64,000 bases of DNA from Roseateles sp. DAIF2 (GTDB lineage Bacteria; Pseudomonadota; Gammaproteobacteria; Burkholderiales; Burkholderiaceae_C): NCBI RefSeq assembly GCF_015624425.1, contig NZ_CP049919.1, forward strand, positions 4,402,001-4,466,000, written 5' to 3'. Each line of letters starts with the position of its first letter. Within the stretch, counting starts at the first letter, position 1. The translations under genes were made by a program, and so were the position numbers. Shown piece by piece: positions 1 through 64,000 of the stretch. Under the pieces are notes generated by a model. The model made no database searches. It saw nothing but the letters and a program-made list of their open reading frames with translations, and had not been told where the DNA came from.

Positions 1-323
1 TGCGGCTGGGTGCCGGGCGCCGCGTCCAGCGCGGCCCGCACGTCCACCGTCATCGAGCTGCGGCCCAGCCGCACCACCCGCGCATGCAGGTGCAGCAGCG
101 CGCCGACGCCGACCGGCGCCAGGAACTCGACGCCGCGCGCCGCCGCCATCACCACCGCCTGACGGCTGAACTGCGCCGCGGCCAGATAGGCGGTGCGGCC
201 CAGCAGGGCCAGCGCCTCGGGGCCGAACAGGGTGCCGTAATGGTTGGCCTGGCGCGGCAGCACCAGCTCGGTCCGGCTCAGTTCGTTCGGTGGGGTGGCC
301 GCCAGGGCCTTGATCCAGTCCAT
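1..323 (-). CDS. Acyl-CoA thioesterase (hotdog fold), N-terminal part only
   Basis: This gene starts at an ATG at 323 and runs off the left edge, so only about 107 codons are visible. The product begins MDWIKALAATPP and carries ANHYGTLFGPEAL, the N-x-x-G-x-x-F-G type motif of hotdog acyl-CoA thioesterases (YciA/BFIT/BACH group), which hydrolyse acyl-CoA to free acid and CoA. The following helix and the strand with VEFLAPVGVG also fit one hotdog domain. It is divergent from an acyl-CoA responsive type regulator with a 118-base shared promoter region, so co-regulation is likely. The C-terminal end and total length cannot be seen. Confidence 0.75.
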   Translation of the reverse strand, partial: MDWIKALAATPPNELSRTELVLPRQANHYGTLFGPEALALLGRTAYLAAAQFSRQAVVMAAARGVEFLAPVGVGALLHLHARVVRLGRSSMTVDVRAALDAAPGTQP

Positions 324-346
324 CGTGGCATGGGATAGTCGCGCTG

Positions 347-438
347 TTCGCAATCTTTGCAGCCAACACCCGGAAGTTCAATGACTGAATTAGCCATGAA
401 TTGCGAAGCAGATCCCATCAATTTGCAATGTTTGCGAA
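347..438. promoter_or_regulatory. Cluster of TTGCRAA boxes, candidate operator
   Basis: The divergent intergenic region holds four related heptamers: TTCGCAA (347-353, the reverse orientation of TTGCGAA), TTGCGAA (401-407), TTTGCAA (422-428) and TTTGCGAA (431-438). The last one ends three bases before the regulator start codon. RamB and related DUF2083 regulators are known to bind AT-rich motifs containing TTTGCAAA, so these are plausible autoregulatory and thioesterase operators. Binding is inferred, not shown. Confidence 0.45.
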
Positions 439-441
439 GCC

Positions 442-1860
442 ATGCGTAAGACCTTTCTGGGTGTCAAGCTGAAGACCCTGCGCGAGCAGCGCGGCCTGAC
501 CCAGGCCGCGCTGGCCCAGGCGCTGAAGCTCTCGCCCAGCTATGTGAACCAGCTGGAGAACAACGAGCGGCCGCTCAGCGTCGCGGTGCTGCTGCGCCTG
601 CAGTCGGCGCTGGGCGTGGACCTGCAGTTCTTCTCGGAGGACGACGAGGCGCGGCTGTTCGCGCAGCTGCACGAGATCGTGGCCGAGACCGCCCTGCCCG
701 CCGCCCCCGAGGCTCGCGTGCCGGACGCCGAGCTGCGCACCCTGGTGCAGCAGATGCCGGCCCTGAGCCAGCTGCTGCTGCGCCTGCATGGCCGCGCCCG
801 CGGCGCCGAGCAGCGCCTGGCCAGCCTGGGCCTGGGTGAGCGCGACGGCGACGCGGGCAGCGCCGCCAGCCTGGGGCCGCATGAGGAGGTGCGCGACTTC
901 TTCTATGCCCAGCACAACCATATCGACACGCTGGACCGCGCCGCCGAGGCGCTGTCGGCGCGCCTGGGCGCGGCCGACCATGCGCAAGACCTGACCCGCC
1001 GGCTGGAGGCCCATCTGCTGGCCGCACACCGCATCCAGGTCCAGCAGCTGCCCGAGGAGCGGCTGCGCCGCTTCGAGCCGGCACAGCGCCTCCTGCTGCT
1101 GTCCGACGCGCTGACGCCGGGCCAGGCCGCCTTCCAGCTGGCGACACAGCTGGCCTATCTGGAGGCCGGCGCGGAGATCGCGCGCCTGGTCGGCACGGCA
1201 CCCTTCAGCGCCGAGGCCGCGTCGCTGGCCCGCATCGGCCTGGCCAGCTATTTCGCCGGCGCCCTGCTGCTGCCCTACGGCCGCTTCCTCGCCGCGGCGC
1301 AGGAGTTGCGCTACGACATCGCGCTCCTGGCCAAGCGCTTCGGCGTCAGCTTCGAGACGGTGTGCCACCGCCTGTCCACCCTGCAGCGCCGCGAGGCGCG
1401 CGGCCTGCCCTTCTTCTTCGTGCGGGTGGACCGCGCCGGCAATATCTCCAAGCGCCAGTCCGCCACCGATTTCCATTTCTCGCGCAGCGGTGGCACCTGC
1501 CCGCTGTGGAATGTCTACGAGGCCTTTGCCCAGCCCGGCCGGGTGCTGACCCAGGTGGCGCGCATGCCGGACGGCCGCAGCTATCTGTGGATCGCCCATT
1601 GCGAGCTGCGCCCCACCGGCGGCTATGGCGCGCCGGCGCGCGAGTTCGCGATCGGCCTGGGCTGCGACCTGCGCCATGCCGAGCAGCTGGTCTATGCCAA
1701 GGGACTGGACCTGGCCAGCCCGGACAGCGCGACGCCGATCGGCCCCGGATGCAAGCTCTGCGAGCGCGAGGGCTGCGCCCAGCGCGCCTTCCCGCCACTG
1801 GGCAAGCAGCTGAGCATCGACGAGAACGAACGCTCGGCCGAGCCCTATCTGGCACGCTGA
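442..1860 (+). CDS. Short-chain fatty acyl-CoA type transcriptional regulator (XRE HTH + IrrE-like + DUF2083)
   Basis: A 472-residue regulator of the RamB/ScfR type. Residues about 5-65 form an XRE helix-turn-helix (LREQRGLTQAALAQALKLS, then YVNQLENNERPLS). The middle (about 170-320) is the degenerate ImmA/IrrE-like region with ASYFAGALLLPYGRF. The C-terminal third is the DUF2083 ligand region and ends in a Cys-containing segment (GCKLCEREGCAQRAFPPLG). Known relatives bind acyl-CoA and control propionate, acetate or glyoxylate genes. Here the divergent neighbour is an acyl-CoA thioesterase, which fits an acyl-CoA sensing role. Several TTGCRAA boxes lie directly upstream. Length is typical of the family. 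Confidence 0.8.
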   Translation: MRKTFLGVKLKTLREQRGLTQAALAQALKLSPSYVNQLENNERPLSVAVLLRLQSALGVDLQFFSEDDEARLFAQLHEIVAETALPAAPEARVPDAELRTLVQQMPALSQLLLRLHGRARGAEQRLASLGLGERDGDAGSAASLGPHEEVRDFFYAQHNHIDTLDRAAEALSARLGAADHAQDLTRRLEAHLLAAHRIQVQQLPEERLRRFEPAQRLLLLSDALTPGQAAFQLATQLAYLEAGAEIARLVGTAPFSAEAASLARIGLASYFAGALLLPYGRFLAAAQELRYDIALLAKRFGVSFETVCHRLSTLQRREARGLPFFFVRVDRAGNISKRQSATDFHFSRSGGTCPLWNVYEAFAQPGRVLTQVARMPDGRSYLWIAHCELRPTGGYGAPAREFAIGLGCDLRHAEQLVYAKGLDLASPDSATPIGPGCKLCEREGCAQRAFPPLGKQLSIDENERSAEPYLAR

Positions 1861-1977
1861 GTGGCCCAGGCCGGCGGCGTTTCATGCCGCCCGAGCTGCA
1901 GCCTGTCGGTGAAGGCGCCCGGCCCTCGGTCGCCGCCGGCACAATCGCCCGGATCGATCCATCCACAGGGCCGCCAG

Positions 1978-2454
1978 ATGACCGAGACCTTGAACCCCAC
2001 CTTCGCGCCGCGCGGCGTGCGCGGCTGGCTGCTGCTGCTGTGCCTGATGTTTGTCCTGATCGGCCCGCTGCTGAGCCTCGGGCTGATGTGGCACAGCTAT
2101 CAAGAGCTGGCCCCTATTGCCGCTTCGGCCGCTTCGGCTGGCTCGCGGATCGCGCTGTGGCTGGCGCTGGCCCTGATGGCCGGCGCCATCGCCTACGGCA
2201 TCCATGCCGGCCTGGCACTGTGGCGCCTGCGTCCCGGCGCGGTGCGCACCGCCAAGCGCGCGCTGCTGCTCGGGCTGGCGGCCGACATCGTGCTGACCCT
2301 GCTGGAGGTGCTGGCCGCAGGCCCGGTCGCGGGTCGGCTGCTGCCGCGCCTGGAGATCGCGCTGCTCCCGAGCCTGCTCTTCTTCACCCTCGCCTACGCC
2401 TACCTGAACCGCTCGCGGCGCGTGCAGGCAACCTACGCCGACGCCGACCTCTGA
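1978..2454 (+). CDS. DUF2569-like four-helix membrane protein
   Basis: This encodes 158 residues from the ATG at 1978. An in-frame GTG at 1861 would add a Pro/Ser-rich leader with no membrane character, so it is not preferred. The opening PRGVRGWLLLLCLMF matches the start of DUF2569 proteins (GIGGWLLLxxL), and about four hydrophobic helices follow (roughly residues 15-40, 55-80, 88-110 and 120-142). The function of the family is unknown. The TGA overlaps the start of the next GNAT gene (ATGA), so the two are translationally coupled. Confidence 0.6.
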   Translation: MTETLNPTFAPRGVRGWLLLLCLMFVLIGPLLSLGLMWHSYQELAPIAASAASAGSRIALWLALALMAGAIAYGIHAGLALWRLRPGAVRTAKRALLLGLAADIVLTLLEVLAAGPVAGRLLPRLEIALLPSLLFFTLAYAYLNRSRRVQATYADADL

Positions 2455-2927
2455 TGACGACAACATCGACCCTGCAGTACCGCCCCGCCCAGTCGGCCGA
2501 CATCCCGCGCTGCATCGAGATCCGCGGCCGCACGCGCGAGAACGCGATCAGCGCCGCGCAACTGGCCGAGCTGGGCATCACCGCCCAGACCTGGGGCGCC
2601 GCGGTCGCGGCCGGCGAAACCCTGGGCTTCGTCTGCAGCGACGGCGCGTCCGGCATCGTCGGCTATTGCTACGGCGATGCGGCCAGCGGCGAGGTGCTGG
2701 TGCTGGCCCTGCTGCCCACGCATGAAGACCGCGGCATCGGCCGCGAACTGTTGCAGCGGGTCATGATTGCCCTGCGCGAGCGGGGTCACCGGCGCCTGTT
2801 CCTCGGCTGCTCGGACGACCCGACCTCGCGCTCGCATGGCTTCTATCGCCACCTGGGCTGGCGCCCGACCGGCGCGCGCGATGCGCTGGGCGATGAGGAG
2901 CTGGAGTTTCTCTTTCCCGATCGTTGA
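2454..2927 (+). CDS. GNAT family N-acetyltransferase
   Basis: A 157-residue GNAT enzyme. The start ATG overlaps the stop of the DUF2569 gene. The acetyl-CoA binding signature is seen as LALLPTHEDRGIGRELLQRV (about residues 82-101), followed by a Cys-containing strand LFLGCSDDPTSRSHGFYRHLGW, the usual late-domain pattern in which the substrate Tyr sits near GFYRHLGW. The acceptor substrate cannot be told from sequence. It is the last gene of this short rightward unit; about 250 bases of non-coding DNA with a long inverted repeat follow. Confidence 0.8.
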   Translation: MTTTSTLQYRPAQSADIPRCIEIRGRTRENAISAAQLAELGITAQTWGAAVAAGETLGFVCSDGASGIVGYCYGDAASGEVLVLALLPTHEDRGIGRELLQRVMIALRERGHRRLFLGCSDDPTSRSHGFYRHLGWRPTGARDALGDEELEFLFPDR

Positions 2928-2999
2928 CGTGAGCAAGGCCAAGCTAGATCGACATTCATTCGGCAAGGCCTCGTTCTCGCACTGCGCCGCCCGGCAAGT

Positions 3000-3070
3000 G
3001 CAGACCCGGCCCCGCCAGCCGCCGGACTCCGATGCGGAGGTCGCCCGCCAACTGGCAGGGCCGGGTCTGC
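3000..3070. repeat. 13-base perfect inverted repeat between convergent genes
   Basis: GCAGACCCGGCCC (3000-3012) is repeated in reverse complement at 3058-3070, with about 45 bases between that contain a smaller GACTCC/GGAGGTC pairing. It lies between the rightward GNAT gene and the leftward lipoprotein gene, so it may act as a two-way transcription end. There is no T-run, so an intrinsic terminator is not certain. Confidence 0.5.
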
Positions 3071-3181
3071 AAGTACCGATGCGGTCTGCGAAGAAGAGGT
3101 CTTGCGGGACCTCCGGCCCGCAACGCTCAGCGAACTCCGCGCAGCTCGGCTCGCGTGAAATGTTCTGAATGCCGAGTCAGC

Positions 3182-5116
3182 CTAGCGCTGCACTGTGTAG
3201 CGCGTGTCGTAAAAACGCCCCGCACCATCCTGCGCGCGCAGCCACAGCTCCTGGCCCAGGGCGCCGGCGGCGGCGCCGATTTGCGGCAGGCTCAGGGTGC
3301 TGGCGCTCACGCCATAGGCCGGCGTGAAGTCGCGCTGCACCACGCTGGCGCCGCTGTTGCGGATCACGACCCGCACCCGCATCAGGCGCAGGTCCGGATT
3401 GGACTTGGCCCAGGCGCTCCAGTTCAGGTTCAGGCCGGCGGCGAGGCCGGCCGCGGTCAGCGGCGCGCTGCCGCTGATGCCGTCCAGCGCCGGATAGCGC
3501 GGCTGGGGCGGCACGCTGGCCGGTAGCTCGGCGCGCAGCCAGGCCACGCGGCTTTCGGCCGCGGTGGCGCCGCTCGGGGTGTAGGAGGCCAGGTACTTGG
3601 CATTGCGCAGGGTGTCGGCACCGCCCAGCCAGCCGACGGTGGCGGGCTGCAGCAGCTGGTCGGACAGCGCACCGGTCGGCTCGACCGAGCTGGCGCCCGA
3701 GGTCGGGCTGATGCACAGCCAGCGCTGCGCGCAATAGGCCAGCGGGATGCTGAAGCCGCCGGGCGTCTGCACCGTGGCCTTGTCCAGCAGCGCGGTGCCG
3801 GCGCCGTTCTGCGCCTGCAGCAGCAGCTGCACGCCGGCGCCCGGGTTGCCGGCCGGCAGGCCGCTGCTGAGCGCGCCGCTGCTCTCCAGCGCCAGCCAGG
3901 CGACGGGGTGCACACTGAACTCCAGCTTCTTGCCATTGCCGATGAAGCTCCACTTGGGCGTGCCGGTGGTGGCGCTCTTGTTGAAGCTCAGCGCATCGGT
4001 GAACAGGTCGACCAGCGCGCCGCTGCTGTCGCTGATCGGCGCGGACACCAGCACGCGACTGCAATTGCCGGCCGTCACCACCTCGTCGGCGCAGCCGGTC
4101 ACCAGGAAGCGGCCAAACTGCCAGTTCTTGGTCGCGTAGCCGGCCAGCAGCGCGGCCAGCTCGCTGCCGCTGCGGCCGTTGTGCTTGTCGTAGGCCGAGA
4201 GATGCGGCGAGGCCGCCAGCGCCGCCGCGTTCGCGCCCTGCGCGATCAGCTTGTTCAGCGCCGCGCCCAGCTCGTCGAGCTGGCCCAGATTGGGCAGCAC
4301 GCCGGTGGCGCTGGTGGTGGCCTTCAGGGTCGAGCTGATCGCGTTGGCCGGGGTCGCGCCAGTGGTCTTGGCCAGTTCGGTCTTGGCGGTGGGCAGGTCG
4401 ACCAGCACCTCGCCGGCCTGGCTGGCCAGCAGCTTGTTGGCCAGTTGCAGCTGCTCGACGCCCTGCGCGTTCTTCGCCAGGCCGACGCGCAGGCTTTCCA
4501 GCAGCACGTCGTGGCTGCCCTTGTTGGCCGCGAACGTGGGGTCGGCCAGCAGGTCCAGCTTGGTCGGGTCGCTGATCTTCAGGTCGGTCAGCTGGGTCTT
4601 GATCAGGGTCTTCAGGAAATCGGCGGCCACCACCGTCTGGCTCAGGCTGGCCAGCGCCGTGGCGCTCTCGCTGCCCTTGGCGAACAGCGGCGCCGGATCG
4701 GCGCCCAGCGCCAGCGCCACCGCGGCCTGCGTCAGCGGCGTCACATGGGCCACCATCGCGGCCGCGGCCGTGCCCTGCACGCTGGAATGCAGCAGCTGCG
4801 GGGCGCCAGCGGCGTCCATGCCACGCGCCTGCACCAAGAGCGGCATCGTGAAGCTCTTGCTGCTCAGCTTCAGGCTGTAGCTGCCCTCGACCGGATGGGC
4901 GCTCGTGCTGCCCAGGGCCTGGCCCTTGGCATCGATCACGCTGATCGCGGCACCACCCAACGGCGCACCGACCGCGGCCACGCCGCTGAGCGTGGACTCG
5001 ACCTCGATGGGCGTCGTGCCGCCGTCGTTCTTGTCGCCGCCCCCACCGCCGCCGCAGGCGGCCAGGACGAGGGCGGACGACAGGACGGGAAACAGCAGCG
5101 CGGGGCGGAACGACAT
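3182..5116 (-). CDS. Putative secreted lipoprotein, unknown function
   Basis: A 644-residue protein read from the ATG at 5116 (MSFRPALLFP). Longer in-frame starts lack a signal peptide, whereas this one begins with a hydrophobic leader and a lipobox (SALVLAAC followed by a Gly run), so the mature protein should be lipid-anchored. After a short Gly/Asp/Thr linker there is a probable beta-sandwich region (STLSGVAAVGAPLGGAAISV, a carboxypeptidase-regulatory-like start), then a helical middle and a C-terminal region rich in beta strands with Cys pairs. I do not recognise the rest. It is monocistronic; the next leftward gene upstream is an ABC binding protein 112 bases away. Confidence 0.7.
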   Translation of the reverse strand: MSFRPALLFPVLSSALVLAACGGGGGGDKNDGGTTPIEVESTLSGVAAVGAPLGGAAISVIDAKGQALGSTSAHPVEGSYSLKLSSKSFTMPLLVQARGMDAAGAPQLLHSSVQGTAAAAMVAHVTPLTQAAVALALGADPAPLFAKGSESATALASLSQTVVAADFLKTLIKTQLTDLKISDPTKLDLLADPTFAANKGSHDVLLESLRVGLAKNAQGVEQLQLANKLLASQAGEVLVDLPTAKTELAKTTGATPANAISSTLKATTSATGVLPNLGQLDELGAALNKLIAQGANAAALAASPHLSAYDKHNGRSGSELAALLAGYATKNWQFGRFLVTGCADEVVTAGNCSRVLVSAPISDSSGALVDLFTDALSFNKSATTGTPKWSFIGNGKKLEFSVHPVAWLALESSGALSSGLPAGNPGAGVQLLLQAQNGAGTALLDKATVQTPGGFSIPLAYCAQRWLCISPTSGASSVEPTGALSDQLLQPATVGWLGGADTLRNAKYLASYTPSGATAAESRVAWLRAELPASVPPQPRYPALDGISGSAPLTAAGLAAGLNLNWSAWAKSNPDLRLMRVRVVIRNSGASVVQRDFTPAYGVSASTLSLPQIGAAAGALGQELWLRAQDGAGRFYDTRYTVQR

Positions 5117-5228
5117 GGGCGTAGGTACGGGACGATGAATGCCGCCCAGTATGGCCAGCCGCGCCGCGCCGAAAGCGCGCATCAGGGCCGGAAAGCCGGC
5201 CCTACTCCGCCCGCGCCGGCTTGCGCGC

Positions 5229-6824
5229 CTACTTGCCGATGTTGACCCAGGCGATCTCGAACCAGTTGTCGGCGCGGTGCACCACACTGACATTGCTGCG
5301 CGCGGCCCAGGGGATCATCTGGCGGTGCAGCGGGATGATGTTGACCTGCTCCTTGACCTCGGTCAGCGCCGCCTTGATCAGCTGCTCGCGCTTGTTTGGA
5401 TCGGCCTCAATGCTGCTCTGCGCGGCCAGGCCATCGAACTTGTCGTTCTTGAAGTTGCCGTAGTTGTAGAAGCCCACGCCCTTCTCGGCGCGGTTGCGCA
5501 GCACCGGCGTCATCATGGTCTCGGCGTCGGTGATCGCGCCGCCCCAGCCGTACAGGTACATGCTGGTGTCGAGCTTCTCGACCTTGGGGAAGAAGGTCGC
5601 CCGTGGCATCGCGTTGACCTTGACCTTGACCTTCAGCTGCGCCCACATCGTGGCCAGCGCCAGGCAGATCTCCTCGTCGTTGATGTAGCGGTTGTTCGGA
5701 CAATCCAGGGTCACCTCGAAGCCATCGGCATAGCCGGCGTCCGCCATCAGCTTGCGCGCGGCCGCGACGTCGAAAGGATAGCGGCGCTCAATGATCGGGT
5801 CGTTGTAGGAGCCTAGCGGCGAGGGCGTCAGACCACCAGTGGGTACAGACAGGCCATTCATCAGCTTGGTGCGCATGGTCTCGACATCGATCGCCTGGTA
5901 CAGGGCTCGGCGCACGCGCTGGTCCTTGAACGGGTTCTTGTCACCGGCCACATTGCCGTACAGCAGCTTGTCGCGCGCCTGGTCCATGCCGACCATCACC
6001 AGCCGGTTCTCCGGCCCCTCGATCACCTTGACGCCCTGCGTGTTGCGCAGGCGCGGCACGTCGCGCGGCGCCGGGTCGAGCACGAAGTCGATCTCGCCCG
6101 AGACCAGCGCGGCCAGGCGGGTCGCGTCGTTGCTGATCGGCGTGAACACGATCTCCTGCACATTGCCCTCGAACTTGCCCCACCAGTTCGGGTTGCGCTT
6201 GTAGGTGGTCTTGATACCCGGTTGGCGCGAAACCAGCATGTAGGGGCCGGTGCCGTTGGCGTTGAAGGAGGCATGGCTTTCCTCCTTGTTCTTGAAGTCC
6301 AGCGGCTTGGTCACCTTGTGCTTCTCGCTCCAGCTCTTGCTCATGATCCACAGCGGCACGGCGATATGCTGCAGGAAGATCGGGTTAGGCGCGCTGAGCT
6401 GGAACTCGACAGTCAGGTCATCGATCTTGCGCGGCTTGCCAACCGCATTGGCATAGGTGCCGATCTGCGAGGTGGGTTGCGCACCGCGCTCGATCGAATA
6501 GATCACATCGTCGGCGGTGAAAGGCGAGCCATCATGGAACTTGACACCAGGGCGCAGCTTGAAACGCCAGGTCAGCGGGCTGGTCTGCTCCCAACTAGTG
6601 GCAAGCGCCGGCACGAGCCCCAACTGCTTGTCACGGGCGACCAGCCCTTCGTAAACCTGGCCGTTGACCATATTGGTCATGCTCTCGTTCTGCGAGTGCG
6701 GGTCCATGGTCTGCGGGTCGCCCTGGCTGGCCCAGCGCAGGGTCTGGGCCTGCGCGGCGCAGGCGGCGGCGATCAGGCCGATCGCAAACAGGCAGAAACG
6801 GGACGGCAGCATCGTCTTCATCAT
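5229..6824 (-). CDS. ABC transporter substrate-binding protein, family 5 (peptide/nickel type)
   Basis: A 531-residue periplasmic binding protein of the SBP_bac_5 (DppA/OppA/NikA) family. The leader MLPSRFCLFAIGLIAAACAAQAQ is a Sec signal peptide ending in AQA. The family opening follows: LRWASQGDPQTMDPHSQNES, then VYEGLVARD and LTWRFKLRPGVKFHDG. The C-terminus (NIIPLHRQMIPWAARSNV) is also typical. It binds peptides or small ligands for an ABC importer. No permease or ATPase lies nearby, so it must work with components encoded elsewhere. GGGGAG upstream supports the first of two adjacent ATGs. Confidence 0.88.
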   Translation of the reverse strand: MMKTMLPSRFCLFAIGLIAAACAAQAQTLRWASQGDPQTMDPHSQNESMTNMVNGQVYEGLVARDKQLGLVPALATSWEQTSPLTWRFKLRPGVKFHDGSPFTADDVIYSIERGAQPTSQIGTYANAVGKPRKIDDLTVEFQLSAPNPIFLQHIAVPLWIMSKSWSEKHKVTKPLDFKNKEESHASFNANGTGPYMLVSRQPGIKTTYKRNPNWWGKFEGNVQEIVFTPISNDATRLAALVSGEIDFVLDPAPRDVPRLRNTQGVKVIEGPENRLVMVGMDQARDKLLYGNVAGDKNPFKDQRVRRALYQAIDVETMRTKLMNGLSVPTGGLTPSPLGSYNDPIIERRYPFDVAAARKLMADAGYADGFEVTLDCPNNRYINDEEICLALATMWAQLKVKVKVNAMPRATFFPKVEKLDTSMYLYGWGGAITDAETMMTPVLRNRAEKGVGFYNYGNFKNDKFDGLAAQSSIEADPNKREQLIKAALTEVKEQVNIIPLHRQMIPWAARSNVSVVHRADNWFEIAWVNIGK

Positions 6825-6948
6825 CGGGACTCCCCTGCAGCGCAGGCGCTGATCAATGTGGCGCGAGTGTAGGAAGCCGCTTCCCGCCGCGGGGGCGGGG
6901 ATTCACCTGATGGGGCTTGTACCGAGCCGCAGGCCGGGCCGCCGCTTT

Positions 6949-8160
6949 TTATGCGTGGCGCATCCAGACCTCATCGAGATGGGTAAAACCCCAGTCCCGC
7001 GCCGACTCGCGACCGACGATCTTGTCATTGCTGGCGGGCAGCGCCAGGTCCAGCATCTGCACCGGCACCGGCAGCTTGGACTTGGTGGAATAGAACACCC
7101 TGACCACCGGGGTTACCAAGCTGCTGGCGTTCTGCTCTACCACCACCGCCAGCCGGCCCGAGGCCAGCTTCACCAGGGTGCCGACCGGGAAGATGCCGAT
7201 GCTGCGGACGAAGGCCTGGAACACCTGCGGATCGAAATGGCCCTGCCATTGCGCCATGCGCTGGATCGAGCCGGCCGGATCCCAGGCCGCCTTGTAGGGC
7301 CGGTTCGAGGTGATCGCGTCATAGACATCGCAGACCGCCCCCATGCGCGCCAGCAGCGAGATCTGCTCGCCCTGCAGCCGCTCGGGATAGCCGCTGCCGT
7401 CCATCTTCTCGTGGTGATGCAGGCAGACGTCCAGCGCCGAGAGTGGCACCAGGCCACCCTCCCTCAGCGCCTCGAAGCCGCGCACCGGGTGCGAGCGCAT
7501 CACCGCGAACTCGGCATCATCCAGCGCGCCGGGCTTGTTCAGCACCTCCAGCGGCATCATCATCTTGCCGACATCGTGCAGCAGCCCGGCCAGGCCGGCC
7601 TCGCGCGTCTCAGCCTCGTCCAGGCCCAGCTGGCGCGCCAGCGCGACCATCAGTGCGCAGACCGCCACCGAATGCATATAGGTGTAGTCGTCCTTGGTCT
7701 TGAGCCGCGCCAGGCTGACCAGGGCCGAGGGGTTGCGCGCCACGGACTGCGCCACCTCATGCACCAGCGGCAGGCATTGCTCGGCGTCGATCGCGCGGCC
7801 CAGCCGCGCCTCGCCGAACAGATGCATCACCGCCTGGCGCGAGCGGTTCACCAGCTGCGCCGCGCGCGCCAGCTCGTCGCCGAAGGCGACGCGCGCCGGG
7901 CCCACCTCCGGCGCCGGTATCGGTGGCGCGGCCGCGACGGCAGGCGCCGGAGCGGCCGGCGCTGAAGCAGCCACCACATCCGCGCCCCGGGCGGTGTCGA
8001 TCCAGACCGCCGGCACGCCGCAGGACAGCAGCGCGGCCAGGTCGGCCGGATCGTCCAGCACGAAGCGGGTCTTCCAGAAGGGATGGGACAGCCATGAACC
8101 TTCCAGCGACTGGAGGTACATGCCGAGCTTCAGGTCCCGGGTCTGGATTTTCTTGAGCAT
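6949..8160 (-). CDS. HD-GYP domain cyclic-di-GMP phosphodiesterase
   Basis: A 403-residue protein with an N-terminal DUF3391 region (LKLGMYLQSLEGSWLSHPFW, about residues 10-60), an Ala/Pro linker (about 65-95) and an HD-GYP domain. The metal-binding LLHDVGK has His195 and Asp196, and the HD-GYP loop HHHEKMDGSGYP begins near residue 248. All hallmark residues are present, so hydrolysis of cyclic-di-GMP is expected. No signal peptide or membrane helix is seen, so it is cytosolic. The window also encodes a diguanylate cyclase at 42.2 kb. It is transcribed leftward as a single gene. Confidence 0.88.
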   Translation of the reverse strand: MLKKIQTRDLKLGMYLQSLEGSWLSHPFWKTRFVLDDPADLAALLSCGVPAVWIDTARGADVVAASAPAAPAPAVAAAPPIPAPEVGPARVAFGDELARAAQLVNRSRQAVMHLFGEARLGRAIDAEQCLPLVHEVAQSVARNPSALVSLARLKTKDDYTYMHSVAVCALMVALARQLGLDEAETREAGLAGLLHDVGKMMMPLEVLNKPGALDDAEFAVMRSHPVRGFEALREGGLVPLSALDVCLHHHEKMDGSGYPERLQGEQISLLARMGAVCDVYDAITSNRPYKAAWDPAGSIQRMAQWQGHFDPQVFQAFVRSIGIFPVGTLVKLASGRLAVVVEQNASSLVTPVVRVFYSTKSKLPVPVQMLDLALPASNDKIVGRESARDWGFTHLDEVWMRHA

Positions 8161-8237
8161 GGGCGCGGCTGCATTGCCTGGGCGATCTGCGGCAAGTATG
8201 CGGTGGCACGCGCGGGCCGATCAACCGTAAAGGGCGC

Positions 8238-8260
8238 AAAAAAGCCGCCCGCAGGCGGCT
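8238..8260 (-). terminator. Intrinsic terminator of the cytochrome gene
   Basis: On the minus strand the sequence reads AGCCGCC-TGCG-GGCGGCT followed by six T residues, a seven-base-pair GC-rich hairpin with a U-tract. It lies 26 bases beyond the stop codon of the cytochrome c4-like gene, in the correct orientation. Confidence 0.85.
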
Positions 8261-8285
8261 TTCGCGTCTTTTGTGCGCAGCGCGC

Positions 8286-8942
8286 TCAGCGCAGGCGCGA
8301 TTGGGGCACGGTCTTGACCTCGCCGGGCAGCGCGGCCAGATAGCCCGCCATCGCCTTCAGCTCGGCATGGCTGAACTGCTTGACCTGGCCGGCCATGATC
8401 GCGTTGCTACGACCGACCACCGCATTGCCCTCGGTCTGGTAGGACTTCAGCGCCGCATAGAGATAGTCGGCATGCTGGCCGGCGATCTTCGGGTAGGCGC
8501 CGTCGATCGGCTTGTTGAAGTTGGCGCCATGGCAGGACGCGCAGGCGCCCTTGTTCAGCAGCTCGGTCACCTGGCTCGACGCGGGCACCGCGGCCTCGGG
8601 CACGGCGGTGGCGCTCTTGCCGCCATGCTGCTCGTAATAGGCCGAGATGTCGGCGATGTCCTGCTCGGTGAGGCTCAGCGCGATGCCGCGCATCGTCGGG
8701 TGCTTGCGCTCGCCCTTGGCATAGGCATTCAGCGAGGCGGCGATGTACTTGGCGTTCTGGCCCGAGATCATCGGCACGCGGTGCACCTCCGGGAAGCTCG
8801 ACTGGTAGCCGGGGATGCCATGGCAACCGATGCACATCGCGACCTTCTTCTGTCCGGCGGCCACATCCTGGGCCTGCGCCGACATGAGGACACCCGGCAT
8901 GGCGGAAAGAGCTAGCGAGATCTTCAGCAGAAGTTTTTTCAT
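8286..8942 (-). CDS. Cytochrome c4-like diheme protein
   Basis: A 218-residue periplasmic c-type cytochrome. The ATG at 8942 gives a standard signal peptide (MKKLLLKISLALSAM ... AQAQ) and has GGGG just upstream; a TTG start five codons earlier is less likely. Two heme sites are present, CIGCH (about residues 37-41) and CASCH in the second half, each with downstream Met candidates (PMISGQ and IMAGQ), the layout of two-domain cytochrome c4 electron carriers that feed terminal oxidases. It is divergent from moxR and ends at a clear intrinsic terminator. Confidence 0.85.
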   Translation of the reverse strand: MKKLLLKISLALSAMPGVLMSAQAQDVAAGQKKVAMCIGCHGIPGYQSSFPEVHRVPMISGQNAKYIAASLNAYAKGERKHPTMRGIALSLTEQDIADISAYYEQHGGKSATAVPEAAVPASSQVTELLNKGACASCHGANFNKPIDGAYPKIAGQHADYLYAALKSYQTEGNAVVGRSNAIMAGQVKQFSHAELKAMAGYLAALPGEVKTVPQSRLR

Positions 8943-8994
8943 GGTCCCCAGGAACAAATGTTGTACTACGGGTCAGAAACAGATGCCGGCGCGC

Positions 8995-9000
8995 ATTATA
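8995..9000 (-). promoter_or_regulatory. Candidate -10 box of the cytochrome promoter
   Basis: The minus strand reads TATAAT at 9000-8995, about 53 bases upstream of the cytochrome ATG. A good -35 hexamer is not evident at the expected spacing, so this is only a candidate. Confidence 0.35.
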
Positions 9001-9031
9001 TGGGCCGACCTTTGCGCGCCGGGGCGAGCCC

Positions 9032-9037
9032 TATACT
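9032..9037 (+). promoter_or_regulatory. Candidate -10 box of the moxR promoter
   Basis: TATACT at 9032-9037 lies about 44 bases upstream of the moxR ATG in the divergent intergenic region. The upstream -35 candidate is weak (TTTGCG near 9011), so an activator or another sigma factor may be involved. Confidence 0.35.
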
Positions 9038-9080
9038 GGTTCGCAGCCGCTCCACAACACCTTTCGTCAACAAAATAGAC

Positions 9081-9923
9081 ATGAAGTTTCAAGGCTCCGA
9101 GCAGTACGTCGCCACCGCCGATCTGATGCTGGCGGTCAATGCCGCCATCACCTTGAAGCGCCCCCTGCTGGTCAAGGGCGAACCCGGCACCGGCAAGACC
9201 ATGCTGGCCGAGGAAGTCGCGCAATCGCTGGGTCTGACGCTGCTGCAGTGGCATGTGAAGAGCACCACCAAGGCCCAGCAGGGCCTGTACGAATACGACG
9301 CGGTGAGCCGGCTGCGCGACTCACAGCTCGGCGAGGAAAAGGTCAGGGACATCCACAACTACATCGTCAAGGGCGTGCTGTGGCAGGCCTTCGAGGCGGA
9401 CACCCCGGTGGCTTTGCTGATTGACGAGATCGACAAGGCGGACATCGAATTCCCGAACGACCTGTTGCGCGAGCTCGACCGCATGGAGTTCTACTGCTAC
9501 GAGACGCGCCAGCTGATCAAGGCCAAGCACCGCCCGCTGGTCTTCATCACCTCCAACAACGAGAAGGAACTGCCGGACGCCTTCCTGCGCCGCTGCTTCT
9601 TCCACTTCATCAAGTTCCCCGACGCGGCCACGATGCAGCAGATCGTCGACGTGCATTTCCCGGGCCTGAAGAAGGAGCTGCTGGCCGCCGCGCTGAAGAC
9701 CTTCTTCGACGTGCGCAACCTGCCCGGGCTGAAGAAGAAGCCCTCGACCAGCGAGCTGCTGGACTGGCTGAAGCTGCTGCTGGCCGAGGACATCCCGGTC
9801 GAGGCCCTGCACAGCGGCGACGACAAGGTGGCGGTCCCGCCGCTGGTCGGCGCCCTGCTGAAGAACGAACAAGACCTGACCCTGTTCGAGAAGCTGGTGT
9901 TCATGCAAAGCCGCAACCGATGA
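9081..9923 (+). CDS. MoxR-family AAA+ ATPase
   Basis: A 280-residue AAA+ ATPase from the ATG at 9081; upstream in-frame codons contain the promoter, so they are not coding. Walker A is GEPGTGKT (33-40), Walker B LLIDEID (112-118), sensor 1 lies in VFITSNNEKELPDAFLRRCF with the arginine finger. MoxR ATPases pair with VWA-domain proteins as chaperones that insert cofactors or activate complexes. The VWA partner here is at 12.9 kb, after three intervening genes. The TGA overlaps the next gene (ATGA), so the block is translated as an operon. Confidence 0.9.
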   Translation: MKFQGSEQYVATADLMLAVNAAITLKRPLLVKGEPGTGKTMLAEEVAQSLGLTLLQWHVKSTTKAQQGLYEYDAVSRLRDSQLGEEKVRDIHNYIVKGVLWQAFEADTPVALLIDEIDKADIEFPNDLLRELDRMEFYCYETRQLIKAKHRPLVFITSNNEKELPDAFLRRCFFHFIKFPDAATMQQIVDVHFPGLKKELLAAALKTFFDVRNLPGLKKKPSTSELLDWLKLLLAEDIPVEALHSGDDKVAVPPLVGALLKNEQDLTLFEKLVFMQSRNR

Positions 9924-10129
9924 GCGGCGGCCCCACCTACAGGCAGGGACTGGCCGATGCGCTCGGCTTCGTGCTGGGCGCGCTGGCCGGCTGGCAGCTC
10001 GGGAGCTGGCTCGGCTTCGACTTCATCGGCTCGACGCAGTGGCAGACGCCGCAGCTGATCGGGCTGCTCTTCATCCTCGCCGGCTGCGGCCTCGGTCGCT
10101 GGCTGGCGCGCAAGATCATCCTGCGATGA
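9920..10129 (+). CDS. Small two-helix membrane protein
   Basis: A 69-residue hypothetical protein whose ATG overlaps the moxR stop and whose stop overlaps the next GNAT start. Two hydrophobic helices are visible (about LADALGFVLGALAGWQLG, and LIGLLFILAGCGLGRWLA), the second ending in basic residues. Residue choice and overlap on both sides argue that it is real. Its role is unknown; position suggests it works with the MoxR block. Confidence 0.7.
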   Translation: MSGGPTYRQGLADALGFVLGALAGWQLGSWLGFDFIGSTQWQTPQLIGLLFILAGCGLGRWLARKIILR

Positions 10130-10722
10130 ACGCTCCTCTGTGCAAGCCCCTCACCCTGACCGGCCGGCATGTGCGGCTGGAGCCGCTGGCACCCGAGCAT
10201 GAGGCCGGCCTGCAGGACGCCGTGCGCGACGGCGAGCTCTGGCGGCTCTGGTACACCTCGGTGCCGACACCCGAGGGCATGGCCGCCGAGATCCGCCGCC
10301 GTCTGGACCTGCAGGACAAGGCCAGCATGCTGCCCTTCACCGTCTTCGACGCGGAAGGCCGGATCGCCGGCATGACGACCTATATGAACATCGACAACGC
10401 GAACCGCCGCGTCGAGATCGGTTCCACCTGGTATGCCGCACGGGTGCAGCGCAGCCCGCTCAATACCGAGTGCAAGCTGCTGCTGCTGCAGCATGCCTTC
10501 GAAGCGCTCGACTGCATCGCGGTCGAGTTCCGCACCCACCGCTTCAACCAGGCCAGCCGACGCGCGATCGAGCGCCTGGGCGCGCAGCTCGACGGCATGC
10601 TGCGCGCGCATCTGCGCATGCCCGACGGCACCCTGCGCGACACCGCCGTCTACAGCATCACCGCCGCCGAATGGCCCACCGTCAAGAACCATCTCTCATG
10701 GCAACTCGCAAAACCTCGTTGA
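10126..10722 (+). CDS. GNAT acetyltransferase, RimJ/RimL-like
   Basis: A 198-residue protein starting at an ATG that overlaps the preceding stop. It opens LTLTGRHVRLEPLAPEHEAGL, the typical start of RimJ/RimL-like acetyltransferases, and contains VEIGSTWYAARVQRSPLNTECKLL and the late motif THRFNQASRRAIERLGAQLDG. Relatives acetylate protein N-termini or small amines; the acceptor here is unknown. The 3' end overlaps the S9 peptidase start by 25 bases. Confidence 0.82.
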   Translation: MNAPLCKPLTLTGRHVRLEPLAPEHEAGLQDAVRDGELWRLWYTSVPTPEGMAAEIRRRLDLQDKASMLPFTVFDAEGRIAGMTTYMNIDNANRRVEIGSTWYAARVQRSPLNTECKLLLLQHAFEALDCIAVEFRTHRFNQASRRAIERLGAQLDGMLRAHLRMPDGTLRDTAVYSITAAEWPTVKNHLSWQLAKPR

Positions 10723-12770
10723 AAAAACCCGGCAACAAAACCTTCGACGTCGACGCCCTCTGGCAGATCGAGCGCCTGGGCGCGCCCAGCCTGTCGCCCG
10801 ACGGCGCCCAGGCCGTGGCCTCGCTGACGCGCTACTCGATGGAGACAAACAAGAGCCAGACCCAGCTCTGGCTGCTCTCCACCCTGGGCGGCGCGCCGCG
10901 CGCGCTAACCAGCGCCGGTGACAAGGACGGCGGGCCGCAATGGAGCCCCAAGGGCGACCGGATCGCCTTCGTCGCGCGCCGCGAGCAGGAGGGCGCGAAG
11001 GACGAGGAGGCCCAGCTCTACCTGATCGCGCCGGACGGCGGCGAGGCTCGCCGCGCCGCCACCGTGGCCACCGGCATCGAGGCCTTCAAATGGTTCCCGG
11101 ACGGCCGCCGCATCGCCTTCATCTCCTGGGTCTGGCCCGGGCTGAAGGGCGCGCCCGCGCAGGCCAAGGCGCTGAAGGAATTCAAGGAGCGCAAGGAAAG
11201 CGGCTATGTCACCGACCAGGCCGTCTACCGCTACTGGGACCACCATATCCCGATGGGCCGCGTCGCGCACCTGCATGTGCTGGACACCGCGACCGGCAAG
11301 GTCAGCGACCTGTTCGAGGGCAGCGATTACGAGCTGACCCGCGCCGAGCCGGATGCGAACTGCTTCGACATCTCGCCCGACGGCAAGCGCATCGTGTTCG
11401 CCTTCGACCCCCAGCCCGAGAAGAAGCTGGACCATTGCTACGCGCTGGCCGAGATCGAGGTCCGCAGCGCCAAGATCCAGGTGCTGCTGCAGGACAAGGC
11501 CTGGGACTTCCAGGCCCCGCGCTACAGCCATGCCGGCGCGCACCTGGCCTTCCTGGCCAGCAACCAGGGCAAGAAGCACACGATGCCGGCCCAGCTGGCG
11601 GTGCTGGACCAGCAGGGCCATTGGGCCGTGCTGTCGGAGCAATGGGACCATGAGGTCGCCGCCCCGCTGCAATGGGACGAGGATGATCTGGGGGTGCTGT
11701 TCTGCGCCGAGGAGCGCGGCCGCCGCCATCTCTGGCGCTTCGACGTCAAGACCTGCGAGGCCCATGTGCTGTTCGAGGGCGGCCATGCCACCGGCTTCGC
11801 GCTGGCGGCCGGCACCCTGGTCGTGCAGCATGACGGCGTGCAGCATCCACCGCGCCTGTCGGTGCTGGAGGCCGAGGGCCGCGCCGACGAGGGCGGCCGC
11901 GCGCGCCGCATCGAGAGCTTCAACGACAGCCTGCTGGCCGGCTACGCCTTCGGCCGCGACGAGCCCGTCACCTACCAGGGCGCGCTCGGCGACGACGTGC
12001 AGATGTGGCTGATCTACCCGCCCGGCTTCAACCCGAAGAAGAAGTATCCGATCCTGCACCTGATCCACGGCGGCCCGCACACCGCCTTCGGCGATGCCTG
12101 GCATTTCCGCTGGAACGCCCAGACCATGGCCGCGCAGGGCTATGTGGTGGCCTGCGTCAACTACCACGGCTCCTCGAGCTTCGGTTACGCCTTCCTGGAC
12201 TCGATCACCCAGCGCTGGGGCGAGCTGGAGCTGCAGGACGTCGAGGCCGGCACCGACTGGCTGCTCAAAAACCCCTGGGCCGACAAGAAGCGCGTCTTCG
12301 CCACCGGCGGCAGCTACGGCGGCTATATGGTCGCGTGGATGAACGGCCATCTGAAACCCGGCCGCTACCAGGCCTATATCTGCCATGCCGGCTGCTTCGA
12401 CTGGCAGGCAATGTTCGCCGACGACGCCTACACCTGGCATGCCAAGGAACTGGGCGCCTGGTACTGGGACGATCCGGCCAAGGTCGCCTCGCAGAGCCCG
12501 CATGCCTTCGCCAAGAACATGGCCACGCCGACCCTGGTGATCCATGGCGCGCTCGACTACCGCGTGCCGGATGCCCAGGGCCTGGCCTACTACAACACGC
12601 TGAAGGCCAAGGGCGTCGATGCCCGCCTGCTGTGGTTCCCCGACGAAAACCACTGGATCCTGAAGGCGCGCAACAGCAAGCTCTGGTACGGCGAGTTCTT
12701 CGACTGGCTCAAACGCCACGACCCGGCCGGCAAGCCCGTGGCCAAGGGCCGCAAGGCCGGCAAGGCCTGA
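10698..12770 (+). CDS. S9 family peptidase (prolyl oligopeptidase / acylaminoacyl-peptidase type)
   Basis: A 690-residue serine peptidase with an N-terminal beta-propeller of WD-like strands (SPDGAQAVAS, SPKGDRIAFV, FPDGRRIAFIS, SPDGKRIVFAF) and a C-terminal alpha/beta-hydrolase domain. The triad is readable: Ser539 in GGSYGGYM, Asp620 in HGALDYRVP and His652 in DENHWI. There is no signal peptide, so it acts in the cytosol on short or N-blocked peptides. The ATG at 10698 lies inside the GNAT gene. A strong hairpin without a T-run follows the stop. Confidence 0.92.
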   Translation: MATRKTSLKKPGNKTFDVDALWQIERLGAPSLSPDGAQAVASLTRYSMETNKSQTQLWLLSTLGGAPRALTSAGDKDGGPQWSPKGDRIAFVARREQEGAKDEEAQLYLIAPDGGEARRAATVATGIEAFKWFPDGRRIAFISWVWPGLKGAPAQAKALKEFKERKESGYVTDQAVYRYWDHHIPMGRVAHLHVLDTATGKVSDLFEGSDYELTRAEPDANCFDISPDGKRIVFAFDPQPEKKLDHCYALAEIEVRSAKIQVLLQDKAWDFQAPRYSHAGAHLAFLASNQGKKHTMPAQLAVLDQQGHWAVLSEQWDHEVAAPLQWDEDDLGVLFCAEERGRRHLWRFDVKTCEAHVLFEGGHATGFALAAGTLVVQHDGVQHPPRLSVLEAEGRADEGGRARRIESFNDSLLAGYAFGRDEPVTYQGALGDDVQMWLIYPPGFNPKKKYPILHLIHGGPHTAFGDAWHFRWNAQTMAAQGYVVACVNYHGSSSFGYAFLDSITQRWGELELQDVEAGTDWLLKNPWADKKRVFATGGSYGGYMVAWMNGHLKPGRYQAYICHAGCFDWQAMFADDAYTWHAKELGAWYWDDPAKVASQSPHAFAKNMATPTLVIHGALDYRVPDAQGLAYYNTLKAKGVDARLLWFPDENHWILKARNSKLWYGEFFDWLKRHDPAGKPVAKGRKAGKA

Positions 12771-12792
12771 CAGGCCGCCTGCGCACGGTAGT

Positions 12793-12814
12793 GGCTGGCC
12801 CCGGAGGGCCAGCC
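12793..12814. terminator. GC-rich hairpin after the S9 peptidase gene
   Basis: GGCTGGCCC (12793-12801) pairs with GGGCCAGCC (12806-12814) over nine bases with a CGGA loop. There is no T-run, so it may be a weak or factor-assisted terminator, or an RNA-stabilising structure, between the peptidase and VWA genes. Confidence 0.45.
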
Positions 12815-12894
12815 GCCGCCAGCCCGAGCATCGGTCATCAGGATGCCGCGGAGTCCGGCGCCATAATTGGCTCGGTCCCCGTCATTGTTCTTCC

Positions 12895-14075
<1,181 letters not shown>

Positions 14076-14079
<4 letters not shown>

Positions 14080-15926
14080 GGCGGCCGACGGCCCTGCTCC
14101 TCCCCCTGCTGGCCGGCCTGCTGCTGTCGGGCTGCGCCAGCCTGGGCGGCCTGTTCGGCGAACGCCAGCCCGCCGAGGACAAGACCGGCACGAGCGCGCC
14201 GCAGCAGCCGCAGCAGCGCGTCGCCTATGAGCTGGAGATCGAGGCCCCCGAGACACTGCGCGCGCTGCTGCAGGAACATCTGGACCTGGCGCGCTTCCAG
14301 CGCGTCGGCGAGAACGAGGGGCTCAGCCGCGTCGAGCTTGACCGCCTGGCCGCCGGCGCGCCGGCGCAGGCGCGCACGCTGCTGGAGACCGAGGGTTACT
14401 TCAACGCCGAGATCAAGGTCGAGCGCAGCAGCGGCGAGGCCGAGCGGGTGCGGCTGCGCGTCACGCCGGGCCCGCGCGCGCAGGTCGCGCGCCTGGACCT
14501 GGGCTTCACCGGCGCGCTGCAGGAGCCGCAGCAGGCCGACGCGCTGCGCGTCGCCGAGGCGCTGCGCCTGCAGCTGCAGCATGGCTTCGCCCTGCAGCCC
14601 GGCAAGCCCTTTCGCCAGGCCGACTGGTCGGCCGCCAAGACCGAGACCCTGGCCCGCGCACGCGCCGGCGGCTACCCGCTGGCACGCTGGAGCCTGACCG
14701 CCGCGCGCGTGCAGGCCGAGAGCAACCAGGCCGAGCTGGAGCTGCTGCTGGACAGCGGCCCGCTGTTCCGCCTGGGCGAGCTGCAGATCGAGGGACTGAA
14801 GCACCATGACGAGGAAAGCATCCGCCGCGTCAGCGGCCTGACGCCGGGCCAGCCCTTCACCGAACGCGCGCTGCTGGACTTCCAGGAGCGCATCCTGAAG
14901 ACCCAGCTGTTCGACGGCGCCACCGTCGACATCCAGCCCGAGGCCGACCAGGCCGAGGCCGCGCCGGTGCGCGTCGTGGTGCGCGAGGCGCCGCTGCAGC
15001 AGGCTACCACCGGCATCGGCTACGACACCGACAAGGGCCAGCGCGTCACGCTGGAATACCTGCACCGCCGCCCCTTCGGCCTGGAGCTGCGCAGCCTCAG
15101 CAAGCTCAACATCAGCCGCGAACTGCGCAGCGCCTCGCTGGAGCTGACCTCGCATCCGCAGACCGACATGCACCAGAACCTCGGTTCGCTGGGCGTGGAG
15201 CAGGACTTGCGCAACGGCGTCGATATCACCAGCCTGATCGGCCGCCTGGGCCGGCTGCGCGAGACCGCGCGCGACGAGCGCCTGGACTTCGTTGAGCTGC
15301 TGCGCTCGCACGAGCGCTTCAGCGACAACACCCGCCTGACCGCCGGCGCCGTCTCGATCAACACGAATCGCATCTGGCGCCGCGTCGACAGCCTGCTGCT
15401 GCCCACCGACGGCCGCACCGCCATCCTCGAGCTGGGCCTGGGCCGCGCCAGCAGCAGCAGCGACGAGAACGGCCTGTTCGGCCGCGTGCGCATGAAGCTG
15501 GGCTGGTACAAGCCGCTGGCCGACAACAAATGGTTCGCCAGCGCGCGGCTGGAGCTGGCCCAGCTGATCGTGCGCGATGCGGTGCGGGTGCCGGACCGGC
15601 TGCTGTTCCGCGCCGGCGGCGACGAATCGGTGCGCGGCTACGGTCCGCGCGACCTGGGCCCGCCCGGCGATGCCGGCGGCCGCACCCTGTTCACCGGCAG
15701 CCTTGAGCTGGCCCGACCGATCAGCGCCAAGCTGCCCGCCTTCTGGGGCGCCGCCTTCATCGACGCCGGCCAGGCCGCCGACCGCTGGGGCGGCCTGAAG
15801 CCCGCGATCGGCTGGGGCTTCGGCGCGCGCTGGCGCAGCCCGATCGGCCCGCTGCGCCTGGACCTGGCGCGCGGCCAGGAGACCGGCAAATGGCGCCTCC
15901 ACTTCAGTGTGGGGATCGTGCTGTGA
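14076..15926 (+). CDS. tamA: Translocation and assembly module protein TamA (Omp85 family)
   Basis: A 616-residue BamA-like outer membrane protein that, with TamB, helps insert outer membrane proteins and move lipid to the outer membrane. The N-terminus has a lipobox, LLSGC with Cys20, instead of a plain signal peptide. POTRA-like domains occupy about residues 50-310 (for example LFRLGELQIEGLKHHDEESI), and the C-terminal half is a 16-strand type barrel with the Omp85 signature RLLFRAGGDESVRGYG and a terminal strand LHFSVGIVL. Its ATG overlaps the VWA stop and its stop overlaps the tamB start. Confidence 0.9.
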
Positions 15927-18900
15927 CGGACAAGGCACCACCCGAGCAGAAGCCCGCATCGCCACGCCGGCGCCGGCTGCGCCGCTGGCTGGCCGGCAGC
16001 CTGGCCCTGCCAGCACTGGCGGCGCTGGGCGTGCTGGGCCTCTACTGGGGCAGTAGCACCGAGTCCGGCAGCATCTGGGCGCTGGAGCGCATCCCGGGCC
16101 TGAGCCTGGAGGCGCCGAGCGGCAATCTGCTGGGCGGATTCTCGGCGCGCCGCCTGAGCTTTCGCGCCGAGGGCTTCAGCCTGGAGCTGCAGGGCCTGCG
16201 CTGGCAGGGCCTGAGCCTGGCCTGGGACTCGTCGCCGGCCCTGTGGGGCCGGCTGCGCGTCAAGGAGCTGGCGGTCGACAAGGCCCTGCTCGACTGGAGC
16301 AGCAGCGACCAGCCGGCCTCCGGCCCGCCGCAAGACCTGACCCTGCCGCTGGCGCTCGAGCTGCCCAGCCTGGCCGTCGGCGAACTGATCGCCAAGCCGC
16401 TGAGCGCGACGCCGCTGCGCGGCCTGCAGGGCGGCGTCTGGCTGGGCGAGGACGGCGGCGCGCGCCACCGGGTCGAGCTGCGCCGGCTGGCCTGGGAGCG
16501 CCTGAACCTCGCCGGTCAGGCGACGCTGCAGACCCGCGGCGAGATGCGCGTCGCGGCGAAGCTGCAGCTGACCCAGGACGCGGCGACCGACGCCGCCCTG
16601 CCCGAGCTGCGCGGCTGGTCGGCCGAGGCCAGGCTGGACGGCCCGCTGGCCGGGCCGCGCCTGCTGGCCGAGGCCAGCCTGCCGGCGGCGCCGGAGCGCG
16701 CCGGCCAGCGCCTGAAGCTGGACGCCGGCCTGGCGCCCTTCGCGCCCTGGCCGCTGGCGCAGGCGCGCCTGACGACCGAGAACTTCGATCTGCAGGCCCT
16801 GGTCGCCAGCCTGCCCGCCACCGCGCTGAGCGGCAGCGCAAAGCTGGACGGCAGCGCCTGGGACCGCCCCGCGCGGCTGCAGGCCGAGCTCGCCAATGCC
16901 CGCGCCGGCCGCTGGGACCAGCAGCGCCTGCCGCTGCAGCGCCTGGACCTGGACCTGCAGCTGCGCCCGGACCGCCTGGCCGGACTGGCCGATCCCAAGG
17001 GCCTGGCCGAGCTGCAGGTGCAGCGCCTGGAACTGCTGCTGGGCAGCGTGCGCGAACCGGGCGGGCGCCTCAGCGCCTCCGGCAACGGCCTGAAGCTGCA
17101 GGCCCGGCTGGCCGCGCTGCGCAGCGCGGCGCTGGATGAGCGCCTGCCGAAGCTGGAGCTGGGCGGCGGCCTGGACCTAGTCGGCCGGCCGGCCGCGGGC
17201 GGCGCGCTGGCGCTGCAGCTCGAGACCCGGCTGGACGGCCGCTTCATGCCGGACGGCAAGACCGCCCGCCCGCTGGCGCTGCAGCTTTCGGCCCGCCACG
17301 AGGGTCAGGTCTTGCATCTGGAGCGGGCCGAGCTGCGCTCCGGCGCCTCGCAGCTGAACCTGCAGGGTCAGGTCGTGCCCGGCGGCACGGCGGGCTGGTC
17401 GGCGCGCTTCAGCGCCGCGGCCAGGGAATTCGATCCACGCCTGGTCTGGGCCGGGCCGCCGCGCTCCGCCTGGGCGCTGGGCCAGCACAGCCTGGACGCC
17501 AGCCTGAGCGGCGAGCTGCGCCAGGGCCGCGGCCCCTGGCCCGCGGGCCAGGCCGAGCTGAAGCTGGCGCCCAGCCTGCTGGCCGGCGTCGGCCTGAACG
17601 GCCAGCTGCTCTACCAGGCCGCCGCGGGCGCCGCGCCGCGCCTGACGGCCGAGCTGCAGGCGGGCGAGAACCGCTTGAAGCTGCAGGCCGAGGAACTGGG
17701 CGCCAAGCTGCCGCAGGGCCGGCTGGCGCTGGAGGCGCCGCGCCTGGCCGCGCTGACCCCGCTGCTGGCCGCGACGCTGCCGCCGGGCAGCAAGGAGCTG
17801 CAGCTGGGCGGCAGCGCCCAGGCCCAGCTGGAACTGGCGCTGGACGGCGAGGAGCTGCGCAGCAGCGGCAAGCTGAACGCACGCGCCCTGCAGCTGCGCG
17901 GCCTGCCGGGCCTGACGGCGCCGCTGAGCCTGGCCGAGGCCGATCTCGGCTGGCAGCTGGACAGCCGCCCCGAGGCGCCGCTGCGCGCCGAGGGCCGGCT
18001 GGAGCGCCTGGCCTATGGTCCCTCGCAGCTGAGCCAGGGTCTGCTGGACCTGCAGGGCAGCTGGGCCAGGCATCGCCTGAAGCTGGAGCTGCAGGGCCAG
18101 CTGCCGACGCCGGACTGGGCCGCGACGGTGGCCGACGGCCCCACGCTGGCCGGCAGCCTGCGCACCGCGCTGGCCGGCCAGCTGAACGAATCGCCCTGGC
18201 GCAGCCTGGTCAAGGGCCGCGCGCCGCTGGACTGGCGCGCCCAGCTGGAGCAGCTGCAGCTGCGCCCGCAAAAGCGCGGCCAACCCGACTGGCTGGCCGC
18301 GCGCGAGCTGGCGCTGCGCCTGAATCTGGGCAGCGGCGGCGAGCTGCTGGCGGCCGAGGCCGCGCCCGGCAAGCTGGAGCTGGCCGGCGCGACGATCGCC
18401 TGGCGCCAGCTGTCCTGGCAGGCGCCGCGCCTACTGGGCCGGCCGCCTCAGGTGCTGGCCGATGTCAGCCTGGAGCCGCTGAAGGTGGCACCGCTGCTGG
18501 CGCGCTGGCAGCCGGACTTCGGCTGGGGCGGCGAGCTGGTGGTGGGCGGCAGCGCCAAGATCCGCAGCGCGCCGCGGGTCGAGGTGGACATCGTGCTGGA
18601 GCGCGCCGGCGGCGACCTCAGCGTCACCGAGGGCAGCAGCGTGCAGCAGCTGGGCCTGAGCGATCTGCGCCTGGCGCTGCAGGCGCGCGACGGCGTCTGG
18701 CATTTCGCGCAGGGCGTGGCCGGCAGCAACCTGGGCGTGATGGGCGGTGCGATCAGCAGCCGCACCTCGGCCCAGGCCCTGTGGCCCGGCCCCGAGGCGC
18801 CGCTGGAGGGCGTGCTGCAGCTGGACGTCGCGAACCTGGGCACCTGGGGCGCCTGGGTGCCGGCGGGCTGGCGCCTGGGCGGCACCTTCAACGCGGCGCT

Positions 18901-20083
18901 GCAGCTGGCCGGCAAGGTCGGCGCGCCCGAGATCCTGGGCCGCGCCCGCGGCGCCCAGCTGCAGCTGCGCAACCCGCTGCTGGGCGTGGATGCACGCGAC
19001 GGCGAGCTGGCGCTGGACCTGAACGGCCCGACCGCGACCCTGCAGCGCTTCGCGGTGCGCGGCAGCGCCGGCGGCCAGCTGACGGCCCAGGGCCGCGCCG
19101 AGTTCGGCGCCAAGCCGCAGCTGGACCTGCAGCTGAAGGCCGACAAGTTCACCTTCCTGGGCCGGGTCGACCGGCGCCTGGTCGCCAGCGGCCAGGCCGG
19201 GCTGCAGATCGTCGAACGCAGCCTGAGCCTGAACGGCCGGGTCGAGGTGGACGAGGGCCTGTTCGACTTCTCGCGCGGCAATGCGCCGACGCTGGATGAC
19301 GATGTGCAGGTGATCCGCGCGGTCGACCCGGCCGAGGCCGACAAGGCCACGCCGCGCGCCAGCAAGGGCCCGGCGCCGAAGATCGATGTACAGGTGGCGA
19401 TCGACCTGGGCCGTCAGCTGCGCCTGCGCGGCCGCGGCGTCGACACGCGGCTGCGCGGCGAGCTGCGCCTGATCCACCAGGGCGCCGGGCCGCTGCTGAC
19501 CGGCACCGTCAGCACCTTCGGCGGCACCTACGACGCCTATGGCCAGAAGCTGGAGATCGAGAAGGGCGAGGTCAGCTTCGCCGGCGCGATCGACAACCCG
19601 CGCATCAATGTGCTGGCGGTGCGGCCCAACACCGATCTGCGGGTCGGCGTCACCGTCACCGGCACCGCGCTGGACCCGCGCATCAAGCTGTTCTCCGAAC
19701 CAGAGAAGTCCGATACCGAGAAGCTCTCCTGGCTGCTGCTGGGCCGTGCCCCCGACGGCCTGGGCCGCGCCGACACCGCGCTGCTGCAACGCGCCGCGCT
19801 GGCCCTGCTCAGCGGCGAGGGCGAGAGCCCCTCAGGCAAGCTGATCAAGAACCTGGGGCTGGACGAGCTCTCGGTCAGCCAGGAGGACAGCGACGCGCGC
19901 GGCACCGTGGTGCGCTTGGGCAAGCAGCTGTCACGGCACTGGTATGTCGGCTACGAACGCGGCCTGAACGCCACCGCCGGCAGCTGGCAGCTGATCTACC
20001 GCCTGGCCCAGCGTTTTACCCTGCGCGCGCAGACCGGGCAGGACAACGCGGTCGATCTGATCTGGCAGTGGAAGTGGGATTGA
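15923..20083 (+). CDS. tamB: Translocation and assembly module protein TamB (AsmA-like bridge protein)
   Basis: A 1386-residue protein anchored by one N-terminal helix (LAGSLALPALAALGVLGLYWG) with a long periplasmic beta-groove, ending in the conserved DUF490 domain (LTGTVSTFGGTYDAYGQKLEIE and TEKLSWLLLGRAPDG). It bridges inner and outer membranes and may carry phospholipid. The GTG at 15923 overlaps the tamA stop (GTGA), which supports this start; an ATG eleven codons upstream inside tamA is the alternative. The repeated Leu/Ala/Gln-rich strands create long open frames on the other strand that are not genes. Confidence 0.9.
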   Translation: MTDKAPPEQKPASPRRRRLRRWLAGSLALPALAALGVLGLYWGSSTESGSIWALERIPGLSLEAPSGNLLGGFSARRLSFRAEGFSLELQGLRWQGLSLAWDSSPALWGRLRVKELAVDKALLDWSSSDQPASGPPQDLTLPLALELPSLAVGELIAKPLSATPLRGLQGGVWLGEDGGARHRVELRRLAWERLNLAGQATLQTRGEMRVAAKLQLTQDAATDAALPELRGWSAEARLDGPLAGPRLLAEASLPAAPERAGQRLKLDAGLAPFAPWPLAQARLTTENFDLQALVASLPATALSGSAKLDGSAWDRPARLQAELANARAGRWDQQRLPLQRLDLDLQLRPDRLAGLADPKGLAELQVQRLELLLGSVREPGGRLSASGNGLKLQARLAALRSAALDERLPKLELGGGLDLVGRPAAGGALALQLETRLDGRFMPDGKTARPLALQLSARHEGQVLHLERAELRSGASQLNLQGQVVPGGTAGWSARFSAAAREFDPRLVWAGPPRSAWALGQHSLDASLSGELRQGRGPWPAGQAELKLAPSLLAGVGLNGQLLYQAAAGAAPRLTAELQAGENRLKLQAEELGAKLPQGRLALEAPRLAALTPLLAATLPPGSKELQLGGSAQAQLELALDGEELRSSGKLNARALQLRGLPGLTAPLSLAEADLGWQLDSRPEAPLRAEGRLERLAYGPSQLSQGLLDLQGSWARHRLKLELQGQLPTPDWAATVADGPTLAGSLRTALAGQLNESPWRSLVKGRAPLDWRAQLEQLQLRPQKRGQPDWLAARELALRLNLGSGGELLAAEAAPGKLELAGATIAWRQLSWQAPRLLGRPPQVLADVSLEPLKVAPLLARWQPDFGWGGELVVGGSAKIRSAPRVEVDIVLERAGGDLSVTEGSSVQQLGLSDLRLALQARDGVWHFAQGVAGSNLGVMGGAISSRTSAQALWPGPEAPLEGVLQLDVANLGTWGAWVPAGWRLGGTFNAALQLAGKVGAPEILGRARGAQLQLRNPLLGVDARDGELALDLNGPTATLQRFAVRGSAGGQLTAQGRAEFGAKPQLDLQLKADKFTFLGRVDRRLVASGQAGLQIVERSLSLNGRVEVDEGLFDFSRGNAPTLDDDVQVIRAVDPAEADKATPRASKGPAPKIDVQVAIDLGRQLRLRGRGVDTRLRGELRLIHQGAGPLLTGTVSTFGGTYDAYGQKLEIEKGEVSFAGAIDNPRINVLAVRPNTDLRVGVTVTGTALDPRIKLFSEPEKSDTEKLSWLLLGRAPDGLGRADTALLQRAALALLSGEGESPSGKLIKNLGLDELSVSQEDSDARGTVVRLGKQLSRHWYVGYERGLNATAGSWQLIYRLAQRFTLRAQTGQDNAVDLIWQWKWD

Positions 20084-20089
20084 ACAAGG

Positions 20090-20109
20090 ACCGCGCCTGA
20101 CGGCGCGGT
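20090..20109. terminator. Hairpin between convergent tamB and DUF1877 genes
   Basis: ACCGCGCC (20090-20097) pairs with GGCGCGGT (20102-20109) over eight bases with a TGAC loop. It begins seven bases after the tamB stop and touches the end of the leftward DUF1877 gene, so it may stop transcription in both directions. The T-run is poor. Confidence 0.5.
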
Positions 20110-20694
20110 TCAGTAGATCGACACCAGCGTTCCTGCTCCGTTCGCTACTGATTGGCCGAGAAAGGCTGTAAGGCGTTCGGTCAACGCGCCCAGATCATCC
20201 AGCTGCGCCCGCCGCTCCTCGGCGTCCTCGGCCGCCTGCCAGTAGATCTCGGCCGCCGTGATCGCGTCGGTCGCATAGGCCCGATCCAGCGCCTGCCGGT
20301 CCTGCCGCTGCAGGAAGGTAGCCACCGCGGCGGTCTGCGCGGCCGACAGCAGGCGCGGCGCACCATAGCCGCGATCCGGGCCGATCTCCGCACCGCCCTC
20401 GACCAGGAAGCCGCCGGGCATTTCGGCCGCATCGGCGGTGCCGGTGAACAGGAAGTGCAGCACATGCCAGGCCTGCTCAAGCTCGAAGCGATCGCCTTCG
20501 CCGAGCGGCTCGAACAAGACCGGCTGCACAGGTACCTCGGCGGGCTTGGCGCCGAACAGCCGCGCCAGCAGGCCCGGGCGCGTCGGCGCGATCGGTGCTT
20601 CATCACCGAGCAGTTGGCCGACGGCATGCGGGTGCTGCGTCAGTTGATCGACCTGCTCGGGGGTCAGCCGGTACAGGCTGCAGGACATGCTCAT
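20110..20694 (-). CDS. DUF1877 family protein (YfbM-like)
   Basis: A 194-residue protein matching the DUF1877 pattern: MSCSLYRLTPEQVDQL at the start, LEQAWHVLHFLFTGTAD in the first third, GYGAPRLLSAAQTAAVATFLQ in the middle and IYWQAAEDAEERRAQLDDLGALTERLTAFL near the end. The family is small, soluble and of unknown biochemical function. An alternative start two codons downstream (MSCS) cannot be excluded. The gene stands alone, convergent with tamB. Confidence 0.8.
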   Translation of the reverse strand: MSMSCSLYRLTPEQVDQLTQHPHAVGQLLGDEAPIAPTRPGLLARLFGAKPAEVPVQPVLFEPLGEGDRFELEQAWHVLHFLFTGTADAAEMPGGFLVEGGAEIGPDRGYGAPRLLSAAQTAAVATFLQRQDRQALDRAYATDAITAAEIYWQAAEDAEERRAQLDDLGALTERLTAFLGQSVANGAGTLVSIY

Positions 20695-20956
20695 GCGGGG
20701 CTCCGGGTCACGTTGCTTGCAGCGTCTCCACTGATCCGCAAAGCCTGCGCTAAGGACGGGTTCTCATTCATTTGGCTTCTCCCTGTGCGCCGTGTCGGCG
20801 CCGGCAGATGATAGGAGTGGCAGATGTCAAAAAACGCCATCGGGAATCGAAGCATTGCCCCGCGTACCGGGCTCAGGAATACCCGAAATCGTCGCGGAAC
20901 TCCCCATGTCCGCAGCCATGCGACAATGCGCGCCGCCCCGGTTCTCGGGGCCGGTG

Positions 20957-21031
20957 CTCTCCGTAGTTCAATGGATAGAACGGCCGCCTCCTAAGCGGCA
21001 GATACAGGTTCGATTCCTGTCGGAGGGACCA
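20957..21031 (+). tRNA. tRNA-Arg (anticodon CCU)
   Basis: A full cloverleaf is visible: acceptor CTCTCCG/CGGAGGG (one T-G wobble), D stem GTTC/GAAC, anticodon stem GCCGC/GCGGC with anticodon CCT at 20990-20992, T stem ACAGG/CCTGT with loop TTCGATT, discriminator A and an encoded CCA. It reads rare AGG codons. Its T-loop and 3' end act as the left attachment site of the integrative element that follows. Confidence 0.95.
21009..21024 (+). other. attL core within the tRNA T-loop
   Basis: TTCGATTCCTGTCGGA in the T-loop and T-stem of tRNA-Arg matches 15 of 16 bases of the sequence at 25922-25937. P4-type integrases commonly recombine in this part of tRNA genes, so this is the likely attachment core. 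Confidence 0.7.
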
Positions 21032-21063
21032 AGACGGCATTTCAGGACGCCGCACAAACGATC

Positions 21064-21100
21064 AAGCCCCTAGGTGAATCAAGCACTTAGGGGCTTTTTT
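21064..21100 (+). terminator. Intrinsic terminator after tRNA-Arg
   Basis: AAGCCCCTAGGTG and CACTTAGGGGCTT form a 13-base-pair stem with one mismatch and a seven-base loop, followed by a T-run reaching 21100. It lies 32 bases beyond the encoded CCA and should end the tRNA transcript. A related sequence sits beside the right attachment site. Confidence 0.85.
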
Positions 21101-21145
21101 CATGTCAGGTTCGCGCACAACGGCGCTTTACAGCGCGGCACAGGC

Positions 21146-21204
21146 GGGGGAACATGCGGGGGAACAAAGCGCAGTTCCCCCACTTTCACGGAGCCTGTTC
21201 CCCC
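21146..21204. repeat. Left arm-type boxes GGGGGAAC (four copies)
   Basis: GGGGGAAC occurs at 21146-21153 and 21158-21165 (12 bases apart, same strand), and in reverse orientation (GTTCCCCC) at 21174-21181 and 21197-21204. The last copy abuts the integrase ATG at 21205. Two more copies with the same 12-base step lie at the right end of the element. The pattern is that of integrase arm sites, and it could also let the integrase repress its own gene. Confidence 0.7.
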
Positions 21205-22446
21205 ATGCTGACCGATACCGCTTGCAAGAACGCTGTCTGCCCGGCAGGCAAGACCCGGCACCGGCTGACCGACTCAGGGGGGCTCTATCTGGAGGTGGCG
21301 CCTAACGGCTCAAAGCGCTGGTTTGCCAAGTACCGCTTTGCGGGCAAGGAAAAGCGCATTGCGCTGGGCAGCTACCCAGAAGTGGCATTGAAAGCCGCTC
21401 GCGCTGGCCGCGACGCCGCCCGCAAGACCCGCGAAACAGGCGCCGACCCCGTACAGGCTCGCAAGGCCGAAGTGATCGCCAAGCGGGTGTCATCGGCGGT
21501 GACCTTCAAGGCCGTGGCGGAGGAGTACCACCAGCAAAAGGCCAGCGACTGGAGCCCGGTTCACGCGGCGCAGTTCCTGCGCTGCTGCGAGAAAGACCTG
21601 TTCCCCTGGATCGGCACCCTGCCCTTACGCGACATCACGGCGCCGGTGCTTCTGGACAGCTTGCGCCGGGTGGAAGCACGCGGAGCCCTGCAACTGGTGC
21701 GCGACCTGCGCGAGTTTGCGGGCCAGGTGTTCATGTACGGCATACGCACCGGGAAATGCGAGGGCAACCCGGCACGCGACCTGATCGGCGCCTTCAAGGC
21801 ACACACCGTCAAGCACATGGCCGCCGTGTTGACACCGGCCAAAGCGGGCGAGCTGATGCGGGCCATGAGCAGCTACCAAGGTCAGCCCACCACGCGGGCG
21901 GCGCTGCTGCTGTCTGCGCTCCTGTTCCAGCGGCCGGGAAACATCCGCTCGCTGGAATGGGCCTGGATCGACTTGGATCGGGCCTTGCTCACCATCCCCG
22001 CCGAGGCCATGAAACGCGCCAAGGCTGGCAAGCTCAACGGGCGCCCGCATCTGGTCCCGCTGTCCACGCAGGCCGTTGCCACCCTGAGCGATCTGCAGCC
22101 GCTGACCGGGCACGGCCGCTATGTATTCCAGAGCCTGCGCACCGGCGACAAGCCCATGAGCGAGAACACCGTGAACGCGGCCCTGCGCGGCATGGGCTAC
22201 AGCAAGGACGAGATGACCGCCCACGGCTTCCGCGCCATGGCTCGCACCATCATGGTGGAGAACATCCCCGGCATCGACCCCGAGGTGATCGAGGCCCAGC
22301 TGGCGCACGGTAAAACTGGCCCGCTGGGTGGCGCCTACGACCGGGCCGAGTACATGGAGAGGCGCAAATCGCTGATGCAGACCTGGGCGGACTACCTGGA
22401 CCAACTGCGGGCGGGCGCACAGATCATCTCAATCAAGGCGGCATAA
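21205..22446 (+). CDS. int: P4-type tyrosine integrase
   Basis: A 413-residue integrase from the ATG at 21205 (MLTDTACKNAVCPAGKTRHR), the usual P4-family opening; an in-frame ATG at 21154 would translate the arm boxes. The N-terminal DUF4102 arm-binding region (GGLYLEVAPNGSKRWFAKYR, LGSYPEVALKAAR) is followed by a core-binding domain and the catalytic domain with Arg in RPGNIRSLEW, HGFRAMARTIM (H-x-x-R), LAHG and the Tyr in GAYDRAEYMERR. All catalytic positions appear intact, so the enzyme should be active. It drives recombination between attL and attR. Confidence 0.92.
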   Translation: MLTDTACKNAVCPAGKTRHRLTDSGGLYLEVAPNGSKRWFAKYRFAGKEKRIALGSYPEVALKAARAGRDAARKTRETGADPVQARKAEVIAKRVSSAVTFKAVAEEYHQQKASDWSPVHAAQFLRCCEKDLFPWIGTLPLRDITAPVLLDSLRRVEARGALQLVRDLREFAGQVFMYGIRTGKCEGNPARDLIGAFKAHTVKHMAAVLTPAKAGELMRAMSSYQGQPTTRAALLLSALLFQRPGNIRSLEWAWIDLDRALLTIPAEAMKRAKAGKLNGRPHLVPLSTQAVATLSDLQPLTGHGRYVFQSLRTGDKPMSENTVNAALRGMGYSKDEMTAHGFRAMARTIMVENIPGIDPEVIEAQLAHGKTGPLGGAYDRAEYMERRKSLMQTWADYLDQLRAGAQIISIKAA

Positions 22447-22551
22447 GCAGCTGCTGCAGAATCCAGTTTCGCCGCGCCTAGGCTGATCCCCGAAAACCTG
22501 TTTCCCTGACGGGCTGGCGCGGCACTTTCATCAGGGGCGCAGGGGGCGCTC

Positions 22552-23193
22552 GTGGACATTGTGAAGATGGCTCTGGATCAGTTCGACCAATTGATCGAGA
22601 CGGCTGAAGATTTCGGCATCAAGAAGGACACATTCCTCAAGCTAGGACAGTCTGCGATGCACGCCACGTACTTCGAGCGAAACCCAACGGATGAAAGTCG
22701 TGCATACGTTGATCGAGCGAAGCAGCAGTTCAACGAGTTGTGTGATGCAGCGCCGGGAGTTCCTCGTGAGGCGGTTGAGTTTCTCAGCGCCGCGTTCGGC
22801 CTTCATATCGCCACGTTTCTTCATTCTGAAGATAAGCAAGAGGACGAGGAGCACTGCGATTGCGAGTGGCTTGTTGAAACGCTAATGGACGTGAGCAGCT
22901 TCATGGGCGTGGCGAGGGGACTTGCGAAGAAGGCCGACGGCCTACTGGAACGCTTTCAGTCCGAGCAGCGGCAATTGCTCTCACAAGCGGGCGCCAAGGG
23001 AGCTGCCGCAAAGCACCGCCGACATGCCGAAATGAAGAAGTGGGTGCTAGAAAAGGCGGCGACATTGCGGGGCGATGACATGAACTTGGCCCGCAAGCTG
23101 TCGGCATCGCTTCCCCCCGAAATGGCGGATGTCTCGGCAAACCCGCAGCGGTTTATCTATGACGTGTTGCGGTCTCGCCAGCGCGGCGGCTAG
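22552..23193 (+). CDS. Element cargo protein, unknown function
   Basis: A 213-residue protein starting with GTG at 22552 (an ATG five codons later is the alternative). I do not recognise the family. It is soluble and mostly helical, with an acidic Cys/His patch in the middle (EDKQEDEEHCDCEW) and a basic C-terminal part (AGAKGAAAKHRRHAEMKKW ... NPQRFIYDVLRSRQ) that resembles tails seen in plasmid and island proteins. By eye its GC content is clearly below that of neighbours. It sits between the integrase and the AlpA-like gene, the usual slot for variable cargo in such islands. Confidence 0.65.
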   Translation: MDIVKMALDQFDQLIETAEDFGIKKDTFLKLGQSAMHATYFERNPTDESRAYVDRAKQQFNELCDAAPGVPREAVEFLSAAFGLHIATFLHSEDKQEDEEHCDCEWLVETLMDVSSFMGVARGLAKKADGLLERFQSEQRQLLSQAGAKGAAAKHRRHAEMKKWVLEKAATLRGDDMNLARKLSASLPPEMADVSANPQRFIYDVLRSRQRGG

Positions 23194-23214
23194 CCAGCCA
23201 TGCGTAACGGCTGG
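23194..23214 (+). terminator. Hairpin after the cargo gene
   Basis: CCAGCC (23194-23199) and GGCTGG (23209-23214) form a six-base-pair stem directly after the stop codon of the cargo gene. No T-run follows, so terminator activity is uncertain. Confidence 0.35.
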
Positions 23215-23299
23215 CAGCCCTGGCGTCACGTCTAGCCAGGCATCTGGAACATCGCCAGGTCGACCTAGATGACATTTCGGGCCATCGATCACTCACTTG

Positions 23300-23569
23300 A
23301 TGGCTCAGATGCAACCACACCAGATCCCTGCTGCTCAGGACAAAACCCGCGTCGCCAAAGGCAATCAACCACTTGATGCGATCCAGTTGTCAGACGCGTT
23401 GCTACGCGTTCGAACTGTCTCTCACGCCACCGGTCTTTCGGTTGCCAGCCTGTATCGCAAGCTAGCCGCCAAGGAGTTCCCGGCGCCAGTAAGACTTGGC
23501 AAGCGGTGTACCCGCTGGAAAGCCGCCGATGTGCGAGCCTGGATTCAGGCTCAAGGGGGCGAGCAATGA
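23300..23569 (+). CDS. AlpA-like HTH regulator
   Basis: An 89-residue protein from the ATG at 23300. The C-terminal 55 residues form a MerR/AlpA-like winged helix (RVRTVSHATGLSVASLYRKLAAKEFPAPVRLG followed by TRWKAADVRAWI), as in AlpA of P4-like elements, which activates or steers excision of cryptic islands. The stop overlaps the next gene start (ATGA at 23566). In this context it is the likely excision or expression switch of the element. Confidence 0.85.
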   Translation: MAQMQPHQIPAAQDKTRVAKGNQPLDAIQLSDALLRVRTVSHATGLSVASLYRKLAAKEFPAPVRLGKRCTRWKAADVRAWIQAQGGEQ

Positions 23570-23867
23570 ACGCCCCATTGCACACCACCCCGCCCGAGCG
23601 CATCGCGGCCCTGCAGGCCATCCGCGACCGGCATCGCGGCGATTCGGCCAGCACGCAAGCTGCGCGGCTGCTGGAGGCCCTGCAGGCCCTCGGCCACATC
23701 ACCACCTTTGAGGCTTCGCGCTTTCTGGACCTGTACGACCCCAGGGCACGCAAGCTAAATCTGGTTCAGCAAGGCCACCGGGTGCTGACCACCTGGCGCA
23801 CGGTGCAGACCGAGTGCGGCGAGCGGCATCGCGTGGGGTCTATTCTCTGCAGCGGGGGCAGGCATGA
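23566..23867 (+). pseudogene. Small HTH protein gene with apparent one-base frameshift
   Basis: The gene starts at the ATG overlapping the AlpA-like stop and encodes a basic island-type HTH protein (QAARLLEALQALGHITTFEASRFL, VLTTWRTVQTECGERHRVG). Read straight through it ends at 23919 with a low-quality tail. If one G is added to the run at 23835-23838, the frame continues HRVGVYSLQRGQA and stops at 23867, where the TGA overlaps the ATG of the next gene at 23864. The restored ending fits neighbouring gene spacing better, so a lost G, a read error or ribosomal slippage is likely. Confidence 0.65.
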
Positions 23868-24595
23868 GGCCCGGCAAGACAGAAGCCCCGACCGTTGGCG
23901 CGGTGCAGGGCTTCGGTGAACCTCAATCTTCTGTCAACAGCCTGGATTGTGCCGGGGCTGACTCGGCGCTGCCACTCTCGACCGTCAAAGATGAAGCGCG
24001 CATGGATTCGCGTCTGCTGGCCGATGCGCTGGGGCTGCAGCATCGCAGCGTGTTCAAGCTGATCAGCGACAACCGGGCTGACTTTGCCGAGCTGGGCAAG
24101 GTGCGATTTGAAATCGCGGCTTCGCCAGGCAGTGCCACCGGGCAGGCGAGCAAGTTCGCCTTGCTCAATGAGGATCAGTGCTATCTGCTGCTGACCTACA
24201 GCCGCAACACCGAGCGGGTGCGCAAGCTCAAGCTGCGGCTGGTGCAGGCCTTCCGGGAGGCACGCAGCGCGGCCGAGATGCGGCGCAGCGAGTACCTGCC
24301 GGGCTATCACCGCCTGCATGAGGACATTCAAGCGCTCGCGGGAGACTCACCAAATGCCCGGTTCGTGCACCTGAACGTCAATCGGCTGGTGAATCGCACG
24401 GCAGGCCTGGACGCTGGAGAGCGGCACCGAGCCGCAGCGCCCCAGCTCGCAGCGGTGATCCTGGCGCAGAACCTGGCGACGCGAGCCATGCGCGGGGCGG
24501 GTGACCATCACGAGGCCTTTGCACGGGCCAAGGTGGCGCTGCATTCGCTGCAGGACTTGCTGGCGCTGGCGGGGCCTGAACACCATGGGGCGTGA
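23864..24595 (+). CDS. Rha-family phage regulatory protein
   Basis: A 243-residue protein. Residues about 38-125 match the pRha domain: MDSRLLADALGLQHRSVFKLI, a central loop, then FALLNEDQCYLLLTYSRNTERV and KLKLRLVQAFREAR. Rha proteins are phage or satellite regulators that interfere with growth in some hosts. The C-terminal 110 residues are helical and of unknown role. The ATG is in the overlap with the restored frame of the preceding gene, and its 3' end overlaps the following gene by 11 bases. Confidence 0.85.
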   Translation: MRPGKTEAPTVGAVQGFGEPQSSVNSLDCAGADSALPLSTVKDEARMDSRLLADALGLQHRSVFKLISDNRADFAELGKVRFEIAASPGSATGQASKFALLNEDQCYLLLTYSRNTERVRKLKLRLVQAFREARSAAEMRRSEYLPGYHRLHEDIQALAGDSPNARFVHLNVNRLVNRTAGLDAGERHRAAAPQLAAVILAQNLATRAMRGAGDHHEAFARAKVALHSLQDLLALAGPEHHGA

Positions 24596-25559
24596 CCCTT
24601 CAGGCAAGCGCAAGGGCGATCTGGGGCGGGTGGCAGGTGGCTTTGTGGCCCTGCCCTGGCAGGTGCTGGACTGTCCTGCCTATCTGGCGCTGCGCCATGC
24701 CGACAAGGCTTTGCTGATCGAGATTGCGCGCCAGTTCGTCCGGGACAACAACGGCCGTTTGCTGGCCAGCCGGGCGCACCTGGCCGGGCGAGGCTGGAAG
24801 TCTGCAGGCCTGATCAGCCAGTGCATCAAGAACCTGCTTTCAGCCGGCCTGATCCATCAAACGGTGCGCGGGCACAGGCCCAACAAGGCGAGCTGGTTTG
24901 CAGTGACCTGGCGCCTGCTGGACCCGCACCCAGGCTATGACCCCGGCGCAGCCGCCACCTTTGAGCGCGGCAGCTATTTGCGAGCCACGCCCGCGCCGAC
25001 GCCGAGACGCAAGCCACCGAAAAGAAGCCCCAGCCAAAACGCGGGCCTTAGTCCGATGACCGGAAAAGCGGAGCCGCCCATTGCTCCGATGGTCGGAACA
25101 GAGGCGCGCCCTGCTGGTCCGATGGTCGGAGCTGTCACACCTTGTTCAATGGCCCGACCTGTTCCGTACACCGGACACCATCTAGAACTGCCATCTGCTG
25201 GGACTGCAAACAAGCCCAAGGCAAAGACCGCAACACACCAGCCAGAAGCAAGGGCAGGCTCACGCCCTGCAAGCCATCTTCATGAACCTGGCAAGGCGTG
25301 CAACAAGCCAGGACTACCTCAAGCATTGGGAGGCCTACCTACGCATGGCCCTCAAGGCGCAAAACCAATGCCGCATGACCTTGGAGACGCTGGCGAACAT
25401 CAAGAACCCGCCCGTGGTCTACGCCAAGCAAGCCAACATCAACAACGGCGGACAGCAGCAGGTGAACAACGGCAGGAGCGCGGCAAGCGATGTGCCCACG
25501 GCCTCACACGCGACGAATCCGGTTCCAGTGAAAACCGAACTATTGGAGGCGAACCATGA
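24585..25559 (+). CDS. Winged-helix type island protein with out-of-frame C-terminal extension
   Basis: The start ATG overlaps the rha gene. Residues 1-125 resemble an island protein family with an HTH-like core (GGFVALPWQVLDCPAYLALR, GRGWKSAGLISQCIKNLLSAG, RPNKASWFAVTWRLL). Residues about 155-200 carry four P-M/Y-T/V-G repeats encoded by palindromic DNA. From about residue 205 the frame runs through DNA that in another phase encodes an island-type protein, so the last 115 residues look like an accident of a deletion that removed the original stop. The native protein probably ended near 25210. Function unknown. Confidence 0.6.
   Translation: MGRDPSGKRKGDLGRVAGGFVALPWQVLDCPAYLALRHADKALLIEIARQFVRDNNGRLLASRAHLAGRGWKSAGLISQCIKNLLSAGLIHQTVRGHRPNKASWFAVTWRLLDPHPGYDPGAAATFERGSYLRATPAPTPRRKPPKRSPSQNAGLSPMTGKAEPPIAPMVGTEARPAGPMVGAVTPCSMARPVPYTGHHLELPSAGTANKPKAKTATHQPEARAGSRPASHLHEPGKACNKPGLPQALGGLPTHGPQGAKPMPHDLGDAGEHQEPARGLRQASQHQQRRTAAGEQRQERGKRCAHGLTRDESGSSENRTIGGEP
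25052..25175. repeat. Four iteron-like palindromes TCCGATGGTCGGA
   Basis: TCCGATGACCGGA (25052), TCCGATGGTCGGA (25085 and 25118) and TCCGTACACCGGA (25163) are near-perfect palindromes spaced 33, 33 and 45 bases. They are within a coding frame and yield repeated PMVG-like peptides. The regular spacing of about three helical turns resembles iterons or clustered operators. Confidence 0.55.
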
Positions 25560-25653
25560 CCAAGGGCTGGACACCCGAGCGCAGAGCCAAGCAGGCGGCA
25601 CTGATTCGCACCTGGCAACCGTGGACACACTCCACCGGCCCGCGCAGCCTTGA
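25282..25653 (+). pseudogene. Truncated island protein gene (MNLARRATSQ family)
   Basis: The frame encodes MNLARRATSQDYLKHWEAY and ALKAQNQCRMTLETLANIKNPP, a pattern I associate with longer phage or island proteins in which this is an internal segment. The frame is open from 25186 with no good start or ribosome site, and the first possible ATG (25282) falls mid-domain. The 5' part appears lost in the same deletion that fused the upstream gene. A shortened product of about 123 residues could still be made. Confidence 0.5.
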
Positions 25654-25792
25654 GGGCAAAGCACGCGCCGCCCGGAACGGCGACAAGGGCGGGCAATGGA
25701 AAGCCGAGCGTGAGGCCCTGCGCGAGTTCAGGCAGCAGGTGAGCGGCCTGCTGAAACAGCAGAAAGAACTCTTGCGCCGCATGGCGAGCTGA
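25556..25792 (+). CDS. Small basic island protein (STGPRS motif)
   Basis: A 78-residue basic protein with a strong ribosome site (GGAGG six bases before the ATG). It begins MTKGWTPERRAKQAALIRTW and contains the motif HSTGPRSLEGKARAARN, seen in many small proteins of unknown function near mobile elements, followed by a helical tail (REFRQQVSGLLKQQKELL). It overlaps the preceding frames. This is the last gene of the element, about 55 bases before the right arm boxes. Confidence 0.7.
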   Translation: MTKGWTPERRAKQAALIRTWQPWTHSTGPRSLEGKARAARNGDKGGQWKAEREALREFRQQVSGLLKQQKELLRRMAS

Positions 25793-25847
25793 ACAGCAGC
25801 GGCCCGTGTCGCTTGATCCCCACAAATTAGGGCAGCGTGTCAGGTGC

Positions 25848-25867
25848 GGGGGAACAAATGGGGGAAC
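25848..25867. repeat. Right arm-type boxes GGGGGAAC (two copies)
   Basis: GGGGGAAC at 25848-25855 and 25860-25867 are 12 bases apart, the same spacing as the direct pair at the left end. They lie 55 bases inside attR and probably bind the integrase N-terminal domain. Confidence 0.7.
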
Positions 25868-25903
25868 GGCATCAGGGATACGCCGAAACGGCCCTTACGA
25901 ATC

Positions 25904-25923
25904 AATCAGTTAGGCTGATTTTT
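25904..25923 (+). terminator. Terminator-like hairpin beside attR
   Basis: AATCAG-TTAGG-CTGATT followed by a T-run forms a short intrinsic-type terminator that ends at the attR core. Positions 25899-25924 match the tRNA terminator arm at 21076-21101 in about 20 of 26 bases. It would end rightward transcription of the element before aidB. Confidence 0.6.
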
Positions 25924-27457
25924 CGATACCTGTCGGACCAGCGACCGATCGATGGATCAAGCCGGAAACGCCCGCTGCAGCAAGGCTTCGATCGATCCGG
26001 CCGGACTGGAGCCGCAGGGCCTCGCCCAGCGCACGCAGCTCATTGCGCAGCACGGCCTCGTCGCCGGCCAGCGCGGCCAGCTCATCGAGCAACGCGAAGG
26101 CGGCCTCGGGTTCGCGCGCGATCGCGCGCAGCATGTCCAGGCACATCACATTGCCCGAGCCCTCCCAGATCGAGTTGACCGGGGTCTCGCGGTACAGGCG
26201 CGCCATGATGCCATCGTCGACATAGCCGTTGCCGCCCAGGATCTCCATGGTCTCGCCGCTGGCCTCGACCGCGCGCTTGCAGACCCAGAACTTGGCGGCC
26301 GGCGTCAGGATGCGCTTCCAGGCCCGATCCAGCGGGCCGCCCTGCCCCTGCTGGTCGTTCTCGTAGGCCAGCGCCAGCCGCATCAGCAGGGCCAGCGCCG
26401 CCTCGCTCTCCAGCGCCAGATCGGCCAGCACCGCGCGCATCAGCGGCTGCTCGGCCAGGACGCGGCCGAAGGCGCGGCGCCGGCGCGTGTAGGCCAGCGC
26501 CTGCACCAGGCCCTGGCGCAGCATCGCGGCGCTGCCGATCACGCAGTTCAGCCGGGTGTAGGTGGCCATCTCGATGATGGTCGGGATGCCGCGCCCCTCC
26601 TCGCCCATCAGGAGGCCCTGCGCGTCCTCGAACTCGACCTCGCTGCTGGCATTGCTGCGGTTGCCGACCTTGTCCTTCAGGCGCTGGATGCGCACCGCAT
26701 TGCGGCTGCCGTCGTCGCGCCAGCGCGGCACGAAGAAGCAGGACGGGCCGCCCTCGGCGGTGCGCGCCACCACCAGATGGGCATCGCACATCGGTGCCGA
26801 GAAGAACCATTTGTGGCCGCGCAGCAGGTACTCGGCGCCGCGCCCGCCGGCGCCGACCGGCGTCGCGATGGTGGTGTTGGCGCGCACATCGGAGCCGCCC
26901 TGCTTCTCGGTCATGCCCATGCCCAGCCAGATCGCGCCCTTCTGCGCCAGCGGCAGGTCCTGCGGATCATGGGCGTCGCTGTAGAGCTTCGACTGCAGCC
27001 GCTCCCACAGCGCCGATTCCTTTTGCAGCAGCGGGATCGCGGCCTGGGTCATCGTGGCCGGACACAGGCTGCCGGCCTCGACCTGGCCATGCAGATAAAA
27101 GCCCGCGGCCCAGGCGCTCCAGCGGCCCGGCCGCGTGTCGCGAAACGGCAGCGCGACCAGGCCTTCGGCGCGGTACAGCGCCAGCAGCCGATGCCAGGCC
27201 GGATCGAACTCTACCCGGTCGACGCGATGGCCGCGGCGGTCGAAGCGCTGCAGCTCGGGGTGGTGGCGGTTCGCCCGCTCGGCCAGTGCATAGGTCTCGG
27301 CGCGGCCGAGGCGCTCGCCATAGGCCGACAGCTGCGGCGCGAAGGCCTCGGCGCCGGCGCGCTGCAACGCCTCGCGCAGGGCCGGGTCGCTGTCGAACAG
27401 GTTGTAGCCGCTCAGCTCGTCGAACTGGTTGTCTACCTCATGGGTCTGCCAGGTCAT
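25910..27457 (-). CDS. aidB: AidB-type acyl-CoA dehydrogenase, C-terminus altered at the element junction
   Basis: A 515-residue flavoprotein of the acyl-CoA dehydrogenase family most like AidB, an alkylation-response protein that binds DNA. Typical segments are GMGMTEKQGGSDVRANTT, YLLRGHKWFFSAPMCDA, FFVPRW, EMATYTRLNCVIGSAAMLRQ and MEILGGNGYVDDG ... YRETPVNSIWEGSGNVM. The family is usually about 540 residues. Here the last 30 residues (from about QSGRIDRSLAAAG) do not look like the normal ending, and the final codons and TAA come from attR and the element. The enzyme core is intact, but the C-terminal helix set is probably shortened. Confidence 0.85.
   Translation of the reverse strand: MTWQTHEVDNQFDELSGYNLFDSDPALREALQRAGAEAFAPQLSAYGERLGRAETYALAERANRHHPELQRFDRRGHRVDRVEFDPAWHRLLALYRAEGLVALPFRDTRPGRWSAWAAGFYLHGQVEAGSLCPATMTQAAIPLLQKESALWERLQSKLYSDAHDPQDLPLAQKGAIWLGMGMTEKQGGSDVRANTTIATPVGAGGRGAEYLLRGHKWFFSAPMCDAHLVVARTAEGGPSCFFVPRWRDDGSRNAVRIQRLKDKVGNRSNASSEVEFEDAQGLLMGEEGRGIPTIIEMATYTRLNCVIGSAAMLRQGLVQALAYTRRRRAFGRVLAEQPLMRAVLADLALESEAALALLMRLALAYENDQQGQGGPLDRAWKRILTPAAKFWVCKRAVEASGETMEILGGNGYVDDGIMARLYRETPVNSIWEGSGNVMCLDMLRAIAREPEAAFALLDELAALAGDEAVLRNELRALGEALRLQSGRIDRSLAAAGVSGLIHRSVAGPTGIEKSA
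25922..25937 (+). other. attR core
   Basis: TTCGATACCTGTCGGA matches the tRNA T-loop copy at 21009-21024 in 15 of 16 bases. It lies inside the last codons of the leftward aidB frame. Confidence 0.7.
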
Positions 27458-27496
27458 GCTCGCTCCCCTGCGGCATGTCGCCGCTTGGAGGCCAGT

Positions 27497-29110
27497 CTAG
27501 CCCCGGCGCATCGCCCGCGAGAGCATGATGACCGGGATCAACCCGACCAGCACGATGGCCAGCGAGGGCAGCGCGGCCTCGCCCAGGCGCTCATCGCGCG
27601 CCAGTTGGTAGGCCACCACGGCCAGGGTGTCGCTGTTGAAGGGGCGCAGCACCAGGGTCGCCGGCAGCTCCTTCATCACGTCGACAAAGACCAGCAGCGC
27701 CGCGGCCCAGGCCGAGCGCGCCAGGAGCGGCGCATGCAGCTCCAGGAACAGGCGGGTGCGCGAGGCGCCGAGCATGCGGGCGGTCTCGTCCACCGTCGGC
27801 GAGATGCGCGCGTAGCCCGCCTCCAGCGACTGCAGCGCGACGCCGGAGAAGCGCACCAGATAGGCATACAGCAGGCCGAAGATGGTGCCGGTCAGCAGGG
27901 CCGGCAGGCCCAGCGCGGGCCAGCGCTCCTGCAGCCAGCCCAGCGGCAGCAGGATGCCGATCGCGATCACCGCGCCCGGTACCGCATAGCCCAATGAGAC
28001 CACGCGCGAGGAGACCTGCAGCAGCGGATCACGCCCCGGGCCGCGCACGCGCCCGAGCCAGGCCAGCACCAGGGCCAGCACCACCGCCAGCAGCGCGGCC
28101 AGACCGGAGAGCTTCAGGCTGGTCAGGCTCCATTGGCCGAAACGCTCCAGAGGCAGGCCCAGCTCGTTGTGCAGTGCCTCCTGCCACAGCAGGCGCAGCA
28201 GCACCAGCACCGGCACCACGAAGCCCAGCAGGATCGGCAGCGCGCACAGCAGCCAGGCCCCCACCGCATGCAGGCCGCGCAGCGGCAGCGGCCGCGCCTC
28301 GGCCGCATGCAGCGCGCCGCTGCGGCTGCTGGCGAAGCGCAGCCGCGCCTGCGCGCGCCGCTCCAGCCACAAGAGGCCCGCCACCGCCACCAGCAGCACC
28401 GAGGCCAGCTGCGCCGCGGCGGTCTTGTCGTTCATCACCAGCCAGGCCTTGTAGACCCCGGTGGTCAGGGTGGTCAGGCCGAAATAGGCGCCGACACCAT
28501 AGTCCGCCAGGGTCTCCATCAGCGCCAGCGCGATGCCGGCCGCCAGCGCCGGCCGCGCCAGCGGCAGGGCCACCTCGCGCACGCGCCGCAGGGTGCCGGC
28601 GCCCAGCATGCGCGCCGCCTCCATCAGCGCAACGCCGCGCTCGGTCAGCGCGGTGCGGGCTAGCAGATAGACATAGGGATACAGGCACAGCACGAACAGC
28701 GCGATCGCGCCCGGCATGCTGCGCACGTCCGGCCACAGCGCCCCTTGCGCCCCGGTCAGTGCGCGCAGCCAGGTCTGCAGCGGGCCGCTGTACTGCAGTG
28801 CGTCGGTATAGGCATAGGCCGCCACATAGGCCGGCATCGCCATCGGCAGCAGCAGGCCCCATTCGAAGAAGCGCCGGCCCGGGAAGTCGAACAGGCTGAC
28901 CGCCGCCGCGGTGGCCCCGCCGATCAGCGCCACGCCCAGCGCGACGCTGACCGACAGCAGCAGCGAGGCCTGCGCATAGTCCGGCAGCACGGTCTGCAGC
29001 TGGTGGCTCAGGATGTCCAGCGCCTGGCTGTCCAGCGCCAGCCAGGAACCAAGGATGCCCAGCACCGGCACGGTCAGCAGCAGGCAGAAAAGGGTGACGA
29101 GACGCAGCAT
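27497..29110 (-). CDS. Iron(III)-type ABC transporter permease (FbpB/SfuB-like)
   Basis: A 537-residue inner-membrane permease made of two fused BPD_transp_1 halves, about 12 helices in all. Family features include FEWGLLLPMAMPAYVAAYAYTD, the EAA-type loops EAARMLGAGTLRRVREVALP and ETARMLGASRTRLFLELHAP, and VDVMKELPATLVLRPFN. These match ferric-iron permeases of the FbpB/AfuB type. It is divergent from its ATPase gene, with a Fur-like palindrome between. No binding-protein gene is adjacent, so the periplasmic partner must be elsewhere. Confidence 0.88.
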   Translation of the reverse strand: MLRLVTLFCLLLTVPVLGILGSWLALDSQALDILSHQLQTVLPDYAQASLLLSVSVALGVALIGGATAAAVSLFDFPGRRFFEWGLLLPMAMPAYVAAYAYTDALQYSGPLQTWLRALTGAQGALWPDVRSMPGAIALFVLCLYPYVYLLARTALTERGVALMEAARMLGAGTLRRVREVALPLARPALAAGIALALMETLADYGVGAYFGLTTLTTGVYKAWLVMNDKTAAAQLASVLLVAVAGLLWLERRAQARLRFASSRSGALHAAEARPLPLRGLHAVGAWLLCALPILLGFVVPVLVLLRLLWQEALHNELGLPLERFGQWSLTSLKLSGLAALLAVVLALVLAWLGRVRGPGRDPLLQVSSRVVSLGYAVPGAVIAIGILLPLGWLQERWPALGLPALLTGTIFGLLYAYLVRFSGVALQSLEAGYARISPTVDETARMLGASRTRLFLELHAPLLARSAWAAALLVFVDVMKELPATLVLRPFNSDTLAVVAYQLARDERLGEAALPSLAIVLVGLIPVIMLSRAMRRG

Positions 29111-29147
29111 GCACAGGACCGCCCGGGCGGCGGCACGGCGGGATCAG

Positions 29148-29175
29148 ATGAGAACGATGCGCATTCGAATGCGCA
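29148..29175. promoter_or_regulatory. Fur-like box and 18-base palindrome
   Basis: ATGAGAACGATGCGCATTCG (29148-29167) resembles the Fur consensus in its outer hexamers and overlaps a perfect palindrome TGCGCATTCGAATGCGCA (29158-29175). It lies between the divergent iron permease and ATPase genes, close to both starts, and could repress both when iron is plentiful. Confidence 0.5.
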
Positions 29176-29199
29176 ACCAGGGCCGGTATCATAGGGCCC

Positions 29200-30294
29200 A
29201 TGTTTCTTGCTCTTGACCAGGTCGGCCTGCGCTACCCCGGCGCCGCCGGCGGCCGCCAGGCGGTGGATGGCGTCTCCTTCGGCCTGGCGCGCGGCCAGAT
29301 CGGCGTGCTGATCGGCCCCTCGGGCTGCGGCAAAACCTCCCTGCTGCGATCGATCGCGGGATTGGAGCGCCTGAGCGCCGGCACCATCCGGATCGACAGT
29401 GAGCTGCTGGCCGACGCCGCGAGCGGTCTGCATACCGCCCCGGAGGCGCGCCACATCGGCATGGTGTTCCAGGACTACGCGCTGTTCCCGCATCTCTCGG
29501 TGGCCGACAACATTGGCTTCGGCCTGCGCCATCTGGCGCGCGAGCCGCGCCAGGCACGCATCCAGCAGGTGCTGGACCTGGTCGGCCTGTCGCATGCGGC
29601 CCGGCGCGCGCCGCACCAGCTCTCCGGCGGCCAGCAGCAGCGCGTCGCGCTGGCCCGCGCGCTGGCGCCGCAACCGCGCCTGCTGCTGCTGGACGAGCCC
29701 TTCTCCAGCCTGGACGTGGACCTGCGCGAGCATCTGTCGCAGGAGCTGCGCGGCATCCTGCAGGACAGCGGCACGACGGCGCTGTTCGTCACCCATGACC
29801 AGGCCGAGGCCTTCGCGATCGGCGACGTGGTCGGCGTGATGCACCAGGGCCGGCTTGAGCAATGGGACGAGTCCTATGCGGTCTACCACCGCCCCGCGAC
29901 CCGCTTCGTGGCCGACTTCATCGGCCATGGCGTGTTCACGCCGGGCAAGGTGGTGCAGGGGCCGGCCGGTCCCGTGGTGCAGACCCCGCTGGGCGAGCTG
30001 AGCGATGCCGGCGAATGCGCGCTGCCCAGCGCCTATCCGGGCGGCGAATGCGAGGTGCTGCTGCGCGCCGATGACATCGTGCACGACGACGACGCGCCGG
30101 TGAAGGCGCAGATCGAACGCAAGATCTTCCGCGGCGCCGAGTTCCTCTACACCCTGCGCCTGGCCAGCGGCGAGCGTCTGGTCGCCCATGTGCCCTCGCA
30201 CCACGACCACCAGGTCGGCGAGTGGATCGGCATCCGCGCCGATGTCGACCATGTCGTGACTTTCGGGCGACCCCAGCCGCTGGCGGCAGACTGA
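29200..30294 (+). CDS. Iron(III)-type ABC transporter ATP-binding protein (FbpC-like)
   Basis: A 364-residue ATPase: Walker A GPSGCGKTS, Q-loop VFQDYALFPH, signature LSGGQQQR, Walker B LLLLDEPFSSLD and H-loop FVTHDQAEA. The C-terminal 120 residues are the TOBE-like regulatory region found in FbpC-type proteins (VVQGPAGPVVQTPLGE, VLLRADDIVHDDDAP). It energises ferric-iron uptake through the divergent permease. The start at 29200 leaves 89 bases of shared control region. Confidence 0.9.
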   Translation: MFLALDQVGLRYPGAAGGRQAVDGVSFGLARGQIGVLIGPSGCGKTSLLRSIAGLERLSAGTIRIDSELLADAASGLHTAPEARHIGMVFQDYALFPHLSVADNIGFGLRHLAREPRQARIQQVLDLVGLSHAARRAPHQLSGGQQQRVALARALAPQPRLLLLDEPFSSLDVDLREHLSQELRGILQDSGTTALFVTHDQAEAFAIGDVVGVMHQGRLEQWDESYAVYHRPATRFVADFIGHGVFTPGKVVQGPAGPVVQTPLGELSDAGECALPSAYPGGECEVLLRADDIVHDDDAPVKAQIERKIFRGAEFLYTLRLASGERLVAHVPSHHDHQVGEWIGIRADVDHVVTFGRPQPLAAD

Positions 30295-30497
30295 AGACGC
30301 AGCGCGCACCGGGCCCGGCAGGGCGTGTAAATAGACGCAAAGTTGGCTTGAATGCGCGGAAATAGCCCAGCAAATGGGGGCCTCTACCGAGCCTCGGCCG
30401 CGGCCGTCGCCCTATACTGCCAACAGGGTTCGCGTGCGCGGTCCAGGCCGGACGGACCTTTGAATGGCAGTACATCACCGATAGGAACACTCGCATC

Positions 30498-31931
30498 ATG
30501 GGTGCCAAACTGAAAGTTGCAGGCTGGGTGGCGCTGGGCGCCGTGGCTGGAGCGATGACCACGATGCAGCTGCAGGCCAATGCCCGCAGCAGTCTGTCGC
30601 CGCTGCCGCTGGAAGAGCTGCAGCAGCTCGCCGCCGTGTTCGGCATGGTCAAGTCGGACTATGTGGAACCGGTCGACGAGAAGAAGCTCATCAACGATGC
30701 GATCTCCGGCATGGTGTCCGGCCTCGATCCGCATTCGCAGTTCTTCGACAAGAAGAGCTTCAAGGAATTCCGCGAAGGCACGACCGGCAAGTTCGTCGGC
30801 GTCGGCATCGAGATCGGCATGGAAGACGGTCTGGTCAAGATCGTCTCGCCGATCGAGGGCAGCCCCGCCTTCCGCGCCGGCCTGAAGAGCGGCGACCTGA
30901 TCAGCAAGATCGACGACAGCGCGGTCAAGGGCCTCGGCCTGGATCAGGCGGTCAAGAAGATGCGCGGCGAGCCCGGCACCAAGGTCACGCTGATGATCTT
31001 CCGCAAGGCGGAGAGCCGCAGCTTCCCGGTCACGATCACGCGCGAGGAGATCCGCGTGCAGAGCGTGCGCGCCAAGGTGATCGAGCCCGGCTACGCCTGG
31101 CTGCGCGTCAGCCAGTTCCAGGACCGCACGGTCGACGACTTCGTCAAGAAGCTTGAGGAGATCTACAAGCAGGAACCCAATCTGAAGGGCCTGGTGCTGG
31201 ATCTGCGCAACGACCCGGGCGGCCTGCTGGAGGCCTCGGTGGCGATCTCGGCCGCCTTCCTGCCCAAGGACGTGGACGTGGTCTCGACCAATGGCCAGAT
31301 CGCCGATTCCAAGGCCAACTTCAAGGCCAGCCCCGATTACTACCTGCGCCGCGGTGGCACCGATCCGCTGAAGAAGCTGCCGGCCGCGCTGAAGAATGTG
31401 CCGCTGGTGGTGCTGGTCAACGAGGGCTCGGCCTCGGCCAGCGAGATCGTCGCCGGCGCGCTGCAGGACCACAAGCGCGCCGTCGTGATGGGCGCCCAGA
31501 CCTTCGGCAAGGGCTCGGTGCAGACCGTGCGCCAGCTGAGCCCCGAGACCGCGCTGAAGATCACCACCGCGCGCTACTACACCCCGAGCGGCCGCTCGAT
31601 CCAGGCCAAGGGCATCGTCCCCGATGTGATGCTGGACGAGACCGCCGAGGGCAATGTGTTCGCCGCGCTGCGCATGCGCGAGGCCGACCTCGAGAAGCAC
31701 CTGAACAACGGCCCCGAGGAGAAGGACGAGGCCCGCGAGAAGGCGCGCGAGGAAGCGGTCAAGAAGCTGGAAGCCGAGTACGCGAAGAAGAACGAGCCGC
31801 CGAAGCCGCTGCCGGAATTCGGTTCGGGCGAGGACTTCCCGCTGCTGCAGGCGCTGAACCAGCTGAAGGGCCGCCCGGTCGCCGTCTCCAAGACCGCCAC
31901 CGAGCGCAAGGCCGAGGCCAAGGTCGACTGA
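30498..31931 (+). CDS. ctpA: C-terminal processing peptidase, S41 family (CtpA)
   Basis: A 477-residue periplasmic peptidase. A signal or anchor helix (VAGWVALGAVAGAMTTMQL) precedes a short helical region, a PDZ domain (about 95-180; FVGVGIEIGMEDGLVKIVSPI) and the catalytic core. The Ser/Lys dyad is Ser313 in GSASASEI and Lys338 in FGKGSVQ, the usual 25-residue distance. The C-terminal tail is a charged coiled region (EEKDEAREKAREEAVKKLEAEY). Such enzymes trim C-termini of envelope proteins and cell-wall hydrolases. A strong terminator follows. Confidence 0.93.
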   Translation: MGAKLKVAGWVALGAVAGAMTTMQLQANARSSLSPLPLEELQQLAAVFGMVKSDYVEPVDEKKLINDAISGMVSGLDPHSQFFDKKSFKEFREGTTGKFVGVGIEIGMEDGLVKIVSPIEGSPAFRAGLKSGDLISKIDDSAVKGLGLDQAVKKMRGEPGTKVTLMIFRKAESRSFPVTITREEIRVQSVRAKVIEPGYAWLRVSQFQDRTVDDFVKKLEEIYKQEPNLKGLVLDLRNDPGGLLEASVAISAAFLPKDVDVVSTNGQIADSKANFKASPDYYLRRGGTDPLKKLPAALKNVPLVVLVNEGSASASEIVAGALQDHKRAVVMGAQTFGKGSVQTVRQLSPETALKITTARYYTPSGRSIQAKGIVPDVMLDETAEGNVFAALRMREADLEKHLNNGPEEKDEAREKAREEAVKKLEAEYAKKNEPPKPLPEFGSGEDFPLLQALNQLKGRPVAVSKTATERKAEAKVD

Positions 31932-31951
31932 CCTGCCCCGCCCCCAATGAC

Positions 31952-31983
31952 AACGGCCCGCTGATGCGGGCCGTTTGCTTTTA
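31952..31983 (+). terminator. Intrinsic terminator of ctpA
   Basis: AACGGCCCGC and GCGGGCCGTT form a ten-base-pair stem with a TGAT loop, followed by TGCTTTT. It begins about 20 bases after the ctpA stop and lies between convergent ctpA and the MFS gene. Confidence 0.85.
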
Positions 31984-31995
31984 CGCTCGGCCGGC

Positions 31996-33195
31996 TCAGC
32001 GGCGCAACCGCACCGCCAGGGCCGCGGCGGCGGACAGGGCCGCCAGGGTGCAGACGCCGCGCCAACCAAACTGGCCCATCGCCAGCCCGCCCAGCCAGGC
32101 GCCCCCGCTCATGCCGATGAACATCGCGCCGATCAGCACCGCGTTCAGGCGGCTGCGCGCGGCCGGCTCGATGCCGTAGACGATGCTCTGGTGCGAGACC
32201 AGGCTGGCCTGAAAGCCCAGGTCGAACAGCAGCGCCGCGCCGGCCACCAGCCACAGGCTCTGCGGCCCCAGCGCCATTGCCAGGAAGGACGCCAGCACCA
32301 GGCTCGCGCCCAGGCGGATCACCCGCTGCGGACCCCGCCGGTCGGCCAGTGAACCGGCCAGCGGCGCGGCCAGCGCGCCGGCGGCGCCGGCCAGGCCGAA
32401 GGCCCCGGCCGCGGCGCTGCCCAGGTTCAGCGGCGGTTGGCTCAGCATCAGCGCCAGGGTGGACCAGAAGGCGCTGAAGCCGATCGCCAGCAGGCCCTGG
32501 GCCAGCGCCGCGCGGCGCAGCTCGCGGTGCCGGCGCAGCAGGCTGCCCAGGCTGGCCAGCAGCGCTCCATAGGACAGTTGGGTGGTCGGCGCGAAGCGCG
32601 GCAGGCCGCGCCACAGCAGCAGGGTCAGCGCCGCGATGCTCAGCGCCGCGACGCCGAACACCGCGCGCCAGCCCAACTGCTGCGCCAGCGCGCCGGCCAC
32701 CACCCGCGACAGCAGGATGCCCAGCAACAGGCCGGTCATCACGGTGCCGACGGTCTTGCCACGCTGTGACTCCGGCGCCAGGGTGGCCGCGGCCGGCACC
32801 AGGTCCTGCGCCAGGGTGGCCGACAGGCCGATCGCCGCGCTGGCCAGCCACAGCACCCAGAGCTGCGGCGCCAGTGCCGCCAGCAGCAGCGCCAGCAGCA
32901 GGGCCACCGACTTGATCAGGATGATGCGGCGGCGGTCGTAGCGATCGCCCAGCGGCGCCAGCAGCAGGATGCCCGCCGCATAGCCGAGCTGGGTCAGGGT
33001 CGGCACCAGGCCGATCTCGGCGCTGCCGGCGCCGAACTGCGCGGCCAGGCCGGCCAGCATCGGCTGGGCGTAGTAGAGGCCGGCCACCGACAGGCCGGCG
33101 CCGCTGGCCAGCAGCAGCACCAGCGCGTGCGACAGGGCCGGTGATGGCGCCGCCGTCGCGCCGGCAAGAAGGGATGGGGAGGAGGAAGACTGCAT
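31996..33195 (-). CDS. MFS transporter (probable drug/arabinose-efflux type)
   Basis: A 399-residue, 12-helix major facilitator. The ATG at 33195 (MQSSSSPSLLAG) is preferred because the longer reading crosses the divergent promoter. The A-motif loop is APLGDRYDRRRIIL after helix 2, with a second copy as AGSLADRRGPQRVI between the halves. YYAQPMLAGLAAQFG in helix 1 and PTLTQLGYAAGILLLAPLGD are typical of YnfM/AraJ-like exporters. The substrate is unknown. A LysR regulator is divergent 113 bases away and probably controls it. Confidence 0.85.
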   Translation of the reverse strand: MQSSSSPSLLAGATAAPSPALSHALVLLLASGAGLSVAGLYYAQPMLAGLAAQFGAGSAEIGLVPTLTQLGYAAGILLLAPLGDRYDRRRIILIKSVALLLALLLAALAPQLWVLWLASAAIGLSATLAQDLVPAAATLAPESQRGKTVGTVMTGLLLGILLSRVVAGALAQQLGWRAVFGVAALSIAALTLLLWRGLPRFAPTTQLSYGALLASLGSLLRRHRELRRAALAQGLLAIGFSAFWSTLALMLSQPPLNLGSAAAGAFGLAGAAGALAAPLAGSLADRRGPQRVIRLGASLVLASFLAMALGPQSLWLVAGAALLFDLGFQASLVSHQSIVYGIEPAARSRLNAVLIGAMFIGMSGGAWLGGLAMGQFGWRGVCTLAALSAAAALAVRLRR

Positions 33196-33308
33196 GAGGA
33201 CTTGGAATGGAAGGGAAAGCGAGAAGGCTTTCGAGCGGTCCGCAGTCTGATTCATCTTGTCTACGCATAGAAGACCAGTTATTGGAAGATTTGTTATACG
33301 CTTCATGC

Positions 33309-34253
33309 ATGAAACGCCTATCCAGCGCCGAGGGCGGCGGCAACCATGACCGCCTGGCCCTGATGCAGACCTTTGTGCGCATCGTCGAAGCGGGCAGCCT
33401 GTCGGCCGCCGCCGGCCAGCTGGGCACCACCCAGCCGACGATCAGCCGGCGCCTGCAGGCGCTGGAGCGCGGCCTGGGCCTGCGCCTGCTGCAGCGCTCC
33501 ACCCATGCGCTGCGCCTGACCGAGGCCGGCGCCCAGTGCTACGAACGGGCCAAGATCCTGCTGGGCAGCTGGGCCGAGATGGAGGCGCAGCTGCGCGGCG
33601 CCCAGGACCAGCCCGAGGGCCTGCTGCGGGTGATGGTGCCGCATGCGCTGGGTCAGCTGCAGCTGATGCCGCCGCTGATCGAGCTGCTCAAGCGCGCACC
33701 CGACCTGTCGATCGAATGGCTGCTGCACGACCATGCGCCCAACTTCAATGCCCAGGACCTGGACTGTGCGATCCGCGTTGGCCCGCTGAGCGATACCTCG
33801 GTGGTGGCGCTGAAGCTGGCCGAGATTCCGCGCATCCTGGTCGGTTCGCCAGCGCTGCTGCAAGGTCGCCCCCTGCCTCGGCTGCCGGCCGACCTGGCCG
33901 ACCTGGACTGGCTGGCGCTGGGCACCTATTACCGCAACGAGCTGACCCTGCAGGGCCCGCAGGGCGAGCAGGCGCGCCTGGCGCTGCGCCCGCGCCTGAT
34001 CACCGACAGCCTGTTCGCGCTGCGCAATGCGGCGCAGGCGGGCCTGGGCGTGACCGCGATGTCGGCCTGGCTGGCCCAGGAAGACATCGCCGCCGGCCGC
34101 CTGCTGCACCTGCTGCCCGACTGGCAGGCCGCCGCGCTGCCGGTCTATCTGATCTATCCCTACCAGCGCTTCCAGCCCGCCAAGCTGCGCCATTTCATCG
34201 CCGCGATGCGCGACAGCCTGGACAGCGGCGGCGCTATGCTCGCTCCATCATGA
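33309..34253 (+). CDS. LysR family transcriptional regulator
   Basis: A 314-residue LysR protein: HTH at about residues 20-75 (TFVRIVEAGSLSAAAGQLGTTQPTISRRLQALE) and an effector domain of the CrgA-like group (GLLRVMVPHALGQLQLMPPLIELLK, LDCAIRVGPLSDTSVVALKLA, LIYPYQRFQPAKLRHFI). The ATG at 33309 is chosen because the upstream extension has no domain character. It is divergent from the MFS gene, the usual LysR target layout, and its stop overlaps the moeB start. The intergenic region holds an imperfect dyad around GTCTACGCATAGAAGAC. Confidence 0.88.
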   Translation: MKRLSSAEGGGNHDRLALMQTFVRIVEAGSLSAAAGQLGTTQPTISRRLQALERGLGLRLLQRSTHALRLTEAGAQCYERAKILLGSWAEMEAQLRGAQDQPEGLLRVMVPHALGQLQLMPPLIELLKRAPDLSIEWLLHDHAPNFNAQDLDCAIRVGPLSDTSVVALKLAEIPRILVGSPALLQGRPLPRLPADLADLDWLALGTYYRNELTLQGPQGEQARLALRPRLITDSLFALRNAAQAGLGVTAMSAWLAQEDIAAGRLLHLLPDWQAAALPVYLIYPYQRFQPAKLRHFIAAMRDSLDSGGAMLAPS

Positions 34254-35014
34254 ATGACGAACAGCTGCTGCGCTACTCGCGCCACATCCTGCTGGACGAG
34301 ATCGGCATCGAGGGCCAGCAGACCCTGCTGCAAAGCCATGCGCTGATCATCGGCGCCGGCGGCCTCGGCTCGCCGGCCGCGCTGTACCTGGGCACGGCCG
34401 GTGTCGGCCGCCTGACCCTGGTCGACCATGATCAGGTGGACCTGACCAATCTGCAGCGCCAGATCGCGCACAGCCTGGCGCGGGTGGGCCGGCCCAAGGT
34501 CGAATCGGCCGCCGCGGCGATCGCGGCGCTGAACCCCGAGGTGCGGGTCGATGGCATCGCCGAGCGCGCCGACGCGGCCCTGCTGGACCGCCTGGTCGCC
34601 ACGGCCGACGTGGTGCTGGACTGCAGCGACAACTTCGCCACCCGCCAGGCGGTGAACCGCGCCTGCGTTGCCCATGCCCGGCCGCTGGTGGCCGGCGCGG
34701 CCCTGGGCTTCGATGCGCAGCTGAGCGTCTACGACAGCCGGCGCGCCGACGCCCCCTGCTATGCCTGCCTGTTCCCGCCCGATGCGCAGTACGAGGAGCA
34801 GCGCTGCGCGACGATGGGCGTGTTCGCGCCGCTGGTCGGCATCATCGGCAGCCTGCAGGCGGCCGAGGCGCTGAAGCTGCTGCTGGGCCTGCCGGGCCTG
34901 GTCGGGCGGCTGCAGATGCTGGAGGCGCGCCGGATGGAGTGGAGTGAAATCATCGTGCACAAGGACCCGGCCTGCCCGGTCTGTCACGCCAGAAAACTCG
35001 TGATGGCCGAATGA
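34250..35014 (+). CDS. moeB: Molybdopterin-synthase adenylyltransferase MoeB (HesA/MoeB/ThiF family)
   Basis: A 254-residue E1-like enzyme that adenylates the C-terminus of a ubiquitin-like sulfur carrier (MoaD or ThiS). The ATP loop is GAGGLGSPAALYLG (about 33-46), with DHDQVDLTNLQRQ and RVGRPKVESAAAAIAALNP following. Zinc-binding pairs are CYAC and CPVC. DCSDNFATRQAVNRAC and GVFAPLVGIIGSLQAAEALKLL are family landmarks. No rhodanese domain is attached. It starts inside the LysR stop codon (ATGA), an unusual operon partner. Confidence 0.87.
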   Translation: MNDEQLLRYSRHILLDEIGIEGQQTLLQSHALIIGAGGLGSPAALYLGTAGVGRLTLVDHDQVDLTNLQRQIAHSLARVGRPKVESAAAAIAALNPEVRVDGIAERADAALLDRLVATADVVLDCSDNFATRQAVNRACVAHARPLVAGAALGFDAQLSVYDSRRADAPCYACLFPPDAQYEEQRCATMGVFAPLVGIIGSLQAAEALKLLLGLPGLVGRLQMLEARRMEWSEIIVHKDPACPVCHARKLVMAE

Positions 35015-35125
35015 AATTCACCAATCAATGAAAACAACGCAAGAAAATTCCTCGCAGCCTTGCCTATGCTGCGGCCCGGGCCTCACGGCCCTCTTCTCGA
35101 CGCCCGCCCGAACCGCGGGCCCCTG

Positions 35126-36028
35126 ATGATGTTCAAGCGCCAACAGCCCCTTACCCGCAACTTCCCGACCGCCAAGGAATCCGCCCAGGTCCAGGCCGAG
35201 GCGGAGCCGCTGGGCAAATACGACGGCCCGGAAAGCGCCTATCGCCTGGCCTTCACCGACACCGACTTCCTGCTGCGCGAGGAGCTGCGCCCGGTGCGCA
35301 TGCAACTGGAGCTGCTGAAGCCGGAGATGGTCCAGCAGGAGCAGGATATCAAGGCCACCGTGGTGATCTTCGGCAGCGCCCGCATCCCCTCGGAGGACAA
35401 GGCGCGCGCCGGGCTGGCGCTGGCCCAGCAGAGCCAGGACCCAGCCGCGATCAAGCGCGCCGAGGTCCAGCTCAGCATGAGCCGCTACTACGAGGAGGCG
35501 CGCCGCTTCGCCGCCATCGTCACCCGGGCCTCGGCCGAGCGGGCCGAGCCGCTTTATGTGGTCACCGGCGGCGGCCCCGGCATCATGGAGGCCGGCAACC
35601 GCGGCGCCCATGAGGCCGGCGGTAAGAGCATCGGCCTGAACATCGTGCTGCCGCACGAACAGCACCCGAACCCCTACATCACGCCGGAGTTGTGCTTCCA
35701 GTTCCACTATTTCGGCCTGCGCAAGATGCATTTCCTGATGCGATCGGTCGCGCTGGTGTGCTTCCCGGGCGGCTTCGGCACCCTGGACGAGCTGTTCGAG
35801 ACCATGACCCTGATTCAGACCGGCAAATGCCGGCGCCGCCCGATCCTGCTGTTCGGGCGCGAGTTCTGGACCCGTCTGATCAATTTCGAACTGCTGATCG
35901 AGACCGGCATGATCAGCCCCGGCGACGAGCAGCTGTTCCATTTCGTCGAGAGTGCCGAAGAGGCCTGGGCCCTGCTCGAACGCGAATACGAGCAAGCCCA
36001 GGCCGGCCTGACCCGCAAGGACAAATGA
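35126..36028 (+). CDS. LOG family / Rossmann-fold nucleotide-binding protein
   Basis: A 300-residue protein from the ATG at 35126. Residues about 75-270 hold the LOG (lysine-decarboxylase-like) Rossmann fold with VVIFGSARI, VTGGGPGIMEAGNRGAHEAGG and PGGFGTLDELFETMTLIQTGK. The last two are the catalytic motifs of phosphoribohydrolases that release bases from nucleoside monophosphates. The N-terminal 70 residues are an extension seen in the larger bacterial subgroup. One base separates its stop from the arginase ATG, so they are probably cotranscribed. Confidence 0.85.
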   Translation: MMFKRQQPLTRNFPTAKESAQVQAEAEPLGKYDGPESAYRLAFTDTDFLLREELRPVRMQLELLKPEMVQQEQDIKATVVIFGSARIPSEDKARAGLALAQQSQDPAAIKRAEVQLSMSRYYEEARRFAAIVTRASAERAEPLYVVTGGGPGIMEAGNRGAHEAGGKSIGLNIVLPHEQHPNPYITPELCFQFHYFGLRKMHFLMRSVALVCFPGGFGTLDELFETMTLIQTGKCRRRPILLFGREFWTRLINFELLIETGMISPGDEQLFHFVESAEEAWALLEREYEQAQAGLTRKDK

Positions 36029-36029
36029 C

Positions 36030-36962
36030 ATGACCAGCAGCAGCACCGCCCATCGCGCCGTCTCCCTGATCGGCGCGCCCACCGACATCGGCGCCGGCGC
36101 CCGCGGCGCCAGCATGGGCCCGGAGGCCCTGCGCGTGGCCGGCCTCGGCGAGGCGCTGCAGGCGCGCGGGGTCGAGGTGCTGGACCGCGGCAACCTGGCC
36201 GGCCCGGCCAATCCCTGGTTGCCGCCGGTCGACGGCTACCGCCACCTGGACGAGGTGGTGGCCTGGAACCGCGCGGTGCATCAGGCGGTGCATGCCGAGC
36301 TGCAGCAGGGCCGCATGCCGATCCTGCTGGGCGGCGACCATTGCCTGGGCCTGGGCTCGATCTCGGCGGTGGCGCGCCATTGCCGCGAGACCGGCAAGAA
36401 GCTGCGCGTGCTGTGGCTGGACGCCCATGCCGACTTCAACACCAGCCAGCTGACCCCCAGCGGCAATATCCACGGCATGCCGGTGGCCTGCCTGTGCGGC
36501 CTGGGCCCCAAGGAGCTGGTCGAGATCGGCGGCCATGTGCCCGCGGTCAACCCGAAGTGGATCCGCCAGATCGGCATCCGCAGCGTCGACGAGGGCGAGA
36601 AGCGCCTGGTGCATGAGCAGGAGCTCGAGGTCTTCGACATGCGCTACATCGACGAGATGGGCATGCGCCACACGATGGAGCTGGCCCTGGCCACCTTGGA
36701 CGCCAACACCCATCTGCATGTCAGCTTCGACGTCGACTTCCTCGACCCCGAGATCGCCCCCGGCGTCGGCACCACCATCCCCGGCGGCCCGACCTACCGC
36801 GAGGCGCAGCTGTGCATGGAGATGATCGCCGACACCGGCCGGCTGGCCTCGCTGGACGTGATGGAGCTGAACCCGGCGCTGGACGTGCGCAACAAGACCG
36901 CGGTGCTGGCGGTGGACCTGATCGAGTCCTTGTTTGGCAAATCAACCCTGATGCGGAAGTAG
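36030..36962 (+). CDS. rocF: Arginase
   Basis: A 310-residue ureohydrolase converting arginine to ornithine and urea. All manganese-binding motifs are present: GGDHCLG (near 105), DAHADFNT (near 134) and SFDVDFLDP (near 232), plus the arginase-type segment SGNIHGMPVA that separates it from agmatinases. The protein is cytosolic and usually a trimer or hexamer. It follows the LOG gene by one base. Confidence 0.92.
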   Translation: MTSSSTAHRAVSLIGAPTDIGAGARGASMGPEALRVAGLGEALQARGVEVLDRGNLAGPANPWLPPVDGYRHLDEVVAWNRAVHQAVHAELQQGRMPILLGGDHCLGLGSISAVARHCRETGKKLRVLWLDAHADFNTSQLTPSGNIHGMPVACLCGLGPKELVEIGGHVPAVNPKWIRQIGIRSVDEGEKRLVHEQELEVFDMRYIDEMGMRHTMELALATLDANTHLHVSFDVDFLDPEIAPGVGTTIPGGPTYREAQLCMEMIADTGRLASLDVMELNPALDVRNKTAVLAVDLIESLFGKSTLMRK

Positions 36963-37198
36963 GCTCCCGGGCCACCGGTTTAGGGGCTCCCCACCAAAGA
37001 GGGTGCCCCGCTTGTGCGGTCCATCACGCGCGGACAAGCCCGCCCTGATGTCCAATAGCGTCCGACACAGGGAAACCGCCATGCGATGGCCTCACACAAT
37101 GGGGACACCGACATGCAGACAGAGGCTCCGCGACGGCAATGCCATTGGCCGCTGCGTGCACCGCCCGCGAGATGCGAGACGATGGCACCGAGCCTTTC

Positions 37199-37732
37199 AT
37201 GACCCGTTCCTGCCTGACTCCTGACCCGATCCGGGTCGCCCGTACCGCACTGCACCGCCTTGTTCTGGGAACCCTGCTCGGGCTGGCCGCCGCTTCCGCC
37301 GCCCAGGCCACCAGCTTCCAGGTCGGCGCCACCATCCTGGTCTCCTGCACCGTCTCCGGCACCGCGCTGAGCTTCGGCGGCAGCGTCGACCCGCTGCTGG
37401 CCAGCGGCCCGGTCGATGCCAGCGCCGCGCTGGCCGTGGTCTGCACCAACACCACGCCCTACACCCTGGCCCTGAATGCCGGCGTCAACGCTGGCGGCGG
37501 TGCCAACTTCGGCGCCCGCACGCTGAAGCACAGCAACGGCAGCGCCGCCCTGCCCTACCAGCTCTACCTGGACGCCGGCCGCAGCAAGGTCTGGGGCGAT
37601 GGCGCCAACGCCTACAGCGGCACCGGCACCGGCAACGCCCAGAGCGTGACGATCTACGGCCGCCTGCCCTCGCTGGCCGGCGCCGTGCCGGGCAACTACA
37701 GCGACACCGTCACCGTCACGGTCAGCTACTGA
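37199..37732 (+). CDS. Csu/SCPU-domain secreted fimbrial-type protein
   Basis: A 177-residue secreted protein from the ATG at 37199. A signal peptide (LVLGTLLGLAAASAAQA) is followed by a spore-coat-U / CsuA-B type beta-sandwich: FQVGATILVSCTVSG, VVCTNTTPYTLALNAG, GTGNAQSVTIYGRLP and the terminal donor-strand type ending DTVTVTVSY. Conserved Cys residues (in VSCTVSG and VVCTN) would form a disulfide. Such proteins are subunits of chaperone-usher pili, but no usher or chaperone is nearby. The leader of about 235 bases may be structured. Its stop overlaps convergent panE by seven bases. Confidence 0.8.
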   Translation: MTRSCLTPDPIRVARTALHRLVLGTLLGLAAASAAQATSFQVGATILVSCTVSGTALSFGGSVDPLLASGPVDASAALAVVCTNTTPYTLALNAGVNAGGGANFGARTLKHSNGSAALPYQLYLDAGRSKVWGDGANAYSGTGTGNAQSVTIYGRLPSLAGAVPGNYSDTVTVTVSY

Positions 37733-38628
37733 GCTGCTGAGCCACCTGCCTGCTCGGCCAGTTTGACCAGCGTGTGCAGCACGCGGTTGGCCGGCGTCGG
37801 CACGCCCAGCGCCGCGCCGCGCCGCAGCACCAGGCCGTTCAGATGGTCGATCTCGGTCGGCTTGCCGCGCATCAGGTCCTGCGCGGTGGAGGAATACTGG
37901 CCCGGCATCGTGCGCGCCAGACCGCGCACCGCGCTCAGCGGCTCGCCCGGTACGTCGACGCCCTCGGCACGCGCCACCGCCAGGCATTCGGCCACCAGAT
38001 CCTGCATCACCGCATCGACCCCGGCGCGCTGCACCAGCTCGCCATAGGGCAGGCGCGCCAGCGCCGAGAGTGCGTTGTAGGCGCAATTCAGGATCAGCTT
38101 GGCCCAGAGGGCACCACGCACATTGTCGGAAACCTCGGTCGGCACGCCGGCCGCGGCCAGCAGCGGCGCCACGCCCGCGGCCACCGGCTCGACCACCAGC
38201 TCGCCGCGGCCATGGTGCTTCAGATGGCCCGGGCCGGCCATCTCGGTCGCCACATAGACCACCGCGGCCGACACCGGCTGCCCCGGCAGCGCGGCGCGCA
38301 GGCGGTCCGCGTTGTCGACCCCGTTCTGCAGGCTCAGCAGCAGCGCGCCCGGCGCCAGATGCGGCCGAAGCTGGGCCGCGGCGGCCTCGGTGTCGGTGGA
38401 CTTGACGCAGAACAGCAGCAACTCCGCGCCGGCCGCCGCCGCGGCCTCGGTGCTGGCGGCCAGCGCCAGGCGCTCGTCGAAGCGCTGGGTCTGCAGGCGC
38501 AGCCCCTCGCGCCGCACCGCCTCGACATGGGCCGGCCGGCCGATCAGCACCACCTCATGCCCCGCCCGCGCCAGCATGCCGCCGTAATAGCAGCCCACCG
38601 CGCCCGCACCCATCACTGCGACCTTCAT
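37726..38628 (-). CDS. panE: 2-dehydropantoate 2-reductase
   Basis: A 300-residue NADPH-dependent ketopantoate reductase of pantothenate synthesis. The Rossmann loop is VMGAGAVGCYYGGMLARAGH at the N-terminus, the NADP region has LLFCVKSTDTEAAA and SLQNGVDNADRL, and the C-terminal domain has WAKLILNCAYNALSAL (catalytic Lys and Asn) and GKPTEIDHLNGLVLRRG. An AGGAGG ribosome site sits seven bases before the ATG at 38628. Paralogues of this family can act on other keto acids, so the substrate is inferred. Confidence 0.88.
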   Translation of the reverse strand: MKVAVMGAGAVGCYYGGMLARAGHEVVLIGRPAHVEAVRREGLRLQTQRFDERLALAASTEAAAAAGAELLLFCVKSTDTEAAAAQLRPHLAPGALLLSLQNGVDNADRLRAALPGQPVSAAVVYVATEMAGPGHLKHHGRGELVVEPVAAGVAPLLAAAGVPTEVSDNVRGALWAKLILNCAYNALSALARLPYGELVQRAGVDAVMQDLVAECLAVARAEGVDVPGEPLSAVRGLARTMPGQYSSTAQDLMRGKPTEIDHLNGLVLRRGAALGVPTPANRVLHTLVKLAEQAGGSAAQ

Positions 38629-38695
38629 CTGGAACCTCCTTCCGGTTCGCCGGCAGTCTCGCATGCCGGCGCCCGCCGTGCCGGAGGTCCGGAAA

Positions 38696-39673
38696 TCAGG
38701 GCAGGCTCAGCTGCTCCTGCTCGTCGATGCGGACATGGCGGATCTCCCCGCCCTCGAAGGCATAGGCCAGGCTCAGGGTCTTGCGCCGCCCCGGCGCCGG
38801 GTCGGTGCCCGCCAGCGCGTTGTCCACCCGCACCTGCAGGCGGTTGCGCCAGATCCGCTCGCGCAGCCGCTCGCTGATGTCCACGCTGTTGGCGCCGCTC
38901 TCGCCGTAACGCGCGCTGATGATCAGCAGACGGCCGGGCCGCGCCGGCTCGGTGGGGTCGATCCCGCCACCCCAGTCGCCGCGCCGCCAGCCGACGAAGC
39001 GGGCGCCATCGACCTGCTCGCCCTCGCGGTACTCGAACACGCGCGAGTCGCCATCGGGTTCGCGCGCCGTGATGCGCAGGGTCTTGAGCTGGCCCGGATC
39101 CGGGTCCTGCCCGAAGAGCGCATTGCCGACCCGGAAACGGCCATCGCCGCGCGCCAGTTCACGCAGGCGCTCGCTGACGTCGACGCTGCGCTGCGCCGTG
39201 CCATAGGTGGCCTTCAGGATGCGGTAGCGGCCCGCATCGTCACCGTCGTCGGGACCGGGCTTGTGCTCGTCGTCCTCGTCGGACCAGCCGCCCTGCCAGT
39301 CGGGCCGCCAGCCCGAGGGCCGGCCGCCCCAGTCGCCGCGCCGCCAGCCGCTGAAACGGCCGCCGTCCAGATAGGCGTACTCGGCATATTCGAAGATGCC
39401 GCGCTCGCCGTCCGGCCCGGTGGCATAGATGCGCAGCGACTTGCGCCGCCCGGGGTCGGGATCGACCCCGAACAGCCCATTGCCCAGGCGCACGCGCTGG
39501 TCGCGCCGGGCCAGCTCGCGCAGGCGTTCGGTGACGTCGACATGGTGTCGGGCGGTGCCGTAGCGCGCATGCAGGATGCGGTAGTCGCCCTCGTCGCCCC
39601 AGTCGCGCCCGGCCTGGACCGGGCCGGCCATGAAGCTCAGCGCCGCCACCAGCAGCATCGCCCATCGTTTCAT
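38696..39673 (-). CDS. Secreted protein with three tandem DUF3395-like repeats
   Basis: A 325-residue exported protein (ATG at 39673; signal peptide MKRWAMLLVAALSFMAGPVQA). Three tandem units of 75-100 residues each have the pattern Y-R-I-L-x-A-x-YG, then VDVTERLRELARRD, a G/D-N-x-LFG-DPDPG-R-K-L-x-I core and an acidic strand. Units 1 and 2 end with the same FxGWRRGDWGG; unit 3 ends in RIDEQEQLSLP. The pattern resembles DUF3395, the C-terminal domain of DNAJC11-like proteins. An acidic linker (WSDEDDEHKPGPDDGDD) separates units 1 and 2. Function unknown. Confidence 0.7.
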   Translation of the reverse strand: MKRWAMLLVAALSFMAGPVQAGRDWGDEGDYRILHARYGTARHHVDVTERLRELARRDQRVRLGNGLFGVDPDPGRRKSLRIYATGPDGERGIFEYAEYAYLDGGRFSGWRRGDWGGRPSGWRPDWQGGWSDEDDEHKPGPDDGDDAGRYRILKATYGTAQRSVDVSERLRELARGDGRFRVGNALFGQDPDPGQLKTLRITAREPDGDSRVFEYREGEQVDGARFVGWRRGDWGGGIDPTEPARPGRLLIISARYGESGANSVDISERLRERIWRNRLQVRVDNALAGTDPAPGRRKTLSLAYAFEGGEIRHVRIDEQEQLSLP

Positions 39674-39778
39674 CACGGATCCCAAATCAGCCTCCCTACT
39701 TGCCGGATCGATGCAGGCGCAACGCCGCCGGGCCGACCCGGGTTGGCGGCCACGGCTTCATCCTTGTTTGCGTTTGTG

Positions 39779-40615
39779 TCAGGCGCTGACGATCCAGCCC
39801 TCGATCGGGTCCAGCGTCGCCGGCAGGCCATGCCCCTCCTGGCCCGCCGCCCAGCCGGCCTGCAGCAGGCACAGCACCGCATCGAGCCGGTCGCCTGCGG
39901 CATCGGCCACCAGCGCGTCGCGCTGCGCGTGGCTGAGCTTCAGGCGCAGGCCCAGGCGGCTGCGGCCCTGCTCCAGGCCTTCCACCAGGTCCTTGCGCGC
40001 GATCAGCCGGGCCTCGTCCTGCTTGGCCCGGTCGTCGCTCTTGTAGCTGCGCCGCCCGATCAGCTCGCGCGCCAGCAGGCCCGGATAGGCCTCCAGCGCG
40101 ACGCGCTGCGGGTCACCTTCGTGCAAACCCGGCAGATGCACGCCGGCCGCCAGCAGGCGCGGCGCGCCGGCATGCAGCATGTAAGCCACCGGCGGGTTGA
40201 CCCATTTCATCGAGGGCGAGGCGCCGGCCGGGCCGTCGCAGGCGCGGTGCGCGAACTTGGCCCCAGCCGGCCGCGCGGCGCAGAAGGCGGCGAATTCGTC
40301 GCGGATCTGCGCGCGCGTCAGGCCGGCGTAGTGGTCGATCAGCGCATCCCAGCGCTGCGGCCAGCCGAGCGCCAGCACCAGCTCGCGCGGCAGCCCGAAG
40401 GGGAAGTCGCAGCCCGCCAGCCAGGGGCCGGGCCGCTGCAGCAGGGCCTCGAAACCGGCCAGCTCGGGCAGTTCCTCCAGCCGCTCCAGCAGCAAGACCT
40501 GGCCCCGGCGCCGGCCATGGGCCACGGTGATCGGCTTGCGGCGGGTCGGCGCGCTGCTGAAGTCAATGCCGATCAACCGCAGGTCGGGAAATGTTTCGCT
40601 CGGGCTAGAGTGCAT
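39779..40615 (-). CDS. DUF429 family protein (RNase H-like fold)
   Basis: A 278-residue protein read from the ATG at 40615. DUF429 landmarks are IGIDFSSAPTRRKPI at the start, LAGCDFPFGLPRELVLALGW, and VALEAYPGLLARELIGRRSYK with the C-terminal GDRLDAVLCLLQAGWA. The acidic residues in GIDFSSA, GCDFPFG, EAYP and DRLDA suggest a metal-dependent nuclease-like active site. The biological role is unknown. The divergent S10 peptidase ATG is only 29 bases away, so promoters must overlap coding sequence. Confidence 0.78.
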   Translation of the reverse strand: MHSSPSETFPDLRLIGIDFSSAPTRRKPITVAHGRRRGQVLLLERLEELPELAGFEALLQRPGPWLAGCDFPFGLPRELVLALGWPQRWDALIDHYAGLTRAQIRDEFAAFCAARPAGAKFAHRACDGPAGASPSMKWVNPPVAYMLHAGAPRLLAAGVHLPGLHEGDPQRVALEAYPGLLARELIGRRSYKSDDRAKQDEARLIARKDLVEGLEQGRSRLGLRLKLSHAQRDALVADAAGDRLDAVLCLLQAGWAAGQEGHGLPATLDPIEGWIVSA

Positions 40616-40644
40616 GCACGCACTGTATCGGGGAGGCATGCCAG

Positions 40645-42123
40645 ATGAGCCAGGACGACAAAGCCGTCGAGACCAAGATCGAGGAGACCTGCGTCGAACG
40701 CCTGGTCGTCACCGAACACCAGCTGCAGCTGGCCGACGGGCGCCGGCTCGACTATGTGGCCACCTGCGGCACCCTGCCGCTGCGCGAGCTGGAGCTGGAG
40801 GACGGCAAGCACAAGGGCGAGAAGACGCGCGCCGGCGTGTTCTTCATCGCCTATGCGGCCAAGGACCGGCCGGCCGGCGAGCGCCCGATCTGCTTCAGCT
40901 TCAACGGCGGGCCGGGCTCGTCCAGCGTCTGGCTGCATCTGGGCATCCTCGGGCCGCAGCGCGTGCTGACCGACGAGATGGGCCATTGCGGCACGCCGCC
41001 CTATGCGCTGGGCGAGAACGAGTTCAGCCTGCTGGCCGAGGCCGACCTGGTCTTCATCGACCCGGTCGGCACCGGCCATTCGCGCATGGCCAGCGGCGAG
41101 AAGGCCGCCGAGTTCCACGACTATCAGCGCGACCTGGACGCGGTGGGCGAGTTCATCCGCCTCTACCTGACGCGCTGGATCCGCTGGGCCAGCCCCAAGT
41201 ACCTGATCGGCGAGAGCTACGGCACCACGCGCGCCGCCGGCCTGGCGCGCCATCTGCAGGAAAAGCACGATGTGCATCTGAACGGGCTGATGCTGGTCTC
41301 GCTGGCGCTGGACTTCCAGACCCTGTCCTTCGATCCCGGCAACGAGCTGCCCTACCCGCTCTACCTGCCCACCTACGCCGCCACCGCCTGGTACCACCGG
41401 GCCCTGGCGCCGGCCCAGCAGGACAAGAGCCTGGCCCAGCTGGTGCGCGAGGCCGAGGACTTCGCCAACGGCGACTACTGGCTGGCCCTGATGCAGGGCG
41501 CGCGCCTGGGCGACGCGGCGCGGCGCGAGATCGCCGCGCGCATGGCCGCGCTGACCGGGATCTCGGCCAAATACCTGCTGCGCTGCGACCTGCGGCCCAC
41601 CGAGTTCCGCTTTTTCAAGGAGCTGCTGCGCGAGCGCGGCCAGACCGTCGGCCGGCTCGACAGCCGCTTCCTCGGCCTGGACCGCGACGACGCCGGCGAG
41701 CACCCCGAGGAGGACGCCGGCATGAACAACCTGGTCGGCGCCTATGCGGCCGGCATCAACCGGGTGCTGCGCGAGCGCCTGGGCTGGACCAGCGACCAGG
41801 CCTATCTGGTGCATGCGCCGCTGTGGAAGACCTGGTCCTGGAAGGGTCACGAGAACAAGTACCTCAGCGTCGGCGACAGCCTGCGCCGCGCGCTGCAGGC
41901 GAACCCGGCGATGCGGGTCTATGTGGCCAGCGGCTATTACGACCTGGCCACGCCGCATGCCGCGGGCGATTACACCCTGGCACATCTGGGGCTGCGCGAG
42001 CCGCTGCGCCAGCGCCTGCGGGTCAGCTACTTCGAGGCCGGCCACATGATGTACATCCACCGGCCCTCGCTGGAGCGCATGGCGGCCGAGCTGCGCGAGT
42101 TCGTGCGCGGCACAAGCGCTTGA
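40645..42123 (+). CDS. S10 family serine carboxypeptidase-like protein, no signal peptide
   Basis: A 492-residue peptidase. The oxyanion segment is FNGGPGSSSVWLHLG, the nucleophile Ser191 lies in GESYGTTRAAGL, Asp433 in SGYYDLATP and His467 in EAGHMMYIH, so the triad is complete. S10 enzymes remove C-terminal residues at acid pH in eukaryotic vacuoles. This bacterial form starts with a charged segment (MSQDDKAVETKIEE) and lacks a signal peptide, suggesting cytosolic location. GGGAGG lies eight bases before the ATG. A diguanylate cyclase gene follows 51 bases later. Confidence 0.88.
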   Translation: MSQDDKAVETKIEETCVERLVVTEHQLQLADGRRLDYVATCGTLPLRELELEDGKHKGEKTRAGVFFIAYAAKDRPAGERPICFSFNGGPGSSSVWLHLGILGPQRVLTDEMGHCGTPPYALGENEFSLLAEADLVFIDPVGTGHSRMASGEKAAEFHDYQRDLDAVGEFIRLYLTRWIRWASPKYLIGESYGTTRAAGLARHLQEKHDVHLNGLMLVSLALDFQTLSFDPGNELPYPLYLPTYAATAWYHRALAPAQQDKSLAQLVREAEDFANGDYWLALMQGARLGDAARREIAARMAALTGISAKYLLRCDLRPTEFRFFKELLRERGQTVGRLDSRFLGLDRDDAGEHPEEDAGMNNLVGAYAAGINRVLRERLGWTSDQAYLVHAPLWKTWSWKGHENKYLSVGDSLRRALQANPAMRVYVASGYYDLATPHAAGDYTLAHLGLREPLRQRLRVSYFEAGHMMYIHRPSLERMAAELREFVRGTSA

Positions 42124-42174
42124 CGCCCACGCGGACGCAGGTGAAGCTGGCCGCCGCTGCGAAAAAATCGCCCG

Positions 42175-43827
42175 ATGAGCCGATCCTCCTACGAGACCTG
42201 CCTCGCCGCCGCCCGGAGCGCCTCGGACCGCGGTGACTACCGCGACGCGATCCGGCTGCGGGCCGAGGCGCTGGCCGCCTGCGCGCCCGAGGAGGAAGCC
42301 CGCCGCGCCCACGCGCTGGCGCAGCAGGCGCATGACCATCCGCGCCTGGGCCAGTTCCAGGCCAGCGTGCGCTGCGCCGGCGAGGCGGTGGCGCTGGCCG
42401 AGCAGCTCGGCGACGCCGGCGTGCTGGCCGATGCGCTGACCTCGCTGTCCTTCGTCTATGCCCAGTTGCTGATGGGGCGCGACGCGATGGAATGCGGGCT
42501 GCGCGCGCTGGCCGCGGCGCGCAGCAGCGGCGATGCGCGGCTGGAGGGCTGGGCGCTGAACCGCCTGGGCGTGGCCTATGCGGGTCTCGACAACCCCGGC
42601 CAGGCCTGCGACACCACGGTGCAGGCGCTGGAGGTGGCCGAGCCGCTGGGCGACGCCGAGCTGCAGTTCTCCTGCCTGAACAACCTGAGCTATTTCTGGC
42701 TGGCACGCCTGGCCGACGCGCGCCGCGCCGGCGATGCCGCGGCGCTGGCCGAGGCGCGCGGCCGGGCGCTGCAGCTGGCCGAGCGCGCTACCGCGCTGGC
42801 GCGCGAATCGGCCAGCCCCTTCCGCGTCGCGGTGGCCCTGTCCAACCGGGTCGAGGCCCTGCTGGGCCGCGACGACCATCGCGCGGCGCTGCCGCTGATC
42901 GACGAGTACGAGGCGCTGTCGCGCGACCGGGGCTACCTGACCCTGGAGCTGCAGGCCACCACCCAGCGCGCGCTGATCCTGAAGGCCGGCCACCGCTACG
43001 ACGATGCGCTGGCCCTGCTGAGCGGGCTGATGGACGGGCGCAGCCTGCCGCCCAAGCTGCGCCAGGAGCTGATCCACGCGCTCTACGAGACCCACAAGGC
43101 GCGCGGCGACTACCGCGAGGCCCTGGCCTATCTGGAACAGCATGCCGAGCTGGAGCGCCAGCTGGCGCGCGACACGATGGCGCTGCAGACCGAGGTGATG
43201 CTGATCCGCCAGGAGGTCGAGCAGGCCCATGCGCGCGCCGAGCATGCGCTGCAGGACGCGCACCGCGAACGCGAACGTGCGCGCCAGCTGGAGCATGAGC
43301 AGGTGCGGCTGCGCGACCAAGCCGCGGCGCTGGACCGCGCCGCCCATGAGGACGTGCTGACCGGGCTGAACAACCGCCGCCATGCCGAGTTCGCGCTGCC
43401 GCTGCTGCTGGAGGGCGCGCGCCTGGCCGACAAGCCGGTCTGCCTGGCGATGCTGGACGTCGACCACTTCAAGGCCATCAACGACGAGTTCGGCCATGGC
43501 GTCGGCGACCTGGTGCTGCAGCAGCTGGCCCAGCTGCTGCGCCTGAAGATGCGCAGCGCCGACCTGCTGGCGCGGGTCGGCGGCGAGGAATTCCTGATCG
43601 CGCTGGTCGGCGCCAGCTGCCCGGTGGCGCAGGACATCTGCGAGCGGCTGCGCCTGGCGGTGCGTGCGCATGACTGGAGCACATTGGCGCCGAGCCTGCG
43701 GGTCAGCGTCAGCATCGGCCTGGCCGGCGGGCCGGCGCCGGGCGAGGTGCGGCAGCTGCAGGAACGCGCCGACCGCGCGCTCTACAGCGCCAAGCGCGGC
43801 GGCCGGGACCGGGTCTGCGTGGCCTGA
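42175..43827 (+). CDS. Diguanylate cyclase with TPR-like sensory region
   Basis: A 550-residue protein. Residues 1-330 form helical repeats of the TPR kind (LTSLSFVYAQLLMGRDAMECG, GWALNRLGVAYAGLDNPGQACD), residues about 330-385 a coiled coil (QEVEQAHARAEHALQDAHRERERARQ), and the end a GGDEF domain. The active site is GGEEF (469-473) and an RSAD inhibitory site sits at 460-463, five residues upstream, so product feedback is expected. It makes cyclic-di-GMP. No membrane segment is seen, so the signal is likely cytosolic. Confidence 0.9.
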   Translation: MSRSSYETCLAAARSASDRGDYRDAIRLRAEALAACAPEEEARRAHALAQQAHDHPRLGQFQASVRCAGEAVALAEQLGDAGVLADALTSLSFVYAQLLMGRDAMECGLRALAAARSSGDARLEGWALNRLGVAYAGLDNPGQACDTTVQALEVAEPLGDAELQFSCLNNLSYFWLARLADARRAGDAAALAEARGRALQLAERATALARESASPFRVAVALSNRVEALLGRDDHRAALPLIDEYEALSRDRGYLTLELQATTQRALILKAGHRYDDALALLSGLMDGRSLPPKLRQELIHALYETHKARGDYREALAYLEQHAELERQLARDTMALQTEVMLIRQEVEQAHARAEHALQDAHRERERARQLEHEQVRLRDQAAALDRAAHEDVLTGLNNRRHAEFALPLLLEGARLADKPVCLAMLDVDHFKAINDEFGHGVGDLVLQQLAQLLRLKMRSADLLARVGGEEFLIALVGASCPVAQDICERLRLAVRAHDWSTLAPSLRVSVSIGLAGGPAPGEVRQLQERADRALYSAKRGGRDRVCVA

Positions 43828-43834
43828 GGCGCGC

Positions 43835-45397
43835 TCAGGCCAGCTTGAAGACCGCGACCGAGCGGGCCAGCTCATCGGCCTGATGCTGCAGGCTCTGCGC
43901 CGCGGCGGCCGACTCCTCGACCAGCGCGGCGTTCTGCTGCGTCATCTGGTCCAGGTTCGCGATCGCCAGACCGATCTGGCTGATGCCGTTGCTCTGCTCG
44001 CTGGTGGCATTGCTGATCTCGGCGACGATGCCGCTGACCCGCTCGATCGAGCTCATGATCTCCTGCATCGTCTGGCCGGCGCGCTGCACCAGCTGGGACC
44101 CGTTGTCGACGCTCTCGCCGCTGGCGGTGATCAGGGCCTTGATCTCCTTGGCCGCCTCGGCACTGCGCTGCGCCAGGGTCCGCACCTCGCCGGCCACCAC
44201 CGCGAAGCCGCGGCCCTGCTCGCCGGCGCGCGCCGCCTCCACCGCCGCGTTCAGCGCCAGGATATTGGTCTGGAAGGCGATGCCGTCGATCACGCCGATG
44301 ATGTCGGAGATCTTGCTCGACGAGGCGCTGATGCGCCCCATCGTGTTGACCACCTCGCCGACCACCGCGCCGCCGCGCCGCGCCACCTCGGCGGCGCTGA
44401 GCGCCAGCTGGTTGGCCTGGCGCGCGGAGTCGGCGTTGTGGGTCACGCTGGCGGTCAGCTGCTCCATCGCCGAGGCCGTTTGCTCCAGATTGGCCGCGGT
44501 CTGCTCGGTGCGCTGGCTCAGGTCCTGGCTGCCGACCGCCACCTCGCGCGAGGCGGTGGCGATGCTGTCGGTGGCGCCGCGCACGCCGCTGACCACGCCG
44601 GACAGCGAGCGCTGCATCGCCAGCACACCACGCATCATCGCCGCGGTCTCGTCCTGGCCCTGCACCTGCACCGCCTGACTCAGGTCATGCTGCGCGATGC
44701 GCTCGGAGCTGGCCACCGCGTCGGACAGCGGCGCCAGGATCGAGCGGATGTTGAACAGGGTGTAGACCGCGATGCTCAGCACCGCGACCACCATCAGCAG
44801 CACCAGGTTGCGCCGCACCACCTTCTCGTCGGCCGCGATGCGCTCCACCTCGGCGGCCGAGTAGCGGTCCACCGCCTGGGTCAGCTCGCCGAGCGACTTG
44901 TCCAGCGCGCGCACCGGCGCCTTGATCGGCTCGGTGGCCTGGTTGGCGCTGGCGGTGTCGCCAAACTCGCCGCGCGCCACCCGCTCGGCGATGCCGGCGA
45001 AGCCGCTGCGGTACCCCTGCAGCGACTGAATCATCTCGGCCGGGAACTTCTTGACCGAGTCGGGCAGATCCAGCTTGTCCATCGCGCCGAGGCCCGCGAC
45101 CACGCGCTCGTAGCTCTGGTCCCATTCCTTGCGGTAGCGCTCGACCGCGGCCTTGTCGTTCAGGTTGATCAGCAGGTCCTTCTCGTAGCGGCGCAGATTG
45201 CCGACGCCAGCGCGCACATCGGCCAGCTTGCTGAGCGCGCTGACATCGTTGTCGACGAAATGCTCGAAGGTGCCGCGCGCCTTGGCCAGGCTCCACAGCC
45301 CGTCGCCGCCGATCGCCAGCATCGCCCCGATTGCCAGCAGCGCCAGCGCGTACAAACGGGCCCGGATCGAGTAATTGCGTAGCGTCCAAATCGACAT
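43835..45397 (-). CDS. Methyl-accepting chemotaxis protein
   Basis: A 520-residue chemoreceptor. Helix 1 ([20 protein letters not shown]) and helix 2 ([18 protein letters not shown], near 190-210) flank a four-helix-bundle type periplasmic domain. A HAMP domain follows and then the signalling domain with the tip sequence [17 protein letters not shown] and [39 protein letters not shown] split in the order usual for MCPs. It ends in [11 protein letters not shown] without a CheR pentapeptide. The ATG at 45397 has GGAGG at good spacing. The ligand is unknown. Confidence 0.92.
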
Positions 45398-45505
45398 CAC
45401 AACCTCCGGCAGGCAGATGGTCAGACACTCCCTGCCGCGAGCCTAACAGGCGGACGCGCCGGCCGAAACACCCTGATACGGGTACGCGGCCGGCGCGCCA
45501 CGCGT

Positions 45506-46891
45506 TCAGGCGCCGGTCGACAGCTCCGCCATCACCGCCGCGAAGCGATCCGCGATCGCCTCCTCGCCCGCGTGGCGCCCTTGACGCAGCCGCACCCGGC
45601 CGGCCACATAGACGTCGCGCAAGGCCTGGCCCTGGCTGGCGAACACCAGCGCGTCCAGCAGCGCCGGCTGCGGCACACCCAGCAGGCCGGAGGCGCGGGT
45701 GTCGAGCACCAGGAAGTCGGCGCGCGCGCCGGGCGCCAGGCCCCAGGAGGTCAGGCCGGCCGGCGCCGCACTGCCGGCGAGGCTGGCCTCGAACAGGCGC
45801 GCCGCGCTGGAGGGCTGGCCGCCTCGCGGATCGGCCGCCACATTGCGCTGGCGCAGGCCCAGGCGCTGGCCATACTCGAGCCAGCGCAGCTCCTCGATCC
45901 AGCCGCGCGTCACATGGCTGTCCGAGCCCAGCGACAAGGGCACGCCGGCGCCCAGCCAGCCCGGCAGATCGGCCAGGCCGTCGCCCAGGTTCGCCTCGGT
46001 GCCGGGGCAGATCACGACGCCGGCGCCGGCGCGCGCCACCGCGGCGATCTCGGCCGGCTCGCTGTGCGTCGCATGCACCAAGTGCCAGCGCGCATCGGGC
46101 GCGAACTCGTCGCAGAGGTACTGCATCGGCCGCCGGCCCGTCGCGGCCAGGCTGTCGCGCACCTCCTGCAGCTGCTCGCTGATGTGGATATGGATGGGCA
46201 GCGCGGTCTCGCCGACCAGGGCCTGCAGCGCGCGGATGTCCGGGGCGTGGGCCGCGCGCAGCGAATGCAGGGCCACGCCGGCGTTCAGCAGCGGCCGGCC
46301 GGCGGCATTCAGGCGCTGCGCGGCGCGCCAGACCCAGGCCGCATCGGTCGCGAAGCGGCGCTGGTCGGGCCGCAACGCTGCCTGCGCGAAGCCGGCATGG
46401 GCATACAGCACCGGCAGCATGGTCAGGCCCAGGCCCGCCTCGTCCGCCGCGTCGGCCAGGGCCCAGCTCAGCGCCAGCTCGTCGTCCGGATAGGCGCTGC
46501 CGTCCTCGCGGTGCTGCAGGTAATGGAATTCGCAGACCTGGGTGTAGCCGCCCTTCAGCAGCTCCACATAGAGCTGGGCCGCGATCGCGCGCAGCTGCGC
46601 CGGCGTGACCTTCAGCGCCAGGCCGTACATGCGGTCGCGCCAGGACCAGAAATCGTCCTCGCCCGCCTTGCGCCGCTCGGCCAGGCCGGCGAAGGCGCGC
46701 TGGAAGGCATGGCTGTGCGCATCGACCAGGCTGGGCAGCACCGGGCCGGCCAGCCGCTCAACGCCCTCCGGCGCCGGGCGGCCCACCGTGAAGCTCGTCC
46801 AATGGCCGCGGGCATCGGCCTGCATCAGCACCTCGGCCTGCCAGCGCCCGTCCAGCCAGGCCTGGGGCGCCCAGAACACCTGGCCGCTCAT
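45506..46891 (-). CDS. hutF: Formimidoylglutamate deiminase
   Basis: A 461-residue amidohydrolase that converts N-formimino-L-glutamate to N-formyl-L-glutamate and ammonia in the five-step histidine pathway. Metal-binding landmarks are DAHSHAFQRAFAG near residue 65, CEFHYLQH, IHIHISEQ, LVHATHSEPAE and LGSDSHVTRG. It is the last gene of the leftward hut operon; its ATG overlaps the hutG stop (ATGA). The presence of HutF with HutG shows this organism uses the formylglutamate route rather than direct HutG formimidoylglutamase. Confidence 0.93.
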   Translation of the reverse strand: MSGQVFWAPQAWLDGRWQAEVLMQADARGHWTSFTVGRPAPEGVERLAGPVLPSLVDAHSHAFQRAFAGLAERRKAGEDDFWSWRDRMYGLALKVTPAQLRAIAAQLYVELLKGGYTQVCEFHYLQHREDGSAYPDDELALSWALADAADEAGLGLTMLPVLYAHAGFAQAALRPDQRRFATDAAWVWRAAQRLNAAGRPLLNAGVALHSLRAAHAPDIRALQALVGETALPIHIHISEQLQEVRDSLAATGRRPMQYLCDEFAPDARWHLVHATHSEPAEIAAVARAGAGVVICPGTEANLGDGLADLPGWLGAGVPLSLGSDSHVTRGWIEELRWLEYGQRLGLRQRNVAADPRGGQPSSAARLFEASLAGSAAPAGLTSWGLAPGARADFLVLDTRASGLLGVPQPALLDALVFASQGQALRDVYVAGRVRLRQGRHAGEEAIADRFAAVMAELSTGA

Positions 46892-47694
46892 GCCGCCGGC
46901 CTCCAGGCCAGATAGGCCTGCAGCAGGCGCCTCAGGAGCGGCTGCACCCGCGCGGCGCGCGCCTCGTCATAGGCGAAGCTGCCGTCCTCGTGCATATAGC
47001 AGCTCCAGCACATCTCCAGCTGCACCGCATGCTGCCCAAGATCCGGCCGGCCGTAGTGGCGGGTGATGTGGCCGCCCTTGAAGCGGCCGTTGACCACCTG
47101 GGTGTAGTCGCCCTGCGCGGCCAGTACCGCGCCCAGGCCCTGCGTGATCGCGGCGTCGCAGCTGCGGCCCTCGGCGGTGCCGAGGTTCAGGTCGGGCAGC
47201 TTGCCCTCGAACAGCCAGGGCAGCACCGACTTGATGCTGTGCGCATCGAACAGCAGCGCATAACCGTGCAGGGCCTTCAGCCGGTCCAGCTCGGCCTGCA
47301 AGGCATCGTGATAGGGGCGCCAGTAGGCCTCGCGCCGGCGCAGCTTCTCGGCGGCATCGGGGGCCTGGCCGTCCAGGTAGATCGGGTCGCCGCTGAAGAA
47401 GCGGGTCGGGCACAGCTCGGTGTTCGACGCGCCGGGGTACATCGGCGTGTCCTCCGGCGGGCGGTTCAGGTCGATCAGGAAGCGCGAGTAGCGCGGCACG
47501 ATCAGGCTGGCGCCCAGCTCGGCGGCGATCTCGCCGTACAGGCGCTCCAGATGCCAGTCGGTGTCCTCGGTCGCCAGGGCGCGCGGCTGGTAGCGCGCGC
47601 GCTGGTCGGCGGGGATCTCGGTGCCCACATGGGGCATGCTGATCAGCAGCGGGCGGCTGCCCTGGCGCAGCTTGAAAACGTCGACTTCACTCAT
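46888..47694 (-). CDS. hutG: N-formylglutamate deformylase
   Basis: A 268-residue hydrolase giving formate and L-glutamate from N-formylglutamate, the final step of the pathway. Typical segments are [57 protein letters not shown] and [12 protein letters not shown]. The start at 47694 overlaps the hutI stop (ATGA) and the stop overlaps the hutF start, so the three genes are translationally coupled. Confidence 0.93.
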
Positions 47695-48893
47695 GCTCGG
47701 AACACCTTGCCGCCCCACACGCGCTGACGCAGCGGGTTGCGGCCGAAGTAGTAGGACAGTTCATTGGGATGCTCGACATCCCAGACGCAGAAATCGGCGC
47801 GCTGCCCGGCCCGCAGCCGGCCGCGGTCCGTCAGGCCCAGGGCCCGCGCCGCGTTGACCGTGACGCCGCGCAGCGCCTCCTCCGGCGTCAGCCGGAACAG
47901 GGTGCAGGCCATGTTCAGCATCAGCAACAGGGACAGGGTCGGCGAGGTGCCGGGGTTGTGGTCGGTCGAGATCGCAATCGGCACGCCGGCCTCGCGCAGC
48001 AGCCCGACGGGCGGCAGCTTGGTTTCGCGCAGGAAGTAGTAGGCGCCGGGCAGCAGGGTCGCGACCGTGCCGCTGGCGGCCATCGCCCGCACGCCCTCGG
48101 GGCTCAGGTATTCCAGATGGTCGCAGGACAGCGCGCGGTACTCGCAGGCCAGCTGGGTGCCGCCCTGGTCCGACAGCTGCTCGGCATGCAGCTTGACCGG
48201 CAGGCCCAGGGCCCGGGCCGCCTCGAACACGCGCCGGGTCTGTGCCGGGGTGAAGCCGATGCCCTCGCAGAAGGCATCGACCGCATCGATCAGGCCCTCG
48301 CGCTGCAGCCGGGGCATCCAGGCGCAGACGGCCTCGACATAGTCGTCCTGCCGGCCCTGGAACTCGGGCGGCAGCGCGTGGGCGCCCAGATAGCTGGTGC
48401 GCACCTCGGCGCCCTGCAGCGCGCGCGCGGCGCGCAGGCAGCGGGCCTCGCTGTCCAGGTCCAGACCATAGCCGGACTTGACCTCGACGGTCGTCACCCC
48501 CTCGGCCAGCAGCGCATCCAGGCGCCGCTGGGCCAGGCGCAGCAGCTCGGCTTCGTCGGCGCCACGGGTCGCGGCCACGGTCGAGCGGATGCCGCCGCCG
48601 GCGCGGGCGATCTCTTCGTAGCTGGCGCCATGCAGACGCAGCTCGAACTCGCGCGCCCGCTGGCCGCCGTAGACCAGATGGGTATGGCAGTCGATCAGGC
48701 CCGGCGTCACGACCGCGCCGCCCAGCTCATGCTCGGCCGCCGGCGCCAGGCCGGCGGGCAGTTCGGATTCGGGGCCCACCCAGGCGATGCGCTCGCCCTC
48801 GGTGATCAGCGCCCCACGCTCGACCCAGCCCCAGGGCTGGGTGCCGTCCAGGGTGGCCAGGCGCGCGCCGCGCCACAAGGTCTTGTCACTCAT
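47691..48893 (-). CDS. hutI: Imidazolonepropionase
   Basis: A 400-residue zinc amidohydrolase opening the imidazolone ring to N-formimino-L-glutamate. Landmarks are [17 protein letters not shown] near residue 65, [36 protein letters not shown] and [15 protein letters not shown]. It lies seven bases after hutD in the leftward hut operon. Confidence 0.95.
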
Positions 48894-48900
48894 CGATGTC

Positions 48901-49443
48901 TCACTCGCTCCAGCTCATCCACCAGGCCTGGCCCGGGCCCGCGAAGCTCAGCGGCTGCGCGGCCGGCTGCTCGCACCAGGCCAGACTCTGCGGCGCCAGC
49001 GGCATCGCGCGGCCGCCATGCTTCAAGAGACCGCCGCCCGCACTGAACAGGCCCAGCCATTGGCTGCCCTGCGCCTCGAAGGGCTGGTCCGCCGCGACGA
49101 CGCGCATCCGGCCCTGCGCGCGGCGGTGCATCAGGTTGAAGTCCCGCGTCGGGCCGTCGACCAGCTCGCAGTCGGGGCCGAGCGCGCCGTCGAAGCTGAG
49201 GATCTCGCTCTCCGGATGCAGCTCGTAGTCATAGAGCCGCACGCCACGGCCGGACAGCACCGCGAACCAGCGCTGCACGCCCTCGAAGGAGGAGAACGGG
49301 CCGTCCGCCTCGATGTCCGCGACGCTGACCCGCAGCGCCCATTGCGCCGGATGCGGCCAGGCCAGCAGCTCGCGGGTCCAGCCGCCGTTGTTCTTCCAGC
49401 GCTGCGGCGCCACCTGTTCGGCTGAAATCACGCTCCAACTCAT
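48901..49443 (-). CDS. hutD: HutD family protein
   Basis: A 180-residue cupin-like HutD protein read from the ATG at 49443 with GGAGG nearby. It begins [20 protein letters not shown] and includes [21 protein letters not shown], the typical HutD start and strand pattern, then a cupin-like core. HutD is not an enzyme of the pathway; in Pseudomonas it is thought to limit hut activity. It lies between hutC and hutI, separated from hutC by 124 bases that contain a palindromic repeat. Confidence 0.88.
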
Positions 49444-49520
49444 GACAGTCCTCCAAGGCAGATCCGACGGCATTCCCAAGCGAGCGGCGCCGATCCGGCT
49501 TTGCCGGGCGGCCGGCGCTG

Positions 49521-49534
49521 CCCCCTTGAGGGGG
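49521..49534. repeat. Palindrome CCCCCT-TG-AGGGGG between hutC and hutD
   Basis: A perfect six-base inverted repeat with a TG centre is followed by CCGGCGCAGCCGG. Similar CCCCCTTGAGGGGG units are scattered between genes in many Burkholderiales. It lies inside the leftward hut operon and could reduce read-through or stabilise mRNA ends. Confidence 0.5.
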
Positions 49535-49567
49535 CCGGCGCAGCCGGTAGGGGGTGGGACGTCCAGC

Positions 49568-50290
49568 TCATGCTTGGAATCCTCCTTCGAGCAGGTATCG
49601 GGAACCTGGATGGGTCAGGCGCACCGCCGTCACCGCGATGCCGCGGCTGAAGGTCAGGCGCTTGACGACCAGGCAGGGATCGCGCCGGGCAATGCCCAGC
49701 AGCTTGGCTTCCAGCTCGCTGGGTGACGTCGCCTCGATGGTATAGCGCGCCTCCGACAGCGGGGCCACCTCCAGCAGGTAATGGGTCGGCGTCACGGTCG
49801 CGAAGTCCAGGCCCAGGTAGTCGGGCGCGCAGGCCGGATTCACCAGCCGGTCCTCGCACTGGATCGCGACGCCGTTCTCCAGATGCACGATCACGCTGTG
49901 GAACAGCGGCGCGCCGGCCTTCAAACCGAACTCGGCCGCCTGCTCGGCCGTGGCCTTGAGCTTTTCCAGCAGATGGACCCGAGCCTCATGCGCGTGGCCG
50001 CGTTCGGCGATCTCCTCATGCACATCGCGCACCGTCAGGGTGGAGGCGATGCGGTGGATCTGCGCGACAAAGGTGCCGACGCCCTGCACCCGCTCGATCA
50101 TGCCCTCCTGGGCCAGCTCGCGCAGCGCGCGATTCACCGTCATGCGGCTCAGCCCGAACTGCGCGCCCAGCTCGGCCTCCGAGGGCAGCAGGTCGCCGGG
50201 CACCCAGCGGCCGGCGGCGATGCCCTCGCGCAGAAAGCTCTTGACCTTCAGGTATTGCGGCGCCGGGCCGTCGGGAGATCGTCGTGGCAT
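49568..50290 (-). CDS. hutC: Histidine utilisation repressor (GntR family)
   Basis: A 240-residue GntR/HutC repressor. The winged HTH occupies about residues 10-75 (YLKVKSFLREGIAAGRWVPG, LPSEAELGAQFGLSRMTVNRALRELAQEG) and the UTRA effector domain, which binds urocanate in relatives, spans 95-235. The ATG at 50290 gives the normal family length; the frame stays open far upstream through hutU only because of high GC. It is the first gene of the leftward operon and faces a HutC-like operator. Confidence 0.92.
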   Translation of the reverse strand: MPRRSPDGPAPQYLKVKSFLREGIAAGRWVPGDLLPSEAELGAQFGLSRMTVNRALRELAQEGMIERVQGVGTFVAQIHRIASTLTVRDVHEEIAERGHAHEARVHLLEKLKATAEQAAEFGLKAGAPLFHSVIVHLENGVAIQCEDRLVNPACAPDYLGLDFATVTPTHYLLEVAPLSEARYTIEATSPSELEAKLLGIARRDPCLVVKRLTFSRGIAVTAVRLTHPGSRYLLEGGFQA

Positions 50291-50305
50291 GGGATCGAAT
50301 GGTAC

Positions 50306-50334
50306 TTGACTGTACTTGTATAGACAACTACATT
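50306..50334 (+). promoter_or_regulatory. hutU promoter with HutC operator in its spacer
   Basis: TTGACT (50306-50311) and TACATT (50329-50334) are separated by 17 bases, a good sigma-70 layout. The spacer holds ACTTGTATAGACAACT (50314-50329), a TTGT/ACAA dyad resembling known HutC sites. Repressor binding there would block RNA polymerase directly. On the other strand TTGTCT with a weak TACCAT could serve hutC. Confidence 0.65.
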
Positions 50335-50377
50335 CCGCATCATTCCATCCCCCGCTTGCCCTTCGCAGGAGACCGAC

Positions 50378-52090
<1,713 letters not shown>

Positions 52091-52197
52091 CGCGGGCAGC
52101 GCACGCTCGTTCACTTTCCGACTTGCAGCGCGGCGGCAGGCTCTTAGGATGGCTCATCTCGACAAGCGGGCGCCGATGCAGCGCCCTCCGGATCGGC

Positions 52198-52980
52198 ATG
52201 AGACAAGAAGCCTCCGTTCGCCGCGGCCTGCTGATGGCCGCCTGCCTACTGGCCCTGCCGGCGCGCGCCACCGAGCCCGCGCCGCCACCTTTGCACATCG
52301 CCGCGGTGCAGAAGGATGCGGTCAGCTGGGTGGCGGCACGGCTGCTGACCGAGGTCTACCGCCTGGCCGGCCTGGAGCTGGTGGTGGAGCCGATGCCGGC
52401 GCCGCGTGCCGGCCTGCTGGCGCTCAGCGGCGAGGTGGACGGCGAGCTGATCCGCACCGAGGCCCATGGCCAGCGCAACCCGCGCCTGCTGCGCATCGAT
52501 CCGCCCTACTACCGCATCCAGGTGCAGGCCTTCTCGCTCGCCTCGCGCCGGGTGCAGGTGGGCAGCCGCGCGGACCTGGCGCGCTACAAGCTGGCAGCGA
52601 TCCGCGGCCTGTCCTATGTGCCCGAGCTGACGCCCGGCCATCCGGCGCTGACCCTGGCGCAGAACTCCGAGCAGATGTTCCGCATGCTGCAGGCCGAGCG
52701 GGTCGATCTGGCGCTGGACAGCGGCCTGGCCGCGCGCCATGTGCTGGAGCGCCTGGGCCTGCGCGAGCAGCTCAGCGCCTCGCCCGAGCTGGCGCGCTAC
52801 GAGCTGTTCCATTACCTGCATCCGCGCCACCGCGCGCTGGCGCCGCGCATCGCCGCGGCGATCCAGCGGCTCAAGGCCAGCGGCGAACTGGAGCGCCTGA
52901 CCGAGTTCTACGAAAGCATGGCGCTGACCCTCAGCCCGGAGCGCTTCGATCCCGGCGAGCTGGCACCGCGCCGCCCTTGA
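52198..52980 (+). CDS. Family 3-like solute-binding protein in the hut locus
   Basis: A 260-residue secreted protein (signal peptide LLMAACLLALPARA) of the SBP_bac_3 type: LHIAAVQKDAVSWVAARLL, VYRLAGLELVVEPMPAPRAGLLALSGEVDGELIR, FRMLQAERVDLALDSGLAA and the C-terminal AIQRLKASGELERLTEFYES. Such proteins bind amino acids or act as stand-alone sensors. It lies between hutU and hutH in the same direction with no permease or ATPase nearby. A histidine or urocanate binding role is possible by context but not shown by sequence. Confidence 0.8.
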   Translation: MRQEASVRRGLLMAACLLALPARATEPAPPPLHIAAVQKDAVSWVAARLLTEVYRLAGLELVVEPMPAPRAGLLALSGEVDGELIRTEAHGQRNPRLLRIDPPYYRIQVQAFSLASRRVQVGSRADLARYKLAAIRGLSYVPELTPGHPALTLAQNSEQMFRMLQAERVDLALDSGLAARHVLERLGLREQLSASPELARYELFHYLHPRHRALAPRIAAAIQRLKASGELERLTEFYESMALTLSPERFDPGELAPRRP

Positions 52981-53028
52981 TTCCTTTTTCTTCTTTCCCC
53001 CTTCCCCACCCTTTTTGATCTTGCAGCC

Positions 53029-54576
53029 ATGACCGACCTGATCCTCACCCCCGGCCATCTGACCCTGGACCAGCTGCGCGCGATCCGCGCCGGCGGCGTG
53101 CGCCTGGCGCTGGACGCCAGCGCCGCCGAGGCGATCCGCCGCAGCGCCGCCGTCGTGCAGGCCGCGGCCGCCGGCGACGCGCCGGTCTACGGCGTCAACA
53201 CCGGCTTCGGCAAGCTGGCCTCCAAGCGCATCAGCAAGGAGGAGCTCGCCACCCTGCAGCGCAACCTGATCCGCTCGCATTGCGTCGGCGTCGGCGCGCC
53301 GCTGGAGCCCTCGGTCGTGCGCCTGATGTTGGCCACCAAGGCGGCCTCGCTGGCGCGCGGCTTCTCGGGCGTGCGCGAGGAGGTGGTGCAATGCCTGCTG
53401 GACGTCTTCAACGCCGGCCTCTCGCCCTATGTGCCGGCGCAGGGTTCGGTCGGCGCCTCGGGCGACCTGGCACCGCTGGCCCACATGACCCTGGCCCTGA
53501 TGGGCGAGGGCGAGATGCTGGTCGATGGGCGGCGCTTGCCCGCCGGCCCCGAACTGGAGAAGGCCGGCCTGAAGCCGCTGACCCTGCAGGCCAAGGAAGG
53601 CCTGGCCCTGATCAACGGCACCCAGACCTCGACCGCGCTGGCGCTGGAAGGCCTGCTGCGCTTCGAGAAGGTCTATGCCTCGGCCATCGTCTCGGGCGCG
53701 CTGAGCCTGGACGCCGCGCGCGGCAGCGACGGCCCCTTCGACGCCCGCATCCATGCGGTGCGCGGCCAGCCCGGCCAGATCGAGGCCGCCCAGGCCTACC
53801 GCCAGATCCTGGCCGGCAGCGAGATCCGCCAGTCGCATCGCGAGGGCGACGACCGGGTGCAGGATCCCTATTGCCTGCGCTGCCAGCCCCAGGTGATGGG
53901 CGCCTGCCTGGACCAGGCCCGCTATGTGCGTGAGGTGCTGCTGCGCGAGGCCAATGCGGTGACCGACAACCCGCTGGTGTTCGCCAACGCCGACGGCACG
54001 GCCTATATGGTCTCGGGCGGCAACTTCCACGCCGAGCCGGTGGCCCTGGCCGCCGATGCGCTGGCCTGCGCGATCGCCGAGGTCGGCGCGATCGCCGAGC
54101 GCCGCATCGCGATGCTGATCGATGCCAGCGTCTCGCGCCTGCCGCCCTTCCTGACCGAGAACGCCGGCCTGAACTCGGGCTTCATGATCGCCCATGTCAC
54201 CGCCGCGGCGCTGGCCAGCGAGAACAAGAGCCTGGCGCACCCGGCCAGCGTCGACAGCCTGCCGACCAGCGCCAACCAGGAGGACCATGTCTCGATGGCC
54301 ACCTTCGGCGCGCGCCGCCTGGGCCCGATGCTGGACAACACCGCCCACATCATCGGCATCGAGCTGCTGGCCGCGGCCCAGGGCATCGAGTTCCTGCGCC
54401 CGCTGAAGAGCTCCTCGGCACTGGAGCAGGTGCATGCGCTGCTGCGCAAGGTCTGCCCCCCGATGCCCCAGGACCATTACCTGGCACCGGACATCGAGCG
54501 CGCGACCGCGCTGGTACATGGCGACGAGCTGGCCGCCCTGGCCGGCCGGCACGGCGGCCTCAACGCCCTCGGTTGA
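53029..54576 (+). CDS. hutH: Histidine ammonia-lyase
   Basis: A 515-residue lyase making urocanate and ammonia from histidine. The MIO cofactor forms from Ala143-Ser144-Gly145 in [30 protein letters not shown] carries the catalytic Tyr, and VTDNPLVF and [19 protein letters not shown] are further family motifs. It begins 48 bases after the binding-protein gene. Its 3' end overlaps the convergent kinase gene by 17 bases. Confidence 0.96.
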
Positions 54577-56506
54577 GCAGCGCGCCCGCTGCGGTCGCGG
54601 CCGGCAGACCCGCGCGGCCGTCGGGCAGGGTCAGGCGCACCAGCAGGCCATGCGGCTGCTGCGGCAGCAGCTCGATGCTGCCGCGCATCAGGCCCTCGAC
54701 GAGATTGCGCACCAGGGCCAGCCCCAGCCCGCCCTCGGTGGGCAGGCGGCGCGCGAACGGCGTGAAGGCCTGGGCCCGGGTCGCCTCGTCCATGCCCGGC
54801 CCCTGATCGGCCACCTCGATGCACAGGCCCGGCTGCGGCAGCGCGCGCCGCAGCCGCAGGAACCCGCGGGTGGCCTCGCCCGCCTCGTGGCCATGGCGCA
54901 GCGCATTGCGCAGCAGATGCTGGACCACATGGCCCAGCGCCTCGACCGCGCCGCACCACTCGATGTCCTCGTCCAGCGCCAGGGTCAGCCCGGCGCCGCC
55001 ACCGGCCCATTCCGGCGCCGCCTGCTGCGCCTGCTCGCGCAGCAGCGCGGCCAGATTGACGCGCCGGTTCTCATGCAGGCGCTCGTGCAGGCCCAGCTCG
55101 GCAAAGCGGGCCAGCAGCGCATGCGAGCTGCGCACCGCCGCGGCCACCACGTCCGCCGCCTGCACCGCCTGCTCCAGCCCCTCGACCAGCTCCTGCCGCC
55201 GCAGCGGGCCCAGCGCCTTGTCGCGCAGCCCCTGCGCCAGGCCGGCCAGCGCGCCCGCGCCCAGCGCCGCATTGCCCAGCGGCGTGTTGAGCTGATGCGC
55301 CACGCCCATCAGCAGGCGGCTGATGGCCTGGCGCTGCTCATGCTGCAGCAGGGCCTCGCGGGCCCGGCCCAGCTCGGCGGTGCGCTCGCGCACCCGCCGC
55401 TCCATCTCCTCGTTGGCCTCCTGCAGCTGCCGGTTGCGATGCTGCAGCTCGGCCGACAGCTCGGCCTCGCGCAGCAGGGCCTGCAGGCCGGACTGGTGGC
55501 GCTGGCGGATCTGCTCGATCACCTGCTCCTGCACCGCCTGGCGCTCGCGCATCTGCTGCCGCCCGTCCGCCACGCGGCCGTCCCGGAAGGCCAGCTCGGC
55601 CAGTGCCTCATGCACCTTGATGCGCAGATTGGCCGAGCGCTGGCTGTCCTGCTCCAGCGCCAGGGCCTGGTTCAGATGCGGCGCCGCGCGCTGCGGTGCC
55701 TCGCCCAGCAGCTCGATGCGCGCCTGCGCATAGGCGCACCAGGCCAGCATCAGGTTCAGCAGCGACAAGGGCACCTCATCGGCCTCGGCCTCCAGCTCGC
55801 CCAGCACCCGCAGGGCTTGCTCCGGATCCCCGCCCATCGCGCAGTTGATTGCCAGATTGGTGCCGACCAGACGCCGCAGCATCCCCAGGCCGGGGCGCGC
55901 GGCATGTTCGTAGAGCCGCAGGTAGCGCTCGATGCACTCGCGCCGCGCCGCCTCGTCGCCGGCCTCCGCCCGACCATAGGCCACGCAGGCATGGGCGACG
56001 CCCAGCAGGGTATCGCTCCAGTCGAACAGCCCACCGATGCGCTGCTCCAGCAGCGGCAGCAGGCGCCCCACCTCGACCAGATCGCCGATCGCGATCAGCT
56101 GCGACAGCATCTGGTTGGCGGCAATGCACATCGCCGGCCGGCGGCCCTGCTGCTCGAAGGCGGCCAGCGCCGCGCTCCCGTCGCGCGCGGCCTGCACGCT
56201 CAGGCCCTGGCGGTGCAGGGCCTGGGCCGACAGCAGCAGATGCTCGCTCGCCGGCAGCCCCCTGGCCGCGGCGCCGCTCTCGCCCAGCGCCAGCAGCTCG
56301 GCCAGCCGCGCCGTCTCGATGGGCTGGGCCTGGCGCAGCTGGATCCAGGCCCGCAGGCAGCGCAGGCGCGGCAGATCCGCGCCCAGCCGCTGCTCCAGGC
56401 TCTCCAGCCCTTGCACGCCCTGCTGCACCTGCTGGCAACCCAGCAGGGTGTAGAGCTCATCGACCTGGGCATCCAGCCATCCGGCGTCCGCCTGCTCAGG
56501 GTCCAT
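54560..56506 (-). CDS. Orphan sensor histidine kinase with helical-repeat input region
   Basis: A 648-residue kinase from the ATG at 56506, with GGAGTGA upstream. Residues 1-320 are helical repeats of TPR character, about 325-390 a coiled coil ([26 protein letters not shown]), then HisKA with phospho-acceptor His404 in [11 protein letters not shown], and an ATPase domain with N box [15 protein letters not shown]1 DQGPGMD and G2 GGLGLALV. No membrane helix or receiver domain is seen, and no response regulator is adjacent. The input layout is like the diguanylate cyclase at 42.2 kb. Confidence 0.88.
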
Positions 56507-56731
56507 GCCAGTCACTCCGAGACGGCTGCCCGGCGCGCGGGCAGATCGGCCAACTCCCTGTTGTTGTCGACTTGGGCTTGTGCGCATTGTGCAGCAGCCC
56601 TCGCGCCCCTCATGCCCCCCGATCCGGTGAAGCCCTGAGAGCCAAGCCCCGCGACTGCGGCCATGATGGCTGCTCCCGAGCCGGCCCTCCCCGTCCGGCC
56701 GCCCCTACCCCCTTGCAAGGATGTCCGCTCC

Positions 56732-57703
56732 ATGAAGACCTCGCGCCCGGCCCCTTTCTCAACCCGCCCCCTGCTGGGGCTCGTGCTCGCGCTGATGGAG
56801 GCCGGCGCCCAGGCCCAGGAAACCAAGGTCGGTATCGGTATCTCCGGCTGGACCGGCTTCGCACCGCTGACCCTGGCCAAGGAGGCCGGCCTGTTCAAGA
56901 AGAACGGCCTGGATGTCACGATCAAGAAGATCCCGCAGAAGGACCGCCACCTGGCGATCGCCTCCGGCGATGTGCAATGCGCGGCCACCACGGTCGAGAC
57001 CTGGATCGTCTGGAACGCCAACGGCGTCGCGACCACGCAGATCTTCCAGCTCGACAAGAGCTTCGGCGCCGACGGCCTGGTGGTGAAGCCCGGCATCGCC
57101 AGGATCGCCGACCTGAAGGGCAAGACCGTGGCCGCCAGCGCGCCCGGCACCGCGCCCTATTTCGGCCTGGCCTGGATGCTGAAGAAGAACGGCGTCTCGG
57201 TGAAGGACGTCAAGGTGGTGAACCTGGAGCCGCAGGCTGCGGCCAATGCCTTTATCGCCGGCACCGGCGACCTGGACGGCGGCATGACCTACGAGCCCTA
57301 TCTGTCCGGCGTGCGCGCCAAGCCCGAGGCCGGCAAGATCATCGCGACCACCCTGGACTATCCGATGGTGATGGACACCTTCGGCTGCACGCCCCGTTTT
57401 CTCTCCGAGAACCCCAAGGCCGCCAAGGCCCTGGCCGACAGCTATTTCGAGGCGCTGGCGATGATCAAGGCCGATCCGAAGAAGAGCTTCGAGATCATGG
57501 GCGCCGACGTCAAGCAGAGCGGCGAGGCCTTCGAGAAGAGCCAGGCCTATCTGCGCTGGCAGGACAAGGCCGCCAACCAGAAGTTCTTTGCCGGCGAGCA
57601 TGCGCAGTTCAGCAAGGAGGCGGCCGAGCTGCTGCTGGAGGTGGGCATCATCAAGGCGATCCCCGACCTTTCCAAACTCGCCGACACGCGCTTCATCCAG
57701 TAA
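56732..57703 (+). CDS. ABC transporter substrate-binding protein, NMT1/SsuA type
   Basis: A 323-residue periplasmic protein from the ATG at 56732, with signal peptide LLGLVLALMEAGAQAQ. The opening KVGIGISGWTGFAPLTLAKE, then GLFKKNGLDVTI, and GKTVAASAPGTAPYFGLAWMLKKNG place it in the nitrate/sulfonate/taurine group. From memory it looks closest to binding proteins found beside urea or guanidine carboxylase genes, but the usual guanidine riboswitch was not found upstream. The permease follows by six bases and the ATPase after it, making one operon. Confidence 0.85.
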   Translation: MKTSRPAPFSTRPLLGLVLALMEAGAQAQETKVGIGISGWTGFAPLTLAKEAGLFKKNGLDVTIKKIPQKDRHLAIASGDVQCAATTVETWIVWNANGVATTQIFQLDKSFGADGLVVKPGIARIADLKGKTVAASAPGTAPYFGLAWMLKKNGVSVKDVKVVNLEPQAAANAFIAGTGDLDGGMTYEPYLSGVRAKPEAGKIIATTLDYPMVMDTFGCTPRFLSENPKAAKALADSYFEALAMIKADPKKSFEIMGADVKQSGEAFEKSQAYLRWQDKAANQKFFAGEHAQFSKEAAELLLEVGIIKAIPDLSKLADTRFIQ

Positions 57704-57709
57704 GCCAGC

Positions 57710-58489
57710 ATGCGTCCTCTCACCCCGGTGACGCCCCGGGCCCGCGCGGCCCTGGGCCTGTCCTTCTTCGTCGTCTTCACCGCGCTCTGGGCCGCCGTCA
57801 CCTTCGGCGGCCTGGTCAGCAAGACCTTCCTGGCCGATCCGTTGACGATGCTCAGGTCCGGTTGGACCCTGCTGACCGAGATGGGCTTCGCCAAAGACAT
57901 CGGCATGACGGTCTGGCGCGTCGTCGGCGGCTTCCTGATCGCCGCCGCGCTGGCGCTGCCACTGGGCGTCGCGATGGGCACCTACAAGCCGGTCGAGGCC
58001 TTCTTCGAACCCTTCGTCTCCTTCGCGCGCTACCTGCCGGCCTCGGCCTTCATCCCGCTCTTGATCCTCTGGGCCGGCATCGGCGAGGCGCAGAAGCTGG
58101 CGGTGATCTTCATCGGCAGCTTTTTCCAGCTGACCCTGATGATCGCGGTCGCGGTCGGCAACCAGCGGCGCGACCTGGTCGAGGCGGCCTACACCCTGGG
58201 CGTCAGCGACCGCACGCTGATCACCCGCGTGCTGCTGCCCGGCGCCGCGCCGGAGATCGCGGAGATCCTGCGCATGGTGCTGGGCTGGGCCTGGACCTAT
58301 GTGATCGTGGCCGAGCTGATCGGTGCATCCAGCGGCATCGGCCACATGATCACCGACAGCCAGGCCCTCTTGGCTACCGACCAGATCATCTTCGGCATCA
58401 TCGTGATCGGCCTGATCGGCCTGGTCAGCGATTTCGCCTTCAAGGCGCTGAACCGCAAGCTCTTTCCATGGGCACAGCTCGGCCGATGA
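57710..58489 (+). CDS. ABC transporter permease, SsuC/TauC type
   Basis: A 259-residue permease with six or so helices (LSFFVVFTALWAAVTFGGLV at the start, IIFGIIVIGLIGLVSDFAF at the end). The EAA loop is EAAYTLGVSDRTLITRVLLPGAAPEI. ARYLPASAFIPLLILWAGIGEAQK is typical of nitrate/sulfonate/taurine permeases. It begins six bases after the binding-protein gene and its stop overlaps the ATPase start (ATGA). Confidence 0.9.
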   Translation: MRPLTPVTPRARAALGLSFFVVFTALWAAVTFGGLVSKTFLADPLTMLRSGWTLLTEMGFAKDIGMTVWRVVGGFLIAAALALPLGVAMGTYKPVEAFFEPFVSFARYLPASAFIPLLILWAGIGEAQKLAVIFIGSFFQLTLMIAVAVGNQRRDLVEAAYTLGVSDRTLITRVLLPGAAPEIAEILRMVLGWAWTYVIVAELIGASSGIGHMITDSQALLATDQIIFGIIVIGLIGLVSDFAFKALNRKLFPWAQLGR

Positions 58490-59277
58490 CTACTGCTTCT
58501 TCCATTCTTTCGATCCGCGGCGTCTCCCGCACCTTCACCGGCCAGGGCGGCCAGCAGACCGTGGCGCTGCAGGCCACCGACCTGGAGGTGGCCGAGAACG
58601 ACTTCGTCACCATCCTCGGCCCCTCGGGCTGCGGCAAGAGCACCCTGCTGCGCATCGTCGCCGGGCTCGATGTGCCCAGCGGCGGCCAGGTGCTGCTGGA
58701 TGGCCGCGCGGTCGACCGCCCCGGCGCCGACCGCGGCATGGTGTTCCAGAGCTACACCCTGTTCCCCTGGCTGACGGTGCTGGACAACGTGGCCTTCGGC
58801 CTGCGCGAGCGCGGCCTGCCGCGCGCGCAGCAGCTGGAGATCGCACAGGACTTCATCGCCAAGGTGGGGCTGGCCAAGTTCGCCGGCCATTACCCCAAGC
58901 AGCTCAGCGGCGGCATGCAGCAGCGCACCGCGCTGGCCCGCGCGCTGGCGAACCAGCCGCGCATGCTCTTGATGGACGAGCCCTTCGGCGCGCTGGACCA
59001 CCAGACCCGCGAGCTGATGCAGGAGCTGCTGCTGGCCATCTGGGAGCGGGAGCGCAAGACCGTGCTGTTCGTCACGCATGACATCGACGAGGCCATCTTC
59101 ATGGGCTCGCGCGTGGTCGTGATGAGCGCGCGGCCGGGCCGCATCAAGACCGACCTGCCCTCGCCTTTTGCCCATCCGCGCCATTACTCGGTCAAGACCA
59201 CGGCCGAGTTCGCCGCGCTCAAACGCGAACTGACGGAACAATTGCGCAGCGAGGTGCAGGCCGCCGCGCTGGCCTGA
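58486..59277 (+). CDS. ABC transporter ATP-binding protein, SsuB/TauB type
   Basis: A 263-residue ATPase: Walker A GPSGCGKST, Q-loop VFQSYTLFPW, signature LSGGMQQR, Walker B LLMDEPFGALD and H-loop FVTHDIDEAIF. The tail MSARPGRIKTDL is typical of SsuB/TauB/NrtD proteins. The ATG overlaps the permease stop. It completes the importer that begins at 56732. Confidence 0.92.
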   Translation: MTTASSILSIRGVSRTFTGQGGQQTVALQATDLEVAENDFVTILGPSGCGKSTLLRIVAGLDVPSGGQVLLDGRAVDRPGADRGMVFQSYTLFPWLTVLDNVAFGLRERGLPRAQQLEIAQDFIAKVGLAKFAGHYPKQLSGGMQQRTALARALANQPRMLLMDEPFGALDHQTRELMQELLLAIWERERKTVLFVTHDIDEAIFMGSRVVVMSARPGRIKTDLPSPFAHPRHYSVKTTAEFAALKRELTEQLRSEVQAAALA

Positions 59278-59303
59278 GCCCCAAGCCGGGCGACAATGGC
59301 GGC

Positions 59304-60386
59304 ATGCGCCTGGCCCTTGTGCTGGTGCTGACCTGGCTGTGCGGTCCGGCCCAGGCCCTGAGCATCAGTTTCATCAATCCGGGCCGATCCGACGAGCTGT
59401 ACTGGATCAGTGCCAGCCAGGCGATGCAGGCCGCCGCGCGCAGCCTGAACATCCAGCTGGAGGTGCTGTACGCCGAGCGCGACCCCGAGCAGGCCCTGGC
59501 CCTGGGGCGCCAGATCGCCGCGCGGCCGCCGGCCCAGCGCCCCGACTATGTGGTGCTGGTCAACGAGAAAGGCACCCTGGTGCCGAACGCGCGCGTGCTC
59601 GGCGAGGCCGGCATCAAGAGCTTCGCCGCCTTCAGCGGGCTGCTGCCGCAGGAGCGCAGGCGCTGGGCGCCGCGCCGCGGCCTGCCGCTGCTGCTGGGCA
59701 GCCTGGAGCCCGATGCCGAGCAGGCCGGCTACCTGAGCGCCAAGGCCCTGATCGACGAGGGCCTGCGCCGCGGCCTGGCCGGCCCGGACGGCCGGCTGCA
59801 TCTGCTGGCGATCGCCGGCGACCGCTCGACCCCGGTCTCGATCCGCCGCAACGAGGGTCTGCGCCGCGCGCTAAAGGAACAGGCCGCGCGGGCCGAGCTG
59901 GACGAACAGGTCTTCGCCGACTGGCGCCTGGAGCGCGCGGCCGAGCTGACCCCGCCGCTGCTGCGCCGCCATCCGCAGGCGCGCCTGATCTGGGCCGGCA
60001 GCGACCAGATGGCCTTCGGCGCGATGCAGGCGCTGGAACCCGAGGGCCGGCGCGAGGAGCTGCTGTTCTCGGCGATCAACAACTCGCTGCCCGCGCTGCA
60101 GGCCCTGCAGGAGGGCCGGCTGAGCGCCGTGGTCGGCGGGCATTTCATCGCCGGCGCCTGGGCCCTGGTGATGCTCTACGACCACCACCATGGCCTGGAC
60201 TTCGCCGCCGAAGGCCTGGAGCAGGAACGCCCGATGTTCATGCTGTTCGGCCAGGCCGAGGCGCGCCAGTACCTGGCCCGCTTCGCGCCGGGCATGCCGG
60301 CGCTGGACTTCCGGCCCTATAGCAAGAAACTCAACCCCGGGCTGGGCCGCTACCGCTTCGAGACCCGGCCGCTGCTACTTCCCTAG
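59304..60386 (+). CDS. Periplasmic sugar-binding-type protein (type I SBP)
   Basis: A 360-residue secreted protein with a short signal peptide (LALVLVLTWLCGPAQA). The fold is that of ribose/LacI-type binding proteins: ISFINPGRSDELYWISASQAMQAAA, a central hinge, LLAIAGDRSTPVSIRRNEGLR and LIWAGSDQMAFGAMQAL. No permease is adjacent. The ligand is unknown and it may feed a two-component sensor, as some related proteins do. The stop overlaps the convergent C13 peptidase gene by 12 bases. Confidence 0.82.
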   Translation: MRLALVLVLTWLCGPAQALSISFINPGRSDELYWISASQAMQAAARSLNIQLEVLYAERDPEQALALGRQIAARPPAQRPDYVVLVNEKGTLVPNARVLGEAGIKSFAAFSGLLPQERRRWAPRRGLPLLLGSLEPDAEQAGYLSAKALIDEGLRRGLAGPDGRLHLLAIAGDRSTPVSIRRNEGLRRALKEQAARAELDEQVFADWRLERAAELTPPLLRRHPQARLIWAGSDQMAFGAMQALEPEGRREELLFSAINNSLPALQALQEGRLSAVVGGHFIAGAWALVMLYDHHHGLDFAAEGLEQERPMFMLFGQAEARQYLARFAPGMPALDFRPYSKKLNPGLGRYRFETRPLLLP

Positions 60387-61751
60387 GCTCGCCTCCAGCA
60401 GCGCCAGCTGCCGGCGCGCCCGCTCGCCGACGCGGATCTGCGGGTTGGAATAGCCGTCGCTCTTGCCGGCCTCCTGCTCGCGCCGCTCGATGACGCGGCG
60501 CGCCTCGGCATGGGCCGACTCGAAGGAGCGGGTTGTGCGCAGCTGCTCGGCATAGAGGGCGCGACCGAAGAAGGTCAGCTCGGAGCCGCGGCCGCAGCCA
60601 TAGGAGGTGTGCTCGGCATCGGCCGCCGTCATCACCAGGCTGCCCGTGTCCGCCAGCGGCTCGATCCAGCTGCCCGAATAGCAGGCCGAGATCGAGAGGA
60701 TGCGGTGCCGCACGCCCGCCTCGTCCAGCCATTGCCGCAGCTGCTGCGGCGTCACCGCCTCGACCTCCAGCGGCCACAACGCGGCCGCAAGCTGGCCATC
60801 GCGCGCGCCATGCGAGCTGAGATGGATGAACAGCAGGTCCTCCTCGCGGTTCATCAGCGCGGCGACGCGCTGGATCGCGCGCCGCAGGTTCTGCGGCGTG
60901 GCCCAGGGCCAGGCCTCGGCGGTGGCGACGTTGTTGACCAGCTGCAGGCTGCGGCCCTGGGCGCCGAAGCGCGTGCGCATCACCTCGTCCACCAGCGCGC
61001 TCTCGCGCATGAACACATCCTCGCTGCCATAGGGCGCGAAGCTCAGCGCGAACAGCTCCACCCGCCCGGCTTGCCCGGGCTGCAGCGCGCGCAGGCGCTC
61101 GTCGAGCAGGCCGGCCTGGCGCTCGAGCAGGTCCTGGGTCAGGCGCAGCCGGGTCGGCGCCGCGGTCTCGGACTCGACGGCATACCAATGCTGGGTCGGC
61201 CGCCCCCAGGTCTGCGCCAGGGTCACGCCGACCAGCAGCAGGCCCGCCAGGCCGAGCCGGAGCGTCAAGCCGCCGCGCGCGAGCAGGCGCAGCTGCGCGG
61301 CCAGCGACCAGGCGAGCAGGCCCCACCACAGCAGCCAGTAGCCCCATGTGCCCAGCCGGCCCTGCCAGCCCAGGCGCACGATCGGCACCAGCAGCAGCTG
61401 GCTGAGCAGCAGCAACAGCAGGCCCTGCGCCAGCAGCAGGGCGAACAGATCGGCGCCGCGCCGTGGCCGGTCGCCACCCAGCCACCAGCAGCACCAGGCC
61501 AGCACCACCGTGCCCAGCCAGCCGCCCAGCAGGCCGGCCCAGTAGAACTGGGCCGGGCCGTCGATATAGAGCCGCTCCGCCAGCAGCGCGAGCAGCGCCT
61601 GCGCCAGCAGCAACGCCGCCACGACCCAGGGCGTCGCCCGCAGGCCGCGCCAGTCCGGCCGCAGGAAGAAGGCGCTCCGGCATCCCTGCCGCCACCATGT
61701 CAGCAGGCCGGTGGCCCGGGCCGTGCCGGCCGCTACGCTGTCCTCGTTCAT
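60375..61751 (-). CDS. Membrane-bound C13 family peptidase (caspase-like fold)
   Basis: A 458-residue protein from the ATG at 61751 with GGGAG seven bases upstream. The N-terminal 200 residues hold about five membrane helices rich in Leu and Trp. The C-terminal half is a peptidase C13 (legumain-like) domain with His314 in HLSSHGA and Cys357 in SISACYSGSW, so the dyad is complete. TAADAEHTSYGCG follows. Bacterial C13 proteins are little studied; the domain should face one side of the inner membrane. A cardiolipin synthase gene lies just upstream. Confidence 0.85.
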   Translation of the reverse strand: MNEDSVAAGTARATGLLTWWRQGCRSAFFLRPDWRGLRATPWVVAALLLAQALLALLAERLYIDGPAQFYWAGLLGGWLGTVVLAWCCWWLGGDRPRRGADLFALLLAQGLLLLLLSQLLLVPIVRLGWQGRLGTWGYWLLWWGLLAWSLAAQLRLLARGGLTLRLGLAGLLLVGVTLAQTWGRPTQHWYAVESETAAPTRLRLTQDLLERQAGLLDERLRALQPGQAGRVELFALSFAPYGSEDVFMRESALVDEVMRTRFGAQGRSLQLVNNVATAEAWPWATPQNLRRAIQRVAALMNREEDLLFIHLSSHGARDGQLAAALWPLEVEAVTPQQLRQWLDEAGVRHRILSISACYSGSWIEPLADTGSLVMTAADAEHTSYGCGRGSELTFFGRALYAEQLRTTRSFESAHAEARRVIERREQEAGKSDGYSNPQIRVGERARRQLALLEASLGK

Positions 61752-61797
61752 CGTCCGCTCCCTTGTGGAGCCGGACTGTAGCGAGTTCGGCGCTCGC

Positions 61798-63105
61798 TCA
61801 GTAGCGCCCCGTCGCCCCCGCGACGCGCAGATAGACATAGGCGGTCCAGGCCACCAGCGCGCGCGTCAGCACGCCGCGCAGGCCGGCGCCGCCCCAGCGC
61901 TTCAAATCCACCTCGCGCGAGACCGCGGCCGCGGTCTCGAACTGCAGCGCCACGTCGCGCGCGAAGGCGCCGTCGCGCACCAGCACATTGGCCTCCAGGT
62001 TCAGGAGCAGCGACAGCGGATCGATGTTGGAGCTGCCGACCGTGGCCCAGCTCTCGTCGACCACGCAGACCTTGGCATGCAGATAGGCCGGCGTGTACTC
62101 GAAGATCCGCACGCCATGGCCCAGCAGCTCGGCGTACAGCGCCTGCGCGGCCATGCCGGCGATGCGGTAGTCCAGCTTGCCCTGCAGCAGCAGCCGCACC
62201 CGCACGCCGCGCCGCGCCGCATCGCGCAGCGCGCGCCGGAAGGCATGGCCGGGATAGAAATACGGCGAGATCAGGTCGACCCGCTCGCGCGCGGCGCGGA
62301 TCGCGTCGATATAGGCGCGCTCGATCGTGCGGCGCTGGCGCAGGTTGTCACGCAGCACGAAGGCGGCGCAGACCGGGGTCAGGTCTTGCCAGTCGGACTG
62401 GCCGCTGCGCCGGCTGCGCCGCCCGCGCGGCATGCGCAGGCGCCGCGCCAGCCGGCGCAGGCGCCGCACCGGCTCGGGGCTGCGCACCAGGGCCAGCAAC
62501 TCCTCGCCGAAGTCGCGGCCCAGCCAGGCGCGGGTCCAGACCGCGCGCGCCGCCTGCGCGATGGGTGTCACCGCCGGGCCGCGCAGCGCCACCGCGAAAT
62601 CCAGCCGCGGCTCCTCGGTCTCGCCATGGTGCAGGTCGAGCCGGTCGTCGATGATGTTGATGCCGCCCACGAAGGCATGCTCGCCGTCGACCACGCAGAG
62701 CTTCTGGTGCAGGCGCCGCAGCTGCCCGGGCTGCAGCCAGCGCCACCAGCGGTCGATCGGCCGGAACACCGCCAGCGCGACGCCGCTGCCCGCCAGCGCG
62801 TTGCTGAGCCAGGGTAGGCTGGCCTTGGAGCCGAAGCCGTCCACCACCACCCGCACCCGCACACCGCGCGCCGCCGCGGCGCGCAGCGCCATCACCATCG
62901 CGGCGCCGGCGCTGTCGCTGTGGAAGATGTAGCAGGCCACCCACACCTCGACCAGGGCCTGGTTGATCGCCGCGACCTGGGCCGGGAACAGCTCGTCGCC
63001 GCCCTTCAGCAGGCGCAGCTCGTTGCCGCCGCTGTACTCGGGCAGCGCGATCGCGTGCCAGGAGGAGACATGCTCGGCATCGCCGGGGGCGCTCACGTCG
63101 CTCAC
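61798..63105 (-). CDS. clsB: Cardiolipin synthase B-like phospholipase D protein
   Basis: A 435-residue protein with two phospholipase D motifs: LHQKLCVVDGEHAFVGG and LHAKVCVVDESWATVGSSN, both H-x-K-x4-D. There is no N-terminal membrane anchor pair, so it fits ClsB more than ClsA. It should make cardiolipin from phosphatidylglycerol and another lipid at the inner membrane face. The GTG start overlaps the stop of the EEP gene (GTGA), so both are coupled. A basic stretch (about residues 215-235) may aid membrane contact. Confidence 0.9.
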   Translation of the reverse strand: MSDVSAPGDAEHVSSWHAIALPEYSGGNELRLLKGGDELFPAQVAAINQALVEVWVACYIFHSDSAGAAMVMALRAAAARGVRVRVVVDGFGSKASLPWLSNALAGSGVALAVFRPIDRWWRWLQPGQLRRLHQKLCVVDGEHAFVGGINIIDDRLDLHHGETEEPRLDFAVALRGPAVTPIAQAARAVWTRAWLGRDFGEELLALVRSPEPVRRLRRLARRLRMPRGRRSRRSGQSDWQDLTPVCAAFVLRDNLRQRRTIERAYIDAIRAARERVDLISPYFYPGHAFRRALRDAARRGVRVRLLLQGKLDYRIAGMAAQALYAELLGHGVRIFEYTPAYLHAKVCVVDESWATVGSSNIDPLSLLLNLEANVLVRDGAFARDVALQFETAAAVSREVDLKRWGGAGLRGVLTRALVAWTAYVYLRVAGATGRY

Positions 63106-63908
63106 GCTAATTCAAACTCGGCGACCAGCGGCAGGTGGTCGGACATGCGCGCCCACACCGGGCCGCGCGGCACCTGGGTGCTGACGCAGCGCAGGCCGCG
63201 CGTGTAGATGCGGTCCAGCGAGAAGAAGGGCAGGCGCGAGGGGAAGGTGGCCAGGCGCCGCTGGCCCGGCGCCTGGGCCCGCGCCAGGCCGAACTCGCGC
63301 ATCGGCGCGTCGAGCTTCTCGCCCCAGTCGTTGAAGTCGCCGGCCACCACCAGCAGCCCCTCGGCCGGCACCTCGGCCTGGATGTACTCGGCCAGGCGCT
63401 GCACCTGGCGCACCCGGCTGCCATGCATCAGGCCCAGATGGGCCACCACCGCATGCACGGTCAGGCCCTGCCATTGCACCGGCACATGCAAGAGGCCGCG
63501 CTGCTCGAAGCGATGGTCGGAGACATCGTGGTGGCCGATCTCGCCGATCGGCCAGCGCGACAGCAGCGCATTGCCATGCTCGCCATGCTTGGTGACCGCA
63601 TTGGTGCGGTAGGCCACGTCATAGCCCTCGGGCGCCAGGAACTCGGCCTGGCCCTGATCGGGCCAGCCGAACCAGGTGCGCTGGAAGGCCTTGGCATCGG
63701 CATGGTGGAAATGGCGCACCTCCTGCAGGAACACCATGTCAGCATCCAGCGCCTCGACGCCCAGGCCCAGGTTGTGGATCTCCAGGCGCTTCTGCGGCCC
63801 GACGCCGCGCACGCCCTTGTGGATGTTGTAGGTGGCCACGCGCAGATGCGGGCTCAGGATGCTGGTCTGCGGCGGCTGCACCGTCTGCTTGAAGGCGGGG
63901 CGGATCAT
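63102..63908 (-). CDS. Endonuclease/exonuclease/phosphatase family protein
   Basis: A 268-residue EEP-fold hydrolase from the ATG at 63908, with GAGG upstream. Catalytic segments are RVATYNIHKGVRG, MVFLQEVRHF (Glu), VVAHLGLMHG, VVAGDFNDWG (Asp and Asn) and MSDHLPLVAEF (His). The family includes nucleases and phospholipid or sphingomyelin phosphodiesterases. Coupling to clsB is common in betaproteobacteria and points to a lipid-linked substrate, but that is inference. Confidence 0.87.
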   Translation of the reverse strand: MIRPAFKQTVQPPQTSILSPHLRVATYNIHKGVRGVGPQKRLEIHNLGLGVEALDADMVFLQEVRHFHHADAKAFQRTWFGWPDQGQAEFLAPEGYDVAYRTNAVTKHGEHGNALLSRWPIGEIGHHDVSDHRFEQRGLLHVPVQWQGLTVHAVVAHLGLMHGSRVRQVQRLAEYIQAEVPAEGLLVVAGDFNDWGEKLDAPMREFGLARAQAPGQRRLATFPSRLPFFSLDRIYTRGLRCVSTQVPRGPVWARMSDHLPLVAEFELA

Positions 63909-63915
63909 GCGGACC

Positions 63916-64000
63916 TCAGGATGCGGGGGTGAAACGCGGCAGCTGCAGCACGGCCTCCGCATTGGAGGGCGAGAAGCACAGGTCGGCCGCGGCGCGCCAG
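63916..64000 (-). CDS. 3' end of a Nudix hydrolase gene (NudB-like)
   Basis: Only the last 27 codons are visible, ending at a TGA seven bases upstream of the EEP start codon. They read WRAAADLCFSPSNAEA then VLQLPRF. This ending is like that of dihydroneopterin triphosphate diphosphatase (NudB) proteins of Burkholderiales. Too little is present for certainty. It probably heads or precedes the EEP-clsB operon. Confidence 0.5.
   Translation of the reverse strand, partial: WRAAADLCFSPSNAEAVLQLPRFTPAS

Follow-up and report, generated by a model that had tools for sequence, protein, structure and literature searches.

A 4.9-kb integrative element in tRNA-Arg(CCU) that resembles minimal satellites and ends in a widespread gene pair

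The window, a stretch of 64,000 nucleotides from Roseateles sp. DAIF2, carries a 4.9-kb integrative element that is bounded on one side by tRNA-Arg(CCU) and on the other by a decayed duplicate of the 3′ end of that tRNA. The target gene, identified with ARAGORN at positions 20957..21031 of the + strand, is identical over its 75 bases to the tRNA in G001, a genus-mate with an empty site. The attL core TTCGATTCCTGTCGGA lies within it (21009-21024), and attR, TTCGATACCTGTCGGA, which is the decayed tRNA end, is located at 25922..25937 on the + strand and matches the core at 15 of 16 bases, with one substitution. A CCA follows at 25938, beyond a 4-nt gap, and when the gap is allowed the match extends to the CCA of the tRNA. 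With the tRNA region excluded, attR is the sole + strand match of at least 15/16 to the core in the window, and in 100 plain shuffles of 25793-26100 no 16-mer from the tRNA found a match as good as 15/16.

Candidate arm-type integrase sites, to which no strand is assigned, occur at both ends. At the integrase end (21145..21204), CGGGGGAAC is found at 21145-21153 and 21157-21165, and inverted GTTCCCCC at 21174-21181 and 21197-21204; the right end (25847..25867) has CGGGGGAAC at 25847-25855 and GGGGGAAC at 25860-25867, so that GGGGGAAC repeats are present at the left and right ends of the element. The element is present as a single copy in the host genome. In G001 the tRNA-Arg is identical, and no insertion separates the TamB-like gene from the gene that follows. 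The host flank on the attR side of the element is an acyl-CoA dehydrogenase gene that is truncated and reaches its stop codon inside the element. Judged by sequence, the tRNA with its duplicated core, the stop-free integrase gene and the empty site indicate a tRNA-targeted integrative element with a tyrosine integrase. The initial annotation had placed such an element here, and the core duplication, the end repeats and the empty site in G001 bear it out.

All eight ORFs of the element are encoded on the + strand. The first (21205..22446) encodes a tyrosine integrase of 413 aa (PF13356, PF22022, PF00589) with no in-frame stop; its ATG was chosen by resemblance to the start of a relative on L002, a capsid-forming PICI-like contig from IMG/VR. 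The cargo gene (22567..23193; 208 aa) occupies a variable slot between int and alpA, and presented only three homologues and no significant Pfam or PADLOC match. It is followed by alpA (23300..23569; PF05930, PHROG 2790/66), of the regulator/excisionase family; an HTH_39 gene (23566..23919; PF14090, 7.7e-18), which overlaps alpA by 4 nt; and rha (23864..24595; PF09669), an antirepressor-type regulator. Pfam thus upheld the integrase, AlpA, HTH and Rha genes first read from the sequence. From alpA onwards the genes form an overlapping run, alpA-HTH_39-rha-rep-p123-p78. No packaging, terminase, capsid or capsid-redirecting gene was recognised among the eight ORFs with Pfam and PHROGs.

The rep gene (24585..25559) encodes a winged-helix replication initiator, with its own sequence to about 25256 and then an out-of-frame reading of the p123 region. 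PHROG replication-initiation families 270, 428 and 678 were matched by 22, 17 and 13 of the 36 members of the initiator family, respectively (E <= 0.1, best 9.8e-6); the window's own sequence has no such match, and it is through its relatives that we assign the gene to the replication initiators. An iteron-like array is included in the gene (25052..25175, + strand), with four copies spaced by 33/33/45 bp: TCCGATGACCGGA at 25052, TCCGATGGTCGGA at 25085 and 25118, and a diverged TCCGTACACCGGA at 25163; the best of 30 codon shuffles also reached three copies, the number scored for the window. Support for the array comes from four relatives, L002, L157, L220 and L115, in which the 33/33/45 spacing recurs with other repeat sequences. 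With an origin inside its own gene, the protein would be an initiator of the lambda-O-like kind. Head, terminase and HNH families appear among the ORFs of 15 initiator loci. The winged-helix gene of the initial annotation is therefore present, but its relatives and the array inside it remove it from the mere control genes, and neither the absence of a replication gene nor the description of the element as almost nothing but control genes can be kept.

The right end is occupied by two overlapping genes. The small basic protein noted before, p78 (25556..25792, + strand), is real and belongs to a widespread family; to it we add p123 (25282..25653, + strand), a truncated member of a family whose proteins measure about 200 aa and are encoded ahead of p78. 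The two overlap by 98 nt in the window, and they overlap in 95 of 97 cases, 93 of them in one phase. An 11-nt box before p78, AACTATTGGAG (25538..25548, + strand), covers what is presumed to be the p78 ribosome-binding site and is conserved at the nucleotide level. An hhalign comparison of p123 and p78 with a few terminase small subunits, in one 6-row alignment, gave E values of 0.27 and 0.51 and no clear similarity, and structure matches were weak.

At approximately 25257 (no strand assigned) the tail of the initiator is joined to the middle of p123. Two relatives, P0124 and P0121, are proteins of 96% and 94% identity; P0124 parts from the window initiator after ATHQPEARA, and the junction looks like a deletion, of an inferred size of about 0.5 kb. 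A full-length p123 is present in relatives in Pseudomonas, as at loci L180, L138 and L158. This copy is probably impaired, because the deletion fused the initiator tail to mid-p123; since attR is also decayed, the element may be stuck.

The pair is frequent in other small elements, of which it is the conserved right end. A search of 300 genomes of this order found p78 in 32, counting the genome of the window, and relatives are encoded at no fewer than 337 loci in the named genome collection. The pair lies mostly 3.4-8.4 kb downstream of an integrase gene of the same strand: such a gene was found within 8.5 kb upstream in 16/21 and 38/51 genome loci with enough flank, whereas of 59 genome loci with enough downstream flank one has an integrase on that side. 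Among IMG/VR loci with enough flank, the integrase is upstream of the pair in only 2 of 15. The window follows the genomic pattern, with int 4.4 kb upstream on the same strand and the pair at the right end, p123 being truncated. Fifteen of 59 elements are flanked by repeats, 16 nt or longer, that overlap a tRNA. We regard these elements as a widespread class that is apparently unnamed.

The pair is also carried by some IMG/VR contigs that resemble prophages and by small plasmids. In the prophage-like L197, ORFs of 525 and 808 aa resemble virion proteins by eye; both L202 and L204 have an ORF related to one of 744 aa in L252, and L252 also has an ORF that resembles a head protein by eye. Two circular Polaromonas plasmids, one typed as mobilizable, carry the pair as well, and their annotation, which is incomplete, includes no tyrosine integrase or AlpA.

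We consider it rather probable that the element is a damaged member of this class of minimal satellite-type integrative elements, seated in tRNA-Arg(CCU). Its transfer would depend on phages. A helper phage would relieve repression, with Rha and AlpA as the regulators, AlpA and the integrase would excise the element, the winged-helix protein would start replication at the iterons within its own gene, and circular or concatemeric DNA would leave in helper particles. The terminal p123/p78 might assist transfer or packaging, which is a guess; in L002 a capsid module is found at the position of the pair. Pfam Phage_portal matched nothing in the host genome, and thus no resident helper of that type came to light. 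As a tentative proposal, which may well prove wrong, p123/p78 would be an undescribed phage-exploiting module, for packaging entry or another helper function, that marks a class of minimal satellites in Alpha-, Beta- and Gammaproteobacteria and occurs also in some prophages and small plasmids; the box would then be a translational switch or a DNA recognition site. A very small phage satellite is in fact the best supported of the three origins initially suggested, with a backbone that matches those of the Pseudomonas satellite phiAH14b and of capsid-encoding L002, but the pair occurs outside satellites too, and its presence on prophage-like contigs and plasmids counts against this reading. So do the failure to recognise a packaging, terminase or capsid-redirecting gene in the element, the absence of p123/p78 from phiAH14b by HMM, the lack of a p78 or p123 match in the phage records searched, the small share of IMG/VR loci with an upstream integrase, the missing resident helper and the weak structure matches.

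The plasmids suggest an unlikely alternative, that conjugative elements or transformation, and not phages, mobilise the element, and that p123/p78 acts as a module for maintenance or transfer of the kind found in plasmids. Searches of 50,697 phage records gave no match for the winged-helix protein, p123 or p78, which agrees with it; however, no relaxase was found by Pfam among the eight ORFs, the backbone is shared with a packaged satellite and with a capsid-encoding contig, and the pair is also on prophage-like contigs. Those contigs serve in turn the idea that the element is what remains, now dead, of a larger satellite or prophage with capsid genes, from which most of the right half is gone and only early genes are left. 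The capsid module of the left-half relative, the apparent deletion between rep and p123, the decayed attR and the truncated flank gene point the same way. We hold it to be quite improbable, since the pair is the conserved right end of many other small elements, since int, p78 and the repeats of both ends are intact in this copy, and since no ORF at 135 p78 loci matches query proteins from L002, L267, L269, L274 and L276, head, portal and large-terminase candidates included. The earlier suggestion of a decayed island was right in part, as 4 nt are missing from attR and the join between initiator and p123 resembles a deletion. The other suggestion, a defence island with a single cargo gene left, appears very improbable. 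The int-alpA slot is as variable as cargo slots are (61 ORFs from 45 elements fall into 52 clusters), but PADLOC gave only weak AlpA matches in the element and none, at E <= 0.001, for 44 slot proteins (the window's own and 43 from relatives; 44 of the 61 ORFs were scanned), in which Pfam found DUF6387 in three, one HicB-like antitoxin and one HTH_29.

The means by which many small tRNA-seated islands move is not known. The conserved right-end pair makes a large group of them easy to search for, and with different modules on one backbone the function of the unknown proteins can be addressed directly, by deletion in a laboratory strain.

P4-like satellites are marked by a P4 alpha-type primase and the psu, sid and delta genes; among the eight ORFs, Pfam and PHROGs gave no primase match and no match named psu, sid or delta. 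The same searches detected none of the own capsid and packaging genes that define a cf-PICI. The element shares int and AlpA with the PICMI of Vibrio, but differs from what the consulted portion of their description reports in having no DUF3987/DUF5906 primase, a site in tRNA-Arg rather than next to fis, and a host of another group (PMC10803314). Pseudomonas islands seated in tmRNA, such as I55, are moved by a jumbo phage and, according to the sections of that account available to us, resemble the element in a tyrosine integrase at one end, AlpA, an RNA-gene target and the lack of transfer genes. On the other hand, their AlpA is at the end opposite int, they have many more genes, with a numbering in I55 that runs to orf39, and YqaJ/RadC are among their common genes; those sections make no mention of p123/p78 (PMC12595487).

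The gene order int-cargo-AlpA-small gene-Rha is common to the element and phiAH14b (KU708005), whose DNA is described, in the excerpts consulted, as being packaged into the capsids of a helper, most probably in the form of trimers, and whose 18-bp att repeat is T-loop-like, as in the element (Dziewit & Radlinska 2016, PMC4936722). Its P4-type integrase is 42% identical to that of the window, and its Rha 46% over 97 residues. The satellite phiAH14b measures 16.8 kb and has a Toprim primase and a helicase, whereas the element has the winged-helix gene there; HMM searches of phiAH14b found no winged-helix initiator, HTH_39 or p123/p78. Its small gene resembles, by eye only, the ORF in the HTH_39 position of L144. 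In L002 the order is int-cargo-alpA-rha-initiator, the iteron spacing being shared, with identities to the window of 57% for int, 43% for rha and 48% for the initiator; the slot genes are not clearly related (E 0.013). L002 runs on into a major head protein, a protease, a portal and a small terminase, whereas the element ends in p123/p78.

The tRNA-Arg(CCT) gene predicted by ARAGORN at 20957-21031 receives the left end of the 4.9-kb element (21009..25937). Its 16-mer at 21009-21024 has a second copy with one mismatch at 25922-25937, the sole plus-strand match of at least 15/16 in the window beyond the tRNA region; among 100 plain shuffles of the right-flank sequence, 15/16 was never attained. 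The tRNA ends ...GTCGGAGGGACCA and the right-hand copy ...GTCGGACCA; the copy extends to CCA past a 4-nt gap, and therefore represents a decayed tRNA 3′ end. Repeats of CGGGGGAAC/GGGGGAAC lie inside both the left and right ends, with inverted copies ahead of the integrase gene. The duplicated 16-mer agrees with the ends proposed in the initial annotation. A Variovorax element (L157) also lies at a tRNA of this kind (Arg CCT), its right copy reading GTCGAAGCACCA versus GTCGAAGGCACCA. The element occurs once in the 6.0-Mb genome, and its G+C content is 63.3%, against 70% for the window.

Comparison with two other genomes showed that this tRNA-Arg site varies within the genus. One (G001) carries the identical 75-base tRNA-Arg without an insert, in the closely spaced order TamB-like gene, tRNA, PEP-CTERM-type gene (names by reading of the ORFs), and the other (G002) has a different insert of ~4.9 kb at the same tRNA. 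The G002 insert (L249:4620-9621) seemingly splits the original tRNA near the anticodon loop (5′ half ~4620-4657, 3′ half ~9585-9621) and supplies a replacement tRNA-Arg, whose halves (~4846-4881 and ~5100-5136) are ~220 nt apart, with the break just after CCT. This interruption is possibly a self-splicing intron; Rfam gave it no name at the gathering threshold. Past attR in the window, a 3′-truncated acyl-CoA dehydrogenase-type gene (25910-27457, minus strand) retains homology to a 549-aa relative up to residue 477 of its 515. Its final codons lie within attR and the element, with the stop codon inside the element; the right flank itself has therefore been rearranged.

Pfam matched the integrase (three domains), AlpA, HTH_39 and pRha, in agreement with the integrase, AlpA, HTH and Rha-family genes first annotated. 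A 213-aa ORF gave sub-threshold Pfam matches only, and the winged-helix ORF, a replication-initiator-type gene (24585..25559, plus strand), and the gene pair at the right end, p123 (25282..25653, plus strand) and p78 (25556..25792, plus strand), gave no Pfam match at E <= 1. From alpA through p78 each gene overlaps the next, by 4, 56, 11, 278, and 98 nt. The 278-nt overlap is not native, because the initiator runs into p123 DNA in this copy. The initiator's relative P0124, 96% identical, has ~70 further residues of its own after ATHQPEARA, whereas from ~25257 the window initiator passes into p123 coding sequence in a different frame. The p123 relatives usually have ~200 aa, and the window frame is open for just 34 codons ahead of the conserved part. 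The simplest reading is a deletion at the initiator/p123 junction, with an inferred size of ~0.5 kb. The initiator domain, the iteron-like repeats, the integrase and p78 are still open in this copy.

The p123/p78 pair closes many small elements. Where 8.5 kb or more of upstream sequence is available (21 loci of the order sample, 51 of named genomes, and 15 of IMG/VR), a same-strand integrase lies within 8.5 kb upstream of p78 in 16, 38 and 2, respectively, alpA upstream in 14, 25 and 10, and p123 directly upstream in 14, 46 and 12. The integrase distance is 3.4-8.4 kb, except in two named loci (0.2 and 0.6 kb). As a control, a downstream integrase was found in 1/59 genome loci with 8.5 kb of downstream flank, a count that excludes shorter-flank loci, among which L095, L098, L114, L127 and L210 have a downstream match. 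Of 59 elements (10 of 69 were left out for short flanks), 19 lie between copies of an exact repeat that spans 16 nt or more and exceeds the longest in each of 20 shuffles. This repeat overlaps an ARAGORN tRNA in 15 of the 19; in one of the 19, L133, it is of the GGGGGAAC type. Between alpA and p123, the examples examined encode DUF3987, or Toprim/AAA_25 proteins, or a winged-helix initiator. The int-alpA interval looks like a cargo slot, since its 61 ORFs from 45 elements form 52 clusters. Related slot proteins occur in gammaproteobacterial relatives (L144:5765-6592, L140:5734-6588, L180:4628-5521), that of L144 matching DUF6387, as do 3/44 slot proteins overall.

The gene p78 was found in 32/300 genomes of the order (the source genome among them), 14/398 of the phylum (5 strong, 9 weak or partial), 24 IMG/VR loci, 5/72,556 plasmids and 0/50,697 phages. 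In the named genome collection it is carried by at least 337 loci, and the 80 retained belong, by record titles, mainly to Alpha-, Beta-, and Gammaproteobacteria, plus two Chlorobi and one Chthoniobacterales record. The corresponding p123 searches matched 2 plasmids and none of the phage records. One locus (L191) has a second pair on the opposite strand ~4 kb downstream of the p78 at 10001, which suggests two elements side by side. Full-text literature searches found no description of the pair.

Requiring a p123 match starting 150-320 nt ahead of p78 on the same strand gave 97 pairs from 139 scanned loci, near-identical loci included. The genes overlap in 95/97 (median over the 97, 104 nt), with one common phase in 93/95 and overlaps of 4 and 49 nt in another phase. 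Within 40 nt upstream of p78, AACTATTGGAG occurs in 42/120 and AACTNTTGGAG in 54/120 de-duplicated loci. This box reads Leu-Leu-Glu in the p123 frame, and LLE is present past residue 100 in 62/97 p123 rows (near-identical rows included). Its first Leu is CTA in 51, CTT in 11 and never CTG, whereas Leu codons elsewhere in p123 (1,686 in total) comprise 768 CTG and 118 CTA; the box is therefore held as nucleotides, not as protein alone. Part of it is plausibly a ribosome-binding site, and a DNA role is conceivable. The box is also present in plasmid pW9NP1. Two Polaromonas glacier plasmids carry both genes: in the 7.2-kb one (L217:4047-4788) p123 overlaps p78 and the AACTATTGGAG box is retained, and in the 11.2-kb one (L216:7883-8910) a further annotated ORF lies between them.

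An IMG/VR contig bearing capsid genes (L002) resembles the element in its integrase (57%), alpA, rha (43%) and initiator (48%), and its cargo-slot gene is of similar size, with unclear kinship (E 0.013). Unlike in the element, its initiator is followed by major head protein, protease, portal and small terminase genes. Downstream of the initiator in 15 loci (14 IMG/VR and L252) are 69 same-strand ORFs of at least 90 aa, which include, among the 25 of 123 families listed, major-head (up to 7 ORFs), large-terminase (5), HNH (5), portal (4), small-terminase (4) and tape-measure (4) families. The 15 are not uniformly capsid elements: replication-type genes or an integrase follow in L270 and L275, and some may be prophages. 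Both p123 and p78 are absent from all 15 as fetched; the contig of L270, fetched also as L204, has the pair farther along. No ORF of 135 p78 loci matched queries from L002, L267, L269, L274 and L276, head, portal and large-terminase candidates included. Two p78 loci (L202 and L204) match a 744-aa ORF of L252, and L197:1000-10300 contains 525- and 808-aa ORFs that are virion-protein-like by eye; thus, the pair is also on prophage-like contigs.

The element, whose anatomy, kinship, conserved architecture and damage are directly observed, most likely belongs, as a damaged copy, to a class of minimal satellite-type elements that is widespread. It is not merely a set of regulators, as "almost nothing but control genes" had implied. 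Of the three origins initially considered, the very small satellite has the best support, and the decayed island is partly supported by the apparent initiator/p123 deletion and the decayed attR. A defence island stripped to one cargo gene is unlikely: PADLOC gave only weak AlpA hits in the element, and no hit at E <= 0.001 among 44 int-alpA slot proteins. In a satellite cycle, a phage would trigger excision, the element would replicate from its iteron-like repeats, and a helper would package it, with p123/p78 possibly serving transfer. Several results speak against this scheme: the pair is also on small plasmids and prophage-like contigs; the packaged Pseudomonas satellite phiAH14b (KU708005) has no recognisable pair; Phage_portal had no match in the host genome, the same search being positive in 4/14 control genomes; and p123/p78 showed no clear similarity to the few terminase small subunits compared (hhalign E 0.27 and 0.51 against one 6-row alignment).

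The genes of satellite phiAH14b follow the order of the element, with an integrase (42%), a cargo gene, AlpA, a small gene, and then Rha (46% over 97 residues); the HTH_39 HMM did not match its small gene. Its published description states that the genome has neither structural nor terminase genes and that phiAH14a capsids package it, most probably in trimeric form (PMC4936722). Similar kinds of elements have been published, in the PICMI report (PMC10803314) and the hitcher review (PMC11389934).
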